From Gammaproteobacteria bacterium (GTDB lineage Bacteria; Pseudomonadota; Gammaproteobacteria; Pseudomonadales; Pseudohongiellaceae): a stretch of 64,000 bases of DNA. The notes under the pieces are model-generated. The model made no database searches. It saw only the letters and a program-made list of their open reading frames with translations, and was not told the origin of the DNA. Below are positions 1-64,000 of this stretch, one piece after another; position 1 is the first letter of the stretch, and every line of letters starts with the position of its first letter. The translations under genes were made by a program, and so were the position numbers. The DNA lies in NCBI GenBank assembly GCA_030682575.1, contig JAUXNX010000023.1, positions 62,001-126,000 of the forward strand, written 5' to 3'.

Positions 1-2082
1 GCCATCTCCCTGTATTTCAGCCGCCGTCAGCGTTGGGCTGAAGAGACATCGCGCCGCCTGCGCTTACTGGCCGAGGGGTCGGCCTCGCTGGTCCAATGCT
101 CGGATATCACAGCCCTGTTGCATCGGGTGACCGAGATTGCCAGTGAACTGATCGGTGCCCATCAGGCGTTCAGTTCACTACTGGGCGGCGACCATTTCCG
201 CGATGCCATGCACGCGGTGGTGTTGTCCGACAAGTATGAGAAATGGCGAGATTACAAGGAGTCACCCGACGGTACAGGCATCTATCGACTGGTATCAGAT
301 ATCAACAAACCCATGCTGATGACGCAGGCAGAGTTGCTGGCCAACCCTGCGTGGAAGGGCTTCGGCGCTGCCAGGGATCGTCACCCTCCCATGCGTGGCT
401 GGCTGGCGGTTCCGATTGTCAGCCAGGATGGTCGCGCCCTTGGCATCATCCAGTTGTCGGACAAGATTGTGGGCGACTTCAATACCGACGATCTCCATGA
501 GATGGTGCATCTGGCCAGCGTGACTGGCATCGCGGTTGATAATCTGCAGGCAATCGCAGCCCGCGAAGCGGCGCTGGAGGAAGTGACAGCGGCCAAGGCA
601 GAGATCGAAAGCATCTTCACCTCCATTTCTGATGCTGTCTACGCGCTGGACCCACAGTGGCGTTTTGTCTACATGAACGCCGAGGCAGAAAAACTGTTGG
701 AGCGGGCGGCGGCTGGGGTCATGGGCAAAGTGGTCTGGGACGAGTTTCCCGAGACCAGGCAGACAGTGCTCTATGGGGAGTATCTGCGGGCAAGGCGGGA
801 TAATACACCTGTCAATTTCGAGTTTTTCTATCCTCCCCTGCAGACCTGGTTCAGTGTGCGAGCTTATCCATATACCCGAGGATTGACCGTCTACTTCCAG
901 GATATTACGCGTCGCATTGAAACTGATGAGCGCCTGCGGCAGTCGCAAAAAATGGATGCGATTGGTCAACTCACAGGGGGTGTGGCGCACGATTTCAATA
1001 ATCTGCTCACGGTGATCCTCGGCAATGCTGATGCCGTGGAGGAGTACCTGGTCGATGCCCCGGAGTCGGTTCGCAGTCAGGCGCAAATCATTCGTAAAGC
1101 CGGAGAGCGGGCTGCTGATCTGACCCACAGACTGCTGGCCTTTGCCCGTCGTCAGCCGCTGGATCCCAAGCGCACCAACATCAACGAACTGATTACCGAT
1201 GTGGAAGGCATGCTGCGCCGCACACTCGGAGAAACAGTGTCCATAGAGCTGGTGCGGGGCAGCGGACTGTGGCAGGCCGTGGTAGATCCTCATGAGCTTG
1301 AAAATGCCATTCTCAATCTCGCCATCAACGCCCGCGATGCCATGCCCGAGGGCGGCAAACTGACCATCGAAACAGGCAATATGGCCGTGGACCAGAACTA
1401 TGCGGACATGCACCAGATTCAGGCTGGTCAATACGTGCTTGTTGGTGTTTCCGATACAGGTACCGGTATGTCACCTGCTTTGATTGCCAAGGCCTTCGAC
1501 CCTTTCTTTACTACCAAACCGGAGGGCAAGGGGGCGGGGCTCGGATTATCCATGGTCTATGGTTTTGCAAGGCAGTCCGGCGGTCACGTGAAGATCTACA
1601 GTGAAATGGGGGAGGGCACGACAATCAAGCTTTACCTGCCCCGCGCCGTTGATGACACCGAGGTGGAGTATCGCCGCTCCAACAAGGCGGCGCCCGCGCA
1701 ACGTGGGACAGAGCGTATTCTGGTGGTGGAGGACGATGAACTGGTCCGGCGCCATACGGTCGAGAGTCTGCGCAGGCTTGGTTACACGGTGACTGATTGT
1801 GCTGATGGGCCTGAGGCCATGGCGCATCTGGATAGTGGTGAGGTCTTCGATATGCTGCTGACGGATGTCGTGTTGGCTGGCGGGATGTCAGGCAAGCGGG
1901 TCGCCATTGAGGCTCTTGCCAGGGCGCCGACGTTGAAGCTGCTGTACATGTCCGGTTATACCGAGAATGCCATCGTGCATCACGGTCGTTTGGACAGAGG
2001 CGTGGCGCTGCTGAGCAAACCGTTCCGACTGGTAGATCTGGCGCGCAAGGTCAGGGATGTGCTGGATGATGCGACAGGCTAG
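1..2082 (+). CDS. Hybrid sensor histidine kinase (GAF-PAS-HisKA-HATPase-REC), 5' partial
   Basis: This is a two-component hybrid kinase whose open frame runs through the left edge, so the N-terminus is missing. The first visible residues (AISLYFSRRQRW) could be the end of a membrane segment followed by a basic stretch. A GAF-like region comes next (about bases 118-550), then a PAS domain (about 600-910). The HisKA H-box has GGVAHDFNNLLTVILG, with the phospho-acceptor His at 988-990. The HATPase_c domain has NLAINARDAMPEGG (N box), DTGTGM and GAGLGLSMVYG (G boxes). A C-terminal receiver starts at RILVVEDDE and its phospho-acceptor Asp is at 1864-1866 (LLTDVVLAGG). This HDFNN-type kinase usually transfers phosphate internally to its own receiver. 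No output partner is adjacent. The ligand is unknown. Confidence 0.93.
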   Translation, partial: AISLYFSRRQRWAEETSRRLRLLAEGSASLVQCSDITALLHRVTEIASELIGAHQAFSSLLGGDHFRDAMHAVVLSDKYEKWRDYKESPDGTGIYRLVSDINKPMLMTQAELLANPAWKGFGAARDRHPPMRGWLAVPIVSQDGRALGIIQLSDKIVGDFNTDDLHEMVHLASVTGIAVDNLQAIAAREAALEEVTAAKAEIESIFTSISDAVYALDPQWRFVYMNAEAEKLLERAAAGVMGKVVWDEFPETRQTVLYGEYLRARRDNTPVNFEFFYPPLQTWFSVRAYPYTRGLTVYFQDITRRIETDERLRQSQKMDAIGQLTGGVAHDFNNLLTVILGNADAVEEYLVDAPESVRSQAQIIRKAGERAADLTHRLLAFARRQPLDPKRTNINELITDVEGMLRRTLGETVSIELVRGSGLWQAVVDPHELENAILNLAINARDAMPEGGKLTIETGNMAVDQNYADMHQIQAGQYVLVGVSDTGTGMSPALIAKAFDPFFTTKPEGKGAGLGLSMVYGFARQSGGHVKIYSEMGEGTTIKLYLPRAVDDTEVEYRRSNKAAPAQRGTERILVVEDDELVRRHTVESLRRLGYTVTDCADGPEAMAHLDSGEVFDMLLTDVVLAGGMSGKRVAIEALARAPTLKLLYMSGYTENAIVHHGRLDRGVALLSKPFRLVDLARKVRDVLDDATG

Positions 2083-2852
2083 CCCAGATCGAAAATGGCG
2101 GCCTCGTTGTCGTGCAGCGTCACTCGCACATCCGCACTCAGAGCACGATGATCCGAGAAGTTGCGCCAGTTTTCTCCCGCAATGCTGTTGCAGCCGATGA
2201 CCTCCACACCGCGCAGATAGATGCGATCCATCGCCAGCATTGGCAGGAAGGCGGGGAAGGTGCGCGCACAATGACCAGTCGTGTGTTCGTGTACCTCGAT
2301 CAAATGCAGTTTCTCAACCAGTTGCCGGTGTCCGGTCTTGCGCCAGTCGTTGAAATCCCCAGCCAGAATCAACGGTTCCGATGCTGGCACGGTGCGATGA
2401 ATGTACTCGATCAGATGCGCGATCTGCAGTCTCCTCTCCCGCTCGAACAATCCCAGGTGTACGCAGATCAGATGCAGGTTGCCTGCTATGGTGCCGTGCA
2501 GGAAGCCGCGTTGAGAAAAGCTCAGGATGGAGGCGTCGATATTGTCCCAGCGCACGAAGGGCTGTTCGCTGAGGATGGCATTGCCGTGGTGGCCGTGCTG
2601 ATAGATGGCGTTCTTGCCGTAGGCGTGGTGGGTCCATACCGTGTCGGCCAGATATTCGAGCTGGGTCTGGGAGGGCCAGGATGGCATGCGCTGGTGCTTG
2701 TGATGGGCGCCCACCACTTCCTGCAGGAAGACGATGTTGGCGCCGCTTTCACGCAGGCAATCCCGGATCTTGCTCAGTACGATGCGCTTGGGGCCAAGCG
2801 CGAATCCTTTGTGGATATTGAGGCTGAGAACTCTGAACTGCTGGTTGTGCAT
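2079..2852 (-). CDS. Endonuclease/exonuclease/phosphatase family protein
   Basis: This 257-residue protein has the metal-dependent EEP fold shared by exonuclease III, DNase I-like enzymes and sphingomyelinases. Visible family motifs are LSLNIHKG near the start, FLQEV (metal-binding Glu), GDFNDW (catalytic Asp/Asn pair) and SDHRALSADV (catalytic Asp-His) near the C-terminus. There is no signal peptide, so it is probably cytoplasmic. It converges on the upstream kinase and the two stop regions overlap by 4 bp. The nucleic-acid or phospholipid substrate cannot be decided from sequence. The short 257-residue length fits the stand-alone EEP family often annotated simply as endonuclease. Confidence 0.88.
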   Translation of the reverse strand: MHNQQFRVLSLNIHKGFALGPKRIVLSKIRDCLRESGANIVFLQEVVGAHHKHQRMPSWPSQTQLEYLADTVWTHHAYGKNAIYQHGHHGNAILSEQPFVRWDNIDASILSFSQRGFLHGTIAGNLHLICVHLGLFERERRLQIAHLIEYIHRTVPASEPLILAGDFNDWRKTGHRQLVEKLHLIEVHEHTTGHCARTFPAFLPMLAMDRIYLRGVEVIGCNSIAGENWRNFSDHRALSADVRVTLHDNEAAIFDLG

Positions 2853-2900
2853 AATGCTGGTGATGAGTCCCCGTGTTGACAGTGGTTATTCCCGGATAGC

Positions 2901-4049
2901 CTAGCTCGCTTCCTTGATCATGTTACGCGCGATAATCAGCTGCTGGATCTGGCTGGTCCCTTCGTACAGTCTGAACAGGCGCACATCGCGGTAGAAGCGC
3001 TCCACAGCATACTCTGAAATATACCCGGCGCCGCCATGAATCTGCACTGCCCGATCAGCGACCCTGCCCACCATCTCAGTAGCAAACAATTTGCAGGCGG
3101 CAGACTCGGTGCTGACATTCTGACCAAGGTCGCGTCGTCTGGCAGTCTCCAGCACCATGCAGCGTGCCGCATAGGTCTCCGTCTTCGAGTCCGCCAGCAT
3201 GGCCTGAATGAGTTGATGCTCGGCAATCACCACGCCAAATTGTTTACGCTGCATCGCATACTCCAGCGCGTCACGGATCAACCGCTCCGCCACACCAACG
3301 CTGACACCGGAAATATGCAGACGCCCGCGATCCAATACCTTCATCGCGGTGATGAAGCCCTGACCTTCCTGTCCGATCAGATTGGCCGCAGGCACTCGGC
3401 AGTCTTCGAAGATCACATCACAGGTCAGCGAGCCGGCCTGACCCATTTTCTTGTCGATGGCTCCAAGTGTCAGACCCGGTGTGCCCTTCTCGACGATGAA
3501 CGCGGAGATACCGCGCGCGCCCTTTATCTCCGGATTGGTTCTGGCCATGACGTTGAACGTGTCGGCGATGGGGCCATTGGTGATATAGCGCTTGGTGCCG
3601 TTGAGGATGTAGTGATTACCCTCGCGTCGCGCAGTGGCCTTCACGGAGGCAGCATCCGATCCCACGTCCGGCTCGGTCAGGCAGAAGCATCCGACCCACT
3701 CGCCGCTGGCATACTTTGGCAGGAAGCGCTGTTTCTGCTCCTCGGTGCCATCGAATACCACGGCGGCCGAACCGATGCCGTTATTGGTGCCGAGAATGGA
3801 GCGGAATGCGGGGGAGGTTTGACCCAGTGTCATGGCGACGTGGATCTCCTCTTCCATGGTCAGACCGAGGCCGCCGTACTCTTCCGGAATCGTCATGCCG
3901 AACAGACCGAGGTCCTTCATTTCCTGCACGATGTCATCAGGCACCTTGAAGTTTTCGGCCACCTGATGCTCGGCCGGTATCAAGCGTTCCTTCACAAAGC
4001 GGTCAACCATGCCTACCAGTTGATCCAGAAGTTCCTGGTCACGAATCAT
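2901..4049 (-). CDS. Acyl-CoA dehydrogenase
   Basis: This is a 382-residue FAD-dependent acyl-CoA dehydrogenase that performs alpha,beta-desaturation of an acyl-CoA. The flavin/substrate signature CFCLTEPDVGSDAASV lies in the middle domain. Near the C-terminus IHGGAGYISEYAVERFYRD and LYEGTSQIQQ carry the catalytic-base Glu of the YEGT motif. Length and domain order match short- and medium-chain enzymes. It is divergent from the thiolase gene, with 422 bp between them, and probably feeds the thiolase/FadB pathway next door. Electrons would pass to ETF, which is not encoded here. Chain-length or branched-chain specificity is not evident. Confidence 0.93.
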   Translation of the reverse strand: MIRDQELLDQLVGMVDRFVKERLIPAEHQVAENFKVPDDIVQEMKDLGLFGMTIPEEYGGLGLTMEEEIHVAMTLGQTSPAFRSILGTNNGIGSAAVVFDGTEEQKQRFLPKYASGEWVGCFCLTEPDVGSDAASVKATARREGNHYILNGTKRYITNGPIADTFNVMARTNPEIKGARGISAFIVEKGTPGLTLGAIDKKMGQAGSLTCDVIFEDCRVPAANLIGQEGQGFITAMKVLDRGRLHISGVSVGVAERLIRDALEYAMQRKQFGVVIAEHQLIQAMLADSKTETYAARCMVLETARRRDLGQNVSTESAACKLFATEMVGRVADRAVQIHGGAGYISEYAVERFYRDVRLFRLYEGTSQIQQLIIARNMIKEAS

Positions 4050-4471
4050 GCAGTTTCCCCCTGAGTTTATTTCTGAACATTGATCTGTGCGAAGGGAGAG
4101 GCAAGCTCCCTGTTTGCCTCTCCTGCGCGTGACTGTGGCGAAGCTTAAAGACTCGGCAAAGCGAATTCCACCTCTTTAATACCCTGTGCTACCATGACTG
4201 CCCTGCAACGAAATCGGCACAGCCCGCGTCGTTTGTGGGTCGGAGTCCAGGGTCACCGATAGCACAACAGGATCTTGTGGCAGGGGCGTTGGGTTTCCGA
4301 AACTGTTGCACTTCAATGGGGGGAGTGACAACTGCATTTCCGGCAATGTCCTGCTGCTTGTTGTTCTGATCCTGACAATGATACCGACACAGCACCACAG
4401 ACGCGCCTCTGATTTCCCCCTCCCGATTCAACCCGTTTTGCAACGAGAGAACAATAGAAGAGACTGAAGTT
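4050..4471. other. 422-bp divergent intergenic region
   Basis: This space lies between the divergently transcribed acyl-CoA dehydrogenase and thiolase genes. It should hold both promoters. Apart from the stem-loop at 4095-4123, I see no convincing gene, repeat or operator. Short open frames on the minus strand here have no recognisable protein content. Confidence 0.5.
4095..4123. other. Perfect 10-bp stem-loop in acyl-CoA dehydrogenase 5' region
   Basis: GGAGAGGCAA (4095-4104) pairs perfectly with TTGCCTCTCC (4114-4123) around a 9-nt loop. It lies 46 bp upstream of the minus-strand acyl-CoA dehydrogenase start, so it could sit in that mRNA leader or act as a protein-binding palindrome. There is no U-tract on either strand, so a terminator is unlikely. 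Confidence 0.4.
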
Positions 4472-5686
4472 ATGACTGATCATGCGGAAGCATTTATCTA
4501 TGACGGAGGCAGAAGTGCGTTCGGACGCCAGGGCGGTGTACTGGCGCCAGTGCGTCCCGATGATCTGCTCGCTCATATCCTCAAAACGGTGGCAGGTCGC
4601 AATGCCTTTCCCGCGCAGGAATATGAAGACGTCATCATCGGCAACACCAATCAGGCCGGTGAAGATTGCCGCAATGTCGGACGTTTTGCCGCGCTGCTGG
4701 CAGGGCTGCCTTCTTCAGTCGGTGGACTGACCGTCAATCGTCTGTGTGGCTCCGGTCTGGCCGCTGTGCTGGATGCTTCGCGAGGCGTGAAGAGCGCAGA
4801 AGGGAAATTGTTTGTGGCCGGTGGTGTCGAGTCCATGAGCCGTGCGCCGCTGATACTCTCCAAGGCCACCTCTGCCTATGATCGTGGTCAGCAGATCGCC
4901 GACAGCACGCTCGGCGCACGTTTCACCAATCCCGCGTTTGCCGCTGCATTTGGCAGTGACACCATGCCGCAGACTGCTGACAACATCGCAAAGGATCTCG
5001 ACATTTCCCGCGTCGACAGCGATGTGTTTGCAGCGGCGTCGCAGGCGAAATATGCGGCAGCCCGTGCCGCCGGATTCTTCCAGGGCGAGATCATTCCGAT
5101 TGAAGTTCCACAGGGTCGCAAGCAACCCCCGCTGGTAGTGACCGAGGATGAACATCCGCGCCCGGATTCCACTCTGCAGGCTTTGAGTGGCCTGAGACCC
5201 CTTTTCGAAGGTGGAGTGGTGACGGCGGGCAACGCCTCCGGTATCAACGATGGTGCCGCCGCTCTGATCATCGGCAATCGCGCCATAGGTGAGCAGTATG
5301 GTGTGAGGCCACGTGCCCGCATCATCGCCGGTGCCATTGCCGGTGTGGAGCCGCGCGTCATGGGGCTCGGCCCGGTGTTCGCCGCGCGCAAGGCACTTGC
5401 TCGCGCAGGACTCACGCTCGCCGACATGGATGTGATCGAGATCAACGAAGCGTTTGCCACTCAGGTGCTGGGCTGTCTGAAGATGCTGGAAATCTCTTTC
5501 GATGATCCGCGTGTGAATCCGAATGGAGGAGCGATTGCAGTCGGACATCCACTCGGAGCATCAGGCGCACGCATTGCGTTGACCACAGTGCGACAACTCG
5601 AGCGCAGTGGCGGACGCTATGCGCTGGTCAGTTTGTGCATCGGCATTGGACAGGGTGTGGCCGCCGTGATCGAACGGCTTGATTAG
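4472..5686 (+). CDS. Acetyl-CoA C-acyltransferase (thiolase)
   Basis: This 404-residue type II thiolase cleaves 3-ketoacyl-CoA with CoA to give acetyl-CoA plus a shortened acyl-CoA. The nucleophile is Cys92 in NRLCGSGLAA. The C-terminal half carries NEAFA, the histidine loop GGAIAVGHPLGASG, and the second catalytic Cys in CIGIGQG. The common sequence at that last motif is CxGxGxG or CIGGGQG. It is followed by the FadB-type enzyme 80 bp downstream, so the two probably form a beta-oxidation operon. It resembles 3-oxoadipyl-CoA and degradative 3-ketoacyl-CoA thiolases, and I cannot choose between them. Confidence 0.93.
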   Translation: MTDHAEAFIYDGGRSAFGRQGGVLAPVRPDDLLAHILKTVAGRNAFPAQEYEDVIIGNTNQAGEDCRNVGRFAALLAGLPSSVGGLTVNRLCGSGLAAVLDASRGVKSAEGKLFVAGGVESMSRAPLILSKATSAYDRGQQIADSTLGARFTNPAFAAAFGSDTMPQTADNIAKDLDISRVDSDVFAAASQAKYAAARAAGFFQGEIIPIEVPQGRKQPPLVVTEDEHPRPDSTLQALSGLRPLFEGGVVTAGNASGINDGAAALIIGNRAIGEQYGVRPRARIIAGAIAGVEPRVMGLGPVFAARKALARAGLTLADMDVIEINEAFATQVLGCLKMLEISFDDPRVNPNGGAIAVGHPLGASGARIALTTVRQLERSGGRYALVSLCIGIGQGVAAVIERLD

Positions 5687-5766
5687 GAGCTCCTGCAACA
5701 CAGTAACGGCAGCGCAGCAACGGCAGTGCAGCAACTACGAATTCAAATAAGAAATGGGGAACAAGC

Positions 5767-7890
5767 ATGTCCAGTACAGCAACTCAGAATGTGGTCAGCT
5801 ACGAGATCGTCGACAACATCGGCGTCATCACTGTCAACAATCCACCTGTAAATGCACTGTCCCACGCGCTGCGTGACGGTCTGCAGAAAGCGGTGACCGC
5901 AGCGCAGAGCGATGAGAGCGAAGCTTTGGTGCTGATCTGTGCGGGACGCACTTTCATTGCCGGAGCCGATATCACCGAATTTGGCAAACCGCCAATGTCA
6001 CCATCGTTGCCGGATATTCTCGTCACTCTGGAAGGCTCAAGAAAACTGATCGTCGCCGCCATTCATGGCACGGCACTTGGTGGCGGATTCGAAACCTCGC
6101 TCGCGTGTCATTACCGTTGTGCTGTGGCCTCAGCCAAAGTGGGCTTGCCGGAAGTGAAGCTCGGCATTCTGCCCGGCGCTGGCGGTACGCAGCGCGTGCC
6201 GAGAGTTGCCGGCGTGAAGGCGGCGCTGGAAATGATTACCACGGGCAATCCCATCAGCGCCGCCGAGGCTGCTGACATGAACCTGATCGACGAAATCATT
6301 GAAGGCGATCTGAAGGCGGGCGCCATCGAATATGCAAAGGATCTCGTGGACTCCGGCGCACCACTCAAGCGTATCCGCGACATCACCATCAACCCGTCCG
6401 AGATCGAGCCAGGCTTCTTCGAAAATTATCGCAGGAAACTGGCGCAGCGTGCGCGCGGCCAGATCGCGCCGGATCGCATCGTGTCCTGTGTGGAGGCAGC
6501 GGTGAAACTGCCGATGGATCAAGGATTGCAACTGGAGCGCGAACTGTTTGCCGAGTGTGTGCAGTCGCCGCAATCCAAGGCCATGCGCCATGTCTTTTTT
6601 GCAGAACGTGAGGCTGCGAAGATCAAGGATCTGCCAACCAACACGCCAATGCGGGATATCAAGAAGGTGGCCATCATCGGCGGTGGAACCATGGGTGGCG
6701 GTATCGCCATGTGCTTCGCCAATGTGGGTATTCCTGTCACCATGCTGGAAATCAATGACGAGGCTCTGGAGCGTGGCCTTGGCATCATCCGCAAGAACTA
6801 CAGTATCACCGTGCAGAAGGGCAAGATGACTGAGGCGGAGATGGAAGAGCGCCTGACCTTCATCAATGGCACCACCGTGTACAAGGATCTTGGCGATGTC
6901 GATCTGGTGATTGAAGCGGTGTTCGAGAATCCGGACATCAAGGCCGAAGTGTTCGGCAAGCTCGACGCCGTGTGCAAGCCAGGCGCGATTCTCGCGTCCA
7001 ACACTTCCTATCAGAATATCGACGACATCGCTGCGGCCACGAAGCGTCCTCAGGACGTGCTGGGCATGCACTTCTTCAGTCCAGCGAATGTCATGAAGCT
7101 GCTGGAAGTGGTACGTGGCGCCAAAACGGCAGATGATGTGCTCGCCACCGCGATGCAGATCGGCAAGAAGATCGGCAAGGTCTGTGCGCTGTCCCGTGTG
7201 TGCTACGGTTTCATCGGCAATCGCATGCTCGGCGGTTACGGTCGTCAGGCACATATGCTGCTGCTTGATGGCGCGAGCCCTGCACAGATCGACGCGGCGG
7301 CGGAAGAATTCGGCATGGCGATGGGACCGATTGCGATGAGCGATCTTGCCGGTCTTGATGTGGGATACAAGGCACGTCAGGCGCGGGAAGCGGCTGGTGA
7401 GAAGATGGACCCGCGCGCGCACTGCATCGCCTCCGCACTGGTGGAGATGGGACGCCTTGGCCAGAAGTCTGGCGCCGGTTATTACAAGTACGATCCGCAA
7501 ACACGGGCGCGCATGCCGGATCCTGAGGTGGATGCACTGATCAAGGCGCACGCAGACAAGCTTGGCATCAAACGCCGCGAGATCGGCGCTGATGAGATCG
7601 TGGCACGTCTGATGTATCCGTTGATCAATGAGGGAGCGCTGATTCTTGAAGAGGGCATTGCCCAGCGCCCCGGCGATATCGATATCGTTTATGTGTATGG
7701 CTACGCCTTCCCGAGTGCCAAAGGCGGCCCGATGCACTACGCCGATCAGGTCGGCCTCAAGAATGTTCATGATGCAATCTGCAGGTTCCGCGATCAGTAT
7801 GGTGCCGATATCTGGAAGCCTGCGCCGCTGCTGGAGAAACTGGCGAAGGAAGGCAGCACGTTTGCGGCCTGGGGTGAAACTCAAGAGTAG
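5767..7890 (+). CDS. Bifunctional enoyl-CoA hydratase / 3-hydroxyacyl-CoA dehydrogenase
   Basis: This 707-residue protein has the FadB/FadJ architecture. The N-terminal crotonase domain (about residues 10-190) shows the oxyanion-hole segments FIAGADITEFG and HGTALGGGFE and the acidic GLPEVKLGILPGAGGTQR region. The NAD-binding 3-hydroxyacyl-CoA dehydrogenase domain begins with IIGGGTMGGGIAMCF (about residue 303). It also contains HFFSPANVMKLLEVV with the catalytic His, followed by two C-terminal helical domains. Its size fits the 700-residue FadJ or peroxisomal-multifunctional-like group. It would hydrate and oxidise enoyl-CoA to feed the thiolase just upstream. Start ATG 5767 follows a GGGGA stretch. 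Confidence 0.94.
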   Translation: MSSTATQNVVSYEIVDNIGVITVNNPPVNALSHALRDGLQKAVTAAQSDESEALVLICAGRTFIAGADITEFGKPPMSPSLPDILVTLEGSRKLIVAAIHGTALGGGFETSLACHYRCAVASAKVGLPEVKLGILPGAGGTQRVPRVAGVKAALEMITTGNPISAAEAADMNLIDEIIEGDLKAGAIEYAKDLVDSGAPLKRIRDITINPSEIEPGFFENYRRKLAQRARGQIAPDRIVSCVEAAVKLPMDQGLQLERELFAECVQSPQSKAMRHVFFAEREAAKIKDLPTNTPMRDIKKVAIIGGGTMGGGIAMCFANVGIPVTMLEINDEALERGLGIIRKNYSITVQKGKMTEAEMEERLTFINGTTVYKDLGDVDLVIEAVFENPDIKAEVFGKLDAVCKPGAILASNTSYQNIDDIAAATKRPQDVLGMHFFSPANVMKLLEVVRGAKTADDVLATAMQIGKKIGKVCALSRVCYGFIGNRMLGGYGRQAHMLLLDGASPAQIDAAAEEFGMAMGPIAMSDLAGLDVGYKARQAREAAGEKMDPRAHCIASALVEMGRLGQKSGAGYYKYDPQTRARMPDPEVDALIKAHADKLGIKRREIGADEIVARLMYPLINEGALILEEGIAQRPGDIDIVYVYGYAFPSAKGGPMHYADQVGLKNVHDAICRFRDQYGADIWKPAPLLEKLAKEGSTFAAWGETQE

Positions 7891-7939
7891 CTGATCAGGA
7901 ATAGCAGGTCAGCAAAACTTGCTGCGCAGAGGATTTTGC

Positions 7940-8980
7940 ATGATCGCTTACGAAACAGCAGCACCGGGCGCGCCGCTGGTGATGAAGGAGTCTCGGACTC
8001 CTGAGCCCCAGGGCAGCGAGATTCTGATGAAGATGCTGGCCTGCGGCGTTTGTCACTCGGACATTCATCTGCACGACGGCGTGTTCAATCTCGGCAACGA
8101 CAAGCATCTTGCAGTCGGGCGGCCCGGCTTGGTGCTTGGACACGAAATTTTCGGGGAAATCATCGCGATTGGGCCTGACGCAACCAATGTGCGAGTCGGC
8201 GACCGCCGCGTTGTCTATCCCTGGATTGGTTGTGGCCAGTGTGCATCCTGTCGTCGGGGCGAAGAGCATCTGTGTACGCCCGGTCGCGGGCTCGGCACCA
8301 TGGTGCAAGGTGGATTTGCCGATCACGTGCTGGTACCTCACAGTCGTTACCTGTTCGACAAAGGTGATGTGCCGGATGCTCTCGCGTCCACCTATGCCTG
8401 CTCGGGGCTCACCGCCTACAGCGCGCTGAAAAAACTTTCTGACCGCGTTGCGGGCGACGAAGTGTTGATCATCGGCGCTGGTGGAGTTGGCATGATGGCC
8501 GTGCAGATCGCACTGTCGATGGGTATCGACCCGCTTGTCGCCGACATAGACCCACTCAAGCTGGCAGCGGCGAAGGCGCTTGGTGTCAGTCGTGTATTCG
8601 ATTCAGCCGACAGAAACCAGGCGAAGGAAATCAAGAAACTGAGCGACGGTGGTGTGTATGCGGCGCTGGACTTTGTGGGCGCCGAGGCATCGACGGGCTT
8701 CGGATTGTCCTGCCTGCGCAAGGGAGGCAGGCTTGTTATTGTGGGACTGTACGGTGGTGCGTTGAACATCCCGCTGCCGTTCATTCCGATGAATGCGCGC
8801 ATCATTCAGGGCAGCTACGTCGGCAGCTTGCAGGAGATGGCCGAGTTGATGGCGCTGGTGCGTGCCGGAAAAATAGCTCCGATCAGAATTGAGGAGAGGC
8901 CCCTGGCGCAAGTCACGCAGGCGCTGGCAGATCTGAAGGCGGGAAAGATACAAGGCAGGATTGTGCTGCGAGGACTGTAA
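7940..8980 (+). CDS. Zinc-dependent alcohol dehydrogenase (MDR family)
   Basis: This is a 346-residue medium-chain dehydrogenase. Catalytic-zinc ligands are in ACGVCHSDIH and GHEIFGE. The structural-zinc loop is CGQCASCRRGEEHLC, with all four cysteines. The Rossmann motif is IIGAGGVGMMAVQIA. The start was set at ATG 7940 because AGAGGA lies 8 bases upstream, although an in-frame TTG occurs at 7919. It follows the FadB-type gene by 49 bp, so it probably belongs to the same transcript and oxidises an alcohol or hydroxyacyl intermediate. Close relatives include hydroxycyclohexanecarboxyl-CoA-type and general NAD-dependent dehydrogenases. The substrate is unproven. Confidence 0.9.
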   Translation: MIAYETAAPGAPLVMKESRTPEPQGSEILMKMLACGVCHSDIHLHDGVFNLGNDKHLAVGRPGLVLGHEIFGEIIAIGPDATNVRVGDRRVVYPWIGCGQCASCRRGEEHLCTPGRGLGTMVQGGFADHVLVPHSRYLFDKGDVPDALASTYACSGLTAYSALKKLSDRVAGDEVLIIGAGGVGMMAVQIALSMGIDPLVADIDPLKLAAAKALGVSRVFDSADRNQAKEIKKLSDGGVYAALDFVGAEASTGFGLSCLRKGGRLVIVGLYGGALNIPLPFIPMNARIIQGSYVGSLQEMAELMALVRAGKIAPIRIEERPLAQVTQALADLKAGKIQGRIVLRGL

Positions 8981-8987
8981 GGGCGAG

Positions 8988-9689
8988 CTATTGAGCCGCA
9001 AGACAGAAGATGATGGAGGCAGGCAATCCCGTATGTGGGTGAACCGGCTCCTGCGACTCAAGTAACTGCAGCCCGCTCTCGGCAAACAGGTAATGCCAGG
9101 AGGCAAGTGTTCGGTAGTACCACCGTGCCCCGCCACTGAAATTATCGCCGATGCCGCTCCAGCTTTCCTCGCGCCAGCCATCGTGTTGAGTACCGTTGTA
9201 CTCGGGATGCAGGGTTTGGATCAGGAAGTGGCCTCCGACATTGAGCAGTGCAGGAATATAGCGCAACATGGCAGCCACCCCCTCCTTGTCGAGCAATGAG
9301 AAGTTGCTGACGATCAGATCGAAGCGTTGTTGCAGAGCGCCGCTGACAATTTGCTGGTAGTCGAGCTGGTGGAATTCGGGAGTTGTGACACCGGGCTCGG
9401 ATGCCGTGCGTGCTGCATCCACCAGTGCGGCCACTGCATCGACACCGGTTACCTGTATGCCCAGCGTAGCGAGTTGTCGGCTCAACCAGCCTTCGCCGCA
9501 ACCAAGATCAAGCACGTTGCCAGGTTTGCGTGTCACAATGGCATCGATGATGGCCTGATTGGTGACGAGTGTGCGGCTCTGGATTTTCTGCAGGCGTACA
9601 GCGTCGGTCCATGCGAGGGCGTTGTCTCGCCAACTGCGCAGCACGGCTTCAGAATCGGAGTTCAATGGTGAGTCAATCGCATCGGACAT
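8988..9689 (-). CDS. Class I SAM-dependent methyltransferase
   Basis: This is a 233-residue cytosolic methyltransferase. The SAM-binding motif I is NVLDLGCGEGWLSRQLA, followed by the acidic VTGVDAV strand end and the motif IV-like FDLIVSNFSLLD. The C-terminal part has HFLIQTLHP. The start at 9689 gives MSDAID. The frame stays open to 9899, but that extension overlaps the divergent acyl-CoA dehydrogenase and does not look like protein. The gene converges on the alcohol dehydrogenase with 7 bp between stops. The substrate is unknown, and it may have no role in the surrounding catabolic genes. Confidence 0.88.
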   Translation of the reverse strand: MSDAIDSPLNSDSEAVLRSWRDNALAWTDAVRLQKIQSRTLVTNQAIIDAIVTRKPGNVLDLGCGEGWLSRQLATLGIQVTGVDAVAALVDAARTASEPGVTTPEFHQLDYQQIVSGALQQRFDLIVSNFSLLDKEGVAAMLRYIPALLNVGGHFLIQTLHPEYNGTQHDGWREESWSGIGDNFSGGARWYYRTLASWHYLFAESGLQLLESQEPVHPHTGLPASIIFCLAAQ

Positions 9690-9781
9690 GCGAGGAATAG
9701 AACAGAACAACAGTGGCGAGTCAATTCGCACGCCCTCTGCGAAGGTAGAACGGCGGCGAAGCAGAGAGAGTGGAGAGACAG

Positions 9782-11023
9782 ATGCAAGAGCTTGATCAAT
9801 TCCGTGACAATGCCCGCGCCTGGCTGGAGCATAACTGCCCGGCTTCCATGCGTACCCCCATGACTGAAGACGAGGTGGTTTGGGGTGGCCGCAATCCAAC
9901 CTTCAAGAATCCGGACAGCAAACTCTGGCTGGAGCGCATGGCCGCCCTTGGGTGGACGTGTCCGACCTGGCCGAGCGAGTACGGTGGCGGTGGGCTGAGC
10001 AAGGAAGAGGGGCTGATTCTGGCGGAGGAAATGCAGCGCATCGGTGCGCGCTCGCCTCTCAACAGCTTCGGCATCAGCATGCTCGGTCCGGTATTGCTTG
10101 AATACGGCACTGATGAGCAAAAGCTGGAGCATATTCCTCCCATCGTGCGCGGCGAGATTCGCTGGTGCCAGGGCTACAGTGAACCTGGTGCTGGCTCTGA
10201 CCTTGCGGCACTTGGAGCAAAAGCGGTACTGGATGGCGACGATTACATCATCAATGGTTCCAAGGTGTGGACTTCCTATGCGGACAAGGCCGACTGGATA
10301 TTCTGTCTGGTACGCACCGACTTCGATGTGCCCAAGCACAGTGGTATCAGTTTCATCCTTTTCGACATGCGCAGCAAAGGGGTCACGACGCGCCCGATTC
10401 GTCTGATCAGCGGTGCCTCGCCCTTCTGCGAGACTTTCTTTGATGATGTTCGTGTACCTGCCCGCAATCTTGTTGGCAAACTCAACGATGGCTGGACCAT
10501 TGCGAAGCGGCTGCTGCAGCATGAACGCACCATGATCTCCGGCTTCGGTTTGACCAGTGGGCGTGCCAGTCGAGGGGCGCTGGCCGCAACCGTTGAAGGC
10601 GCCGCGATGAAGTATCGGGGCGACACAACGAAGCTTTCCGATGCTGTGCTGCGCGACGAGATTGCACGCTACAAGATTGACAGCGAGGCCTTTGCCTTTA
10701 CATCGCGCCGTTCCATGGAAGAAGCCAAGACTGGCAAGGGGCCCAGTGCCACCTCTTCCATGCTGAAGAACTATGGGTGTGAGCTGAACAAACGTCGCTA
10801 CGAACTTCTTCTGCAGGCCATGGGCAACCAGGCGCTCGGATGGGAGTCCGGCGATCACACGGATTTCAGCAAGGATGAGTTGCGCATCACTCGCGAGTGG
10901 TTGCGCTCCAAAGGCAATTCCATCGAAGGTGGTACTGCAGAGATTCAACTCAACGTGATCGCCAAAAGAGTGCTGGGTTTGCCGGAGATGCCGATCGCTG
11001 CTCAGAAGAAGGGAGAGAAATAA
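9782..11023 (+). CDS. Acyl-CoA dehydrogenase, catalytic subunit of a probable pair
   Basis: This 413-residue acyl-CoA dehydrogenase belongs to the larger-subunit type seen in heteromeric enzymes (PimC-like, FadE28/29-like). Visible features are TWPSEYGGGGLSKEE, the flavin-domain motif GYSEPGAGSDLAAL, and near the C-terminus SIEGGTAEIQLNVIAKRVLG, which keeps the catalytic Glu position. ATG 9782 is preferred over an in-frame GTG at 9770. Its stop overlaps the start of the next dehydrogenase gene by one base (TAATG), so the two are translationally coupled. The pair probably desaturates a bulky, cyclic or dicarboxylic acyl-CoA, but this is inferred only from the architecture. Confidence 0.92.
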   Translation: MQELDQFRDNARAWLEHNCPASMRTPMTEDEVVWGGRNPTFKNPDSKLWLERMAALGWTCPTWPSEYGGGGLSKEEGLILAEEMQRIGARSPLNSFGISMLGPVLLEYGTDEQKLEHIPPIVRGEIRWCQGYSEPGAGSDLAALGAKAVLDGDDYIINGSKVWTSYADKADWIFCLVRTDFDVPKHSGISFILFDMRSKGVTTRPIRLISGASPFCETFFDDVRVPARNLVGKLNDGWTIAKRLLQHERTMISGFGLTSGRASRGALAATVEGAAMKYRGDTTKLSDAVLRDEIARYKIDSEAFAFTSRRSMEEAKTGKGPSATSSMLKNYGCELNKRRYELLLQAMGNQALGWESGDHTDFSKDELRITREWLRSKGNSIEGGTAEIQLNVIAKRVLGLPEMPIAAQKKGEK

Positions 11024-12162
11024 TGTCCATGGTCCTGAATGAAGATCAGATGATGCTCAAGGATGCTGTGCGCGGTTACTGCCTCACCAATGCACCAGTG
11101 AGTGTACTGCGGTATCTGCGTGATCAGCAGAGCGAGGACGGATTCTCGCGTGAACTGTGGAGGCAGATGGTGGATCTTGGCTGGGCAGGGATGACCATTC
11201 CCGAGCAGTATGATGGTTTCGGTTTTGGTTATGGTGGACTGGAGATTGTGCTGGAAGAAACCGGGCGCACATTGGTGCCAACTCCGTTGGTGTCAACGGT
11301 ATTGCTCTGTGCGACAGCGATCAATCTAGGTGGCAGCGAGGAGCAGAAGTCCGCATTGTTGCCAGCGATAGTGAAGGGCGAACTCATCATGGCGCTCGCC
11401 CTTGAAGAGACGCCCTTTCACAATCCCACGCGCATTGCGACGACTGCAAGACCGCAAGGTGCCGGGTATGTGTTGAACGGCAGCAAGCAACTGGTGATCG
11501 ACGGTCATATCGCCGATAAGCTGATCGTCGTTGCGCGTACAGCTGGCGGTCAGGACGACAAAGAGGGCATCAGTCTCTTCATGGTTGATCGTACGGCCAC
11601 TGGAGTTGATGTCCGCCGCACCTTGATGGTGGACAGTCGCAACGCTGCACATGTCACACTGAACAATGTGCAGGTTGATGAAGAAGCGTTACTCGGCGAT
11701 TTGCACAACGGCTTTATCGTATTGGAGAAAACCCTGGATATAGGTCGTATTGGCCTTGCTGCCGAAATGCTCGGCAATGCACAGGAGGTGTTCGACCGCA
11801 TAATCGATTACCTCAAGCAGCGTGAGCAGTTCGGTGTGTTGATCGGGTCGTTTCAGGGATTGCAGCACCGTGCCGCACATATGTACAGCGAGCTGGAACT
11901 GTGCCGTTCAGCAGTGCGTCGTGCGTTCGATGAGCTGGATGGTGCGCAGGAAGATATCCCGATTCTCGCGAGCATCGCCAAGGCAAAACTCTCGGAAGTG
12001 CTGTGCAACATCAGCAATGAAGGCGTGCAGATGCACGGCGGCATCGGCATGACAGATGAGTTCGATATAGGGTTCTATCTGAAACGCGCCAGAGTTGCCC
12101 AGGTTTTGCTGGGAGATGCAACGTTCCATCGGGACCGCTATGCGACTTTGAGTGGCTTCTGA
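11023..12162 (+). CDS. Acyl-CoA dehydrogenase, probable non-catalytic partner subunit
   Basis: This 379-residue acyl-CoA dehydrogenase homologue starts at ATG 11023, inside the stop codon of the preceding gene. It has the N-terminal helical domain (TIPEQYDGFGFGYGGLEI), a middle beta domain (ALALEETPFHNPTR) and the C-terminal segment MHGGIGMTDEFDIGFYLKRA. Where active enzymes carry YEGT or xEGGT, this protein reads LLGDATFHRDRYA, so the usual catalytic Glu is absent. It also lacks the normal EPxxGSD flavin motif. Known alpha2-beta2 dehydrogenases keep only one active site per heterodimer. A structural beta subunit working with the 9782-11023 product is therefore likely. Confidence 0.9.
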   Translation: MSMVLNEDQMMLKDAVRGYCLTNAPVSVLRYLRDQQSEDGFSRELWRQMVDLGWAGMTIPEQYDGFGFGYGGLEIVLEETGRTLVPTPLVSTVLLCATAINLGGSEEQKSALLPAIVKGELIMALALEETPFHNPTRIATTARPQGAGYVLNGSKQLVIDGHIADKLIVVARTAGGQDDKEGISLFMVDRTATGVDVRRTLMVDSRNAAHVTLNNVQVDEEALLGDLHNGFIVLEKTLDIGRIGLAAEMLGNAQEVFDRIIDYLKQREQFGVLIGSFQGLQHRAAHMYSELELCRSAVRRAFDELDGAQEDIPILASIAKAKLSEVLCNISNEGVQMHGGIGMTDEFDIGFYLKRARVAQVLLGDATFHRDRYATLSGF

Positions 12163-12180
12163 TCGGCAATGGGGGAAGGG

Positions 12181-12196
12181 CCTGCTCGTGAGCAGG
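12181..12196. terminator. Short hairpin between convergent genes (weak terminator)
   Basis: CCTGCTC (12181-12187) pairs with GAGCAGG (12190-12196) across a 2-nt loop, just after the dehydrogenase operon and before the convergent 48-residue membrane-protein gene. The flanks on both strands are C/T-rich rather than a true U-tract, so terminator function is only plausible. Confidence 0.35.
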
Positions 12197-12225
12197 TCCT
12201 CTCCTCAGTAGAGCGTCATCCTTCC

Positions 12226-12372
12226 TTACAACCGTCTGCCCTGAATCACGCGCAGCAGAATCACTACTACCGCAATCACCAGCAGCACGTGAATGAGCCC
12301 GCCCATCGTGTAGGACGAAACAAGTCCAAGCACCCAGAGAATAAGTAATACAACCGCTACAGTTTCCAACAT
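12226..12372 (-). CDS. Small lmo0937-family membrane protein
   Basis: This is a 48-residue hydrophobic protein beginning MLETVAVVLLILWVLGLV, with two predicted membrane helices and a basic C-terminus (RVIQGRRL). This size and pattern match the lmo0937-type small membrane proteins, which often appear near stress or envelope genes. ATG 12372 was chosen because GAGGACG precedes it, and an upstream in-frame extension to 12462 looks non-coding. Its function is unknown in the family. Confidence 0.78.
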   Translation of the reverse strand: MLETVAVVLLILWVLGLVSSYTMGGLIHVLLVIAVVVILLRVIQGRRL

Positions 12373-12617
12373 CGTGACGTCCTCTTGAATGTACATTGAT
12401 GTGCCATTCTGGCAGCGATTCTGGCCAGCTTCTGTGCGCTGGCAAACAAGACTGAATTTCATCAGATCGTCAATCAGCCTGTTTTCGGAGGTGCGTTAAC
12501 GAACAGAACGCATATCCCTATGTCTGTATCGTTGCGGCACTGAATTGAACCCGCCCGCAGAAGGCAGGCATTCAAGTAAACAATCCCACAGCGACATTAC
12601 GAATTACGGAGTACCAA

Positions 12618-13781
12618 ATGAAAAAAGGAATAATACGCGCAGGCCTCAACAAGTCAGCAACACCGGCCAGGCTCAGTCTGCTCGCACTGGCGCTGCTCAG
12701 CAGCCCACTTGTCATGGCAGCCGAAGATGGCTGGTACCTTGGTGTCAATGTCGGCGAATCACTGACCGACATCGACGATGTACGCATCACCAGCCGTTTG
12801 CAGGCACAAGGCTTCAGGAACCCGATTCTGACTGACAAGGAGAAGGACAACGGCCGCAAGGTGTTCGCGGGCTACCAGTTCAATGACAACTTCGCTATGG
12901 AAGGCGGATACTTCAAGTTGGGCAAGTTCGGCTCCAACGTGGACATGATTCCAAACTCCAATCGTCGTCACGATGTGAAGATGCGTGGCCTGAATCTTGA
13001 TCTGGTTGGTACTCTGCCAATCACAGAACGCTTCTCGGCCTTCGGCAGAGTCGGTGTGATCTACTCGGATGTGCAAGAGCGCAACTGGGGTTTTGGTCCA
13101 GTGCCATTCAACTCGTACCGTGTTCGCGATCGTGACACGAGTCACAAGTTTGGTGTCGGCCTTCAGTATGATTTCACCGAGAAACTTGCGATGCGTATAG
13201 AGGCTGAGCGCTACCACATCGAACATTCGGTGGGCAGCTCAGGTGATGCGGATCTGTTCTCAGTAGGCGTGCTCTATCGTTTTGGTCAGAAGGCAGCCCC
13301 TGCTGCAACACCTGTGAGCACTCCTGTCGCGGCAGTTGCACCACGACCCGCAACACCTGCGCCGACTCCAGCGCCGACACCTGCGCCAGAACCAGTGCGC
13401 GTCTCTCTTTCCGCTGATTCATTGTTCGGCTTCGACAGCGCCGCAGTGACTCCGGCTGGTCGAGCGGAATTGGACAAGTTGGCTGCGGATCTGCGCGGTA
13501 TCGACTACGACACCATTCGCGTGACCGGTCATACGGATCGCATCGGTAATCAGGCATACAACATGCGTCTGTCGAATGAACGTGCCACTGCTGTGAGAAA
13601 CTATCTGGTCGAATCGGCTGGTATCGCGGCTTCCAGAATCACCACACGCGGCGTCAATGGTGCTGAACCTGTGACCACTGCGGCGCAGTGCAGCAATCAA
13701 CTGCCAAGAGCGCAGCTGATCACGTGTCTGGCACCAGATCGTCGGGTAGAAGTGGAAGTCACTGGAACCAGGCCACGCTGA
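12618..13781 (+). CDS. OmpA family outer-membrane protein
   Basis: This 387-residue protein has a Sec signal peptide (MKKGIIRAGL... to LVMA|AEDGW). An OmpA-type eight-stranded beta-barrel domain follows (about residues 35-220; YLGVNVGE, FAGYQFNDNFAMEGGYF, LYRFGQK). Next comes a Pro/Ala/Thr-rich hinge (about 225-260) and a periplasmic peptidoglycan-binding OmpA domain (about 265-385). The OmpA domain carries FGFDSAAVTPAGR, VTGHTDRIGN and LSNERATAVRNYL. It would tether the outer membrane to the cell wall. The gene is monocistronic and ends before a strong bidirectional hairpin. The hinge resembles other Pro-rich OmpA/OprF linkers. Confidence 0.93.
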   Translation: MKKGIIRAGLNKSATPARLSLLALALLSSPLVMAAEDGWYLGVNVGESLTDIDDVRITSRLQAQGFRNPILTDKEKDNGRKVFAGYQFNDNFAMEGGYFKLGKFGSNVDMIPNSNRRHDVKMRGLNLDLVGTLPITERFSAFGRVGVIYSDVQERNWGFGPVPFNSYRVRDRDTSHKFGVGLQYDFTEKLAMRIEAERYHIEHSVGSSGDADLFSVGVLYRFGQKAAPAATPVSTPVAAVAPRPATPAPTPAPTPAPEPVRVSLSADSLFGFDSAAVTPAGRAELDKLAADLRGIDYDTIRVTGHTDRIGNQAYNMRLSNERATAVRNYLVESAGIAASRITTRGVNGAEPVTTAAQCSNQLPRAQLITCLAPDRRVEVEVTGTRPR

Positions 13782-13829
13782 TACGCGTCGCTTGTCCCAT
13801 GAAGCCGACTCTTGGGAGTTGGCTCAAAA

Positions 13830-13857
13830 AAGAAGGGAGGCCTCGGCCTCCCTTCTT
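13830..13857. terminator. Bidirectional intrinsic terminator
   Basis: A 13-bp perfect stem, AAGAAGGGAGGCC (13830-13842) with GGCCTCCCTTCTT (13845-13857), has a 2-nt loop. It is flanked by an A-run at 13826-13831 that gives a U-run for minus-strand transcripts. It separates the convergent OmpA gene and the hybrid kinase. Confidence 0.85.
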
Positions 13858-13904
13858 CATTTCCAACTACCTGTTTTCGTATCTCTGCCTGCCGAGCCCT
13901 GGTC

Positions 13905-15569
13905 TCAGGATCCGGATTTCTGAGCTCCCGAGAACTGCATCGCCACGTCCAGAGTCTCCATGAACTCATTTACCTTGATGGGTTTGGTGAGATAGCGGAA
14001 GAATCCTGCTTCCAGACCTTTCTGGATATCGCGTGGCATCGCGTTGGCACTGAGTGCCACCACGGGAGTCTTCGCTGTGCGAGGGTCGGCAGCCAGAATT
14101 TCCATTACCCGGATGCCATTGATGCCTGGCAGATTGATATCCATCAGGATCACGTCCGGCAACAGCGACAGTGCCATCTCGACCCCGGAGATCCCGTCCA
14201 TGGCGCTGAACAACTGGATATCGGGGCGACGCGTAATCAGATCCTCCACCAGCATGAGATTGGCGGGGTTGTCTTCGACATACAGCAGTTTGTGAAGTTT
14301 CGCGCTGGTTTTATCGGAGGCCTGTGCAGTCAGCGCGGGGGCATCCTCTTCCACCTGTGGTGCTCCGCTCAGATTCACTTCCACCCAGAATGTACTGCCG
14401 ATGCCTACAGCACTCTCCACACCAATACTTCCACCCATCAATTCGATAAGGCGCTTGGTCATGACCAACCCGATGCCGGTTCCTTCGACCACGGTCGTTT
14501 CCTGCCCCAGTCGATTGAATGGTTGAAAGAGCTGCGCGATATGCTCCGGTGGCAAGCCCTCGCCCTTGTCTTGCACACAAATGCGAATGCGTTCCGGAGT
14601 GATGTTCTGGAAACTGACAACGACAGCGCCGTCAGCACGGTTGTACTTGATGGCGTTGGACAGCAGGTTGATGAGTATCTGTTTCATGCGGGTGCGATCA
14701 GCGTGAATGAAGCAGGGAACGGGGAAGTTCGGAAACGCCACCTTGATGCCGCGCTCCTGCGCCTGCGACTCTATCATGGCCTGGCATTCCTGCATGATAT
14801 GAGACAGGGCGATGGGCTCCAGTGACAACGACAATTTTCCTGACTCCACCAACGCCAGATCGAGAATTTCGTTGATCAGATCCAGCAGATACCAGCCGGC
14901 TTTCAGTATCTGACTGATACTGCGTTGTTGCACGGCCGTCGGCGGAGGAGTGCTGGTTTCCATCAACTGCGCAAAACCAAGAATGGCACTGAGCGGCGTA
15001 CGTAGTTCGTGACTCATGCTGGAGAGAAATTCGGACTTTGCAAGATTGGCTTTCTCGGCTGCGGCCATCGCCATCTGCAATTTTGTTTCAACTTTTCTGC
15101 GTTCAGCTTCAATCAGTTTTCGTGCGGTATTGTCAGTGCCGATCAGCAGATATCCGATGATGTTGCTTTTCTCATCCCGCAACGAAGTGACGGAAACGAT
15201 GGCAGGCAGGCGACTCTTGTCCTTGCGGATATATGTGAGTTCGTAGATGTCTTCGATGCCGCGTGACGCCTTGAATACCATGGCCTCGAAACCGGGTTTG
15301 ATCGGTGTGCCGAGTTCTATGCTCAAGGCCTTGGCGCGAGTGATGATTTCGCGGGGATCAGAAATTTCCGAGGGAGTGATCCTGTTGACTACATCGAGCG
15401 CGGTGTAGCCGAGCATGCGTTCTGCCCCGATGTTGAAAATCTGTATGACCCCTTTCTCGTCGGTGGCAATACTCGAAAAGCTTGTGCTGTTGAATATCGC
15501 GTTCTGCAATGCTGCAGTTTTCAAGAGAGCATCCTGATTGTTTGGGGGCTTGTCATTCTCTACGGGCAA
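13905..15569 (-). CDS. PAS hybrid sensor histidine kinase with C-terminal receiver
   Basis: This 554-residue soluble hybrid kinase has one PAS domain (about residues 25-150; ATDEKGVIQIFNIGAERMLG) with a PAC-like end. A short coiled coil leads to HisKA, with His187 in SHELRTPLSAILGF. HATPase_c has NLLSNAIKYN, DKGEGLPPEHI and GTGIGLVMTKRLIELMGG. A C-terminal REC domain has Asp in ILMDINLPGING and the conserved Lys in LTKPIKVNEF. No membrane segment is visible, so the signal is sensed inside the cell. It is the last of three co-directional signalling genes (REC-PAS regulator, Crp/Fnr regulator, this kinase) and may phosphorylate the REC-PAS protein. Confidence 0.93.
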   Translation of the reverse strand: MPVENDKPPNNQDALLKTAALQNAIFNSTSFSSIATDEKGVIQIFNIGAERMLGYTALDVVNRITPSEISDPREIITRAKALSIELGTPIKPGFEAMVFKASRGIEDIYELTYIRKDKSRLPAIVSVTSLRDEKSNIIGYLLIGTDNTARKLIEAERRKVETKLQMAMAAAEKANLAKSEFLSSMSHELRTPLSAILGFAQLMETSTPPPTAVQQRSISQILKAGWYLLDLINEILDLALVESGKLSLSLEPIALSHIMQECQAMIESQAQERGIKVAFPNFPVPCFIHADRTRMKQILINLLSNAIKYNRADGAVVVSFQNITPERIRICVQDKGEGLPPEHIAQLFQPFNRLGQETTVVEGTGIGLVMTKRLIELMGGSIGVESAVGIGSTFWVEVNLSGAPQVEEDAPALTAQASDKTSAKLHKLLYVEDNPANLMLVEDLITRRPDIQLFSAMDGISGVEMALSLLPDVILMDINLPGINGIRVMEILAADPRTAKTPVVALSANAMPRDIQKGLEAGFFRYLTKPIKVNEFMETLDVAMQFSGAQKSGS

Positions 15570-15615
15570 GGGTTACTCCTTCGTGCAAATTATAAAGTTG
15601 GATTCGCAGTACGAT

Positions 15616-16368
15616 CTAACGATGTTGGGCATCGGCGAGCAGGCGGGCCATTTCCTTCTTGACGACGGCGTAGCATTCGCAGGTGGCAGCCTCCAGTCCT
15701 TCTCGACTCACCACGGAAATGTGGCCGCGTCGGGAATTGATGTAGCCAGCCCGTTGCAGATTTCCCGCTGCCTCGGTGATGCCTTCGCGACGGACACCGA
15801 GCATGCTCGCGACCAGTTCCTGAGTTATCACCAGTTCATTCGACTCGCTGCGGTCCAGCGTCAGCAGCAACCAGCGGCACAAACGTTGCTCCACAGAGTG
15901 ATGACGGTTGCATGCGGCCGCCTGACTCATTTGCGTCATCAACGCCTGCATGTAGCGAAGCAACAGGCTCTGCATATAGCTGCTGCGATTGAATTCCTGT
16001 TTGAGCACGCGCCCTTCCAGACGGTAGGCATAACCGGCAGTCTGCACGACCGCCGAACTGGATGTTGTGTCACCGCCCATGTACAGGGCGACACCGACAA
16101 CGCCCTCATTGCCAACTCCCGCAGTCTCGGCGGAGGCCCCTGACTCCGTTACATAGTGCAGGGACACGATGGACGTGGTCGGAAAATAGGCGTGACGCAT
16201 TAGCTGGCCAGGTTCATAGAGCATCTCGCCGAGCGGCAGAAACACCAGTTCGAGGTGGGGCTGAAGACACGTCAGCTCATCTTTGGGCAGAGATGCCAGA
16301 AGATGATTTCTGTCCGGGTTTTGAAGGCGTGCCTTTGGATCCGATGAGGACATGAGTTGAATAGTCAT
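15616..16368 (-). CDS. Crp/Fnr family transcriptional regulator
   Basis: This 250-residue regulator has an N-terminal cyclic-nucleotide-binding-like beta barrel (about residues 25-145; LELVFLPLGEMLYEPGQ, YFPTTSIVSL). The C-terminal winged helix-turn-helix (about 165-235) is SVEQRLCRWLLLTLDR and VASMLGVRREGITEAAGNLQ. It lacks the N-terminal Cys cluster of FNR and the classic cAMP-binding RxS motif, so its ligand is unclear. Its start overlaps the stop of the REC-PAS gene by 4 bp (ATGA), indicating translational coupling. Relatives of this subgroup often sit next to response regulators and respond to stress or redox signals. Confidence 0.9.
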   Translation of the reverse strand: MTIQLMSSSDPKARLQNPDRNHLLASLPKDELTCLQPHLELVFLPLGEMLYEPGQLMRHAYFPTTSIVSLHYVTESGASAETAGVGNEGVVGVALYMGGDTTSSSAVVQTAGYAYRLEGRVLKQEFNRSSYMQSLLLRYMQALMTQMSQAAACNRHHSVEQRLCRWLLLTLDRSESNELVITQELVASMLGVRREGITEAAGNLQRAGYINSRRGHISVVSREGLEAATCECYAVVKKEMARLLADAQHR

Positions 16369-17186
16369 TTTTTATCGAACACCTCGACGCCTACACCACG
16401 GTAACCAATGAAACAGGACTGATGATTGAACATTGGCTGTCCGCTTACGCTGAATGTCTGAGTTGAACCATTGTCGTTGACGCGAGTGAAAAGAAAATCC
16501 AGGAATGGCTCCCGAGCTGAAATTTTCTGTTGCAGCACTGCGCGCTGCTCCTTGTCCCAGCCGTCGAGATGCTGAATGCTGTTTCCTCCCACCAGGGGGT
16601 CCACCTGAATGCCGAGCATTTCCATCACCGGGCCAGAAACCTTTGTGAATTTTCCGCAATCGTCCTGCTCCCAGTACCAGTCGGCGGCCAGTTCGGTCAG
16701 ACTGCGAAATCGCGCTTCGCTTTCACGTAACTCCGCCGTGCGTTCGTGCAGGGTCTTTTCGAGTTGCTGGTTGTAATTGTCCAGCATCTTGTAGAGTAGT
16801 CTGACTTCGAGGACATTGCGAATGCGAGTTTTCACTTCGAACAGGTCGAACGGCTTGCTGATGAAATCCTTGGCGCCGCATTGCAGTGCACGCAATTTAT
16901 GCCCGGGCTGTGCGGTGATGACAATGACTGGCAGGTAGGGATCCGCAAGATTGGTCTTGAGTGCCTCCATCACTTGAAATCCGTCCATTTCTGGCAGTTG
17001 CAGATCGAGCAGTATCAAATCGTACTGATTGGTGCGGTGCAGGGAGCACACTTCCTGCGACTTCATTGTTGAAGACACATTTGTGTAGCCAGCCTCCTCA
17101 AGCATCAGTTCCAGCAGTGTGACGTTGGACTCCTGATCGTCAACGATCAGAATGCTGGCATCGAGAATATCTACTGCGCTCATCAT
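16365..17186 (-). CDS. Response regulator with receiver and PAS domains, no classical output
   Basis: This is a 273-residue protein. The N-terminal REC domain (about residues 8-125) has SILIVDDQESN, the phospho-acceptor Asp in LILLDLQLPEMDGF and Lys in FISKPFDLFE. A coiled-coil linker (about 125-150) joins it to a PAS domain (about 150-270; ARFRSLTELAADWYWEQ, GYRGVGVEVF). There is no DNA-binding, GGDEF, EAL or kinase domain, so it probably acts as a phosphorelay intermediate or protein-interaction switch. ATG 17186 follows GAGGTAATACG. It leads a three-gene signalling unit with the Crp/Fnr regulator and hybrid kinase. Confidence 0.88.
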   Translation of the reverse strand: MMSAVDILDASILIVDDQESNVTLLELMLEEAGYTNVSSTMKSQEVCSLHRTNQYDLILLDLQLPEMDGFQVMEALKTNLADPYLPVIVITAQPGHKLRALQCGAKDFISKPFDLFEVKTRIRNVLEVRLLYKMLDNYNQQLEKTLHERTAELRESEARFRSLTELAADWYWEQDDCGKFTKVSGPVMEMLGIQVDPLVGGNSIQHLDGWDKEQRAVLQQKISAREPFLDFLFTRVNDNGSTQTFSVSGQPMFNHQSCFIGYRGVGVEVFDKK

Positions 17187-17602
17187 TTTTCGTATTACCT
17201 CAAACTTGGAATTGCTGATGCCTGAGCTTCTGATTGACAAAGGGCATTGTGATGAAATTTCTGCAGATCACTGTAGAGCGCGGATTCAGTGAAGAGGTCG
17301 TGGATATAGGGTTTGAATGAATCTGTATCCCGGTGGGCGTAGTCATTAGACAGTAGCACTGCCCGAATAGCTATCAGATTCACCGGGTTCAGGGGCTTCA
17401 TTATAGGGTGCCATCAGCTCGGTGATGTACGTTAACGCACACTTTCTGCCTAATAAACGCATCGCAGAGACAGTCGTTGAGTGCGTTGTCGAACAGTCAA
17501 TGGACAGCAATTCATCGATAGTCTGCATTCAGAAGTGACGGCGACGTTCGTCGCAATGTCAGATGCCATTCTGCATCTTTGCGTAATATGAGGATCATTC
17601 CC
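17187..17602. other. Divergent intergenic region without recognisable genes
   Basis: This 416-bp space lies between the divergent REC-PAS regulator and the DUF4398 lipoprotein gene. Two short minus-strand open frames (17195-17401 and 17346-17528) overlap each other and show no known motif. I see no strong repeat or terminator. It must carry promoters for both flanking operons. Confidence 0.45.
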
Positions 17603-18010
17603 ATGATCAAGTCCGAAAAGAAGGTCTACCGACAATCGCTGGTGTCACGTCTCTTTATAGGCGGCTCATTGATACTTGTGCTGGCCGCATGTGCAAGCGC
17701 CCCATTACCACCAACGCAGGAACTGCAGGCGGCCGAACTGGCCATCAGCAGTGCTGAGCGGGAACGAGTCGCTGACCATGCTCCCCAGGACTTGAAGCAG
17801 GCGCATGACAAACTCAGTGCCGCACGTGTAGCGGTGCAGGAGGAGGACATGGTGCTGGCGATGCAATTGGCGCATGAATCCCGTGTCAGTGCGGAACTGG
17901 CGTCTGCGAAAGCCGCCGAGATGAAGGCCAAGGCAGTCAACGATGAGATGCGACAGAGCATCACCGTCCTTGAACAGGAAATCATGCGCAACACAGGAGC
18001 GAGACAATGA
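17603..18010 (+). CDS. DUF4398-domain lipoprotein
   Basis: This 135-residue protein has a signal peptide and lipobox (LVLAAC, then ASAP), so it should be a lipid-anchored periplasmic or outer-membrane protein. The mature part is almost entirely alpha-helical and Ala/Glu-rich (AAELAISSAERERV, LKQAHDKLSAARVAV), typical of DUF4398. ATG 17603 has AGGA 8 bases upstream, and earlier in-frame starts (TTG 17579, ATG 17588) lack one. Its stop overlaps the ATG of the next gene by 4 bp, so it is coupled to the OmpA-like lipoprotein with a related N-terminus. Such pairs occur widely in gammaproteobacteria, and the function is untested. Confidence 0.85.
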   Translation: MIKSEKKVYRQSLVSRLFIGGSLILVLAACASAPLPPTQELQAAELAISSAERERVADHAPQDLKQAHDKLSAARVAVQEEDMVLAMQLAHESRVSAELASAKAAEMKAKAVNDEMRQSITVLEQEIMRNTGARQ

Positions 18011-19125
18011 AAATTCAAATGACTGAAACCCATGCAGGCAGTTTCAAGAAACTGTTCACAGTTGGTGCTGCAATACTGGTGCTGACAGCCTGCGCCAGTG
18101 CCCCGACAGCACCGGATGGCGCCGCCGCCGTGCGCACGAAGCTGACCATGCTGCGCACCAATGCCGAGCTTGCCAGCCGTGCTCCGATTGAAATACAAGC
18201 AGCCGAGCTTGCCGTTGTAGCAGCGGAACAGCCTGAAAGAGACAGAGTGGTGGCGCGCCATCTTGTGCTGATCGCCGATCAGAAAGTTGACATTGCCGGG
18301 GCCTGGGCACAAAGCCGCCTGTATGAAGATCAGCGCGCAGAACTGAGTGCGCGCAGTGAAGCTGTGCGACTTGACGCCCGTACCCGTGAAGCGGACCGTG
18401 CACGCAATGATGCAGCCAATGCCCGCACCCAGGCCAGCGTGGCACGCTCTGATGCCGACGCTGCACGTAGCGACACGGACTTCGCACGTCAACAAGCGGC
18501 GATAGCACGCAATGCTGCGAGCTCTGCGCAGTCGGATGCCAACGTGGCGCGTGATCAGGCTGCGAGTTCACGCACCGCAGCAGATGTCGCTCGTGATCAG
18601 GCGGCGATGGCGCGCAATGATGCCAATGCCGCGCGCAGTGCCACCGCCGTTGCTCAGGGCCAGACCAGTGCTGCCCGCAGCGATGCCAATGCTGCGCGTA
18701 ACGATGCAGATATCGCCAGAGCGGAGGCTGCAGATCTGCAGCGCCAGATCAACGAGCTGAACGCCATGGTTACTGAGCGCGGCCTGGTAGTCACACTTGG
18801 CGATGTGTTGTTCGAGACCGGTAATTCGGAGCTGCGTGGCGGTACTCCCAACAATCTCGACAAACTGGCGGCCTTCCTGAATGAATTCCCGGATCGCACA
18901 GTGGTGATCGAAGGTCATACCGACAGCGTCGGTGACGACACATCGAATCAGAATCTGTCGCAGCGCCGCGCAGATTCCGTGAAGAACTACCTGATCATGC
19001 AGCGCGTTGTTGGCTCACGCATGACTGCATTCGGATTGGGTGAAGGATCACCGATTGCCGACAATGCATCGCCGACAGGTCGCCAGCAGAATCGGCGCGT
19101 GGAAGTGATTATTTCCAACCAGTAG
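18007..19125 (+). CDS. OmpA-domain lipoprotein with DUF4398 region and heptad-repeat stalk
   Basis: This 372-residue lipoprotein has a signal peptide with lipobox ILVLTAC. A DUF4398-like helix (about residues 35-120) resembles the upstream protein. About residues 135-250 form a run of consecutive 7-residue units of the form AR(S/N)DANA, for example ARSDADA, ARNDANA and ARDQAAM, which should make an alanine-rich coiled coil. The C-terminal OmpA domain (about 265-370; VLFETGNSELRGG, IEGHTDSVGDD, QRRADSVKNYL, RQQNRRVEVII) would bind peptidoglycan. It probably spans from outer membrane to cell wall as a rigid Lpp-like stalk. It is coupled to the preceding lipoprotein gene. Confidence 0.92.
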   Translation: MKIQMTETHAGSFKKLFTVGAAILVLTACASAPTAPDGAAAVRTKLTMLRTNAELASRAPIEIQAAELAVVAAEQPERDRVVARHLVLIADQKVDIAGAWAQSRLYEDQRAELSARSEAVRLDARTREADRARNDAANARTQASVARSDADAARSDTDFARQQAAIARNAASSAQSDANVARDQAASSRTAADVARDQAAMARNDANAARSATAVAQGQTSAARSDANAARNDADIARAEAADLQRQINELNAMVTERGLVVTLGDVLFETGNSELRGGTPNNLDKLAAFLNEFPDRTVVIEGHTDSVGDDTSNQNLSQRRADSVKNYLIMQRVVGSRMTAFGLGEGSPIADNASPTGRQQNRRVEVIISNQ

Positions 19126-19208
19126 TACAAACCAGTAGTACGACGCCTTCGTCCTGAAGCTGGGTCGCGAACAACAGATTCAATCGCGGCCCGCTTCACC
19201 GGGATGTC

Positions 19209-19264
19209 AAAAAACCCGGTTACATTGAGAAGAACACTCTCTTCCAATGTCGCCGGGTTTTTTT
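19209..19264 (+). terminator. Intrinsic terminator after lipoprotein operon
   Basis: A long imperfect hairpin has outer arms AAAAAACCCGG (19209-19219) and CCGGGTTTTTTT (19253-19264). Inner arms are ACATTG-AGAAG and CTTCCAATGT. The right arm ends in seven T residues. It closes the DUF4398/OmpA lipoprotein operon, and its A-run would also work for the opposite strand. Confidence 0.88.
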
Positions 19265-19347
19265 ATGAGTGGCAGTTTGAGTGCGCGCTGAATATTTCCG
19301 ATCGACTAACCTGTTTGAACAATCGTGACGCAGGTTTTTCTCCCGAA

Positions 19348-20391
19348 TCAAACCAGGCTATACCATGTCGCTCTGGCTTTGCCGTGCCGCTGAATGCGTC
19401 CAGCATCCACCAGTTCTCGCAAGCGTACTTTCAGCGTATTCTGGTTTGCGCCTGTGTGTTCTACCATTTTTCCTATGGTAAGCCGTTCATGGGAGTCAAG
19501 TAGCCCAAGAATCTGAATTGACAGAGCTGGCAGATCCTTGTCGTCGCTGACCCTGTCTACTTTGGAAGCAAGATTGGCCTTCTGATTTTTCAGGCAACGC
19601 AAGAAAAATCCAAGCCATGGCTCCCAGTCGGGGCTCTCCGACTTGAGAGTGGTTTGGGTGCGACGAAGAGCTTTGTAGTACAAATCCTTGTTATCTTCGA
19701 CAACGCTTTCCAGCGACGCATAGGGTACATAAACATACCCTGCACGTAGCAGCATCAGCGTTGTAAGAATGCGCGACAAGCGGCCGTTACCATCCTGAAA
19801 TGGATGGATTGCCAGGAAAGTCACTACAAACACGGCAACGATCAAGAGCGGATGAAGACTGCTTTCACCAATCGCCTTGTTCACCCATCGCACCAGATCT
19901 TCCATTTCGCGGGGTGTGACAAAGGGAGTGGCTGTGGCGAAGACGACACCAATTTCCTTGCCGTGTTCGTCCAGTGCCACAACGTGATTATCAAGCTTCT
20001 TGTAATCTCCGCGATGGCGTTCATCCTTGTGGCTATGTCTCAACAGAATCTGGTGAAGCTGTCGGATATGATTCTCGGTGATCCGCATATCCTCATAAGC
20101 CTGGAACACCGTATCCATTGCTTCGGCGTAGCCTGCCACCTCCTGTTCGTCACGGGTTCTGAAGGAAGTGGAGGTCAGGTTGGACAGCAGGGTTTCTACC
20201 TGTATGTCGGTCAACTTCGCACCCTCGATCCGGGTGGACGACCCAATGCTTTCAATGGTGGCAATCTTGCGCAGCTGACGCAGGCGCTCTGGAGACATAT
20301 TTTTCAGGGCTTCCCACCTGCCCTTGAACTCATCAATTTCGGCGATGAGTTTCAAAAGCTCCTGGCTGACTAATATCCTGGGTTCTTGCAT
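19348..20391 (-). CDS. Fic family protein with C-terminal winged helix
   Basis: This 347-residue Fic protein would transfer AMP (or another phosphate-containing group) to a target hydroxyl. The complete catalytic motif HPFQDGNGRLSR is at residues 196-207. An N-terminal inhibitory-type motif (S/T)xxxE(G/N) is present as STRIEG (52-57), so it looks like a self-inhibited class II Fic enzyme. The C-terminus (about 280-347) has a winged-helix pattern (ERLTIGKMVEHTGANQNTLK), which would let it bind DNA and regulate itself. No antitoxin gene is adjacent. Upstream lies a set of 10-bp-phased repeats. Confidence 0.92.
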   Translation of the reverse strand: MQEPRILVSQELLKLIAEIDEFKGRWEALKNMSPERLRQLRKIATIESIGSSTRIEGAKLTDIQVETLLSNLTSTSFRTRDEQEVAGYAEAMDTVFQAYEDMRITENHIRQLHQILLRHSHKDERHRGDYKKLDNHVVALDEHGKEIGVVFATATPFVTPREMEDLVRWVNKAIGESSLHPLLIVAVFVVTFLAIHPFQDGNGRLSRILTTLMLLRAGYVYVPYASLESVVEDNKDLYYKALRRTQTTLKSESPDWEPWLGFFLRCLKNQKANLASKVDRVSDDKDLPALSIQILGLLDSHERLTIGKMVEHTGANQNTLKVRLRELVDAGRIQRHGKARATWYSLV

Positions 20392-20404
20392 GACGGGCCT
20401 TTAA

Positions 20405-20444
20405 TATCCGATGGAGTACCCGTTTATACCCGATAATACCCGAT
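20405..20444. promoter_or_regulatory. Helically phased TACCCG direct repeats upstream of fic
   Basis: Three exact copies of TACCCG start at 20417, 20427 and 20437, exactly 10 bp apart. A related TATCCGAT copy lies at 20405. The nearest is 13 bp upstream of the fic start codon, so they overlap the expected promoter or leader. One-turn spacing suggests cooperative binding on one DNA face, possibly by the Fic winged helix itself. That link is inference. Confidence 0.45.
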
Positions 20445-20647
20445 TTGATAAGACTATTCCTTGGAAAGTCAGCGAACAATCATCCCTTTGTCTTCCCTAT
20501 AAGTGCCGGAGTGCGCCAATCAAAACCTGTGGCACTGAGAAGGCTACGGTATTTGTGTGACAGGAGTTTTTCTGACAAACGCGATGACAAGGACGACAGG
20601 AAACGTGATGTCGGACATTCCGAATATGGGGGGAGGGGTGTAAAAGT

Positions 20648-20678
20648 ACCCTGCAGGACTCACCGAGTCCTGCAGGGT
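20648..20678 (-). terminator. Intrinsic terminator of the large secreted-protein gene
   Basis: A 13-bp perfect stem, ACCCTGCAGGACT (20648-20660) with AGTCCTGCAGGGT (20666-20678), has a 5-nt loop. On the minus strand it is followed by ACTTTTAC. It lies 8 bp beyond the stop codon of the 1250-residue protein gene. Confidence 0.8.
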
Positions 20679-20685
20679 CGTAAGG

Positions 20686-23600
20686 TCAGGAGATTGTCAG
20701 AGTAGCGCCACCGATCATGGTGGTCAGTGTTGTGATGCCGCTCAACTGGATCAGTTGGTCGTCCGCATTGCCTGGTGCGGTACCGGCGTAGTACACGTAG
20801 GTGTTGTCGCCATCGACGAACATCGCGACTGAATCAGCCAGGTCGAGTTCGAGATCCGCCTGGATCGCAATGATCTTCTTGGCCAGAGTGTCATCTGCTG
20901 GATCGAAAGTGATCAGACCGCCTCCAGAAGTGTTGACGTTGACGCCCGCTACCAGCAGTGTTGCATCGGCCGTCAGCAATACTGCGGTTCCACCGAAACT
21001 CAGGATATCAGCGCCCGCAGTATTGAAGTCGGTGATGATGTCCATCGCCGTACCAATCAATGAGCCATCGACACCAAACGCGAAGGTGTCCACGCCACCT
21101 CCGCCGGTCATGGTGTCCGAACCAGTGCCGCCGGTGATCAGATCCGTTGACAGGCCAGCGACAATGATGTCGTCCCCGGCACCGGTGCTGATGGTGCCGT
21201 CCTTGCCGGCTGCACCAATCGTAGTGACCTTGTCATTGCCGCCCGCTGTCGTGATGGTCTGATCGCCCGAGGCAGCTTCAGCCACGATGGTGACATTTTC
21301 GTCGCTGGTGCTCTGAATCGTCTGGCTGCCTGCGCCGAGGATCGTGGCGTTCACTGTGACGAGATTACCGCCGAGTGTCGTACCAATCACTTGATCGCCA
21401 CCGCCGTTGATGATGGCATCAACGGTGGTGAGGCCAACACCGTTGATCGTTTGCGCGCCAGCACTGAGACCCGTCGCTTCGACTGTGGCAGCGCCTGTGC
21501 CTGTGACAATAGTGTGCGCACCGGCACCAATGGTCGTTGTCTTGATCTGCGCTGTGCCGGTAAAACCGGTCATGGTCACATCAATCGCGCCGAGCAGAGT
21601 CTCTACCTCAAGATCAACTCCATTGTCAGCAAACGCTGCCTCGAAGTTCGGCCCGGAAGTAAAGGACTGAGCACCGTTACCCAGTGATTGCAACACCACC
21701 TTTTCGAAGTTCGTTGTGGAAGTCCACAGAAGATCGGAGGGAGTGCTGGCCATGGCGCCAGTAGTGATTTTCAGAGTATCTGTGCCATCCAATCCATCGA
21801 GTATGTCGCCGATATTGAAAGTGTTGAGACCGCCATCACCATGTGTTCCAGAGAAAACATCATTGCTGATGCTGCCGCTCAAGTTGTCCACAGCTGTAGT
21901 CAAATCAATGAAGGCGGCGACGTAGTCGACTGCAAGCGTGGGATTGTCGAGAGCACTCACAGTTGCATTGCCATTCACGTCAATCAGAGTCACCGTCGCA
22001 ACGCCACCTGCTGCTACAGCCGCTTGCAGTGCAGCGTTGTCAGCGGGGCTAAGATCAAACTCGACAGTGGTATCGGCTATCAGAATCGTGGTATCGGTCG
22101 CGATGATGGTGTCGCCAATCTTCAGCACGGCACTGCCACCCGTGGCCTGTCCGGCTACAATCGTCGCGACAGCCGTAAGGTTGGTGTTGGTGTTGTTCAG
22201 TGAGTTGGAGACAACTGTTCCGCCAACAGGCGTCAATACAACGTCTGTGGGGGCCGACGGTGCTGTGTACGCCACTGTCAGAGTCGGATTGGCGACTGAG
22301 CTGACAGATGTGTTTCCTGCAGCATCAATCAGGGTAACCGTGACGATGCCGCCAGCCGCTACCGCCGTCTGCAATGCTGAAGTGGTTGCTGTGCCAAGGC
22401 TGAAGGTCACGCTGGTATCCCCGGCCAGGATTGTGGCGTCAGTCGCAATGGTGGTAGCGCCGACTTTCAGCACGGCGGTGCCACCTGTAGCTTCAGCGGC
22501 TGCAATCGTAGCGGTCGCAGTCACATTGGTATTGGTGGTGTTCAATGTATTCGCCACCACTGTGCCACCGATCGGAGTGACTGTGACCGCAGTGGGCGCC
22601 GCAGGAGCAGTGTTGTCTACAGTAAACACCGCATTGGTCGGTGTGGCAGAGATGGTTCTGCTGGAGCCATCACGTGCGCCATCAATAGTGACTGTCGCCG
22701 CAGCAAAGTCTCCCGCCGGGACATCCAGGGTGTAGGAGTAATGAGTGCTGTCGATCTTGGTCATCGCTGTAGCAACCGACAGGATGCCATTGTTGATGAG
22801 GATCGTCGGTGTATTGTCGCTGACAGGTTTGTTGAAGGTGGCGATGATGGTCAGCGTGTCGGCATCCTTGACCGATGCCGTTGTTGCTGAAGTGATGCCA
22901 CCATTGGTTGAGTAGGACAGTGTGGCGGTGGGGGCTGCCCGTGCCGCTGATGCTGCCGCTGATGCAGCGGCTGCCGCAGCCTCATCAGCGGCAATCTGAC
23001 TTGCCGTCGGTGGAGTCGCCACGCCTGGAGCAATTTCACCCACAGTGACGTTGTAGTTCGCCGTCGTCAGGGCCGAGCCAGTGAAGCCAGTGACGGCGCT
23101 GTCGAAGTTTCCACTTGTAGCCCCGGCGATGAGCGCATTGGTAGCGCTGCCCTGTGCAACGTCTGCGGCCTGGGCGAGTTGGGTAATATTCGTTGCAGCA
23201 TCGGCGGCAGTGTTGCTGCCTGCCGTTATCTGCGCGATCTGAGCGACCTGTGCAGGTGTCAGGGTAGAGCCAGTCGCAGTCATTGACTCCTGAATGATTC
23301 TGGCCAATGTGGTGACATTAGCCAGATCGATAGTGCCGGTAGCGCTTGCAGCAGCAATGGTGACCGCTTGCGCCAGAGCAAGGGTAACAGCGGCCGCCGC
23401 GCTCTGCAGCGTTGCGCCCGGGGTGGCATTGTCAATCACGGAAGCGGTATGAGTGATGATGTTGCTGATCTGCTGCGATGTCGCCTGTACGGAAAGGGCG
23501 ACCGCTTTTTCTGTGGGGGTCGCCGTGCTGCTGGCGAGGACTGCCAACGGGTTGTAAGACAACAGATTGATATTGGTTGGCAGACCCAGTGCGCCCTTGA

Positions 23601-24438
23601 TCGCGGTGGTGGCTTCGTTCACGGTCTGACCACTGTTGACCATCGATTCGACCAACGTGGTCAGTGGATTGACCACTGTCGAGCCAGCGGTGGCGCTGAG
23701 CAATCCCTGGAAGGGATTGCCTGTCATCAGATCGGTGCCCCCGTAGACAATGATCTTGCCTGCAGCAACAATGTTGGGCATTAAAAGAGTGCCATTCGCA
23801 GTGGTGGTGCTTGACCACTCGCCTGTGTTGAACATGCCGTCACGGTTGGCATCTGCAAACACGGTGGCTCCGGAGAGATAGCCGCTCACTGTTCCTGTGA
23901 TGCCTGTGAAGGAAAGGTTCGTAGACAGCGCATTGAATCCGGTAGTCGCATTGGCAAAGCTGGCGTTGGTGTTGTCAATGTTCTGCAACAGATTTGTCAC
24001 GGCAGTGGTCATGCCCAGTCCGGTGAAGTGAGAGCTATTGCCGTCTGCACTCAATTTTGCAAGGAAATTCGAGGCAGCTTCTGCGCGGTTGTCCAGAGTA
24101 TCGCCGATCACCCCTTTCAGTGTGCTCAGGAAATTCAGCAGCTTGGAGCCGGAATCAATACCAGCTGCAATGAACTCTCCCAGGTAGCCTTGGGCCTGTG
24201 TGGTGGTAAGAGTGACACCGAAACCATTTCTGGCGATGTCTTGAATGGTCATCACGACCCCTTGCGCGGCCACGAGTTGGCCCAGGTAGTTGTCCACCGT
24301 CGCTTCGATCGATATGAAACTGCTGCCCGGGATTGTCGAAGCATTGTATCCGGCCATTTCATTGGCGTTTGCCATTGAACCAGTGCCAAGGATGTAAAGT
24401 TTCTGTATGCGCAGATCTTGCTCGATTTGTGTAGCCAT
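20686..24438 (-). CDS. Large Ig-like/RTX-like secreted or surface protein
   Basis: This is a 1250-residue acidic, Thr/Ala/Gly-rich protein without a Sec signal. The N-terminus (about residues 45-115; VDNYLGQLVAAQG, TTQAQGYLGEFIAAGID) resembles the DUF4214-like head found in S-layer and type I secreted proteins. The middle has a Ca-cadherin/Ig-like unit with FNKPVSDNTP, then two near-identical Ig-like repeats of about 105 residues (GGTVVANTLN / GGTVVSNSLN). A beta-helix-like segment follows. The C-terminus has an RTX-like region (STGAGDDIIVAG, ITGGTGSDTMTGGGGVDTF) and a hydrophobic tail, consistent with type I secretion. No secretion genes are in the window. It could be an S-layer protein, adhesin or matrix protein. 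Confidence 0.85.
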   Translation of the reverse strand: MATQIEQDLRIQKLYILGTGSMANANEMAGYNASTIPGSSFISIEATVDNYLGQLVAAQGVVMTIQDIARNGFGVTLTTTQAQGYLGEFIAAGIDSGSKLLNFLSTLKGVIGDTLDNRAEAASNFLAKLSADGNSSHFTGLGMTTAVTNLLQNIDNTNASFANATTGFNALSTNLSFTGITGTVSGYLSGATVFADANRDGMFNTGEWSSTTTANGTLLMPNIVAAGKIIVYGGTDLMTGNPFQGLLSATAGSTVVNPLTTLVESMVNSGQTVNEATTAIKGALGLPTNINLLSYNPLAVLASSTATPTEKAVALSVQATSQQISNIITHTASVIDNATPGATLQSAAAAVTLALAQAVTIAAASATGTIDLANVTTLARIIQESMTATGSTLTPAQVAQIAQITAGSNTAADAATNITQLAQAADVAQGSATNALIAGATSGNFDSAVTGFTGSALTTANYNVTVGEIAPGVATPPTASQIAADEAAAAAASAAASAARAAPTATLSYSTNGGITSATTASVKDADTLTIIATFNKPVSDNTPTILINNGILSVATAMTKIDSTHYSYTLDVPAGDFAAATVTIDGARDGSSRTISATPTNAVFTVDNTAPAAPTAVTVTPIGGTVVANTLNTTNTNVTATATIAAAEATGGTAVLKVGATTIATDATILAGDTSVTFSLGTATTSALQTAVAAGGIVTVTLIDAAGNTSVSSVANPTLTVAYTAPSAPTDVVLTPVGGTVVSNSLNNTNTNLTAVATIVAGQATGGSAVLKIGDTIIATDTTILIADTTVEFDLSPADNAALQAAVAAGGVATVTLIDVNGNATVSALDNPTLAVDYVAAFIDLTTAVDNLSGSISNDVFSGTHGDGGLNTFNIGDILDGLDGTDTLKITTGAMASTPSDLLWTSTTNFEKVVLQSLGNGAQSFTSGPNFEAAFADNGVDLEVETLLGAIDVTMTGFTGTAQIKTTTIGAGAHTIVTGTGAATVEATGLSAGAQTINGVGLTTVDAIINGGGDQVIGTTLGGNLVTVNATILGAGSQTIQSTSDENVTIVAEAASGDQTITTAGGNDKVTTIGAAGKDGTISTGAGDDIIVAGLSTDLITGGTGSDTMTGGGGVDTFAFGVDGSLIGTAMDIITDFNTAGADILSFGGTAVLLTADATLLVAGVNVNTSGGGLITFDPADDTLAKKIIAIQADLELDLADSVAMFVDGDNTYVYYAGTAPGNADDQLIQLSGITTLTTMIGGATLTIS

Positions 24439-24613
24439 TTGAAATTACTCTCATGTGATGTTCATTGATAGAACGGCGAACGATTGGAGGTGGCGGTATG
24501 GGCTTCGCGAGGAAGAGCATATTGCTTGTGGGGGAGTATCCGTATATGCGTAACAGGCGACCGTCTGCTAGCGCACCAAGGCGGCAAGGAGAATGAGAGA
24601 GGCTTTTCCGAGA

Positions 24614-25552
24614 TCAGATCGCGGCGGGATCTATCATGTGCAACGTGGCGCGATAACTGTCGATGTATTCCCCGCCAAGCATGACTGCTCGCTGTGCGTG
24701 AACGAGCGCCTGCTCACGCTGGTCCAGCGCAAATAGAATATTGGCGAGATTGTTGTGAGCTGGCGCATACTCGGGGTGGTGGGCAATGACCTTGCTGTAT
24801 TGCTCTGCAGCCGCCGCCGGAGATTTGTTGGTGTACAGCAGATTTCCGTACCCCATCAGCAGGTTGCGATCCGTTGGCCATGTTTCCAGACCGCTGGCAT
24901 AGCCCTGACTGATTACTGTTGAGGGATTGGTTATCTCCATTGCTGCCAGCGCACTGAAATATGCTGTGGGTTCAGCAACGGCGGGCATTACACCGGGTTC
25001 CAGTGCCAGCACTCCCCAATAATCAGCGCGTGCCCACGTGCGCTCGAAAGTGGCAATGGACACTTCGTAATTCTCGACTAGGCCGGAGTTGAGAATCAAC
25101 TTGCGGCGTGACAGATCAAATCCTTTGACTACTGCGAAATGCCATTTTGGATACCACTGCAAGCTCAGGTTTTGCAGCACCAATACGGGATGGCCAGCTG
25201 CGACTTCACTCAGCAGAGTTTCGAGATTGGGAGTGATTTTGTATGCGAGGCGGCCATGGCTGCGAGTGGTCGCGACCATCTCAATCTGAAAGGAGCCTTC
25301 GCGTTCTGGAACATAGACAAGAGGTACGAGTTGTTCGGGAGTGACTTCAATACCAGTTGTCACCAGCATCGTCGCCAGTGCAGCGGGGCCGCATTGATAC
25401 AATTCCTGAGCAAAAAAAGGCACCTGACTCAATAAGACAGGTGCAAAAAGAGATTCGGGGGTCTGCTGCCGCAAGGCAGCAGACTGTGGAGCGGAAGCGC
25501 AGGCGTTCAACATGAGTGTGACAGCAAGACCGATCAGCAGTTTTCTACACAT
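24614..25552 (-). CDS. PA2778-family cysteine peptidase lipoprotein with TPR tail
   Basis: This 312-residue protein starts at ATG 25552 (MCRKLLIGLAV) with a lipobox LMLNAC. The N-terminal half is a C39-like papain-fold peptidase domain, with the catalytic Cys in YQCGPAALATML and His in KWHFAVVKGF. The C-terminal half has TPR-like helices (YGNLLYTNKSPAAAAEQY, HHPEYAPAHNNLANILFAL). This is the PA2778 family. Its usual partner, a PA2779-family protein, is directly upstream in the same direction, so they form an operon. The peptidase substrate is unknown. An in-frame TTG at 25597 is less likely because it removes the N-terminal position of the signal peptide. Confidence 0.9.
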   Translation of the reverse strand: MCRKLLIGLAVTLMLNACASAPQSAALRQQTPESLFAPVLLSQVPFFAQELYQCGPAALATMLVTTGIEVTPEQLVPLVYVPEREGSFQIEMVATTRSHGRLAYKITPNLETLLSEVAAGHPVLVLQNLSLQWYPKWHFAVVKGFDLSRRKLILNSGLVENYEVSIATFERTWARADYWGVLALEPGVMPAVAEPTAYFSALAAMEITNPSTVISQGYASGLETWPTDRNLLMGYGNLLYTNKSPAAAAEQYSKVIAHHPEYAPAHNNLANILFALDQREQALVHAQRAVMLGGEYIDSYRATLHMIDPAAI

Positions 25553-25601
25553 TACTGAGAGCCTGGGTCGCCGGGAGTCTCGATCAAACACCTGCAAAAC
25601 A

Positions 25602-25988
25602 TCAGATCCTTGGGAACACGTCAGTCGCGCCGAGCAGATCCAGCAGTACGAAGATCAGGATGACGCCAACCACTATGCCCACGACGTTGCCACCGGCAGG
25701 AAGCTGCGCCATCTGGTTCTGTATCTGCAGCAGTTCGCTTTCGGTCAGACTGTTGATTCGGGCATCGATATCGGCAGGGTTCACACCGTATGCAAGCATC
25801 GCACTGCGCACATCATCACGCGCCATCAAGGAGCGCACATCATCACGCTGCATCTGCAGCTCTGCCGCCATTGCAAGGTCTGAAGTGCTGATGATGTCTG
25901 CCATGGCGGGAGCCTGGATACCGGCGGTTGCCAGCAGGACTGTCATTGACAGGATTCCAGGTGCTTTCATCATTTTTGAAATTTTCAT
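25602..25988 (-). CDS. PA2779-family protein
   Basis: This 128-residue protein has a signal peptide (MKISKMMKAPGIL... to APAMA|DII). A helical central part contains a duplicated RDDVRS segment and the VNPADIDARINSLTESEL motif. A C-terminal membrane helix (VVGIVVGVILIFVLLDLLG) follows. This pattern matches PA2779, the standard partner of PA2778-type peptidases. ATG 25988 follows AGAGGC. The gene lies 49 bp upstream of the peptidase start. It may be the peptidase substrate or membrane anchor, which is inference from conserved pairing only. Confidence 0.88.
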   Translation of the reverse strand: MKISKMMKAPGILSMTVLLATAGIQAPAMADIISTSDLAMAAELQMQRDDVRSLMARDDVRSAMLAYGVNPADIDARINSLTESELLQIQNQMAQLPAGGNVVGIVVGVILIFVLLDLLGATDVFPRI

Positions 25989-26216
25989 ACGTAAGCCTCT
26001 TTGGGTGTGAGTAACAGCATGCAGTGATTGTCTGGAGCGGTTCACTTGCTGTTACACAAGTTAGCAGATTGGGAGGCTACTTCCGTTCGGTAGGCCACAG
26101 AGGGTGCGTGATGCAATTTCAGCAGCGAGCTTGCTCGTTCCCACAGCAGGCCGGTGCGGCGGGGAGTGAACGTATTGAAGAGAAGAACGGAACAGAGTTC
26201 TTGCTGGAGGGGGGAA

Positions 26217-26240
26217 GGAGCCTGCCCGGCCGCAGGCTCC
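26217..26240 (-). terminator. Probable terminator of the heme-uptake operon
   Basis: GGAGCCTGC (26217-26225) pairs with GCAGGCTCC (26232-26240). On the minus strand it is followed by TTCCCCCC. It lies 16 bp past the stop of the chelatase-fold gene. The U-tract is poor, so strength is uncertain. Confidence 0.55.
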
Positions 26241-26256
26241 TGGAGGGAGATCAGGT

Positions 26257-27204
26257 CTACAGTTTTGCGTGCAGCTCCTTGATCTGTGCGGCGATCCAGC
26301 GCGTGACTCCTTCATGGGGAATCAGGCCCTTCTCGTCGGCCACATAGTGGAGGCCTTCCAACACATCGGCGTAGGGGCCGAAACTGTGTACGCGATAGGG
26401 AATCACAATGGCGGTGCCACTGGTGGCAACTGAGTTGGCAACGAACGCACGCACTTCCTGCTCGGCAGCCGCGCGTTTTTCTTCCCAGTCTTCACGCAAG
26501 GTAGCAACCTTCACGCTGCGGAATTGATGAGCAGCACGAATCACTTCCGCGCGCGCATCAATGTAGACAAGCCAGCGTTCGTTCTCGGCATCGTCACCCG
26601 GGCCGTGCGCGAGGATCAGCACATCTTCCTGGGCAGCGTTCCGACTCAGTGCCGAGGCACGGGCCAACAGTACCTCGCCCATCTCCTGTGCTTCTGCCAG
26701 TCCCGGCTTGCTCAATGCGAAACTGGCATCGGTATCGATCTGCCAGAATTCCATGCTGTGATCCATCACCGCCGTGGCAGAGCCTTTGTCGGCAACTGTG
26801 GGCATGGTGTGACCAGCATGGGAGTCTGCCGCTGTCATATGCTCCGCGTGACCTTCTGCATCGCGTGCCGGTGCACCTTCACGCATGCCCAGAATCTGCT
26901 CGGTGCGCTCATACCAGCTCTCGCCGCTGATGAACAGACGCACCACTGCAATCCTGCTGGCGCCACGATCTTCAAGGCGCGCTACAGCTTCCTGCAGAGA
27001 GACAGCATCGGCCATGCCGAAGGCCACTTCCAGAGTGTGATCCCCGGCCAGTGGTGCGACGGTGTCGAGCACGCCCTGATTCCATTCCGGCGAACCGCCG
27101 TGGGCCATCACCAGCACACCAAATTCGTTGGTTTCCTGCGCGCTTGTGGACATTGACCATGCGAGACTCAATGCCATCAATACAGGTGTAAACAGGTTCT
27201 TCAT
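26257..27204 (-). CDS. Periplasmic CbiX-like chelatase-fold protein with His-rich insert
   Basis: This 315-residue protein has a Sec signal (MKNLFTPVLM... to MSTSAQ). It looks like two CbiX/sirohydrochlorin-chelatase-type halves. Each has a strand ending in the metal-site HG: VLVMAHGGS (His35) and VLILAHGPG (His200). Between them is a flexible His/Met-rich loop (about 115-150) with His at 119, 122, 129, 132 and 149. Ordinary CbiX is cytosolic and about 125 or 260 residues. Here the protein is exported and follows hemP and a heme-type TonB receptor. It may insert, remove or carry metal or porphyrin in the periplasm; no such function is proven. ATG 27204 follows GGAAGA. Confidence 0.8.
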   Translation of the reverse strand: MKNLFTPVLMALSLAWSMSTSAQETNEFGVLVMAHGGSPEWNQGVLDTVAPLAGDHTLEVAFGMADAVSLQEAVARLEDRGASRIAVVRLFISGESWYERTEQILGMREGAPARDAEGHAEHMTAADSHAGHTMPTVADKGSATAVMDHSMEFWQIDTDASFALSKPGLAEAQEMGEVLLARASALSRNAAQEDVLILAHGPGDDAENERWLVYIDARAEVIRAAHQFRSVKVATLREDWEEKRAAAEQEVRAFVANSVATSGTAIVIPYRVHSFGPYADVLEGLHYVADEKGLIPHEGVTRWIAAQIKELHAKL

Positions 27205-27286
27205 GATTCTTCCATCGCCGCGCTTGCGCTTGGAATTGGCTGTTGATAGTGGTGTTTCAGGAACATAAGGTTCAAAACGTGAAAAA

Positions 27287-29518
27287 TCAGAATTCATAAT
27301 TCACTCCCACCCGGAAATTTGTACCAGGCGCCTGCGCCTTCGCAATGTTGTTGGCATCGGTCGCGGCAAGACCCTTGATGCTGCCCCAGCGTGCATACTT
27401 CTCGTCGAACAGGTTGAAGATGCCCACTCGCACAGAGGCGCCTTCGGTCAGTTGATAGCTACCGATCAGATCCACGAGGCTGTAGCTTTCTCCTGTGACG
27501 CGATCCGGAGCTGACACCCGGTCCTGCTCGTCCACCAGAGTCAGCAATGTCTCCACGCCCCAGCGTCCGCTGCTGTCGTCGTAGCGTGCACTGAACACAC
27601 CCGTGAGTGGATCGACAGAATTCAAGGGGCGATTGGCATTCTCGTCCTTGCCCCGCGACCACGCGATGGAAGTGCGCAGTTGCCAGTTGTCCGTGGCGCG
27701 CCACAGGCCAGTCGCTTCCGTGCCATAGATGCGCGCCTCACCGATATTGGTGTCCTGAAACAGGCTGATGCCGTTCACTGTGCCGATGGTCTGGCTCTCG
27801 ATGAAATTGTCATAGGCGTTGTCGTAAACAGCGAGACTCAGACTCGTGCGCGCAAAGTTCGCACGGATGCCCGCTTCGATCCCGCGACTGAACTCCGGCT
27901 CCAGATCCGGATTGGGTACTGTTGCGTAGCCATGTCCCAGATTGACGAACGCCTGATTGGATTCATCGAAGTTGGGCGGCCGGTAACCTTCAGCGTATTG
28001 CGCAAAAAAAGACGTCGTGTCGTTGAGATCGTAGATCACGCCAAGATTGAGAGAGACCTGCTCCTCTTCAACGTCCACGACGTCAAAACCACCGAAGTTG
28101 CTGATGTCACCGCCGCCATTGAGCAGCGCGTCCTTGTGCGGATTCATCTCGTAATGTTCGTAGCGCACGCCCGGAATCACGGTGAAACCGCTGGCACCCA
28201 GTGTGACCTCGTCCTGCCAGTACAGCCCCGCTCGTGTCGTCGTGGTGTCCGGGAAGGTCTTGTTCGGAAACACTTCCGGTGGTGCCATCGGATAGCTTGG
28301 AATATTGCAGCTCACCGCGCCTGTCGATATCTGTGTGTCGCAGCGGTGGCGTGGACGTTCTGTTTCGGTTCGATCAACTTTGAAACCGTAGATCATCGCG
28401 TGCTGTGCGCTGCCAGTGTCCAGTGTCTTCGAGAGCAGAATGCCCGCGTTGCTGGTTTCCTGATTGAATTCGAAATCGCTGAAACGCTCTGCAGGTGTGC
28501 CGCTGAAGGAGGCCGGGTTCGCTCGGTTGACGAAGGCGTAACTGGTCAGCAGTTGTTCGCTGTACTGTTCGGCGTCGGTGCGCTGCCAGTGCAACTGGGT
28601 TTCCATGGTGTCGGCAAAGGCCACATCCAGAGTCCAGGTGTGCGCGAGGCTGCTGCGCAGACGATTGGTCTCGTCGCTGCCTTCGGAGCGTTTCACGGAG
28701 GCGGTCAGCTCCGAGTCCATCCGGGTATCGATCAACTCGTCAGAGGAGTCAACAGTCAGCCGCAGTTGATGTGCTGCGTTCGGAGTCCACACGCCCTTGA
28801 CCATCCAGTTGTCAAACTTTCCGTCCTGGGGGTTCAATTTGCCCGGGCCATTGATCTCGCTTTCACCGAACTGTCGGCGCGTGTACTGCACCACCGAACC
28901 GAAGTTGCCCTGCTGGAAGACATAGCTCAAACCAGCCTTGTAGTGATCATTGACGCTGTTGGCGGAGCTGCGCAGCGAGAAAGCAGAGCTCTCACCTTCA
29001 TCAAGATAGTCCCGGGGGTCCTTGCTGCGCAGGATCACTGCGCCGCCCATCGCATCCGCACCGTAGAGTACAGAGGCTGGGCCACGGATGATTTCCACCG
29101 CGCGCAGATCATCCACTTCAAATGCATCCTTGCCGTAGGAAGCGGGTCCGGCTGCGTAGATGTCGCTGCTGCGGATGCCATCGATCACAGTCAACACGCG
29201 GTTGCCGCCAATGCCACGGATCACAAAGCCCTGATTGCCGCCACGACTGGCCGTGTCCATCGACAGGCCGGGCTGGAAGCGGGTGATGTCGTTCAGATCA
29301 TCGGCGAGTTGGCGCTCGATGTCCGCTGCACTGATGACGGACACAGTGCCTGCGATGTCCTCCAGAGAGCGTGGCAGCAAGGTTGCAGTGACGATGACTT
29401 CCTCGATGTTGCGCTCGGAATCAGCAGCATGGGTCGCATTTGCCAGTACACAGCAGACAATGCCGAGCACGAGGCGCTGAATGGGGAATGGTGCGGTGTG
29501 GGGTATGGCAGCTTGCAT
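27287..29518 (-). CDS. TonB-dependent heme/hemoglobin-type receptor
   Basis: This 743-residue outer-membrane receptor has a signal peptide (MQAAIPHTAPF... to ANATHA|ADSE). The TonB box region is EEVIVTATL. The plug domain (about residues 40-160) has FVIRGIGGNRVLTVIDGIR and VEIIRGPASVLYGADAMGGAV. The barrel ends with VGVNYEF and a terminal Phe. The sequence style matches the TonB-dependent hemoglobin/transferrin/lactoferrin receptor group. The start at 29518 has CAGGAGAG just upstream, and TTG 29536 is less likely. It follows hemP by 111 bp and precedes the chelatase-fold protein, so it should import heme or a metal complex under Fur control. Confidence 0.92.
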   Translation of the reverse strand: MQAAIPHTAPFPIQRLVLGIVCCVLANATHAADSERNIEEVIVTATLLPRSLEDIAGTVSVISAADIERQLADDLNDITRFQPGLSMDTASRGGNQGFVIRGIGGNRVLTVIDGIRSSDIYAAGPASYGKDAFEVDDLRAVEIIRGPASVLYGADAMGGAVILRSKDPRDYLDEGESSAFSLRSSANSVNDHYKAGLSYVFQQGNFGSVVQYTRRQFGESEINGPGKLNPQDGKFDNWMVKGVWTPNAAHQLRLTVDSSDELIDTRMDSELTASVKRSEGSDETNRLRSSLAHTWTLDVAFADTMETQLHWQRTDAEQYSEQLLTSYAFVNRANPASFSGTPAERFSDFEFNQETSNAGILLSKTLDTGSAQHAMIYGFKVDRTETERPRHRCDTQISTGAVSCNIPSYPMAPPEVFPNKTFPDTTTTRAGLYWQDEVTLGASGFTVIPGVRYEHYEMNPHKDALLNGGGDISNFGGFDVVDVEEEQVSLNLGVIYDLNDTTSFFAQYAEGYRPPNFDESNQAFVNLGHGYATVPNPDLEPEFSRGIEAGIRANFARTSLSLAVYDNAYDNFIESQTIGTVNGISLFQDTNIGEARIYGTEATGLWRATDNWQLRTSIAWSRGKDENANRPLNSVDPLTGVFSARYDDSSGRWGVETLLTLVDEQDRVSAPDRVTGESYSLVDLIGSYQLTEGASVRVGIFNLFDEKYARWGSIKGLAATDANNIAKAQAPGTNFRVGVNYEF

Positions 29519-29551
29519 TGGGCTCTCCTGAGACAAGGGAGAGTCTGGCTT

Positions 29552-29587
29552 GCTGCCTGGAAGCTGGCTGTCACCTGGACAGGCAGC
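29552..29587 (-). other. Stem-loop between hemP and receptor gene
   Basis: GCTGCCTG (29552-29559) pairs with CAGGCAGC (29580-29587) around a 20-nt loop, inside the 111-bp gap between hemP and the receptor gene. It could serve mRNA processing or set differing expression of the two genes. No U-tract follows. Confidence 0.35.
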
Positions 29588-29629
29588 AGCGCTCAGTGGC
29601 TGGCTGGACTCGATGAATCTGTTGGTAAC

Positions 29630-29794
29630 TTACTTGGTCAATATCAGTTTCTTGTTTGCGGTAATCCGCAGGGTATAGCGTTCTCCGTTATGGATGATCG
29701 TCAGTTCGCCTTTGGAGCCCAGCAGGGTTGAACTGCTGACTTCGTCGGGGCGGGCTGGACCGGTCAACCCTGGGCCTCGTGTAGCATCGGTCAT
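29630..29794 (-). CDS. hemP: Hemin uptake protein HemP
   Basis: This 54-residue protein ends LTIIHNGERYTLRITANKKLILTK-like, carrying the signature LLGSKGELTI plus YTLRITANKKLILTK of HemP. Members of this family act as small regulators or activators of heme-uptake gene expression. ATG 29794 was chosen because GAAGGA lies 8 bases upstream; an open extension to 29872 looks non-coding. It is first in the operon with the TonB receptor and chelatase-fold protein, behind a promoter overlapped by a Fur-like box. Confidence 0.86.
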   Translation of the reverse strand: MTDATRGPGLTGPARPDEVSSSTLLGSKGELTIIHNGERYTLRITANKKLILTK

Positions 29795-29884
29795 GGCAGA
29801 TACGTCCTTCAGTGTCGCTTTGGCATTGGAATCAGTGCCTGCGAGAGCGACTGCGGCAAACTGCCGCAGCACAATCTGATGGGT

Positions 29885-29932
29885 ATGATAAAGGGGCTTT
29901 TCTTAAAACGCAAATGCGAAGCATTCTTATTT
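29885..29932 (-). promoter_or_regulatory. hemP promoter with overlapping Fur box
   Basis: On the minus strand there is a -35 TTGCGT (29908-29913), a 17-bp spacer and a -10 TATCAT (29885-29890), about 90 bp before hemP. The plus-strand 20-mer at 29913-29932 begins AATGCGAAGCATT and matches the 19-bp-type Fur consensus at about 15 of 20 positions. It abuts the -35, where iron-loaded Fur would block RNA polymerase. Confidence 0.7.
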
Positions 29933-29958
29933 AAGAATTTTTTGGGAGGGATCAACAA

Positions 29959-29998
29959 GGATCAAGGGGGCAGGAGCAAGGAACCTGACCCTTGATCC
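29959..29998. repeat. GATCAAGG...CCTTGATC inverted repeat, copy 1
   Basis: GGATCAAGGG (29959-29968) pairs with CCCTTGATCC (29989-29998). The right half, CAAGGAACCTGACCCTTGATC (29977-29997), recurs almost exactly at 32524-32545. It lies just past the stop of the DUF5916 gene. REP-like or terminator-like function is possible. Confidence 0.5.
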
Positions 29999-30008
29999 AT
30001 TGATCCCA

Positions 30009-32432
30009 TCACCGATCCAGTCGATAGCGCAGCTTGATCGCCCAGGTGTCCACAATCTTGTCGGTCCAGGCGCTGCGAAACAGCCCTACGGTATCATCCA
30101 GGGTGTTGCGCGGGAGGTTGCTGCCCCTGGTATAGACGATGAACAGATCCGAGAGCGGCGCCAGCTCCCAGCGATAGCGCGCCTGGAAGCTCATGCGGCT
30201 GATGATGAAGTCCTCCGACTGCGCTGTGGGTTTGGAAATCATGGTCAGGAAGTCCGTGCGATTCTGGTCGATGGTGTAGAAACGATCCTCGGACGCATCA
30301 ATGCCCGCCCATTGCATCGACACTCTGAACTGTTGTTTTGCACTCAGGAAATATTCCACGCCGAGTTTGGGCGCCCATTCCTTTGTCTCATAACTGTTGA
30401 TGCGGTTGCCGCCACGATGGACATACCACGCTTCGCGATCAATGCGTTCGACATCCAGTTGCACAGAGAAGACGTCGATGGGGCGCCAGTTGATTCCCAA
30501 GGCGGCCGTCAAGCGTCGCTCGCCCATGTTTTCCTGCTGCAGGTTCATGCCCACATTGATGCTGAGTGGCTGCGCCTTGTCACTGCTCCACGCCAGTCGA
30601 CCGTCCCAGCGTTCCGTGGTCTTGAAGGTGCCGTTGCCACGGCTGAGCTGATCTTCCACGCGGGCCGGGAAATAATTGAAGCTGACGCCGACACTCTGAT
30701 TGTTGTTCAGCACCCAGTCCTGATCTGTGTAGATACCGGCGCGAATCGCTTCTCCGGCTTCGTTCCAGTAATAACGGAACGTCAGGCTGCGGGTTTTGCT
30801 GCGCACATGGCTCAAGTTGGAGTCGGTCACCTTGTATTGGTATTCCAGGCCGAAACTGTCGGAACGACGCCAGAAACCGAAGTCATCGATGTCCAGGTCC
30901 TTGCCCAGAAACTCTCCGCCGAAACGGTGCTGGGTTCCCCGTGCGGGCAGGAAACTCGCATCGAAGAACATCCCTGTACCGGACGTGCTGGCGACATCGC
31001 TGTGCAGAAATTGTGTGTCCAGCAGCCAACGGGCATCCGGGGAGAAGTAGTGCAGATCAACGCCGTTCACGGTGGCATCGCTGGCGCCACCGGTGAGTTG
31101 CGTCGTCATCCAGCCAAGGGCACGGCGACCTCCCGCACTGGTGTCTTCGTACAACAAACGGCCGACCAGAAAATCGCGGCCTTCCGCTTTGATCCGTACG
31201 GCATTGTTGGCCGCATCTCTACCGCGCAGCAGGCTGTCGTCTTCGGTCGCCACGAGCGTACCGTAGCGCAGGTTTCCCGATTGTCCGGTGAGCTTGAACG
31301 CGGCCATCAGGTCTGCAGGGCGACCGACGTCCACCGGATTCACGGTGACACCGGCAGGAATGAGGTAGTCAGGTGATGCACCGATGCGCCGCGTGTTCAA
31401 CATCGTAGTCGGCTGTCCCCGTGATCCTGTGCTGCGAGGACCGGCGTTGCTGGGTCCGCCGTCGTCTCCTGCTCTGGGCGAGGTGATGAAGATCTCCTGT
31501 CCCTCCAGGAAGAAGGCGCGTTTCTCGGCGTAATACGTTTCGAAAGCGTCCAGATTGACAATCACATCGTCGGATTCGACGGAACCGAAATCGGGATTCA
31601 ATGTCGCCGAAAGCTGCATGTTCGATGAGGGGCGCCAGTACACATCTGCACCCACGCGGGACTCCTTCTCATTGCGGATGTTGTCGAAATTGCTGGCGAC
31701 GAAGGGATACCACGTCAGTTGGCCGCTGGGTGTCACATCGCGCAGTGCGACCTTGGTGAATGCAGAAAGAAATTCTGTCGATGTCTCCGGCAACGGCGGA
31801 AAGGACCAGGTTTCATTCAAGTGGGCGATGCGGCGCTCTGCATAAATGCCAATGGTGCGATCACCGCCTCCCTCCGGCAGGCTCATCATGGACCAGGGAA
31901 TGAAAATTTCGGCGGACCAGCCCTGATCAGTCTCAGCGGTGCGCGCGTTCCAGGGGCCATCCCATTGCAGGTTGATCTGCCGTTCCGGCAGTATGGTGCC
32001 ATCGTTCAGCGTGTCGCCCAGATTGATCTGCATGAGGTAGCCGTACAGACCTGTGCCGGATGGATCGATAGCAAACACAAACGCATCGCGCTCCAGATCC
32101 CTGTCCCGTGAACTCATCCGGGCAACTCTGGTTTGCGGTGGCTGTTGATTGTCGACGCCGACATAGATGCCGCGCTCGGTGTAGAAGATGGACACAGTGG
32201 TATTCAACGAGGTGCCCGCGAGCGTGTCAGGACGGATGACGAGCATATCGTCAAAAGGAGTGACCTGACGCCAGATGGCTTCTGTCAGGTTGCCATCAAG
32301 TTCGATGGACACTTCTGACTGAGCAATCCGAGAGAGTGACTTTGAGCCCGTATCGAAGGGCTGGGCATTGATTGAGCAGGGAACAACAAGGAGAAGGGCA
32401 CAGTACAGCGCATTCCTGTAATCGATCGACAT
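30009..32432 (-). CDS. DUF5916 outer-membrane protein with CBM9-like domain
   Basis: This 807-residue protein has a signal peptide (MSIDYRNALY... to CSINA|QPF). An N-terminal carbohydrate-binding family 9-like domain (about residues 30-225; IELDGNLTEAIW, WSAEIFIPWSMMSLP) precedes a long DUF5916 beta-strand-rich barrel (VGADVYWRPSSNMQLSATLN, YYAEKRAFFLEGQE). It ends in alternating strands, WAIKLRYRLDR. Such proteins are probably outer-membrane barrels and often occur near secreted enzymes or TonB receptors; their ligand is unknown. ATG 32432 was chosen for the signal peptide. It follows two secreted paralogues by 90 bp and may share their transcript. Confidence 0.85.
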   Translation of the reverse strand: MSIDYRNALYCALLLVVPCSINAQPFDTGSKSLSRIAQSEVSIELDGNLTEAIWRQVTPFDDMLVIRPDTLAGTSLNTTVSIFYTERGIYVGVDNQQPPQTRVARMSSRDRDLERDAFVFAIDPSGTGLYGYLMQINLGDTLNDGTILPERQINLQWDGPWNARTAETDQGWSAEIFIPWSMMSLPEGGGDRTIGIYAERRIAHLNETWSFPPLPETSTEFLSAFTKVALRDVTPSGQLTWYPFVASNFDNIRNEKESRVGADVYWRPSSNMQLSATLNPDFGSVESDDVIVNLDAFETYYAEKRAFFLEGQEIFITSPRAGDDGGPSNAGPRSTGSRGQPTTMLNTRRIGASPDYLIPAGVTVNPVDVGRPADLMAAFKLTGQSGNLRYGTLVATEDDSLLRGRDAANNAVRIKAEGRDFLVGRLLYEDTSAGGRRALGWMTTQLTGGASDATVNGVDLHYFSPDARWLLDTQFLHSDVASTSGTGMFFDASFLPARGTQHRFGGEFLGKDLDIDDFGFWRRSDSFGLEYQYKVTDSNLSHVRSKTRSLTFRYYWNEAGEAIRAGIYTDQDWVLNNNQSVGVSFNYFPARVEDQLSRGNGTFKTTERWDGRLAWSSDKAQPLSINVGMNLQQENMGERRLTAALGINWRPIDVFSVQLDVERIDREAWYVHRGGNRINSYETKEWAPKLGVEYFLSAKQQFRVSMQWAGIDASEDRFYTIDQNRTDFLTMISKPTAQSEDFIISRMSFQARYRWELAPLSDLFIVYTRGSNLPRNTLDDTVGLFRSAWTDKIVDTWAIKLRYRLDR

Positions 32433-32520
32433 CGTGAATCCATGTGATGGCGGTTGAGCAAACGCTCGTCGCAGCATTTTATTGTGTGAGTATTGCGGTT
32501 GCGGCGCATACTATCACACA

Positions 32521-32545
32521 GATCAAGGAACCTGACCCCTTGATC
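32521..32545. repeat. GATCAAGG...CCTTGATC inverted repeat, copy 2
   Basis: GATCAAGG (32521-32528) pairs with CCTTGATC (32538-32545) across 9 nt. It shares all but one base of a 22-mer with the copy at 29977-29997. This copy overlaps the 3' end of the 32523-33539 gene and supplies its last codons and stop. Confidence 0.5.
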
Positions 32546-33539
32546 GGGCATCCCACTCCACCCGACGCGCCCCGGCCAGGATGCCTTCGAGCCCGTAGTT
32601 GCCCTCGTGGCAGGAGTATTCGTAGATCAGCTCGCCCGGTACCTTGCGCATCAGAGTGAGCTCTTCAGTGAAGGGCTGGGTGTACACCTGTGGATCTGTC
32701 ACGGTGACGGAGTAGAAAATCTCGTTCTCGCCCACGATCTCGAAGCGCTCGGTCAACTCCAGTTGATCGGTGGAGATCAGGCGAAAGTGAGAAATCTCCG
32801 GTCGGAAATTCTTGCTGTGCACGATGAGTGTGTCTCCCTCCCAGTACCCCACGGCATCCCCCATCCAGGTCTTCACGTCGCCCGGATGATGTTCCTTGTT
32901 GAGGCGGATGATGCGCGCATCGTGCACCATCTCGCCCATGATCATGACGTAGTCCTTGTTCTGCACGATCTGGAAATTGTTGTTGTAGGGAGTCACAGTC
33001 ATCGGCGGAATACCGCGTGACAAGCAGCGATCGCCCGCAGTGCGTCCTTCGGGGCCATCGGAGGCATCCAGACCTCGGGCGCTGTATTGGCCATAAATAT
33101 CCTGCCTGCGACCATTTTCACGAAAGGGAAAGCGGCCATTGGGTGGGTCAACGATCATCGAGGTGCGGTATTCTCCTTTTACCCTGAGCACATTGACGAA
33201 GACATCGCTGAAATTGATATCGGCTTCCTGGCCGATGGCGCCGCCCAGGGGAGGGGGTTCGCGATCTCCTTCCAGGGGCTCGGCCTTCTGGCGTTCGAAT
33301 TCGCGCGCGGCTTCTTCCAGAGCCTGTACCTCGGCTTCGGTGTAGGCGCGTTGCTCACCCAGCTCCACCGGACGTTCAATAGGGGTTTGCGTGGTGTTGT
33401 GCCAGAAGCCCTGCAGGTTCGGGTGGCCATGCTCGGTGCGGGGAACTTGCCACTGCTCGCCGGTTTCGGCGCCGTTGGCAGCAGCCGTCAGTGCGAATAT
33501 GGATAACGCAATGGAGAGACTCAACGCGTTGTGCATCAT
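32523..33539 (-). CDS. Secreted protein of unknown function, tandem paralogue B
   Basis: This 338-residue protein has a signal peptide (MMHNALSLSIALSIFALTAA). The mature part begins with PRTEHGHPNLQGFW and contains VDPPNGRFPFRENGR, NKDYVMIMGEMVHDARIIRL and FACHEGNYGLEG-type (YSCHEGNYGLEG) motifs. It is closely related to the gene immediately upstream. I do not recognise a biochemical function; related proteins are common in secreted repertoires of soil and marine proteobacteria. Its start overlaps the upstream stop by 4 bp (ATGA) with GGAG 8 bases before. Its last residues differ from the paralogue because they are encoded by a repeat element. Confidence 0.85.
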   Translation of the reverse strand: MMHNALSLSIALSIFALTAAANGAETGEQWQVPRTEHGHPNLQGFWHNTTQTPIERPVELGEQRAYTEAEVQALEEAAREFERQKAEPLEGDREPPPLGGAIGQEADINFSDVFVNVLRVKGEYRTSMIVDPPNGRFPFRENGRRQDIYGQYSARGLDASDGPEGRTAGDRCLSRGIPPMTVTPYNNNFQIVQNKDYVMIMGEMVHDARIIRLNKEHHPGDVKTWMGDAVGYWEGDTLIVHSKNFRPEISHFRLISTDQLELTERFEIVGENEIFYSVTVTDPQVYTQPFTEELTLMRKVPGELIYEYSCHEGNYGLEGILAGARRVEWDARSRGQVP

Positions 33540-34552
33540 TGTGCTTGCTCCAGAAGGCGCGCGTCGTGCTCCTGTTGGCGGGCACCGCGCAGAATGATTT
33601 CCATGGAATAGTTGCCTTCGTGGCAGGCGAATTCGTACATCAGTTCGTCCGGCGGCAACCGGTACAGGTTCATCTCCACAGTGTAAGGCTGGGTGTAGAT
33701 ATTGGGGTCGGTGACTGTATAGGTGTAAAAGATCCGGTCGTCGCTGACGATGGTGAAGCGTTCGCTCACTTCCAGCAACTCTGAGGACACCACGCGAAAG
33801 TTGGAAATTTCCGGCCGGAAGTTCTTCGTGTGCACCACGAGGGTGTCGCTTTCCCAATGGCCGATGGAGTCGCCGAACCAGTATTTCATGTGGTCGGGCT
33901 GGTGTTCGCTGTTCAGGCGGATGATGCGGGCGTCATGCACCATTTCCCCCATGATCATCACGTAGTCCTTGTTCTGCACGATCTGCGCGTTGGAGTTGTA
34001 GGGCAGCAATACCATCGGGGGCATGGTGCCGATGGCGGAGAGGCAGCGCTCACCGGCAGGCCGAATCTCCGGGCCATCGAATTCGTTGAAGCCCTGGGCA
34101 CGCCACTGACCGTAGATGTCTTTCTGGCGTCCGCCTTCAACGAAGGGAAAACGTCCGTTGGGTGGATCGACTACCAGCGATGTGCGGTACTCGCCATTGA
34201 TGCGGGTGACACCCATGCCGACATCCGAGTAGTCCACTTCGGCTTCGTTGCCGATGCGCTCTCCGACCGGTGGTGCCTCACGATCCGGATCGATAACGGT
34301 GGGCCTGCTGGCCTGGGTGTCGATCAGAGACTCTTCAAGTTCGTGAGCTTCCTCTTCGGTGTAGGTGCGCTGTTCGCCAAGAGCTTCAGGACGCTCCATC
34401 GGTGTCTGTGTGCGGTTGCCCCACAGACCCTGCAGATCCGGATGGCCGTGTTCGGTGCGAGGGGTAGTCCACCCTGTTTCCGCGCCCTGAACATGCAGAG
34501 GGGTCAGCAGCAGAGCCAGGCTCAGAGATATGAAGAGTGTCAGTGATTTCAT
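33536..34552 (-). CDS. Secreted protein of unknown function, tandem paralogue A
   Basis: This 338-residue secreted protein has a signal peptide (MKSLTLFISLSLALLLTPLH). It shares with paralogue B the segments PRTEHGHPDLQG, VDPPNGRFPF, NKDYVMIMGEMVHDARIIRL, WESDTLVVHTKNFRPE and ACHEGNYSME. The same length and strong conservation indicate a recent tandem duplication. The conserved His/Asp/Glu and Cys residues could bind metal or a ligand, but no activity is established. It is translated first, then coupled to paralogue B, and the DUF5916 barrel follows. Confidence 0.85.
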   Translation of the reverse strand: MKSLTLFISLSLALLLTPLHVQGAETGWTTPRTEHGHPDLQGLWGNRTQTPMERPEALGEQRTYTEEEAHELEESLIDTQASRPTVIDPDREAPPVGERIGNEAEVDYSDVGMGVTRINGEYRTSLVVDPPNGRFPFVEGGRQKDIYGQWRAQGFNEFDGPEIRPAGERCLSAIGTMPPMVLLPYNSNAQIVQNKDYVMIMGEMVHDARIIRLNSEHQPDHMKYWFGDSIGHWESDTLVVHTKNFRPEISNFRVVSSELLEVSERFTIVSDDRIFYTYTVTDPNIYTQPYTVEMNLYRLPPDELMYEFACHEGNYSMEIILRGARQQEHDARLLEQAQ

Positions 34553-34662
34553 TGCAATAATGGCCAGACGGATTGATGTCGGGACAGGAAAGTAGACAGA
34601 TTCAGCCGAATTGTCCAACTCCAACGATCCGTTTAATCATTTATTCGCAGTTTGTTTGATCC

Positions 34663-34691
34663 TTGACAACGCAATCCGCCGCAGCCATCAT
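34663..34691 (+). promoter_or_regulatory. Probable trp promoter
   Basis: A perfect -35 TTGACA (34663-34668) is followed after 17 bp by CATCAT (34686-34691), which matches TATAAT at 4 of 6 positions. The expected transcription start is about 34698-34700, right at the ATG of the Trp leader peptide, as reported for Sinorhizobium meliloti trpL. Confidence 0.6.
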
Positions 34692-34699
34692 CGCCGCCC

Positions 34700-34798
34700 A
34701 TGAAAACCCCTCGACACACAACAGTGAATAATAAAACGGTGAATCCATCGTTTTATTGGTGGCCCGCATCTTCGGGTTGCCAGCAAGGGTATTTCTGA
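34700..34798 (+). CDS. trpL: trp leader peptide (TrpL), 32 residues with tandem Trp codons
   Basis: This short frame begins MKTPRHTTVN and continues to SFYWWPASSGCQQGYF. It contains adjacent Trp codons at 34757-34762, next to a Tyr. The second Trp codon lies in the left arm of a hairpin (TGGC-CCG 34760-34766 with CGG...GCCA 34773-34782). This is the ribosome-stalling layout expected of an attenuator. No ribosome-binding site is visible and the promoter places the start codon at the 5' end, so translation is probably leaderless. The trpE(G) gene begins 160 bp downstream. Confidence 0.65.
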   Translation: MKTPRHTTVNNKTVNPSFYWWPASSGCQQGYF

Positions 34799-34809
34799 CG
34801 AAAACCTGT

Positions 34810-34832
34810 GGCCGCCCTGGAATCCGGCGGCC
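34810..34832 (+). promoter_or_regulatory. Candidate trp attenuator hairpin
   Basis: GGCCGCC (34810-34816) pairs with GGCGGCC (34826-34832) around a 9-nt loop. It lies 12 nt after the leader-peptide stop and 126 bp before trpE(G). No U-tract follows, so termination might need another factor. Its role as region 3:4 of an attenuator is inferred from position. Confidence 0.45.
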
Positions 34833-34958
34833 CGGTGTGATGTGCAAGAGCAGAGCGAAAGCAATATCCCCATAGCTCTGCAACAACGCCAGACGAGTCC
34901 GCCCGATCCCGGAGGCCATGCCCCAGGGAAAACCACCGGGAGCAATGAGGACTCGACC

Positions 34959-37232
34959 ATGACCCCAGCGAATGAAAGACACCAGAACCATTCGGCCGAC
35001 AGCCGCGTGCTGGAGCAACTGCATTACATCACTACCGGTGGTGTGCGTGTGCAGCGCTCCATCCAGCGCTGTCACTACCCACACGCGATTGCACAACTGC
35101 GCACGCAGCTCGACACCCAGCGCGGAGTGCTGCTCAGTTCCTCGTTCGAATTTCCCGGCCGTTATACGCGCTGGGATATCGGGTTCGTCAATCCGCCGCT
35201 GGTGATCACGGCGCGGGATCGCATAGTGGTAATGGAAGCGCTGAACGTGCGCGGCGAGATTCTCTTGCCGGAAATGGAGCGGGCGCTACGTGGTGAATCG
35301 GCGCTTGCGAATCTGACCAGGGAAAGTTCCCGGTTGACAGCACAGATCATCGCCGCACCGCAGGAGTTTTCGGAGGAGTCACGCAGTCGTCAGCCAAGTG
35401 TATTCTCGGTGCTGCGTGCACTCGTGCAGCATTTTGGCAGCGAGCGCGATGCGCATCTCGGCCTCTACGGCGCATTCGCCTACGATCTTGCGTTTCAGTT
35501 CGAGAGCGTGGTGAAGAAGCAGAATCGCGACTCTGCGACGCGGGATATGGTGTTGTACCTGCCGGACGAAATTCTCGTGGCAGATCATCACACGGAAACC
35601 GTGAGCATTTACCGCTACGAATTTGTGTGTCGCCGAACAACGTCCGAAAGTGAAATGTCACTCGAGACGTGTCTGGAAACGACTGGCGGATTCCGGCGCA
35701 CAGGTTTGAGCGTGGAATTCACGCCTGCGTTGCATGCTCCGCGGCAAAGCGATCACAGTCAAGGCGAGTACGCGGACATAGTGCGCCGCGCGAAGGAATA
35801 TTTCCGGCGTGGTGATCTGTTCGAGGTTGTGCCGGGTCAGGTCTTCCATGAACCCTGCAAGGACAAACCATCGGAAGTATTCACGCGCCTGCAGAAAAAC
35901 AATCCGGCGCCCTACGGCGCGTTGATGAATCTCGGCGAACAGGAATACCTGCTGGCCGCTTCGCCAGAGATGTATGTGCGCGTGCGTGGTCGCCGCATCG
36001 AGACGTGTCCGATTTCCGGCACTATCGCCCGCGGTGTCGATGCGATCGGCGATGCCAGACAGATTCTTGAATTGCTGAATTCCGAGAAGGACGAGGCGGA
36101 GCTGTCGATGTGCACGGACGTGGATCGCAACGACAAGAGTCGCGTATGCGTGCCGGGCAGTGTGCGCGTGATCGGAAGGCGCCAGGTGGAGTTGTACTCA
36201 CGACTGATTCATACCGTTGATCATGTCGAGGGTACGCTGTTGCCGGAGTACGATGCGCTTGACGGTTTTCTCAGTCACACATGGGCCGTGACCGTTACTG
36301 GAGCACCGAAACAGTCGGCGATGCAGTTCATCGAGGATCACGAGAAATCCCCGCGACTGTGGTACGGCGGCGCCATCGGCTGCATCGGTTTCGATGGCAA
36401 TCTCAACACCGGACTGACGCTGCGGGCGGCGCGCATCAAGAACGGCATCGCGCAGGTGCGGGTCGGCGCGACGCTGTTGATGGATTCCGATCCCGAGGCT
36501 GAGGAGACGGAGACGCGCTTGAAGGCCAGCGCTGTGCTCGCAGCCGTGCGCGGCACGGCAAGCATGCGCGGTTCGCAAGAGAGCGTGCCTCTGGTGGATG
36601 GTGCAGATCTCAAGGTACTGATGGTCGATCACCGCGATTCCTTCGTGCACAACCTCGCGAGTTACTTCCGCGAACATGGAGTGCAACTGCAGACCTTGCG
36701 CCCGGCACTCGCACGTCAACGCCTGCAGAGTGAACGCTTTGATCTTGTCATTCTTTCGCCCGGACCGGGTCGCCCGGATGACTTTGGTTTGCGCGAGACA
36801 CTGGCATTGTGTGAGGCGCAACAGGTGTCTGTGTTTGGCGTATGCCTCGGATTGCAGGGCATCGTGGAATACTGCGGTGGAGAGTTGGGCGTACTGGATG
36901 TACCTGTGCATGGCAAGCCCTCCACCGTACAGCATGATGGCAGCGCGCTTTTCACAGACGTACCTGCGAAGTTCACGGCGGGCCGTTATCACTCGCTGCA
37001 CGCTCTACGGGTACCGGATTGTCTGCGCGTGACAGCGACCACGGAAGATGGTGTGATCATGGCGGTCGAACATCGCGCTCTGCCGCTGCTGGCGGTGCAA
37101 TTTCATCCGGAGTCCATCCTCAGTCTCGACAATAATGCCGGGCAGCGGCTGGTGGCCAATGTTGTACAATACGCGCGGTCTCATCGCGATATAGATGCAT
37201 TCCTCTGCAAGAGCCTGTTTGCAGGCGAATGA
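34959..37232 (+). CDS. trpE(G): Fused anthranilate synthase TrpE(G)
   Basis: This 757-residue single-chain anthranilate synthase converts chorismate plus glutamine to anthranilate, the first step of tryptophan synthesis. The TrpE part (about residues 1-525) has CPISGTIARG, DEAELSMCTDVDRND and WYGGAIGCIGFDG, typical chorismate-enzyme motifs. The TrpG amidotransferase part (about 550-750) starts VLMVDHRDSFVHNLASYF. It has the nucleophile Cys in FGVCLGLQGI and the His-Glu pair in VQFHPESIL. Length fits rhizobial TrpE(G) better than shorter PhzE. ATG 34959 follows GAGG. Control by attenuation is suggested by the leader upstream. Confidence 0.93.
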   Translation: MTPANERHQNHSADSRVLEQLHYITTGGVRVQRSIQRCHYPHAIAQLRTQLDTQRGVLLSSSFEFPGRYTRWDIGFVNPPLVITARDRIVVMEALNVRGEILLPEMERALRGESALANLTRESSRLTAQIIAAPQEFSEESRSRQPSVFSVLRALVQHFGSERDAHLGLYGAFAYDLAFQFESVVKKQNRDSATRDMVLYLPDEILVADHHTETVSIYRYEFVCRRTTSESEMSLETCLETTGGFRRTGLSVEFTPALHAPRQSDHSQGEYADIVRRAKEYFRRGDLFEVVPGQVFHEPCKDKPSEVFTRLQKNNPAPYGALMNLGEQEYLLAASPEMYVRVRGRRIETCPISGTIARGVDAIGDARQILELLNSEKDEAELSMCTDVDRNDKSRVCVPGSVRVIGRRQVELYSRLIHTVDHVEGTLLPEYDALDGFLSHTWAVTVTGAPKQSAMQFIEDHEKSPRLWYGGAIGCIGFDGNLNTGLTLRAARIKNGIAQVRVGATLLMDSDPEAEETETRLKASAVLAAVRGTASMRGSQESVPLVDGADLKVLMVDHRDSFVHNLASYFREHGVQLQTLRPALARQRLQSERFDLVILSPGPGRPDDFGLRETLALCEAQQVSVFGVCLGLQGIVEYCGGELGVLDVPVHGKPSTVQHDGSALFTDVPAKFTAGRYHSLHALRVPDCLRVTATTEDGVIMAVEHRALPLLAVQFHPESILSLDNNAGQRLVANVVQYARSHRDIDAFLCKSLFAGE

Positions 37233-37297
37233 ATCTGACACCAAGCCTTTCGCGAACAAACTCGCTCCCATATTTTGGTTCAGCAAGGAATCAGCAC

Positions 37298-38179
37298 ATG
37301 CAACCACAAAGTGCCAATGACACCAGTCAGCGGTTTATTTTCGACAACACCGACATTCGCGGCGAGATCGTCCGCCTTCGCAAGAGCTATGCGGATACGG
37401 TCTCCGGCAAATACTACCCGGAGCCGGTGGCCCGACTCTTGGGGCAGTTCATGGCGGCGAGCGTCCTGCTCAGTACCACCATCAAATTTGATGGCAGACT
37501 GGTATTGCAGGTACGCAGCAAGGGCCAGGTCGCGCTGATGATGGCGGAGTGCACCAGCGCAGGTGAGTTGCGCGGTATCGCCCGCTACGACGAGACTCCC
37601 ACCAGCACGCAGTTCTCCGATCTGCTGAGCGAGGGAACATTGGTGATCACTATTGATACCAGGAAGGGAGAGCCGTATCAGGGCATCGTTCCACTTGAAG
37701 GGGATTCGCTGGCTGAGTGTCTGCAGCAGTACTTCCTGCAGTCCGAACAACTGGCCTCGCAGTTCTACTTTGCCTCCGACCGTGACGGGGTTGCCGCCAT
37801 GATGCTGCAACAACTGCCGGCACAGTTGCAGAAAGACAAAGATGAGCGAGAGTCCCACTGGAGTCATTTCTCCACGCTGGCCCGCACGCTCACCGATGAG
37901 GAACTGCTCAACCTGCCCAACGCGGACATCCTGAATCGTCTCTATCATCAGGAGGAGTTGCGGTTGTTCACGCCCAAGGATCTGATCTTCAAGTGCAGTT
38001 GCTCGCGAGAGCGCACGGCCAGTGCCCTGGCGGCGCTGGGCAGGCAGGAGATCGGTAACCTGATCGCGGAGCGGGGCGGCATCGAGATCAGTTGTGAGTT
38101 CTGTGCCACCGAGTACAACTTTGGCCCCGGCGAACTGGCACTGCTGTTCGAGCAGGTGGAAGAAGGTCCGACACACTGA
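37298..38179 (+). CDS. hslO: Redox-regulated chaperone Hsp33
   Basis: This 293-residue cytosolic holdase is activated by oxidation. The N-terminal domain has FDNTDIRGEIVRLR and the substrate-domain GIVPLEGDSL. The C-terminal zinc-binding redox switch keeps all four cysteines as CSC (FKCSCSRERTASAL) and CEFC (ISCEFCATEYNF). ATG 37298 follows AAGGAA, and an upstream open frame to 37229 overlaps trpE(G) and was rejected. It lies 65 bp after trpE(G) in the same direction, so read-through is possible, but no functional link is expected. Confidence 0.95.
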   Translation: MQPQSANDTSQRFIFDNTDIRGEIVRLRKSYADTVSGKYYPEPVARLLGQFMAASVLLSTTIKFDGRLVLQVRSKGQVALMMAECTSAGELRGIARYDETPTSTQFSDLLSEGTLVITIDTRKGEPYQGIVPLEGDSLAECLQQYFLQSEQLASQFYFASDRDGVAAMMLQQLPAQLQKDKDERESHWSHFSTLARTLTDEELLNLPNADILNRLYHQEELRLFTPKDLIFKCSCSRERTASALAALGRQEIGNLIAERGGIEISCEFCATEYNFGPGELALLFEQVEEGPTH

Positions 38180-38385
38180 CTGATAGATGGGGTCAGGGGC
38201 AGTGCTACCGGGCAGGCTCTTTGCTAAAGTCTGGCGAAAAGCGCGAACTGTTGACGGCGTGTTTGCATGAGTTGCTTTGAAATGGAATTAAAATCAACAG
38301 GTTGGAGAGAGTTCAGGACTGGCGCGTATCTTGCTCAGTCCCTGAAGTTCAATAACAGCAAAATCCGATACAAGGGGACTACAAG

Positions 38386-38667
38386 ATGAGTACAGGAGTG
38401 GTGTGGATAGCGATATGCGGAATCATCGGTTGGGTGATCACCGTCTGGATACAGGCCAGACATGGTTATCCGATCGAGGGTTCATTGGGACAAAAGATCT
38501 ACCCGGGCGGCAAGGACACCAAGACCACCAAACAATTGCTGGAGAGTGAGCTTGCTGCCCGCGACCAGACCATTGCCAATCTGAAGGAACGAGTCGAGAT
38601 ACTGGAGCGTATTGTCACCGATAGCTCCGGGCATCTGGGTCAGGAGATCGAACGGCTCAGGGCGTAG
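38386..38667 (+). CDS. Small membrane protein with coiled coil (PspB-like layout)
   Basis: This 93-residue protein has an N-terminal membrane helix (VVWIAICGIIGWVITVWIQ), a short polar linker and a C-terminal coiled coil (ANLKERVEILERIVTDSS, EIERLRA). The membrane-helix-plus-coiled-coil arrangement and the RVEILERIVTD segment resemble phage shock protein B, but the protein is not close enough to name. RBS AAGGGGA precedes the ATG. Its 3' end overlaps the convergent ctaA gene by 28 bp. Confidence 0.75.
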   Translation: MSTGVVWIAICGIIGWVITVWIQARHGYPIEGSLGQKIYPGGKDTKTTKQLLESELAARDQTIANLKERVEILERIVTDSSGHLGQEIERLRA

Positions 38668-39659
38668 TCACCCGCAGTGTTCTCAGCCTCGCGTGCGTGC
38701 CTGTAGCTCATCCAGATCAGGAACTGCAGCCCGAACAGCAGCGAGGCTCCCACCAGATGGAGCGGCTGAATGAAGGCCGGCATACCAAGGTGGCCGAGTG
38801 TGGCTCCGGAAGCAATGGCGATCACAATCACCGCCAGCATCGCCAAGGTCAGGCGGGTCAATGTGTGTTGCCAGCCAGCTGACTGCACCAGCATCCACGC
38901 CAGCCACAGGTTGGCGAACAATACGACCGCAGAGAAGCTGCGGTGCACGTAGAAGAACCACGGAAACGCCTCAACCCAGGCTGAACGCTCCGCGCCCTGC
39001 ACGTGATTAAGATAGTCCACCATTTCCCGCACCTGCGTTCCCATCGCTACCTGTAGCACAGTCAGTCCCAGCACGATGTACAGCCACTTGCCGAAGCGTC
39101 GATCAATGCCACTGATGGACTCCGCCATCATGATGCCGCGCCGCGCCCGAGCTACCGCGTAGAGCAATGTACCCACGATGGCCAGCGCCATCAGCATGTG
39201 CACTGTGATGATTCCCGGTTGCAGATTGGAAGCCACTACGCGGGCGCCAAGCCAGCCCTGGAACCCCACCATCAGGAAGGCTGCCACCGAGGCAATGAAG
39301 ATCGCGCGGTCATGTTGCCGTACAGACCAGGAATAGATGGCGGTCAACAAAATCAGAAAGCCGATGGTGACACCTGTGAGGCGATTGAGGTACTCGGTCC
39401 AGGTCTTGACCACATTGAACTCGGTTTCCGCATAGCCCATGTCGGCATAGATTTCCTGATAGTTGGCAGGCAACTGTTCCACGCTGGTGGGTGGAATCCA
39501 ACTGCCAAAACAGGTCGGCCAGTCCGGGCAGCCCATACCCGCACCTGAGGCGCGCACACTGGCGCCTACCAGAATCAGAAAGTAAACGGCGGCGAGCGTG
39601 ATCCAGGCCATGCGGCGGTAGCGGGCGAGGTTGTCGGAGTCTGCGGTGAAGTGCGTCAT
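38640..39659 (-). CDS. ctaA: COX15/CtaA family heme A synthase
   Basis: This 339-residue membrane protein oxidises the C8 methyl of heme O to give heme A for cytochrome c oxidase. About eight membrane helices are visible. The family motifs are GASVRASGAGMGCPDWP near the first helix, EYLNRLTGVTIGF (heme-ligand region), ITVHMLMALAIVGTLL, and YVHRSFSAVVLF with conserved His. The Cys in MGCPDWPTCFG matches the extracellular Cys pair. ATG 39659 (MTHFTADSDN) is preferred over TTG-type upstream starts to 39716. It suggests aerobic respiration with an aa3-type oxidase elsewhere in the genome. Confidence 0.93.
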   Translation of the reverse strand: MTHFTADSDNLARYRRMAWITLAAVYFLILVGASVRASGAGMGCPDWPTCFGSWIPPTSVEQLPANYQEIYADMGYAETEFNVVKTWTEYLNRLTGVTIGFLILLTAIYSWSVRQHDRAIFIASVAAFLMVGFQGWLGARVVASNLQPGIITVHMLMALAIVGTLLYAVARARRGIMMAESISGIDRRFGKWLYIVLGLTVLQVAMGTQVREMVDYLNHVQGAERSAWVEAFPWFFYVHRSFSAVVLFANLWLAWMLVQSAGWQHTLTRLTLAMLAVIVIAIASGATLGHLGMPAFIQPLHLVGASLLFGLQFLIWMSYRHAREAENTAGDYALSRSIS

Positions 39660-39775
39660 GGATCTGCTGTCTGGGCTCGTATCAATAAGTTCGTATAAAC
39701 AAGGAATACGCTGCAAAGAGATTGTGGATCAACGGATTCATGGCTGGCGATGGTGACAGATGAGCGCGGCGTCGG

Positions 39776-40771
39776 TCAATTGCTCATTGCCCGCTGCAGA
39801 AGCAGCGACAAACGTATGCCTGCCAGTGTCACACGATCCTCTGAAAGCGCGCTCATGCGCCCGATGTAGTCATCGTCAAGTGCGAATTCCGGCATGGGGG
39901 TGTTGCGGCGCTCGCTGCGCAGTACTGCCGCCTTGATCTCGTCGGGATAGACAAACTCGTGCATTATCTCGCGGCTTTCCTGCAACCAGACGGACGAGTC
40001 CAGACTCACGACATTCAGGTCGGTTTGCCGCACCGTAGCGATCATGCGTTGCAGAGTGTCCTCAAAGGGCTGCGAACGCAGCGCCTCATCCCAGATGGCA
40101 TGCAGCGATCCGCCCCGTGTGGCGATGCCATTTCCGCCACGGTCGCCAGAGGTAAACAGTTTGGACGACAGCAACGCACCGGAGTGAAGTGGTTGATGAA
40201 TATCGCCGACCAGATGCAGCAGCCAGCACAGGGCGACAGCTCGTTGTGCTGCCGAGCTCAGAGGGTGTGTCAGCCGCTGCAGATTATAGTCCAGTGCCAG
40301 CACAATATTGGTCGCATCACGCTCGTCCATGTTCGGGAGAGTGGCAGAGCCTTCGATCGTGGGGTGGGCATCAGTGCCCACATAGACGTTGCCCTGGATT
40401 CCGCCGCCCCGCACCCAGGCGCCGTCGATCCAGTGCCAGTCGGGACGGTTGTAACGGATCGCATCCTCGCCCTGGAAACCGCGAGCCATGTCAGGCCAGA
40501 TGGCGGCCTGTCCGAGCAGCCAGCGCACCTGCTCCTCTTCAGTCGCCAGCATGATTGCCGCGGGCATCTGATCGAGAAAATCCTCTTGAAAGCGGGGGTG
40601 CCGCTGCAGCAACTGGTGCAACGCATTGCGATTGTCCAGGGAAAGGGTTTCCCAGGCCACATAGATGCTGAGGCGGTGAGATGTGGCATCCCAGGCGTTG
40701 GCGACTGACGTGGTGACAAACTGGAGCAAGAAAAGGCACAGACAGGCCAAGGTGCGAACAGATAACGTCAT
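39776..40771 (-). CDS. S1/P1-type nuclease
   Basis: This 331-residue secreted nuclease has a signal peptide ending in SVANA|WDATSH. The mature N-terminal Trp and Asp, with later His and Asp residues, form the trinuclear zinc site of the S1/P1 family. Key motifs are AWDATSHRLSI, IWPDMARGF, DWHWIDGAW, LLHLVGDIHQPLH and GDRGGNG. Relatives cut single-stranded DNA and RNA at the 3' end of bonds. It would act in the periplasm or outside the cell, probably scavenging nucleic acid. It is monocistronic. Confidence 0.92.
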   Translation of the reverse strand: MTLSVRTLACLCLFLLQFVTTSVANAWDATSHRLSIYVAWETLSLDNRNALHQLLQRHPRFQEDFLDQMPAAIMLATEEEQVRWLLGQAAIWPDMARGFQGEDAIRYNRPDWHWIDGAWVRGGGIQGNVYVGTDAHPTIEGSATLPNMDERDATNIVLALDYNLQRLTHPLSSAAQRAVALCWLLHLVGDIHQPLHSGALLSSKLFTSGDRGGNGIATRGGSLHAIWDEALRSQPFEDTLQRMIATVRQTDLNVVSLDSSVWLQESREIMHEFVYPDEIKAAVLRSERRNTPMPEFALDDDYIGRMSALSEDRVTLAGIRLSLLLQRAMSN

Positions 40772-41191
40772 CGAATTTCAAGATCCTGCTTGGTCGAAAA
40801 TCCTAAAGTGAGCACCGGCGAAACGGGATGTCGGGTGGCTGTTGAGGCCGGATTGTAGCAAACAAATTCGAACGGGAGGTGGGACATGGTTCAAAGCAAA
40901 CCAAAGCGGTGAGACAGGGACAAGTGAAGGTTTCCTTGTTCGCGAAAAACAGCGGCGTGTCGGGATCAACGTCGGTCACCTGCGGGTGGTCGTCACCGTC
41001 TGAGTGATTTTCACTCCTGCTCAGACTGAGCGATTTCGAACAGCCGGATTTCCGGATCTCGCCACACTTCGTGCGTAATATGGTAGACGGTATGATGCTG
41101 TGTCAGGCTATCATGGCTCCCTCTGGCAAACCCTGTGTGGGAAATGAAATCAGAGGCTGCAAGGTGTATTTGCCCCTCCATAATAAACACA
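40772..41191. other. 420-bp divergent intergenic region
   Basis: This space lies between the divergent S1/P1 nuclease and the second TonB receptor. I see no gene, clear Fur-like box, terminator or strong repeat. Short open frames here (such as 40778-40969 and 41011-41298, both minus) have no recognisable features, and the second overlaps the receptor start. Confidence 0.45.
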
Positions 41192-43378
41192 ATGAAAGCG
41201 AGGACAATTTTGTCAAAGAAAAAATTCATACCGATCACCTGCCTGATCTTCGCCTTCTCTCCGGCCATTGGTTTATCCCAGAATACTTCCGACGACAATG
41301 CTTCCGTGACATACCCGGCGAGCTATTTCTCGGAGTTCGGCTCGGTTTCTGTCAATGACATGCTGAACCGCATTCCAGGAATCGCCCTGGCCCTCGACGG
41401 CAATCAGGTTCCCAGTGCAGGGAATAATAATAACAATCGCGGGCTTGGCGCTGAAAGCCAGATACTGATCAACGGCAAACGCATGGCAGGCAAAGCCAAT
41501 GAGACGCGGGCGCAGCTCGACCGCATTCCTGCGGGCCAGGTCAGCCACATCGAAATCATTCGTGGAACTTCGGGCGACCTTGATGTCCGCAACAGCGGTC
41601 AGCTCGTCAATATCGTCCTGCTGGAAACACAAGCTACGTCGAGCATTTCTGTCGAGGCCGGTGCGGCCTACTATCACGATGGCACGACGGATCCTGTCGG
41701 ATCATTGTCCTACAGCGGACAAGCCGGACAATTGCAATACCTCATCAGTGGCGCTGTCAGCTCGGCCTATGAGTGGCAGGAGAGCTCCGAGCTCAGCGTG
41801 CTGGCCGATGGGACGCTCAACGAGACCCGTGTATTCGATCGTCAGAGAGAACAGACCAACTACTCACTGAATTCCAATCTGGTTTATCAGCTGTCGTTGG
41901 CTGATCGAGTGTCATTGAATGCGCTCTACGGCGAGAGCAATCCTCCTGCCACGCTGCTGCGAACGATCACGGATCTGAAAACTTCTCCCCGGAAAACTCT
42001 GATCGAACGCGAAGACCTGCCGGCCACTGCAGACAATTGGGAGATTGGCGGCGACTATGAACACATTTTCAGCGACGGTGCCAGATACAAGGTGCTGTTG
42101 ATTGTGAACGAAAGAAACAACGACAGTATCCGTGAGCGTTATGTGTCTTCTGGCCTGGGTCAGCCCGAGACGAAGAATTTGTTCATCGCCACGGACAGCC
42201 GATACAGAGAGCGCATTGCCCGCACGTCCTATTCGTGGAACATTCATGAGACCCATGCGCTTGAGCTTGGTCTGGAAGGAGCGCAAACCATTCAGAACTC
42301 CGCGCTGCGGCTCGGCTCCAGAACCTCGGCTCCGCCCTCTGCAGATCACGGTGGTCTGTCGCCGGTATTCGTTCCCAATGCGGTCTCTGAAGTGGAAGAA
42401 GTGCGTTTTGAAGGCTTTGCTGTTCACAACTGGCAGATCAATTCCCGTATGTCACTTGAAAGCAGTCTGTTGTATGAAGTGTCGGAAATTGCACAGTCCG
42501 GAGATGTCAACAAGACGCGTGAATTCGATTTCATCAAGCCGAAGCTGGATTTCCGTTTTGATATCAGCCGCAGTTTTCAATTGCGTGTTTCCGCCGAGAA
42601 GGATGTGTCGCAATTGAGTTTTGCGGATTTTTCCGCCAGCGTGAATGCCCAGGATGACGATCAGGACACCATGACAGGGAATCCCTCGCTGGAACAGGAG
42701 CAGACCTGGCGCTACAACCTGAATCTCGACTACCGGCTTCCCAATGACAGCGGCGTGCTCAACTCCCGCTTGTTCTACTACGACGTTCACAATTCCATCG
42801 GCAGGGTCGATATCTCTCCGAACAGCCAGACGCTGCTGAGCACCAATGGCAACGTGGGCGACGGCAAGATATTCGGGCTGTATCTGAATGCCAGCATTCG
42901 GCTTGGATTTCTTGATCTTCCCGGAGCCGTCGTCACTGTCGGGTTGAACCTGGAAGACGCCTACATCCACGATCCACTTATCGCGAAGAAACGCACGATC
43001 ATTCCCATGGACAGAGGCAGCTTTCGTATCGGCTTCCGCCATGATGTCTCGTCATTGAATCTCAGCTACGGCGTGAACTATCAGGATGGCATTGGTGGTG
43101 TTGGAGGCACAGGTGGCAATCGTGTGCGCTATGACATAGACAATGTATTGTTCTATGGCATGGGCAAGGTAAGAACGGATCTTGTTGCGTTTGTGGAAAA
43201 GGTCGGATACGGCAATTTCACCTACAGACTGGAAGTGAACAACGCATTGGACTCCGAAAGATGCTTTGAACGAAAGCGTTACAACGGGCACATTCGCGAC
43301 CGCAATCTGCGGGAGATCGAATACAGTTGCGCCACCACGGGGCCGCAGGTTCTGCTGAAAGTCAGAGCGACGTTTTAG
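41192..43378 (+). CDS. TonB-dependent receptor
   Basis: This 728-residue outer-membrane receptor has an N-terminal signal (KKKFIPITCLIFAFSPAIGLSQ). Its plug domain (about residues 35-160) has VNDMLNRIPGIALALDG, ILINGKRMAGK and SHIEIIRGTSGD, with RNSGQLVNIVL. A 22-strand-type barrel runs to VLLKVRATF with a terminal Phe. The plug has a short N-terminus and the Asn-rich NNNNN turn. The ATG at 41192 lacks a good RBS. An alternative TTG start at 41210 has AGGA six bases upstream and keeps the signal peptide intact. No transporter or regulator is adjacent, so the substrate is unknown. Confidence 0.88.
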   Translation: MKARTILSKKKFIPITCLIFAFSPAIGLSQNTSDDNASVTYPASYFSEFGSVSVNDMLNRIPGIALALDGNQVPSAGNNNNNRGLGAESQILINGKRMAGKANETRAQLDRIPAGQVSHIEIIRGTSGDLDVRNSGQLVNIVLLETQATSSISVEAGAAYYHDGTTDPVGSLSYSGQAGQLQYLISGAVSSAYEWQESSELSVLADGTLNETRVFDRQREQTNYSLNSNLVYQLSLADRVSLNALYGESNPPATLLRTITDLKTSPRKTLIEREDLPATADNWEIGGDYEHIFSDGARYKVLLIVNERNNDSIRERYVSSGLGQPETKNLFIATDSRYRERIARTSYSWNIHETHALELGLEGAQTIQNSALRLGSRTSAPPSADHGGLSPVFVPNAVSEVEEVRFEGFAVHNWQINSRMSLESSLLYEVSEIAQSGDVNKTREFDFIKPKLDFRFDISRSFQLRVSAEKDVSQLSFADFSASVNAQDDDQDTMTGNPSLEQEQTWRYNLNLDYRLPNDSGVLNSRLFYYDVHNSIGRVDISPNSQTLLSTNGNVGDGKIFGLYLNASIRLGFLDLPGAVVTVGLNLEDAYIHDPLIAKKRTIIPMDRGSFRIGFRHDVSSLNLSYGVNYQDGIGGVGGTGGNRVRYDIDNVLFYGMGKVRTDLVAFVEKVGYGNFTYRLEVNNALDSERCFERKRYNGHIRDRNLREIEYSCATTGPQVLLKVRATF

Positions 43379-43427
43379 GTGCAGCGGGGTTCTCAAGACT
43401 GGACATGGACGTCAGCGTGGAAGGTGC

Positions 43428-43727
43428 CTATTGTTTCAACATTCTTGCCAGAACACTCTCACTGCGCGGCAAAAGCCCGATATCCAGTCCGAGTGGCCGG
43501 AACACGCGCTTCAACACGGGCAGCGATGGATTGCCCGCATCCCGCTCGATATCGGACAGAGTGCGGCGGCTGATCTTGACCAGCGCCGCATACTCGTCCT
43601 GATTCATGTCGAGAATGTCCTTGCGCAGAGTGCGGAGTAATTGTCCCTCGGTCATTTCATCACGCTGCACGGCACGCAGCAGATCAATGAGCAGGGCTTC
43701 GCGTTCTTCACCGCTCAGTTGCTTCAT
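43428..43727 (-). CDS. hipB: HipB-like XRE-family antitoxin/repressor
   Basis: This 99-residue protein has a C-terminal helix-turn-helix of the XRE/HipB type (MNQDEYAALVKISRRTLSDIE followed by RDAGNPSLPVLKRVF, about residues 45-85). A basic N-terminal helical part precedes it. It is the second gene of a hipA-hipB pair, and its ATG overlaps the hipA stop by 4 bp. HipB usually binds HipA, neutralises it and represses the operon. Gene order here is the reverse of the classical hipBA. Confidence 0.85.
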   Translation of the reverse strand: MKQLSGEEREALLIDLLRAVQRDEMTEGQLLRTLRKDILDMNQDEYAALVKISRRTLSDIERDAGNPSLPVLKRVFRPLGLDIGLLPRSESVLARMLKQ

Positions 43728-45082
43728 GGTAGTCCCCACTGATGTATATAACGGTCAATGTTGCGGTCAAGATACTCCAGGCCAACGGCGGGCATCGTCA
43801 ATATGCGTTCTGGGACTCCGCGTTGCTGCAGACGTTCGCGCAGGCCAACGAGTTGCCGTGCCAGCAGACTCAGTTCGCTGATGAGACGATCAGGCTCTAC
43901 CATATCTGTGAGCGCAGCGGCGATGCCATGCCAGTCGAATCTGCCGCCTTCCTCAAAGGGCGAGCCCCATTGCAGAGTGCGAATCACGCCCTCCGGGTCG
44001 GCCTTCATCGGGGCGAAGTCATAGATGGGAGAAAGCCAGATGCGGCCCGGTTGCTTCAGCAACGCTGTATTGCGGGCGTGATTGTCGGAGTTGCCAAAGG
44101 CAGTGTTCAGAAAATCCCGCTTCACCCATTCGATGACAAAGGCGGCGTGGTCGAAAGTGTCTCCCTGCCCGGCAATGCTGTGCGAGCGGGACAAACGTTT
44201 CACTGTAGTGCGAAGTGTGTCGAAGTGATTCAGAAAAGCGCCAGGAGGCGCATTCAGAAGAGACGCGATGGATTCCAGGCCGAAGTGCACCAACTTGTCA
44301 TCGATAGCAGTAACATCGAAGCGCGGCAACCACAGGGACGGAAAGTGAGCGCCTTCGTGCAGATGCATATGCGTGAGATCAATCGTCGTCATGCCCAGCG
44401 CGTGCAGTTCATGGTAGTAATGATATTCGGCGCGCAGGATGTCGCAGTCGATCGGCGTGCGCTGCCCGCGCGGGAATTTGACAAGGTAATGTTTGTCGAG
44501 GCAATGCGGATCATCCTGGAATGTATCGATCCAGACTTCATCCTGTGGCGAGCAGCGCAGCAGAAACTTGGGTGCCTCTCCGCCAGCGCCGGTAGCGCCC
44601 CCGCTGATGGCACCCATCTGTTGTGCGTATTCCAGGAAGTCGGTGTCACGCTCGACAACATCAACGGTCTTGAAGCGGATGCCGCGCAGTACGCTGTTGG
44701 GTGACAGCGTTGGCAGAGATTCCTTGATCCGCAGATTGCCCACCGGAGCGATGCAACCGTGGCGCAACAGTTGAATATCCTGCTGTGGACCTGGGATGTC
44801 TGTAATGCCCAGTCGTTGCGCCCAGTAACGGCGTGCTGCACCGGAGGGCATGATGTCCTCCAGAAAACCGAACCAGCGGGGGAGATCATGCGTCAGCATC
44901 AACTCGACAGGCAGGGTAAGGCTGCACGCGTGCTCATCGTCACACTCCATCCACTCAAGCGCATAGCCCTGCCGGTAACTCAGGCGAGCAGGGCCCGTGC
45001 GCCCGCGCTCCGGGAAGGAGAGCTCCAGATCGGCGGCGTCGTGCCATTGGCCGGTATGGAAAATCTGTATGGTAAGTGACAT
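43724..45082 (-). CDS. hipA: HipA-family serine/threonine kinase toxin
   Basis: This 452-residue HipA-like kinase typically phosphorylates an aminoacyl-tRNA synthetase and causes growth arrest or persistence. Visible features are the N-terminal subdomain (GFLEDIMPSGAARR), the Gly-rich loop GAISGGATGAGGEAPKF, the catalytic loop GNSDNHARNTALL (Asp and Asn) and the metal-binding SPIYDFAPM. ATG 45082 (MSLTIQIFHTGQW) is preferred. It is followed by hipB with a 4-bp overlap and preceded by a long palindrome. The length and complete motifs suggest activity. Confidence 0.9.
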   Translation of the reverse strand: MSLTIQIFHTGQWHDAADLELSFPERGRTGPARLSYRQGYALEWMECDDEHACSLTLPVELMLTHDLPRWFGFLEDIMPSGAARRYWAQRLGITDIPGPQQDIQLLRHGCIAPVGNLRIKESLPTLSPNSVLRGIRFKTVDVVERDTDFLEYAQQMGAISGGATGAGGEAPKFLLRCSPQDEVWIDTFQDDPHCLDKHYLVKFPRGQRTPIDCDILRAEYHYYHELHALGMTTIDLTHMHLHEGAHFPSLWLPRFDVTAIDDKLVHFGLESIASLLNAPPGAFLNHFDTLRTTVKRLSRSHSIAGQGDTFDHAAFVIEWVKRDFLNTAFGNSDNHARNTALLKQPGRIWLSPIYDFAPMKADPEGVIRTLQWGSPFEEGGRFDWHGIAAALTDMVEPDRLISELSLLARQLVGLRERLQQRGVPERILTMPAVGLEYLDRNIDRYIHQWGLP

Positions 45083-45104
45083 GGGATGGTCATGATTGAG
45101 TAGC

Positions 45105-45147
45105 ATATTGCTCAAATTTAACATTAATACTTAAAATTGAGCAATAT
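45105..45147. promoter_or_regulatory. Palindrome upstream of hipA (probable HipB operator)
   Basis: ATATTGCTCAA (45105-45115) and TTGAGCAATAT (45137-45147) are perfect 11-bp inverted arms with a 21-bp spacer, centred about three helical turns apart. A further half-site (TTGAGC) occurs at 45177-45182. They lie 23-65 bp upstream of hipA on DNA of low GC, where its promoter is expected. Assignment to HipB is inference. Confidence 0.6.
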
Positions 45148-45206
45148 AATTCCCATTCAATCGATAACGGCTATATTTGAGCGCCAAGCTGCTCATCAAG
45201 AGTGGC

Positions 45207-45902
45207 TCAAACCTCCAGCCACTCCCGCCGCACCTCATCTGCCTGCAGCAGACTGGCCGGGGTTCCTTCATAAACGATCTGCCCATGTCCCATCACATAC
45301 AAACGATGGGAGATGCGCATGGCAATGGTGAGTTTCTGCTCGACGAGCAGAATGGAGACGCCACGGCTGGCGATCTCCTGCAGCAGCAGACCGACCTGTT
45401 CCACGACCTTGGGCGCGAGGCCTTCGGTGGGTTCGTCGATCATGATCAGTTCCGGGTCGCCCATGAGCGTGCGGCACATGCACAGCATCTGTTGTTCGCC
45501 GCCACTGAGGACGCCGCCGTGGACATCAGCACGCTCGCCGAGATTGGGGAACATGCGGAACATCTCTTCCATGTTCCAGCGTGATGAGCCCTTTCTGCTC
45601 TTCATGCCAAGCAACAGGTTCTGGCGCACGGTGAGGCCGGGGAATATGTCGCGATTCTCGGGCACGCAACCGATGCCGAGCTGGGCGATTTCATAACTCT
45701 TTTTCCCGGCGATCTGCTTGCCCTTGAACAGGATGGAGCCCTTGGGTTCCACCTCGCCCATGATGGTCTTCACAGTGGTGGAGCGACCGACGCCGTTGCG
45801 GCCGAGCAGGCTGACGATCTCGCCTTCCTTCACGTGGAAGTTCACACCGCGCAGGATGTGACTCTTGCCGTACCAGGCATTCAGGTCGGAGACTTCAAGC
45901 AT
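45207..45902 (-). CDS. livF: Branched-chain amino-acid-type ABC transporter ATPase LivF
   Basis: This 231-residue ATPase of the LivF type has the LSGGEQQMLC signature, Walker B LIMIDEPTEGLAPK and the switch His in EQKLTIA region. The Walker A reads GRNGVGRSTT, so the usual Lys is Arg. Similar LivF proteins with this change occur in proteobacteria, but ATP binding should be checked. Its start overlaps livG by 8 bp. It is the last gene of the livKHMGF operon. The substrate could be a branched-chain amino acid or a related amide. Confidence 0.92.
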   Translation of the reverse strand: MLEVSDLNAWYGKSHILRGVNFHVKEGEIVSLLGRNGVGRSTTVKTIMGEVEPKGSILFKGKQIAGKKSYEIAQLGIGCVPENRDIFPGLTVRQNLLLGMKSRKGSSRWNMEEMFRMFPNLGERADVHGGVLSGGEQQMLCMCRTLMGDPELIMIDEPTEGLAPKVVEQVGLLLQEIASRGVSILLVEQKLTIAMRISHRLYVMGHGQIVYEGTPASLLQADEVRREWLEV

Positions 45903-46668
45903 GAGTCGCCTCCACTCCGTCGCCGGTGACCACTTCGCCCAGATAGGCTTCCTGCACGCGCGGATTGCCGCGAATCTTCGCTGGCACATCGGACGCGATC
46001 ACTTCACCGTACACCAGCACGGTGATGCGGTCTGCCACATCGAAGACGATGCTCATGTCGTGTTCCACCATCACCAGCGTCTTGCCTTCGGTGACCTTGC
46101 GGATCAGTGCCACTGCATTCTTTGCTTCGCTGTGGCTCATGCCCGCGACAGGTTCGTCGAGCAGAATCATCTCGGCGCCACTGGCAATCGCGATGCCGAG
46201 TTCGAGTGCGCGTTGCTCGGCGTAGGCGAGTTCGCCAGCGGGGAAGTTGCGGCGATCATGCAGGCCGATTTCCTCCAGCACGGCTTCGGTTCTCGCGTTC
46301 AATGCCTTCTGACGACTGACCAGATTCCAGAATGAATATCGGTAGTCCATCGACCATAGCAGGCCGCAGCGGATGTTCTCGAACACACTGAGCAACGGAA
46401 AAATGTTGGTGACCTGAAAACTGCGCGCCAGCCCCATGCGGGCGATTTCAAAGGGCTTGAGATTGTGAATGGGATTGCCTTTGAACAGGATGTTTCCCGA
46501 GCTCACGCCGTAACGGCCACTGATCAGATTGAATAGAGTTGACTTGCCTGCACCGTTGGGGCCGATGATCGCGTGCTTCTCGCCCTGTGCGATGCTGAGA
46601 GAGACGTCGCGGATGATCGCGGTCTCGCCAAAACTCTTGCTCACATTCTGCAGTTGCAGGAGGCTCAT
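45895..46668 (-). CDS. livG: Branched-chain amino-acid-type ABC transporter ATPase LivG
   Basis: This 257-residue ATPase has canonical Walker A GPNGAGKSTL, Walker B MILLDEPVAGM and switch His in MVEHDMSIVF. The ABC signature is changed to LAYAEQRALELGIA (LAYAEQ, not LSGGQ), a common variant in LivG. Its ATG overlaps the livM stop by 4 bp and its end overlaps livF by 8 bp. It pairs with LivF to energise import. Confidence 0.94.
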   Translation of the reverse strand: MSLLQLQNVSKSFGETAIIRDVSLSIAQGEKHAIIGPNGAGKSTLFNLISGRYGVSSGNILFKGNPIHNLKPFEIARMGLARSFQVTNIFPLLSVFENIRCGLLWSMDYRYSFWNLVSRQKALNARTEAVLEEIGLHDRRNFPAGELAYAEQRALELGIAIASGAEMILLDEPVAGMSHSEAKNAVALIRKVTEGKTLVMVEHDMSIVFDVADRITVLVYGEVIASDVPAKIRGNPRVQEAYLGEVVTGDGVEATHA

Positions 46669-47918
46669 GATTGGCCTCCACTTTCTTTTGCTGCGTGGTC
46701 AGGTTTGCGGGTAATCGTGTTTGCTTCCGACCACGCATCACGCAAGCGCGGCAGCGTGAGACGCAGCACGTAGAACGCCACTCCTGTCACAGCGAGCAGA
46801 AACGCCCAACTTCCATAGCCATCCGGATTCAGCGCAATGCCGAGATACACAAACTCGCTGCCCGACGCGTGGCTCATCTCGATCATTGCCACCAGACCGA
46901 GCAGGAACACCGCACCCGGCATCGACGTCAGCGTGTAGGGCACTGCCAGCAGCCGCAGCTTGCCAAGGTGCCAGGGCACGCGGTGCATCATCAGGAAGCC
47001 GGTCAGTCCGCGCGGCAGAAACATCACCGTCAGCACGAACAGAATGCCGAGATAGAGCATCCACAACGTGGTGTAGTTGCTCAGCAGCGAATTGATCAGG
47101 GTGAGGACGATTGCGCCCACAATGGGCCCGATGAAGAAACCGAGGCCGCCGATATACGCCATCAGCAACACGCGTCCGGAGCTGGCGGCATTGAGATTTT
47201 CCTCGGTGAGAATTTCGTAGTTCACGGCGAACAATCCCCCCGCGATGCCCGCAAAGAATCCGGCCATGGCGAAGGAGATGAAGCGCACGCGCCGCGCGCT
47301 ATAGCCGATGAATTCCGCACGTTCCGGATTGTCGCGCACTGCGTTCGCCATGCGTCCGGCAGGAGTTTGCGTGAACAAATACATGCACAGAGTCGCGACG
47401 AACATCCATGCAGCGGCGAGATAGTAGACTTCAATACCCTGCGCAAAGTCGTAACCGAAAAACGGCGGGCCGTAGGTGCGGTCGCCGCTGACACCCGCTT
47501 CGCCACCAAAGAAGGACACCAGAATCAGCGACGAGGCCGCGATCAGTTCGCCCATACCCAACGAGATCATGGCGAATACGGTTCCTGCCTTGTGGGTGGA
47601 GAAACTGCCGATAAACAGCGCAGCGATCAGCCCGAACAAGCCACCGACCAGTGGGATGAGTGTGACCGAAAACATCATCTCCTCATTCTCGATCATCATC
47701 AGCGCGTGCACGGCCAGGAAGCCACCAAGGCCAAAATAAACCGCGTGACCAAACGACAGCATGCCGCCCTGGCCCAGCAGCATGTTGTAGCTGAGCGCAA
47801 AGACAATGGCGATGGTCATTTGCGTGAAGATGGAGATGGAAAAGATCGAAGTGAATATCTGCGGAAGAACCAGCAAGACAATGGCGAACACAATCCAGAC
47901 AATTGACTTGCGCAGCAT
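46665..47918 (-). CDS. livM: Branched-chain amino-acid-type ABC permease LivM
   Basis: This 417-residue inner-membrane permease has the LivM core (LSYNMLLGQGGMLSFGHAVYFGLG, FVATLCMYLFT, GRMANAVRDNPERAEFIGY EAA-like loop, AYIGGLGFFIGPIVGA). Typical LivM is about 320-350 residues; this one has an extra C-terminal part with two membrane helices (VFLLGLVAMIEM and SWAFLLAVTGVAFYVL). ATG 47918 has GGAG 9 bases upstream; the TTG at 47924 is less likely. It starts 2 bp after the livH stop. Confidence 0.93.
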   Translation of the reverse strand: MLRKSIVWIVFAIVLLVLPQIFTSIFSISIFTQMTIAIVFALSYNMLLGQGGMLSFGHAVYFGLGGFLAVHALMMIENEEMMFSVTLIPLVGGLFGLIAALFIGSFSTHKAGTVFAMISLGMGELIAASSLILVSFFGGEAGVSGDRTYGPPFFGYDFAQGIEVYYLAAAWMFVATLCMYLFTQTPAGRMANAVRDNPERAEFIGYSARRVRFISFAMAGFFAGIAGGLFAVNYEILTEENLNAASSGRVLLMAYIGGLGFFIGPIVGAIVLTLINSLLSNYTTLWMLYLGILFVLTVMFLPRGLTGFLMMHRVPWHLGKLRLLAVPYTLTSMPGAVFLLGLVAMIEMSHASGSEFVYLGIALNPDGYGSWAFLLAVTGVAFYVLRLTLPRLRDAWSEANTITRKPDHAAKESGGQS

Positions 47919-47920
47919 GC

Positions 47921-48871
47921 TCAACTCTCCCGCTTGCCGAACAGGCCGGAGGGTCGGAAGATCAGCACCAGCACCAGTAGCAGGAAGGGCAGGATAGGCG
48001 CGATCTGCGGCAATGTAAGGCGCCAGATGTCATTCAGGGGATGATCGCTGGCGAAGGAAACGCCCAGCAGGTTGAGCAGATCCGGCATGCCAAGATTCGA
48101 GGCTATCGCGTAAGACTGCAGTAAACCGATCAACAGCGAGGCGACCAATGCGCCTCCGAGAGAACCAAGCCCGCCAATCACCACAATCACGAACACGATG
48201 CTGCCCAGCACCACGGCCATGCCGGGGAACGTGGTCAACACGGGGCCGGCGATCACACCTGCAAGTCCGGCCAATCCGGAACCTGCACCGAACACCGCCA
48301 TGAAAATGAAAGGGACATTGTGTCCCAGATTGGCCACTGTGTTGGGGTGTGTGATCGCCGCCTGAATGATGATGCCGATGCGTGTGCGCGTCAGCACGTA
48401 GTAGAGGCCGATGAAGATAGATACGGAGATGAAGATCATGAAGGCCTTGTAGGCCGGGAAATTCTGTCCGAAGAGAGTGAAGAGAGGAAAGTTGAGAATA
48501 TCGGGAGAGCGGTAGTTCATCGTGGAGCGGCCCCAGAAGAACTGCACTGCTTCTTCGATGAGAAAGGCGAGCCCGAACGTGAAGATCAGTTCCGCCACGT
48601 GTCCCGACTTGTGTACCCGTCGCAAGCCGTAGCGCTCCACCAGCGCTCCCACCAGGCCTACCAATATTGGCGCAATGATCAGCGCAGGCCAGAACCCGGT
48701 GTACAGACTGATGGAGTATGCGAAGTAGGCGCCCAGCATGTAGAAGCTGGCGTGGGCGAAATTGAGCACGCCCATCATGCTGAAGATGAGCGTCAGGCCG
48801 CTGGCAAGCATGAACAGCAGAAGGCCTGTGACCAGGCCATTCAGCGTTGCGAAAATCAGGACTTCAATCAT
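47921..48871 (-). CDS. livH: Branched-chain amino-acid-type ABC permease LivH
   Basis: This 316-residue permease has the typical LivH sequence LTLIFSMMGVLNFAHASFYMLGAY. Later it has AAITHPNTVANLGHNV, the EAA-like coupling region, and VIVVIGGLGSLGGALVASL. About eight membrane helices are visible. It follows livK by 24 bp and precedes livM by 2 bp, which fits one operon. Confidence 0.94.
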   Translation of the reverse strand: MIEVLIFATLNGLVTGLLLFMLASGLTLIFSMMGVLNFAHASFYMLGAYFAYSISLYTGFWPALIIAPILVGLVGALVERYGLRRVHKSGHVAELIFTFGLAFLIEEAVQFFWGRSTMNYRSPDILNFPLFTLFGQNFPAYKAFMIFISVSIFIGLYYVLTRTRIGIIIQAAITHPNTVANLGHNVPFIFMAVFGAGSGLAGLAGVIAGPVLTTFPGMAVVLGSIVFVIVVIGGLGSLGGALVASLLIGLLQSYAIASNLGMPDLLNLLGVSFASDHPLNDIWRLTLPQIAPILPFLLLVLVLIFRPSGLFGKRES

Positions 48872-48895
48872 GGTTCGGCTACTGACTCTCGCTGA

Positions 48896-50170
48896 CTACT
48901 GTTGGGGGCGTGTCATCCGGCAGCTGTTGTTTGCGGTGATCGTCTCTTCCATCGGCACGACGAACTCCGTCAGCAAACCGAAGCCGGAATTGTCGGAGTC
49001 GAACTCGATGTTTTCGTTGGTATGCACAGACACGTTCAGCGACTGGAATACCTGATGGTCGTCGGCGCGCATCCAGATCTCTTCGCCGGACATAGTGGTG
49101 ATGCGCAGATCCTCCATCGCCAGCGCGACATCATAGGGCTGCGTGGAACCTGCCTTTTCCATCGCGGCAGCCAGCATCATCAACGCATTGACCAGACGCG
49201 GCTGTGTCACATCCTTGTGCGGATTCTTCGCCTTGTAGGCGCGGGTGAAGTCGCGGCGTACATCGCTGAGGATGGGATTGGCGTGATCGTTGTGCACCAG
49301 GCGAATCTGACCCTTGGCCGCTTCGCCGAGGGTGGCGGTGATGCCGTCATAGGCTGCGTAGAAGGTATAGATGGGTACGTTAAGGCCGGCATCCATGATA
49401 CCGCGCCCGAGGGCCACCATGTCGGCACCCCAGTTGCCGGTGATCACGGCGTTGGCCCCCGAGGAAACGATCTTGGTGATATAAGGCGTGAAGTCCTTCA
49501 CCTGACCGATCGGGTGCAGTTCATTGCCGACGATCTGGATGTCGGGCCTCTTGGCTGCCAGCATGCTGATCGCGGCATCGCCCACGGCCTTGCCGAAGGA
49601 ATAGTCCTGACCAATGATGTAGACCTTGTCGATGGCGGGGTTGCGGGCGATGTGATCAGTCATCACCTCCATCTTCATGTCGGAGTGTGCGTCGAAGCGG
49701 AAGTGCCAGAAGTTGCAGTCAGCTCCGGTAAGAATCGGATCCACGGCAGCGTAATTGATGAACAGCACCTGAGAGTCCGGATTGCGGCGGTTATGCCTGT
49801 CGATTGCCGTGCTCAGTGCGCTTGCCACTGCTGAGCCGTTGCCGGAGAACACCACCTGGATGCCCTCGCTGATGGCGCGGCGCAACTGGATCTGGGAATC
49901 GGCGGCGCTGTTCTTGTTGTCCAGCGCAATGATCTCGAATTTGCGTCCACCGAGGATGCCGCCCTTGTCATTGAAGAAGTAGTCGGCCGCGAAATCCAGC
50001 ACCATGTAGCCGCTCTCGCCGGTGGCCGCGAAGGTGCCGGATTGCGGGTCGATGAAGGCGATCTTGATGGGTTCCTGGGCCTCGGCCGTGCAGGAAATCC
50101 CAACGGCACACAGGATTATTGCTGAAATGGCGGCGCGCAGACGATGAAATGCAGAGGTCAATATAGTCAT
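48896..50170 (-). CDS. livK: Periplasmic substrate-binding protein (LivK/amide type)
   Basis: This 424-residue type I periplasmic binding protein has a Sec signal (ISAIILCAVGISCTAEA|QEP). The body has IKIAFIDPQSGTFAATGESG, LRRAISEGIQVVFSGNGSAVA and VYIIGQDYSFGKAVGDAA, which are the family-specific hinge and binding strands. The length and motifs fit amino acid, amide or aromatic-acid binding members, so the ligand is not fixed. It is the first gene of the operon and should be the most expressed. Confidence 0.9.
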   Translation of the reverse strand: MTILTSAFHRLRAAISAIILCAVGISCTAEAQEPIKIAFIDPQSGTFAATGESGYMVLDFAADYFFNDKGGILGGRKFEIIALDNKNSAADSQIQLRRAISEGIQVVFSGNGSAVASALSTAIDRHNRRNPDSQVLFINYAAVDPILTGADCNFWHFRFDAHSDMKMEVMTDHIARNPAIDKVYIIGQDYSFGKAVGDAAISMLAAKRPDIQIVGNELHPIGQVKDFTPYITKIVSSGANAVITGNWGADMVALGRGIMDAGLNVPIYTFYAAYDGITATLGEAAKGQIRLVHNDHANPILSDVRRDFTRAYKAKNPHKDVTQPRLVNALMMLAAAMEKAGSTQPYDVALAMEDLRITTMSGEEIWMRADDHQVFQSLNVSVHTNENIEFDSDNSGFGLLTEFVVPMEETITANNSCRMTRPQQ

Positions 50171-50688
50171 GATGATTATTCTTGTGATTATTGTTGTGGA
50201 TGATGATGGTTATCAGTCATTTTGATAGACAAAACAACAGCATGGAATGCATCCTTTCATTCCGCTTTGTCACAACATGGGCTGGGACATTAACCCAGCC
50301 ATCAACCTGAATCAAGCGAAGTGCGGCATGATGAGTCTTGTGTGATTTCGACGCTGACTGTGTGTAACTTTGCATTGCCGAGCCGAGCCGAGCCGAGCCG
50401 AGCCGAGCCGAGCCGAGCCGCGCCGAGCCGCGCCGGCGAAGCGAGGACAGCCGGACACGCCGTGAACCCGTCCCTGGGGGCGCGTCAACCGCCCTCCCTG
50501 GCGGCTGACGGTCCTGCTGCCCTCGCTTCGCAGGCACGGCTCTGGTTCAGTGCCAACTGCGAGATCGCTTGCGGGCAAGCTCCCACAGAACGTGCCGCAT
50601 GCTCCCACAGCCTTGCTTTATTCCCCGTGCCCTCTACACTCGTGACCTTGCAAATTTCCACCAGACCATAAAAACAAGGAACACCCCG
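50171..50688. other. 518-bp intergenic region with short tandem repeats
   Basis: This region separates livK (minus) from hsdM (plus), so it holds both promoters. Its main feature is the (GCCGA)n tract at 50377-50435. The next 200 bp are GC-rich and contain short open frames on both strands with low-complexity sequence, which I do not regard as genes. Confidence 0.6.
50377..50435. repeat. (GCCGA)n pentanucleotide tandem repeat
   Basis: There are 44 bp of uninterrupted GCCGA units (8.8 copies, 50377-50420), followed by 15 bp of degenerate CGCCG/AGCCG units. It lies about 250-310 bp upstream of hsdM. Pentanucleotide tracts are prone to slippage, so copy number may vary between cells. Effect on expression is unknown. 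Confidence 0.9.
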
Positions 50689-53130
50689 TTGGCCCTGAAA
50701 AAATCCGAACTCTACGCCTCCCTCTGGTCCAGCTGCGACGAACTGCGCGGTGGCATGGATGCCAGCCAGTACAAGGACTATGTACTGGTGATGCTCTTCA
50801 TCAAGTACGTCAGTGACAAGTATGCAGGCCAGCCCTTCGCCCAGATCACGGTGCCCGAGGGCGCCAGCTTCAAGGACATGGTCGCCCTCAAGGGCCGGAC
50901 CGACATCGGCGACCAGATCAACAAGACCATCATTGCTCCGTTAGCCAATGCCAACAAACTTTCCGACCTGCCGGACTTCAACGACTCCAACAAACTCGGC
51001 ACGGGCAAAGAGATGGTGGAACGCCTCACCAACCTGATCGCCATCTTTGAAAACAAGGCGCTGGATTTCTCCAAAAACCGCGCTGAGGGCGACGACATTC
51101 TCGGTGACGCTTACGAATACCTGATGCGCCATTTCGCCACCGAGAGCGGCAAGAGCAAGGGGCAGTTCTACACGCCTGCCGAGGTCAGCCGCATCATCGC
51201 GCAGATACTCGGCATCCGTAATGCCGTCACGACCGCCAACACATCAGTCTATGACCCGACCTGCGGCTCCGGCTCTCTTCTGCTGAAAGTGGCTGATGAA
51301 GCGCGCACCGATGTCACGCTTTATGGGCAAGAGAAAGACTCGGCAACCAGTGGCCTCGCGCTCATGAACATGATCCTTCACGACAACGCCACCGCTGTGA
51401 TCATGCAGGGCAACACACTCGCAGCGCCCGGGTTCAAAGACGGTGAAGCCCTCAAGACCTTCGACTATGTGGTTGCCAATCCGCCGTTCTCCGACAAACG
51501 CTGGAGTACAGGCATCGACCCACTCAACGATCCCTTCGACCGCTTCAAGCATTTCGGTGTGCCGCCCGCCAAGCAGGGTGATTATGCCTATCTGCTGCAC
51601 ATCGTCCGCTCGCTGAAATCCACCGGCAAGGGCGCGTGCATTCTGCCCCATGGTGTGTTGTTCCGTGGCAACGCCGAAGCGGAGATCCGCCGCAAGCTTG
51701 TAAGTCGTGGCTACATCAAAGGCATCATCGGCCTGCCCGCGAACCTCTTCTACGGCACGGGCATCCCGGCCTGCATCATCGTCATCGATAAAGAGGGCGC
51801 GCAGGCACGTCTGGACAATCCGCAAAGCGGAATCTTCATGATCGACGCCAGTAGCGGTTACCAGAAAGACGGTCCCAAGAATCGCCTGCGCAGCATGGAC
51901 ATCCATCGCATTGTCGACACCTTCGCCAAACAGGTTGATGTGCCGAAGTACGCCCGCATGGTCAGCTTTGCCGAGATCGATAAGAACGAACACAATCTCA
52001 ACCTGCCGCGCTACATCGACAGCCAGAGCGCCGAAGACAAGCAAGACATTGAGGCTCACCTGCGTGGCGGCATTCCCGTTGCCGATGTCGAGGCACTTGC
52101 GCCTTACTGGGCCGTCTGTCCCGCATTGAAGAGCACATTGTTCCGTTCGCTGGCGGCCGAGGGCAGGCCGAATTATGTCGCCCTCACTGTCGAGAAGAAC
52201 GCCATCAAACCAGCGATCTATCAGCACCCCGAATTCGCATCCTTCATCGACGGCATGAACAACCACTTCGCGCAATGGCGCAGCAAGGCAGAGGCAACAC
52301 TGAAAGCCCTGACCCACGGCGTGCATCCCAAGGAATTCATCGCCGAACTCTCCGAAGACCTGCTCACTCACTACGCGGACAAGGCGCTGATCGACAAATA
52401 CGATGTCTATCAACACCTGATGGACTACTGGGCCGAAACCATGCAGGACGACGTTTACCTGATCGCCGCACCCGCCGACCAGGGCGGTGGCTGGAAGGCG
52501 GAGACCACGCGCATCATCGAGAAGGACAAGAGCGGCAAGGAGAAGGACAAAGGCTGGACCTGCGACCTCATCCCCAGGAGCCTGATCGTCGCCCGCTATT
52601 TCGCGGCTGAGCAGAAGGCCATCGATGATTTGAGCGCGCAACTGGAAAGCACCAGTGCCAGCCTCACGGAGCTGGAAGAAGAACACGGCGGCGAAGAAGG
52701 CGCCTTCGCGGAACTGGAGAAGATAAACAAGGCCGGCGTGGCGGCGCGTTTGAAAGATATCAAAGGTGACAAAGAGGCGCAGGACGAGATCGCCGTCCTC
52801 GATCAATGGCTCACGCTCAACACCGACGAAGCTGCGCTGAAGAAACAACTCAAGGACGCCGAGACTGTTCTCGATGCCAAGGCCTATGCTCACTATCCGA
52901 AACTGACTGAAGCCGAGATCAAGACGCTGGTGGTCAACGACAAATGGCTGGCCGCACTTGAGCGCGACATTCATGGCGAGATGGACCGCATCAGCCAGGC
53001 ACTCACCCAGCGCGTCAAGGAACTGGCCGAACGCTACGAAACCCCGTTGCCGCAGATGACGACCCGAGTGGCAGAGCTGGAGGCGAAGGTGAATGCGCAT
53101 CTGAAGAGGATGGGGTTCACATGGGAGTGA
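50689..53130 (+). CDS. hsdM: Type I restriction-modification system methyltransferase subunit
   Basis: This 813-residue N6-adenine methyltransferase has an N-terminal HsdM helical domain (MALKKSELYASLW, VLVMLFIKYVSDKYAG). The N6-MTase core follows, with the SAM motif DPTCGSGSLLL and catalytic NPPF (YVVANPPFSDKRW). A long C-terminal region holds a coiled coil. The TTG start at 50689 has AAGGA 8 bases upstream, and an open extension further upstream looks non-coding. It overlaps hsdS by 10 bp. HsdM with HsdS modifies the target; HsdR is 6 kb downstream beyond the cargo. Confidence 0.93.
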   Translation: MALKKSELYASLWSSCDELRGGMDASQYKDYVLVMLFIKYVSDKYAGQPFAQITVPEGASFKDMVALKGRTDIGDQINKTIIAPLANANKLSDLPDFNDSNKLGTGKEMVERLTNLIAIFENKALDFSKNRAEGDDILGDAYEYLMRHFATESGKSKGQFYTPAEVSRIIAQILGIRNAVTTANTSVYDPTCGSGSLLLKVADEARTDVTLYGQEKDSATSGLALMNMILHDNATAVIMQGNTLAAPGFKDGEALKTFDYVVANPPFSDKRWSTGIDPLNDPFDRFKHFGVPPAKQGDYAYLLHIVRSLKSTGKGACILPHGVLFRGNAEAEIRRKLVSRGYIKGIIGLPANLFYGTGIPACIIVIDKEGAQARLDNPQSGIFMIDASSGYQKDGPKNRLRSMDIHRIVDTFAKQVDVPKYARMVSFAEIDKNEHNLNLPRYIDSQSAEDKQDIEAHLRGGIPVADVEALAPYWAVCPALKSTLFRSLAAEGRPNYVALTVEKNAIKPAIYQHPEFASFIDGMNNHFAQWRSKAEATLKALTHGVHPKEFIAELSEDLLTHYADKALIDKYDVYQHLMDYWAETMQDDVYLIAAPADQGGGWKAETTRIIEKDKSGKEKDKGWTCDLIPRSLIVARYFAAEQKAIDDLSAQLESTSASLTELEEEHGGEEGAFAELEKINKAGVAARLKDIKGDKEAQDEIAVLDQWLTLNTDEAALKKQLKDAETVLDAKAYAHYPKLTEAEIKTLVVNDKWLAALERDIHGEMDRISQALTQRVKELAERYETPLPQMTTRVAELEAKVNAHLKRMGFTWE

Positions 53131-54362
53131 AGGAGGTTAGTGCCACGTATTCTTCGCAGCAGAGTGTCGGTATACCGAAGGGGTATAAGCAGACAGAGGT
53201 GGGGGTGATTCCGGAGGATTGGGAAGTAGGGGTGGTTCGCGAGATTGCCAGCATTAGAACAGGGCCATTCGGAACGCTATTGAAAGCCTCTGAATACTCG
53301 GGAAAGGATGGGGTCCCTTTAATATCAGTGGGTGAAATTCGCAAAGGATTCCTCGAAATTGATGAACATACCCCTCGAGTTTCTGAGATTGTCACTCGAC
53401 GACTTCCTCAGTATGTTCTTAGAAAGGGGGATATAGTTTTTGGGAGAAAGGGAGGTGTGGAGAGGTCCGCACTAATTAAAGAAACCCAAGACGGTTGGTT
53501 TCTAGGCTCGGATGGCATAGCAGTACGAGCCTTGCGGCGATTCGACCATGAGTATCTGGCGTTTCAATTTCAGTCCAGTCGTATTCAAAATTGGCTGCTT
53601 CAAAACGCGATAGGCACTACGATGCCTTCACTCAATCAAGACATTCTAGGCAGGGTGCTAGTTGCTATCCCATCAGAGTCAGCAGAACAAGAAGCCATCG
53701 CCGAAGTATTGAGGGATGCAGATGCCCTGATCGAATCCCTTGAGCAACTCCTCACCAAAAAGCGCCAACTCAAACAAGGCGCCATGCAGGAACTCCTGAC
53801 CGGCAAAACCCGCCTCCCCGGCTTTAGCGGGGAGTGGAAGGTAACCAGCCTTTCTGCACTCTGTGGGATGAAAAGTGGTGATGGAATTACAAGCGCCGAC
53901 ATCGACGATTACTCACCGTACCCGTGTTACGGCGGAAATGGACTTCGAGGATATGCGTCACGATTCACCCATGACGGCGGTTTTGCGCTGATTGGTCGAC
54001 AGGGCGCACTATGCGGAAACGTCGTTGGAGTTGAGGGCAAGTTCTTTGCATCGGAACACGCCGTTGTTGTGACTCCCTATTCCCAGACAGACATTCGGTG
54101 GCTCACGTACGTTTTGGCGACGATGAATCTTAATCAATACTCAGAGTCGTCCGCTCAGCCAGGCTTGTCAGTCTCAAAAATTCTAATGCTCGATCTGGAC
54201 TTTCCGCCAACCAAATCTGAACAAACCGCCATTGCCGCCATCCTCGCCGACATGGACGCCGAGCTCGCCACGCTGGAAGAAAAACTCACGAAGGCCTGTG
54301 CCGCCAAGCAGGGCATGATGCAAGAATTGTTGACGGGGCGAATTCGTCTGGTAAATGCCTGA
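53121..54362 (+). CDS. hsdS: Type I restriction-modification specificity subunit
   Basis: This 413-residue HsdS has two target-recognition domains, about residues 30-205 and 245-380. Each ends with the same coiled-coil-like spacer, LTKKRQLKQGAMQELLTG and LTKACAAKQGMMQELLTG. The TRDs are visibly more AT-rich than hsdM, as usual for genes that exchange by recombination. The spacer between TRDs sets the target gap. It overlaps hsdM by 10 bp, and the HEPN-like gene follows. Confidence 0.93.
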   Translation: MGVKEVSATYSSQQSVGIPKGYKQTEVGVIPEDWEVGVVREIASIRTGPFGTLLKASEYSGKDGVPLISVGEIRKGFLEIDEHTPRVSEIVTRRLPQYVLRKGDIVFGRKGGVERSALIKETQDGWFLGSDGIAVRALRRFDHEYLAFQFQSSRIQNWLLQNAIGTTMPSLNQDILGRVLVAIPSESAEQEAIAEVLRDADALIESLEQLLTKKRQLKQGAMQELLTGKTRLPGFSGEWKVTSLSALCGMKSGDGITSADIDDYSPYPCYGGNGLRGYASRFTHDGGFALIGRQGALCGNVVGVEGKFFASEHAVVVTPYSQTDIRWLTYVLATMNLNQYSESSAQPGLSVSKILMLDLDFPPTKSEQTAIAAILADMDAELATLEEKLTKACAAKQGMMQELLTGRIRLVNA

Positions 54363-54942
54363 CCGTGTTGGTAGCTTTAAAAATCTCATGACCACGCCAT
54401 CCTTCTACAAGAACTATTTCCAAGTAGTCGCTGCGATTGATTCGTGCCTGGAGAAAAAGCAGCAACTGCCCGCCTTGATTCTGATCTACACGCTGATTGA
54501 TTCATTTGCCTGGATTGTCTACGGTCAAGATGAGAAATCTGTTCGAAAAAGATTCGAGAATTGGTGTAACCGATGGATTCTGGAAAACAGTAACCTGCAA
54601 GTTGCAGCGACAGACTTGTATGCTGCGAGATGCGCCATTCTTCATACGTTGACAAGTGATGCTGATCTGATCAGCTCCGGTAGAGCGCGGCGAGTTGTCT
54701 ATGCGTGGGGTACTGCCGATGCAGCTCACTTGCAAGAAGCGTTGCAGCAATCGGGGATGCCTGACCTGGTTGCTTTACACATCAACGAATTCGCACAGCT
54801 TGTGCGAGAGGGAATTGCGAAAGTCATGGATGCTTGCGCGGATGATGAGTCTTTGTCCACCAGACTTTCTGCCGTTGCCGAAAGGCATTTCGCATCCGTT
54901 GCCAGTCATGCTTCGCAGCCATTGGATGGTCTGCCAAATTAA
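54355..54942 (+). CDS. HEPN-like hypothetical protein with Rx4H motif
   Basis: This 195-residue, mainly helical protein has no name. Residues 92-97 read RCAILH, which fits the HEPN RNase Rx4H motif, in the context AATDLYAARCAILHTLT. A long N-terminal helix pair (YFQVVAAIDSCL, ALILIYTLIDSFAWIVYG) is also HEPN-like. It overlaps hsdS by 8 bp at ATG 54355, although a later ATG at 54388 is possible. HEPN proteins often act as toxic RNases in defence. No nucleotidyltransferase partner is adjacent. The assignment comes from motif reading only. Confidence 0.55.
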   Translation: MPDRVGSFKNLMTTPSFYKNYFQVVAAIDSCLEKKQQLPALILIYTLIDSFAWIVYGQDEKSVRKRFENWCNRWILENSNLQVAATDLYAARCAILHTLTSDADLISSGRARRVVYAWGTADAAHLQEALQQSGMPDLVALHINEFAQLVREGIAKVMDACADDESLSTRLSAVAERHFASVASHASQPLDGLPN

Positions 54943-55437
54943 CCAGCGCATATTTTTGTTGGAACTGGTTTTACTCAATTCCCGCCTTGATTTAAAGACC
55001 TTAAATTGGAAGGTGGCTGTTATTCGATCAATTCACAACATGTAGTGCTAAGAATCCCCCAGAAACACAACATATCCACACCCTGTGCACATAAAATGCT
55101 CTTGCAATCGCTGCCGCTGCGCACTATCTTGACCTTAGGTATTGCAATTACTGGATATATAGACAGTTAGTGTGGTGGTTTAGCGAGGAGATTGACAGAA
55201 TTCTAGAATTTTGCGGGCAGTCGGACGGTAATCCGACCACCCGCATACGCAAAAGGCAAACGGAGCACGAGGTACTACATTTGTCTCTGGCGGAGGCTCT
55301 TAAGCAAGCCCAGTGTAAACAGTTCGTTTGGCAGGCGCAATCAGCCTGAGCTCTCCAAATGTGATCGTATCGTCATGGTACTCACCTGATTTCACGCCAC
55401 CAGTTCCCACGCTACCTCTGACCTGTAGAGGTTCATC
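54943..55437. other. AT-rich spacer in defence island
   Basis: About 495 bp without a convincing gene lie between the HEPN-like gene and a 48-residue gene. It holds a palindromic structure at 55199-55254. A minus-strand open frame (55300-55512) reads plausibly in part (for example SGEYHDDTITFGELRLI). It overlaps the small plus-strand gene and has no known match, so it may be a remnant. Confidence 0.45.
55208..55254. other. Long hairpin bounded by TTTTGC and GCAAAA
   Basis: Nested arms are TTTTGC/GCAAAA (55208-55213, 55249-55254), GCGGG/CCCGC (55213-55217, 55240-55244) and GTCGGA/TCCGAC (55220-55225, 55232-55237). A perfect AATTCTAGAATT palindrome sits beside it at 55199-55210. The T-run precedes and the A-run follows on both strands, the opposite of an intrinsic terminator. 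It could be a structured ssDNA or RNA element. Confidence 0.45.
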
Positions 55438-55584
55438 ATGAGCAAACGCGACGATGGACTGATCGAGGTATTCACCAAAACCATTACATTGCGTAATGGC
55501 AAGGTCTTGCATGCCTCATCAGTTGGACTGACTTGCTTTCGCTTTCTCGCAAAAGAGAGAAAGCCAGACAAGAAGCCCAAGTAA
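55438..55584 (+). CDS. Small basic hypothetical protein (48 residues)
   Basis: The protein starts MSKRDDGLIEV and continues FTKTITLRNGKVLHASSVGL, then a Lys-rich end (ERKPDKKPK). RBS AGAGG is 7 bases before the ATG. It lies 70 bp before the DUF3892 gene. The segment resembles small conserved hypothetical proteins containing NGKVLHAS(S/A)-type motifs. It is too short for most gene callers. Function is unknown. Confidence 0.6.
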   Translation: MSKRDDGLIEVFTKTITLRNGKVLHASSVGLTCFRFLAKERKPDKKPK

Positions 55585-55654
55585 TTAAGCAAGGAAATTT
55601 TGGCATGGACGCCTTCCGTCTGAATTCAACGATGATTAACGCGAGGTAACTGCT

Positions 55655-55939
55655 ATGAGTTTGCATCAAATCAGATGTATCAATAAATCGAACCGCAACG
55701 ATCCGCATGATCGCATTACGCATGTTGGTGGAGTGAACGCTGACAGTACAAGATGGAAGATCACTCAGGAGGAAGCCATCCAGGGTATCGAGTCCAAGAA
55801 GTGGGAATTCTTCGTCGAAGTACGAGGGGATCGTGTGCGTGTAATTGTTGCTGTCAGTCGATTCGGCAACAAGTACATAAAGACGGTCAACGACGGCGAT
55901 CACCCGAACAATCTGTTGAGTCTTCCCGATTGTCCGTAG
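55655..55939 (+). CDS. DUF3892 domain protein
   Basis: This 94-residue protein has the DUF3892 pattern: [13 protein letters not shown] near the start, [19 protein letters not shown], and the C-terminal signature [23 protein letters not shown] lies 8 bases before the ATG. DUF3892 proteins are small, widely spread and uncharacterised, often on mobile or accessory DNA. Here it lies inside the defence cargo, before a zinc-ribbon gene. Confidence 0.85.
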
Positions 55940-56023
55940 ATTGACTATATCGTCGGCGGCTGCAAGGCCGCTGGCGAGTTTGAAATCTAACTAAGTACAT
56001 CTGACCTGAATCGAGGAAAAGCG

Positions 56024-56950
56024 ATGGCCACTGACGATAATCTTGTTTGCGTTGTGTGTAATGGACGTCTTGATACACCGATTCGGTTGTACGGTTATGA
56101 AGACGGTTCCGTGGATTGTCCTCGATGCGGTCGATATGACTTCACTTACGAAGCACGATTGGATTTTCTTACAGATCGACTGACACCCCGACAAAGAGCG
56201 AATATTTCTGGATGGCTTGCTCGCAATCAGCAGTTCAAGATCATGTCGGGGCATGAGAGTAAGTTGAAATCAATTGCAGCTCCCACTGTGGTGGAGAGAA
56301 TGGATTTTCTGATGCTTGAGTTAGCCGCAGCGGCTGAACCGCTGGGCGTCGTTACTTTTTCTCCGCGCTTTGTCAGTGCGTCGTGGAGTGTTGATGAGAA
56401 TGAAGTCAGAAGTTTGTTGGATCTTCTTAAGCAAAGATCCTTGGTGCAAGGTCAGGCGGAAACACATCGCAAGTATGACTGCAACATCACGGCAGCGGGT
56501 TGGCAGAAAATTGAAGATCTGCAGAGAACAAACAGAGAGAGCAATCAGGGATTCGTTGCAATGTGGTTTGATCCTTCAATGAAAAGTGTATTCGAGCAGG
56601 CGATCGAGCCGGGAATTTTGGATGCTGGGTTCGATAGTTACAAAGTGGATCTGAGTGAGCACAACAACAAGATCGATGATGAAATCATTGCGCAAATCCG
56701 TCGCAGCCGTTTTGTTGTTGCAGATTTCACAGATCATCGCGGAGGAGTCTACTACGAGGCCGGGTTTGCTCAGGGCTTGGGGCTGGAGGTGATCTGGACT
56801 TGCCGCGAGGACGATCTCTCAAGGCTGCATTTTGATGTGCGTCAGTACAACTGTATCGTTTGGTCGCAAGACGCATTGCCTGAATTCAGGAAACGCCTTG
56901 CCTTCAGGATTGAAAGCATTCTAGGCCGCGGAGCCAACAACTATCCGTAA
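56024..56950 (+). CDS. Zinc-ribbon / nucleoside-2-deoxyribosyltransferase-like protein
   Basis: This 308-residue protein has three parts. The N-terminal zinc ribbon has Cys9, Cys12, Cys32 and Cys35. A middle winged-helix-like part (about residues 85-165; VRSLLDLLKQRSLVQG) follows. The C-terminal domain (about 173-300) resembles nucleoside 2-deoxyribosyltransferases and the TIR/SLOG-like superfamily: VAMWFDPSM, RRSRFVVADFTDHRGG and YYEAGFAQGLGLEVIW with Asp234 and Glu245. Such domains cleave N-glycosidic bonds of nucleosides or NAD in known defence effectors. The gene is in the RM cargo. RBS AGGA precedes the ATG. The activity is unproven. Confidence 0.75.
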   Translation: MATDDNLVCVVCNGRLDTPIRLYGYEDGSVDCPRCGRYDFTYEARLDFLTDRLTPRQRANISGWLARNQQFKIMSGHESKLKSIAAPTVVERMDFLMLELAAAAEPLGVVTFSPRFVSASWSVDENEVRSLLDLLKQRSLVQGQAETHRKYDCNITAAGWQKIEDLQRTNRESNQGFVAMWFDPSMKSVFEQAIEPGILDAGFDSYKVDLSEHNNKIDDEIIAQIRRSRFVVADFTDHRGGVYYEAGFAQGLGLEVIWTCREDDLSRLHFDVRQYNCIVWSQDALPEFRKRLAFRIESILGRGANNYP

Positions 56951-56993
56951 ATGCATAACTCAGGACCATCCATCAGAATATTTCCTATCGCTA

Positions 56994-57671
56994 TCAAAGC
57001 TGGTGCTGATTGTTGATCTGTTGCAAATAAATCACCAGCTCATGCACCCGCGTACTTGGATTGTCGGTGCCGTTGATATCCGCCTCGCGCAATGCTCGTT
57101 CGGCGTTTGGTTTCGCGTGCTCCAGTTGGCCGATCAGCTCAGAGAAAGTGTCGTCAGCCCCTTTCTTGTAGTGAGGCATGTACCCGCAAAGGTCTGACAA
57201 TACCTGATTGCCAGTGCTGTTTCGTGGCAATGGCTGATACGGTTTGGTGCTGTAGGTAAAGTGCAGTAACAGCCAGTACTCAAAACAAGGGACGGAGTTT
57301 ATTGCCACGAAGACATCACTTGGTTTCGCAGCTGTAATGGCTGTCATGACTTCTGCATAACGTGGATGCGCATCTTTGTCGAACACACAAAACACTTTAT
57401 CAAAAGCATCACCGGCGTCTTTCTCTTCTCGATACCGCTGCCTTGCATAAGCCAGCACGCTGTTCGGGGCGGAACCACAGTCTCCACAGACTTCGACATT
57501 GGCTGTATTCAGCCCGTAGTGGTTTCGAAGCCCATTGAAGTAGTGTGGTTCCGTCTTTTGACCTTCGCAAACAATCAGAACCTTGGCGTATGGGTCACGC
57601 TTCTTGGCCCGACGTTGCAAAGTTGCGGCGCTTTTTGCCTTGCGCTTGTGAAAGATGTTATCGGTGCCCAT
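56994..57671 (-). CDS. rloB: RloB-family protein (TOPRIM-like)
   Basis: This 225-residue protein has the RloB pattern. A basic N-terminus is followed by a TOPRIM-like core: VLIVCEGQKTEPHYF (Glu36) and VFCVFDKDAHPRY (Asp98, Asp100), then a helix-rich part. The Glu and DxD residues are the expected metal ligands. Its ATG sits in the rloA stop (TAATG, 1-bp overlap), so it is coupled to the AAA ATPase. Together they resemble two-gene OLD, AbiL and PARIS-type defences. Confidence 0.85.
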   Translation of the reverse strand: MGTDNIFHKRKAKSAATLQRRAKKRDPYAKVLIVCEGQKTEPHYFNGLRNHYGLNTANVEVCGDCGSAPNSVLAYARQRYREEKDAGDAFDKVFCVFDKDAHPRYAEVMTAITAAKPSDVFVAINSVPCFEYWLLLHFTYSTKPYQPLPRNSTGNQVLSDLCGYMPHYKKGADDTFSELIGQLEHAKPNAERALREADINGTDNPSTRVHELVIYLQQINNQHQL

Positions 57672-58942
57672 TACTGAACCAGTTTCAAGGATCTGATAAA
57701 CGGCAGTGCGCCATATCGCCCGGATAGGTACGCCAATTCCAGATTTTCGCGTCCTTTCCGAGGACTGAAGTCAGTCAGCGGATACAGAGTTGTACTGTTG
57801 CTATCGTCTTTCTCGCAAAACCAGATCTGATCGCGCCGGAATACGTCCTGATTCAGTATAGACGTTTCGTGAGTGGTAAAGACGAGTTGCGCGTTGTTCG
57901 GATTGGATTCCTTGTTGTGAAACAGTTGCACGAGAAATTGGACCAGGCGCGGGTGCAAGTTGTCATGCAGTTCATCAATGAAGAGGACACGTCCATTCGC
58001 CAATGAGTCGATCCATGGACCTGCAAAGTTGAAAAGTTTTTGCGTACCGTGCGATTCGTCTTCAAGCTCAAAAGTTACAGGGTTGCCATCGCTGTCTTTA
58101 TGGATGGTTTTGATATCGAGGATTTGCTTGCCTTTCATGTCGCCTAAGATCGCGTTTCGCACAGGCTCGGGCATATCCTCCGGTAGGAACGTAGGGTCAA
58201 AAGGTCTGGATTCAACGAGAATGTCATCGATGTTCAAATCTGCTGCGTGGAGAAAGTCCATGATCCGAGCTTTCTCGTTCTTCTCGCAAAGCGATGCGCT
58301 GAATGTCGAATTCCACCCCCCTACATTAGCCATGCGCAGAGTCTCTTTGAACCAGTCGAAAACGGGCCGCAACTGCTCACTGTTGAGCTGCACCGCCGTG
58401 GACAGAAACAATGCATTTTCGCGCGTCGACTTCTGCCAAAGCTGTTTTTCGCCTGTCAGGTTGCTCCCCAACTCCCAATCGTAACGATTTTCCGCCGCAT
58501 TCCAGACGCGTCCGAACCATCTCTGAGGTCGGCCCTTGGGATACGCCAGCAGCCATTCCTCATGAACGCGTTCCGCTGTCGCTGCGAATCCATACTGGTA
58601 GCGAATACCTGCGGCCATGAAGGTGACTTCAAATTCGCTGGGCATGTCGCGTGTATTGGGGTTCAAGAGAAAGGGAGTGACCGGCAGCTTGTCCCCACGT
58701 TGCAATGTGGCGGCAGACTCCAGCACCGCGTGCTTCATCGTTTGCAGTGCCTGGAGCAGGTTGGACTTGCCGCTGGCGTTGGGGCCATAAATGGCGGCCG
58801 AGCGCAGCAGATCCACGCCATTGATTGCCGATGTTGCAAAGGTATTGGTTGTCAGCAGCTCATCCCCTTTGCCTTTAACCAGGCTAAAGGATTGCAGGTC
58901 GCGGATTGAGCGGAAGTTGGTGACGTTCATTTCGATAAGCAC
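57671..58942 (-). CDS. rloA: RloA-family AAA ATPase (SMC/OLD-like)
   Basis: This 423-residue ABC/SMC-like ATPase has an N-terminal MNVTNFRSIRD segment, Walker A IYGPNASGKSNLL (about residue 53), an AAA_15-type long insert, signature-like DESHGTQKLFNF, and Walker B VLFIDELHDNLHP with later TTHETSIL. GTG 58942 is preferred because AAGGA lies 8 bases upstream, giving MLIEMNVTNF; ATG 58930 is the alternative. It is divergent from hsdR with 272 bp between them, and is followed by rloB. RloAB was first noted linked to type I RM loci. Confidence 0.88.
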   Translation of the reverse strand: MLIEMNVTNFRSIRDLQSFSLVKGKGDELLTTNTFATSAINGVDLLRSAAIYGPNASGKSNLLQALQTMKHAVLESAATLQRGDKLPVTPFLLNPNTRDMPSEFEVTFMAAGIRYQYGFAATAERVHEEWLLAYPKGRPQRWFGRVWNAAENRYDWELGSNLTGEKQLWQKSTRENALFLSTAVQLNSEQLRPVFDWFKETLRMANVGGWNSTFSASLCEKNEKARIMDFLHAADLNIDDILVESRPFDPTFLPEDMPEPVRNAILGDMKGKQILDIKTIHKDSDGNPVTFELEDESHGTQKLFNFAGPWIDSLANGRVLFIDELHDNLHPRLVQFLVQLFHNKESNPNNAQLVFTTHETSILNQDVFRRDQIWFCEKDDSNSTTLYPLTDFSPRKGRENLELAYLSGRYGALPFIRSLKLVQ

Positions 58943-59214
58943 GGGGAATGTCCTTTTTGTGCGGAAAATGACAAAAGCAGTCAAAAGATAGCACCTGATT
59001 TGGTCTTATGCCAATTAATGTTCGGTTTTCGACAATATTTGCCGAAAGCTCCTTCAATAGTGGTTTGAATGTGGGTTTTAGGGGATGTTTCATTAACCTC
59101 TTGATAGAAATATCGTTTTTATCCAAGGTTACAGATAGGCAGTGGAAGGATTTATAGATAATCTTCACCGGGTCCAAGGGAATTCAACAAGCCGCCCATA
59201 CAAGAGGGATGAGA
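58943..59214. promoter_or_regulatory. AT-rich divergent promoter region of rloAB and hsdR
   Basis: These 272 bp are noticeably more AT-rich than hsdR. The region must hold promoters for rloA (minus) and hsdR (plus). Both hexamer sets are ambiguous, and I see no strong palindrome or operator. It marks one edge of the inserted cargo. Confidence 0.45.
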
Positions 59215-62200
59215 ATGAGCAATATCGGGCAACCCGAACGCGCCACTCAGCGACGCGTTATCGCCTTGTTTCGTGATGAGCTCGGTTACCGTTTCCTCGG
59301 TGACTACTCCGACCGGGCAGACAACAGCAACATAGAAGAAAAGCTGCTCACGGCCCATCTTGCTGGCAGGGGTTACTCCCCCGGGCAGATTAGTCGCGCC
59401 CTCGATGTCCTGCGCCGCGAGGCCAATAATCACAGCCGTAACCTCTACGGTAACAATCAGGCGGTGTACAGCCTGTTGCGCTATGGCGTTCCTGTGAAGG
59501 TCGAGGCTGGCAAGGTGACGGAGACGGTGCACCTGATCGACTGGCAGCACCCGGAGTTGAACGACTTCGCCATCGCCGAAGAAGTGACACTCAAAGGTGC
59601 GCGGGAGCGGCGCCCCGATCTGGTCTTGTATGTGAACGGTCTTGCCATCGCGGTGCTGGAACTGAAGAACAGCCGCACTTCCATCGGTGATGGCATTCGC
59701 CAGAATCTTTCCAATCAGGAGCCAGAGTTCAATGCATGGTTCTTCACCACCGTGCAGTTCGTGTTTGCCGGGAATGATTCCGAGGGATTGCAGTACGGCA
59801 GCGTCAAGACAGAAGCAAAGTATTTTCTTTCCTGGAAGGAGGATGAGGCAGACAACACCCGCTTCAAACTCGACAAATACCTGCTGAAGATATGCGAGAA
59901 GGCGCGCCTGATTGAACTGATACACGACTTTGTGTTGTTCGATGGCGGGGTGAAGAAGTTGCCGCGTGTGCATCAGTATTTTGGGATCAAGGCTGCGCAA
60001 CAATATGTGCGTCAGAAGAAGGGCGGCATCATCTGGCACACGCAGGGCAGTGGCAAGAGTATCGTCATGGTGCTGCTCGCCAAGTGGATTCTGGAGAACA
60101 ACCCCCGCGCCAGAGTTGCCGTCATCACCGACCGCGACGAACTGGATAAGCAGATTGAGCGCGTCTTTACCGAGGCAGGCGAAACCATCAAGCGCACTAG
60201 CAGTGGCCGGGAACTGATGCGTCAGCTCGGTCAGGCCACCCCACGTTTGTTATGTTCCCTGGTGCACAAGTTCGGTCGCAAGGATGTGGACGACTTCGAG
60301 GGTTTCATCAAGGAGCTGGAGGCGCAACCCAGCGCCACAGTGGGAGAGGTATTCGTGTTCGTGGACGAGTGCCATCGCACCCAGAGTGGAAAACTCAATC
60401 GCGTGATGAAGGCGTTGCTGCCGGAGGCTGTGTTTGTGGGCTTCACTGGCACACCACTATTGAAGAAGGACAAGGCCACGAGCCTGGAGATATTCGGCGG
60501 CTACATTCACACCTACAAGTTCAGCGAGGCAGTGGAAGACGAGGTGGTGCTCGATCTTGTGTATGAAGCGCGGGATATCGATCAGGAGTTGGGATCGCAG
60601 GACAAGATTGACGCGTGGTTCGACGCCAAGACCAAAGGGTTGAACGATTGGCAGAAAGCCGAGCTGCGTCAGCAGTGGGGCACCATGCAGAAAGTGCTCA
60701 GCTCACGCTCGCGCATGGACAGGGTGGTGTCTGACATCGTTTTCGATTTCAGCACCAGACCGCGTCTCTCCAACAGTCGCGGCAATGCCATTCTGGTGGC
60801 CGCCAGCATTTACGATGCCTGCAAGTATTTCACGCTGTTTCAGAAGACGCCTTTCAGAGGCAAGTGCGCTGTGGTCACTTCCTACAATCCGTTGGCGAAG
60901 GATGTGACGCTGGAGGAGACAGGTGCCAACACTGAGACTGACAAACAGTTCATCTTCAACACCTACACCGAACTCTTGGAGCACGTCACTGCCAAGTCCA
61001 ACATGAGCAAGACGGAGACCTACGAGGAGCAGGCCAAGGCGCTGTTCACGAAGGAGCCTGCCAACATGAAGCTGCTGGTGGTCGTCGACAAGCTGCTCAC
61101 GGGCTTCGACGCTCCACCCTGCACCTATCTCTATATCGACAAGTCCATGCAGGACCACGGCTTGTTTCAGGCCATCTGCCGCACCAATCGTCTTGATGGC
61201 GAGGACAAGGAGTTTGGCTACATTGTTGATTACAAGGACCTGTTCGGGAAGGTTGAGAAAGCGATATCTGTGTATACCTCGGAGCTGGATCACAGTGCCG
61301 GAGGCGTCGATCCAGCGGTGATGCTGGAGAGCCGACTGACCAAGGGCAAGGAGCGGCTTGATGCCGCGCTCGAAGCACTGGCCTTGTTGTGCGAGCCAGT
61401 GCTGCCACCGCGCAGCGAGCTGGAGCACATCCACTACTTCTGCGGCAACACGGAAATCGCGACTGACCTGGAGGAGCGTGAACCGCAGCGCTCGGCTCTC
61501 TACAGGGCCGTCGTCGTGCTGGTGCGGGCTTATGCGAATATTGCCGATGAGCTGGACAGGGCAGGCTACAGTGAAGGGGAATGCGCTCGCATCAAGTCCT
61601 CGCTGACTCACTATCTGAATCTGCGGGACATCATTCGCAATGCCAGCGGTGAAACGCTTGATCTCAAGGCGTATGAAGCAGACATGCGTCATCTGATCGA
61701 CACCTATATCGAAGCGAAGGAGCCGCGCAAGATTTCTCCGTTCGACAACATGGGACTTCTGGAACTGATCGTGAAGACAGGCATTGCCAACGCCATCAGT
61801 TCAATGCCGGACGGCATGCGGGGCAACAAGGAGGCAATGGCCGAAACCATCGAGAACAACGTGCGCAGCAAGATCATCAAGGAGCACCTGAACGATCCGG
61901 CTTACTACGAGAAGATGTCTGTACTGCTCAATGAAATCATTGCTGCACGCAAGGCCAAGGCTATTGAGTATGAGGAGTATCTGCGTCGCATTGCCGAGTT
62001 GGCAAAGAGTGTGGAGGCAGGGCAGGCGGACGACATTCCCGAAGTCTTGAAGCACAACCCCCCGCTGCGCGCCTTGTACAACAATCTGCAGACTGCGGGT
62101 GTTGGTGATAGTCGGGCAGCTTATACCGGTCTGGCGTCCGACAAAGTGCTTGAACTGGCTATGCGCCTTGATGAGATAGTAAGGACAGTCCGGCCGGATG

Positions 62201-62319
62201 ACTGGCGAGGAGTGCATGCCAAGGAGCAGGTCATCAAAAAGGCGTTGTACGATGTTCTGCAGAATGTGAACGAAGTGACCCGGATCTTCGACGTGATCAA
62301 AGCGCAGCGGGAATACTGA
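59215..62319 (+). CDS. hsdR: Type I restriction endonuclease subunit
   Basis: This 1034-residue restriction subunit has a PD-(D/E)xK nuclease in the N-terminal part (RRPDLVLYVN and AVLELKNS). An SF2 helicase/translocase follows, with Walker A HTQGSGKS, DECHR box and FTGTPLLKK. A C-terminal part holds the helicase second domain and helical assembly region. ATG 59215 was chosen because AGAGGG precedes it by 6 bases; ATG 59209 has no space for an RBS. HsdR forms a complex with HsdM and HsdS and cuts DNA far from the target. Its stop overlaps the metallopeptidase start. Confidence 0.93.
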   Translation: MSNIGQPERATQRRVIALFRDELGYRFLGDYSDRADNSNIEEKLLTAHLAGRGYSPGQISRALDVLRREANNHSRNLYGNNQAVYSLLRYGVPVKVEAGKVTETVHLIDWQHPELNDFAIAEEVTLKGARERRPDLVLYVNGLAIAVLELKNSRTSIGDGIRQNLSNQEPEFNAWFFTTVQFVFAGNDSEGLQYGSVKTEAKYFLSWKEDEADNTRFKLDKYLLKICEKARLIELIHDFVLFDGGVKKLPRVHQYFGIKAAQQYVRQKKGGIIWHTQGSGKSIVMVLLAKWILENNPRARVAVITDRDELDKQIERVFTEAGETIKRTSSGRELMRQLGQATPRLLCSLVHKFGRKDVDDFEGFIKELEAQPSATVGEVFVFVDECHRTQSGKLNRVMKALLPEAVFVGFTGTPLLKKDKATSLEIFGGYIHTYKFSEAVEDEVVLDLVYEARDIDQELGSQDKIDAWFDAKTKGLNDWQKAELRQQWGTMQKVLSSRSRMDRVVSDIVFDFSTRPRLSNSRGNAILVAASIYDACKYFTLFQKTPFRGKCAVVTSYNPLAKDVTLEETGANTETDKQFIFNTYTELLEHVTAKSNMSKTETYEEQAKALFTKEPANMKLLVVVDKLLTGFDAPPCTYLYIDKSMQDHGLFQAICRTNRLDGEDKEFGYIVDYKDLFGKVEKAISVYTSELDHSAGGVDPAVMLESRLTKGKERLDAALEALALLCEPVLPPRSELEHIHYFCGNTEIATDLEEREPQRSALYRAVVVLVRAYANIADELDRAGYSEGECARIKSSLTHYLNLRDIIRNASGETLDLKAYEADMRHLIDTYIEAKEPRKISPFDNMGLLELIVKTGIANAISSMPDGMRGNKEAMAETIENNVRSKIIKEHLNDPAYYEKMSVLLNEIIAARKAKAIEYEEYLRRIAELAKSVEAGQADDIPEVLKHNPPLRALYNNLQTAGVGDSRAAYTGLASDKVLELAMRLDEIVRTVRPDDWRGVHAKEQVIKKALYDVLQNVNEVTRIFDVIKAQREY

Positions 62320-63035
62320 TGGCCACTGAGCTGACATTGGGGGAGACTCGCGTCGAAGTGGTCTTCAAGGATGTGAAGAACGTACATCTGAGTGTCTATC
62401 CGCCGAATGGGCATGTGCGCATTGCGGCGCCATCACGCATGAGTCTGGACACCATTCGTGTATATGCCATTTCGCGCCTGGACTGGATCAGGAAGCAGCA
62501 GAAGAAGTTGCGAGAGCAGGAACGCGAATTCCCGCGCGAATATCTTGATCGCGAGAGTCACTATGTGTGGGGGCGCCGCTACCTGCTGCAGATTGTCGAG
62601 GCTGACGCAGCGCCAAAGGTGCAGCTGAAGCATCGAAGAATGGTGCTGCAGGTGCGCCCAGGCGCCACCGAGGAGACGAAGCAGGCCGTAGTTGCCAAGT
62701 GGTATCGCGATCAGTTGCGCTCGGCGTTGCCCGAGTTGCTGCAGGTCTGGGAGCCCAAAGTCGGGGCGCAAGTGGCGCGTATCTTCGTGCAGAAGATGAA
62801 GACCAAATGGGGTAGTTGTAACGCGGAAACTCGCAGCATTCGCCTGAATTCTGATCTGGCGAAGAAGCCGATCCAGTGCTTGGAATACATTCTTGTTCAT
62901 GAATTGGTGCACTTGCTGGAACGGCATCACAATGATCGATTCGTTGCCTTGATGGACAGATTGATGCCCCAGTGGCGCCATCATCGAGCCGAGCTGAATC
63001 GCTCGCCTCTGGCTCATGAGGATTGGAAGTACTGA
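62319..63035 (+). CDS. DUF45 / YgjP-like metallopeptidase (M48-type)
   Basis: This 238-residue protein has the DUF45 pattern: KDVKNVHLSVYPPNGHVRI, MKTKWGSCNAETRSI and a zinc-binding HExxH as VHELVHLLERHHNDRF (His, Glu, His, then later ligand). Its ATG overlaps the hsdR stop by one base (TGATG), so it is coupled to hsdR. This family follows hsdR in many type I loci, and its role there is unclear. It is intracellular, with no signal peptide. Confidence 0.88.
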   Translation: MATELTLGETRVEVVFKDVKNVHLSVYPPNGHVRIAAPSRMSLDTIRVYAISRLDWIRKQQKKLREQEREFPREYLDRESHYVWGRRYLLQIVEADAAPKVQLKHRRMVLQVRPGATEETKQAVVAKWYRDQLRSALPELLQVWEPKVGAQVARIFVQKMKTKWGSCNAETRSIRLNSDLAKKPIQCLEYILVHELVHLLERHHNDRFVALMDRLMPQWRHHRAELNRSPLAHEDWKY

Positions 63036-63221
63036 ATTTCGATATCTGGCAACCCGGTCGAATATAGGTGATCCTCATCACAACTGCCTAAGAACAATCG
63101 TCGGCTCTGTCAACGCATTGCTTCTGGCAGCGTTACTCTATAGACAGCCAGCCCCTCCGGCTCGTTCAGCACCACCAGTTCCGTCAGCGCGGACCAGCAC
63201 ACTCAGCAGAGCGAGAACACA

Positions 63222-64000
63222 ATGAATAGACGCATCCTCCATGGCCCCGGTCTTCGCTTGTCGTCGGTGACGGGTTTTGCATTCAGTGTCTTGATCAGTT
63301 TCATGGCGATAGTCTCCCCCGCGAACGCCGCCACCGGTACGTCGATGCCAACCTTCGTCCACCCGATCCTCACCATTCCCCGCATTGACGTGGAAGGCTA
63401 CGGCTCGCTGAATCTGCGCCTGGTGCTGGAGAATGAGGCAACGCTGACCTTCGTGATTGCCGACGCCACTCCTGCTGGTGCGTCGCTTATCCCAGGTGCC
63501 ACCTTCAACCTGCAGACCCAGGTTCTCGCCATTCCGGTGGTGAAGGTCGGCAACGATTTCTACGATGTGCAATTGAAGCTGCTGCCTGGCGACAAGTTCC
63601 AGATCACAGTGGCAGATGCTGCGGTGTTTGCGGGGCAGGGCAGCTACAACCAGTTGTGTGCCACCTGCCACGGCACCGACGGGCTCGGTGGCAGCATCGG
63701 CATCTCGTTGAAGAACTGTGGCACTTGCGGTTCGGCCAGCGTGCTGACTGCGAAGATCAGGGACACCATGCCCTTCGGCAACCCCTCTGCCTGTGTGGGC
63801 AGTTGTGCCACAGACATCGCCGATTACATCCTGACTGTATTCAACGCCAGCAGTGGTCCGCAATCGGCCATGGTGCTGGAGGCTATCGACGTGATACCGC
63901 TGGAGGCCGCGCTGCGTAACGCGAGCCTGCAACTGGTGAGTCGTCTGCCCACGGCAGCCGAGGAGGCACTGGTCAGTGGTCAAGGTGAGGACGGTCTGCG
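63222..64000 (+). CDS. Exported c-type cytochrome-domain protein, 3' partial
   Basis: The frame opens at ATG 63222 and runs open to the right edge. It has an N-terminal signal (AFSVLISFMAIVSPANA). A beta-rich domain of about 100 residues follows, then a heme c site CATCH (about residue 146) in QLCATCHGTDGLGG. After it comes an unusual Cys-rich part (CGTCGS, CVGSC) that may form disulfides. The end (LVSRLPTAAEEALVSG) resembles PSD1/DUF1592-type cytochrome-associated proteins. The substrate is unknown because the gene is cut off. Confidence 0.65.
   Translation, partial: MNRRILHGPGLRLSSVTGFAFSVLISFMAIVSPANAATGTSMPTFVHPILTIPRIDVEGYGSLNLRLVLENEATLTFVIADATPAGASLIPGATFNLQTQVLAIPVVKVGNDFYDVQLKLLPGDKFQITVADAAVFAGQGSYNQLCATCHGTDGLGGSIGISLKNCGTCGSASVLTAKIRDTMPFGNPSACVGSCATDIADYILTVFNASSGPQSAMVLEAIDVIPLEAALRNASLQLVSRLPTAAEEALVSGQGEDGL

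What the first reader, a model, noticed from the sequence alone, without database searches (positions are those of the whole stretch)
26257..27204. Periplasmic chelatase-fold protein with His-rich loop in a heme-uptake operon
Two HG metal-site strands (His35 and His200) frame a His-rich insert. CbiX enzymes are cytosolic, but this one has a signal peptide and follows hemP and a heme receptor. It may handle heme iron, cobalt or a tetrapyrrole in the periplasm, an untested activity.
Basis: partly seen in the sequence, partly recalled or inferred. Interest (0 to 1): 0.6.

Follow-up and report, generated by a model that had tools for sequence, protein, structure and literature searches.

The report
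Exported chelatase-fold protein with heme receptor
Next to the gene for an outer-membrane heme receptor sits an exported protein with the fold of the enzymes that put metals into heme-like rings, but with that metal site rebuilt, so it probably catches incoming heme outside the inner membrane; the general idea is known from other bacteria, while this version seems undescribed.

Summary
In detail: window 26257-27204 (-) encodes a 315-aa protein with a signal peptide, HG motifs at His35 and His200, a His-rich segment between them, and heme-receptor and hemP genes upstream. An AlphaFold2 model (pLDDT 84) matches class II tetrapyrrole chelatases (SirB Z 18.9; periplasmic CbiKP 17.0; P. gingivalis FetB 15.8). 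It is not a normal CbiX: the metal-ligand Glu (SirB Glu43) is Met64 and the second ligand His (His76) is Trp97; His35 remains, and His200 stands, by a weak alignment, at SirB Arg134. His35, Met64 and His200 are kept in all of 62 aligned rows that reach them; the His-rich loop is not (24 of 52 close rows have no His). In the taxonomic family, 37 of 40 genomes with the gene have it directly behind a TonB receptor, and where hemP was also found (27) it always lies upstream on the same strand. Fur-like boxes precede most of these. Best reading: an exported heme-binding protein made from a class II chelatase, perhaps using Met64/His200, like the Met/His pair reported for the de-chelatase HmuS. Iron removal is possible but unshown. 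IhtB/FetB and CbiKP are precedents: a new variant of a known kind.

The parts
26257..27204 (-). Exported chelatase-fold protein (315 aa): signal peptide 1-22, N-lobe 27-105, variable His-rich loop about 113-150, C-lobe about 172-315; invariant His35, Met64, His200, Asp239, Arg244
26755..26868 (-). His-rich loop, residues 113-150; lineage-specific, same place as the His-rich tail of CfbA
27287..29536 (-). TonB-dependent heme/hemoglobin-type receptor, 749 aa
   Evidence: PF00593/PF07715; TIGR01786 379.9 bits > 323.75 and TIGR01785 354.1 > 316.85
29630..29872 (-). hemP (hemin uptake protein), upstream gene of the set; the true start may lie inside this ORF
   Evidence: PF10636 56.1 bits > 25
29910..29928 (.). 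Weak Fur-like palindrome upstream of hemP (12 of 19 matches; 5 of 30 shuffles reach this)

Best explanation
The protein is an exported, periplasmic member of the class II chelatase fold whose metal-insertion site has been rebuilt into a heme (metallotetrapyrrole) site. Heme enters through the neighbouring TonB-dependent receptor and is caught in the cleft between the two lobes, with axial ligands drawn from the invariant Met64 (N-lobe), His200 (C-lobe) and His35; the protein then passes on the heme, or iron taken from it, to an inner-membrane importer. Shown here by computation: fold, gene linkage, export signals, conservation, loss of the normal ligand set. Inferred: that the ligand is heme, which residues hold it, and what happens next. 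The operon is probably Fur-controlled. The His-rich loop is an accessory feature of some lineages.
For: Fold: AF2 pLDDT 84.3, pTM 0.79; SirB Z 18.9, CbiKP 17.0, CbiX 16.7, FetB 15.8. Site: HMMER puts Met64 on CfbA Glu42 and Trp97 on CfbA His75; hhalign puts His35 on the HG His and Met64 on the Glu of small cytosolic CbiX proteins (E 1.3e-6); His35 52/52 + 10/10, Met64 52/52 + 10/10, His200 51/51 (one fragment lacks the position) + 10/10. These residues and 237 lie at or just after strand ends in the model, and HmuS holds a heme by Met-79 and His-254 (His-Gly-Arg), with Gln-299 nearby, between two lobes likened to class II chelatases. Linkage: 37 of 40 family genomes have the gene directly behind a TonB receptor on the same strand, gap -232 to +83 bp by longest ORF; hemP co-located in 27 of 27 genomes where both were found. 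Elsewhere: divergent heme receptor 144 bp away with a 17/19 Fur-like box between (L008); hemP, tonB, ExbB/TolQ-like, ExbD/TolR-like, FTR1/cytochrome c, heme receptor and four-lobed relative in one row in L036. Fur-like boxes: 27 of 36 upstream regions reach 13/19 against 4.6% of shuffles.
Against: No binding data. No coordinates were available, so cleft geometry is inferred from strand ends and fold, not measured. The His200/Arg134 equivalence rests on a weak alignment (E 0.0082, probability 4.9%). Outside the taxonomic family, L013, L014 and the five paralogues of G557 show no receptor among the large neighbours scanned; L007 and L009 are on short contigs and L012 is one-sided; L010 has a TonB receptor one gene downstream, but not of the heme type. 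13 of 40 family genomes with the gene had no hemP match, 8 of 35 with hemP had no match to the gene (some genomes are incomplete). Trp97 and Tyr278 are not kept in the divergent ten. HmuS has Met-Gly where this family has Gly/Ser-Met. The window's own Fur-like site is weak.
Confidence: 0.6

Rival explanations
1. Periplasmic heme de-chelatase (a stronger form of the best explanation): the cleft releases Fe2+ from heme, iron enters by an ion permease of the FTR1 type, and porphyrin stays outside or is exported.
For: L036 places an FTR1/cytochrome c iron permease beside heme receptor and chelatase-like gene; PepSY_TM genes lie beside the gene in L039 and near it in L015, where a ferritin-like protein is also annotated; the own genome has an FTR1 match over the cut-off (31.3 bits) and no HemS match; IhtB is thought to do this.
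Against: The own genome also has a PF01126 heme-oxygenase match over the cut-off (32.4 bits) and a FecCD permease with an ATPase resembling heme/B12 importers, below NCBIfam cut-offs, so cytosolic heme use is possible; no FeoB_C match. In HmuS the Met/His heme is the non-substrate site.
Confidence: 0.25
2. Active metal-insertion chelatase (Mn, Co, Ni or Fe into a porphyrin) working in the periplasm.
For: Class II fold; a review credits FetB with inserting manganese into PPIX.
Against: Two of three metal ligands are replaced (Met64, Trp97); neither lobe keeps both of the histidines that are essential in Paracoccus CbiX (His127/His187), by the alignments used here.
Confidence: 0.07
3. Carrier of a metal ion (Cu, Co, Ni or Zn) rather than of heme, using Met/His ligands and the His-rich loop.
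For: Met/His sites and His-rich loops suit metal ions (general knowledge); in L038 a four-lobed relative overlaps an SCO1/SenC gene; a protein with a heavy-metal-resistance domain (29.4 against 29.2 bits) is the next gene in L015, and an HMA-type P-type ATPase lies 4 kb from one G557 paralogue.
Against: The window's close relatives sit with hemP and heme-type receptors; 24 of 52 rows have no His in the loop.
Confidence: 0.13
4. Accessory or regulatory partner of the TonB receptor with no ligand of its own.
For: Very tight coupling to the receptor gene; many relatives look like lipoproteins.
Against: Invariant polar residues at the cleft positions of the fold point to a ligand site.
Confidence: 0.08

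Closest known systems
P. gingivalis IhtB/FetB (CbiK-like lipoprotein of the Iht system with TonB receptor IhtA; PDB 9b86 is named FetB; that IhtB and FetB are one protein is recalled)
   Same: Class II chelatase fold (Z 15.8), exported, part of a system with a TonB receptor, linked to heme
   Different: IhtB is described as CbiK-like, while the window protein matches only CbiX in Pfam, below cut-off; here hemP belongs to the gene set; the Iht system includes an ABC importer, none is among the six window genes scanned; ligand residues of FetB were not compared
D. vulgaris CbiKP (periplasmic cobaltochelatase; PDB 2xvx, 2xvz)
   Same: Periplasmic class II chelatase fold (Z 17.0); a paper title calls it a haem-binding protein (reference list seen)
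   Different: A paper title in the same list calls the D. vulgaris CbiKs functional cobaltochelatases; here the metal-ligand set is replaced
SirB / CbiX / CfbA (PF01903)
   Same: Fold, HG motif, place of the His-rich segment in CfbA
   Different: Export; Glu43 to Met64, His76 to Trp97, Arg134 to His200 (weak alignment); gene context of heme uptake, not of biosynthesis
HmuS (CobN-like heme de-chelatase of Bacteroidota)
   Same: Heme-uptake operon with TonB receptor; a heme between two chelatase-like lobes held by a Met and a His-Gly His
   Different: Large class I (CobN-like) protein; de-chelation happens at another site; Met-Gly instead of Gly-Met; no CobN match here

Membership tests
Class II chelatase enzymes CbiX/SirB (PF01903) | Two-lobed class II chelatase fold | tested here: met
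   SirB Z 18.9, rmsd 3.1, 227 aligned
Class II chelatase enzymes CbiX/SirB (PF01903) | Sequence score above Pfam's cut-off | tested here: not met
   19.4 against 22 bits; of seven relatives scanned three pass (L014 30.4, L015 27.4, L018 49.7) and three score below (L133, L026, L012); the seventh protein row there that matters, L035:9764-10501, is a neighbour, not a relative
Class II chelatase enzymes CbiX/SirB (PF01903) | Metal ligands His10, Glu43, His76 (SirB numbering) | tested here: not met
   His35, Met64, Trp97 at these places
Class II chelatase enzymes CbiX/SirB (PF01903) | Inserts a metal into sirohydrochlorin | not testable with these tools
   needs an enzyme assay
IhtB/FetB-type exported heme chelatase | Exported and encoded with a TonB receptor | tested here: met
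   (export by sequence signals only)
IhtB/FetB-type exported heme chelatase | CbiK-type sequence | tested here: not met
   Pfam scan to E 10 gave only PF01903
IhtB/FetB-type exported heme chelatase | Binds heme / exchanges porphyrin metal | not testable with these tools
   needs purified protein
HmuS/CobN de-chelatase | CobN-type protein | tested here: not met
   315 aa, no CobN match to E 10
HmuS/CobN de-chelatase | Met and His-Gly His facing each other across a two-lobe cleft | tested here: inconclusive
   Residues present and invariant; geometry not measured; HmuS is not among the rows shown, which excludes nothing
Class III heme substrate-binding proteins (HmuT/PhuT) | Periplasmic-binding-protein family sequence match | tested here: not met
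   No such Pfam match to E 10

The most novel reading that the evidence does not exclude
A class II chelatase fold has been turned into a periplasmic heme de-chelatase (or heme reductase/relay) with Met/His heme ligation across its cleft, the same ligand pair that HmuS uses in a class I chelatase; it would give many Gram-negative bacteria, including those with four-lobed versions beside FTR1 iron permeases, a way to harvest heme iron without taking heme into the cytosol.
Probability: 0.22. Interest if true: 0.78.

Novelty: new variant of a known kind. Interest (0 to 1): 0.55.

Why it matters
How Gram-negative bacteria without the well-known heme importers get iron from heme is not settled (my judgement). 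A conserved, exported, unannotated chelatase-like family placed directly behind heme receptors, with an invariant Met/His set in place of the metal-insertion ligands, is a concrete candidate and can be tested by simple spectroscopy. It would also warn against labels such as sirohydrochlorin chelatase for such proteins.

Tried and rejected
Considered and rejected: ordinary cytosolic CbiX (export signal, lost ligands, heme-uptake context). A search of the own genome with PF01903 found nothing at E 0.001, but it misses the window protein too, so it only excludes ordinary CbiX; a search with the protein itself found one copy. Chance ORF (61 other rows align at 24-82% identity). His-rich loop as the working part (no His in 24 of 52 rows). 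I hoped to show that the own genome lacks any cytosolic heme route; that failed, since a heme-oxygenase match and a FecCD permease are present. phmmer of the single sequence against PDB found nothing. The comparison of the family profile with SirB-like proteins was weak (E 0.0082, probability 4.9%), as was N-lobe against C-lobe (E 0.0018, probability 14.9%). The weaker PF01903 matches were read: they are plain CbiX-like or HemH-like proteins without an obvious signal peptide, except L055, whose matching frame I did not resolve. HmuS did not appear in the rows shown by the fold searches; this does not exclude similarity. No paper on this family showed in the listings; those cover open-licence PMC papers only. 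The FetB paper PMC13065792 is not held.

Counting notes: the 52 'core' rows hold four proteins twice with different starts (L002/L034, L003/L035, L005/L100, L011/L133), so 48 distinct proteins; L136 is a divergent second copy and L115 a fragment. L005, L006 and L011 are the same contigs as G588, G597 and G678 (same lengths). The 40 family genomes come from 137 searched; in two of them (L120, L127) the receptor is cut by the contig end. The Fisher test (p 3.6e-12) ignores phylogeny. The Fur scan covered 36 of 40 genomes; the L033 region lies before a more distant receptor, not before the gene set itself; 9 of 36 stayed under 13/19. The receptor search by similarity to the window receptor can miss other receptor types: it missed the one in L010, which Pfam found.

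Full report
Observation. Window 26257-27204 on the minus strand encodes 315 aa. His35 and His200 are each followed by Gly; five His lie in residues 113-150. Upstream on the same strand are a heme-type TonB receptor (27287-29536) and hemP (29630-29872), both above curated cut-offs. Downstream comes a PA2779/PA2778 pair that similarity search found again in only 1 of 40 other family loci (L100; the loci differ in length), so the flanks change while the gene set stays.

Fold. By sequence the link to CbiX is sub-threshold (19.4 against 22 bits). An AlphaFold2 model from 11 sequences (pLDDT 84.3, pTM 0.79; residues 16-23 and 120-148 under 50) matches SirB (Z 18.9), periplasmic CbiKP (17.0), Paracoccus CbiX (16.7), coproporphyrin ferrochelatase (16.0) and FetB (15.8).

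Site. HMMER's own alignment of the family profile to CfbA sets Met64 on Glu42 and Trp97 on His75 (ligands named in PMC11301274, passages read). hhalign sets His35 on the HG histidine and Met64 on the Glu of small cytosolic CbiX proteins (E 1.3e-6). His200 falls on SirB's Arg134 position by a weak alignment. In 52 close-relative rows plus 10 divergent ones, His35 is 52/52 + 10/10, Met64 52/52 + 10/10, His200 51/51 + 10/10 (one fragment lacks it), Asp239 and Arg244 51/51 + 10/10 each; Trp97 is 50/52 but not kept in the divergent ten; residue 237 is Arg in 50 of 51 close rows and Arg 4 / Gln 6 in the divergent ones. In the model these residues lie at or just after the ends of strands 27-34, 57-62, 193-200 and 230-236, the place that lines the cleft in this fold (established knowledge of class II chelatases). 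I read this as a remodelled, not a decayed, site.

Parallel with HmuS. PMC12583661 (sections 17, 18 and 22 read; other passages) reports a heme between head and neck lobes, likened to class II chelatases, with iron held by Met-79 and His-254 of a His-Gly-Arg motif and Gln-299 nearby. The family here has Gly/Ser-Met in the first lobe (HmuS: Met-Gly), His-Gly in the second, and Arg/Gln at 237. I infer, and have not shown, that heme is held the same way. In HmuS this is the non-substrate site, which argues for binding or reduction rather than de-chelation at such a site.

Gene context. In 137 genomes of the taxonomic family the gene was found in 40 and hemP in 35, both in 27. In 27 of 27 they share contig and strand with hemP upstream, at 21 bp (G110) or 2370-2694 bp (26 genomes). 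In 37 of 40 the gene lies directly behind a TonB receptor (gap -232 to +83 bp by longest ORF); exceptions are G110 (hemP directly before it), G655 (no receptor hit) and G673 (divergent receptor). A second, divergent copy in G674 (L136) has none. Of ten receptors scanned, eight pass TIGR01786's cut-off (seven family ones and L008); L010 and L037 do not. In one search the receptor of L036 passes, those of L039 and L015 do not. Outside the family: divergent heme receptor and Fur-like box in L008; hemP, tonB, ExbB/TolQ-like, ExbD/TolR-like, FTR1/cytochrome c, heme receptor, gene in L036 (the Exb-like hits are below their cut-offs); receptor-PepSY_TM-gene in L039; gene, then about 2.8 kb on receptor-PepSY_TM-ferritin-like in L015; gene-DUF6607-receptor in L010. 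Against: no receptor among the large neighbours scanned in L013, L014 and around G557's five paralogues (L013's 970-aa end ORF was not scanned); L007 and L009 are short contigs, L012 has almost no downstream sequence.

Regulation. Best match to a 19-base Fur consensus (typed from recall) in 36 upstream regions: mean 13.5 against 11.0 in dinucleotide shuffles; 27 of 36 reach 13, against 4.6% of shuffles. The window's own site is 12/19 (5 of 30 shuffles as good). Outside the family: L008 17, L036 15, L015 15, L039 13, L010 12 of 19; 0, 0, 0, 1 and 4% of base shuffles as good.

Own genome. No ordinary CbiX, no HemS, no FeoB_C at E 0.001; present are one strong FecCD permease with an ATPase resembling heme/B12 importers below NCBIfam cut-offs, a heme-oxygenase match and an FTR1 match, all three over their Pfam cut-offs. 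So both cytosolic and periplasmic iron release remain possible.

Known precedents. P. gingivalis Iht system: IhtB resembles CbiK and is thought to remove iron from heme (PMC10913741, passages); a review credits FetB with making MnPPIX (PMC13402209, passages). That IhtB and FetB are one protein is recalled. B. fragilis is reported to remove heme iron in the periplasm and import it by FeoAB (PMC6460266, passages). EfeUOB pairs an FTR1-like permease with an extracytoplasmic heme peroxidase (PMC3577903, search listing only). The window protein works in a similar place but belongs to a separate, CbiX-side branch with its own ligand set.

Verdict. New variant of a known kind; heme binding likely, iron removal open.

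Noticed in passing
L015, L018, L019, L020, L021: Four-lobed relatives (open frames of 543-681 aa): the first two-lobe unit lacks the HG histidines, the second keeps His35/Met64/His200.
   Followed up: partly
L041-L043 (G557): One genome carries five divergent paralogues, most with a signal-like N-terminus and several with His/Met-rich N-terminal segments; no TonB receptor among the large neighbours scanned.
   Followed up: partly
L038:1829-2407: An SCO1/SenC gene overlaps the end of a four-lobed relative, hinting at a metal-ion role in that lineage.
   Followed up: no
Family loci: receptor about window-receptor residue 535, chelatase loop 113-150: Receptors with His in the GHGY stretch go with His-rich chelatase loops (11 of 12 have 4 or more His) and the other 23 do not (0 with 3 or more); confounded by genus.
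   Followed up: partly
L016:11450-12829: The Manganitrophus GAC4 plasmid copy of the gene is split over several ORFs; the GAC2 copy (L015) is one ORF.
   Followed up: no
L005:9211-10587 and L006:8859-10331: A beta-lactamase-fold (PF00144) gene follows the chelatase-like gene in the two nearest relatives but not in the window.
   Followed up: no
window 24614-26045: PA2778-family C39 peptidase and PA2779-family small protein side by side; function unknown to me.
   Followed up: no
window 20686-24438: 1250-aa protein with long Ala/Thr-rich stretches; looks like a large secreted protein (by eye).
   Followed up: no
window 32523-34624: Two similar-looking ORFs in tandem (444 and 362 aa), apparently duplicated (by eye).
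   Followed up: no
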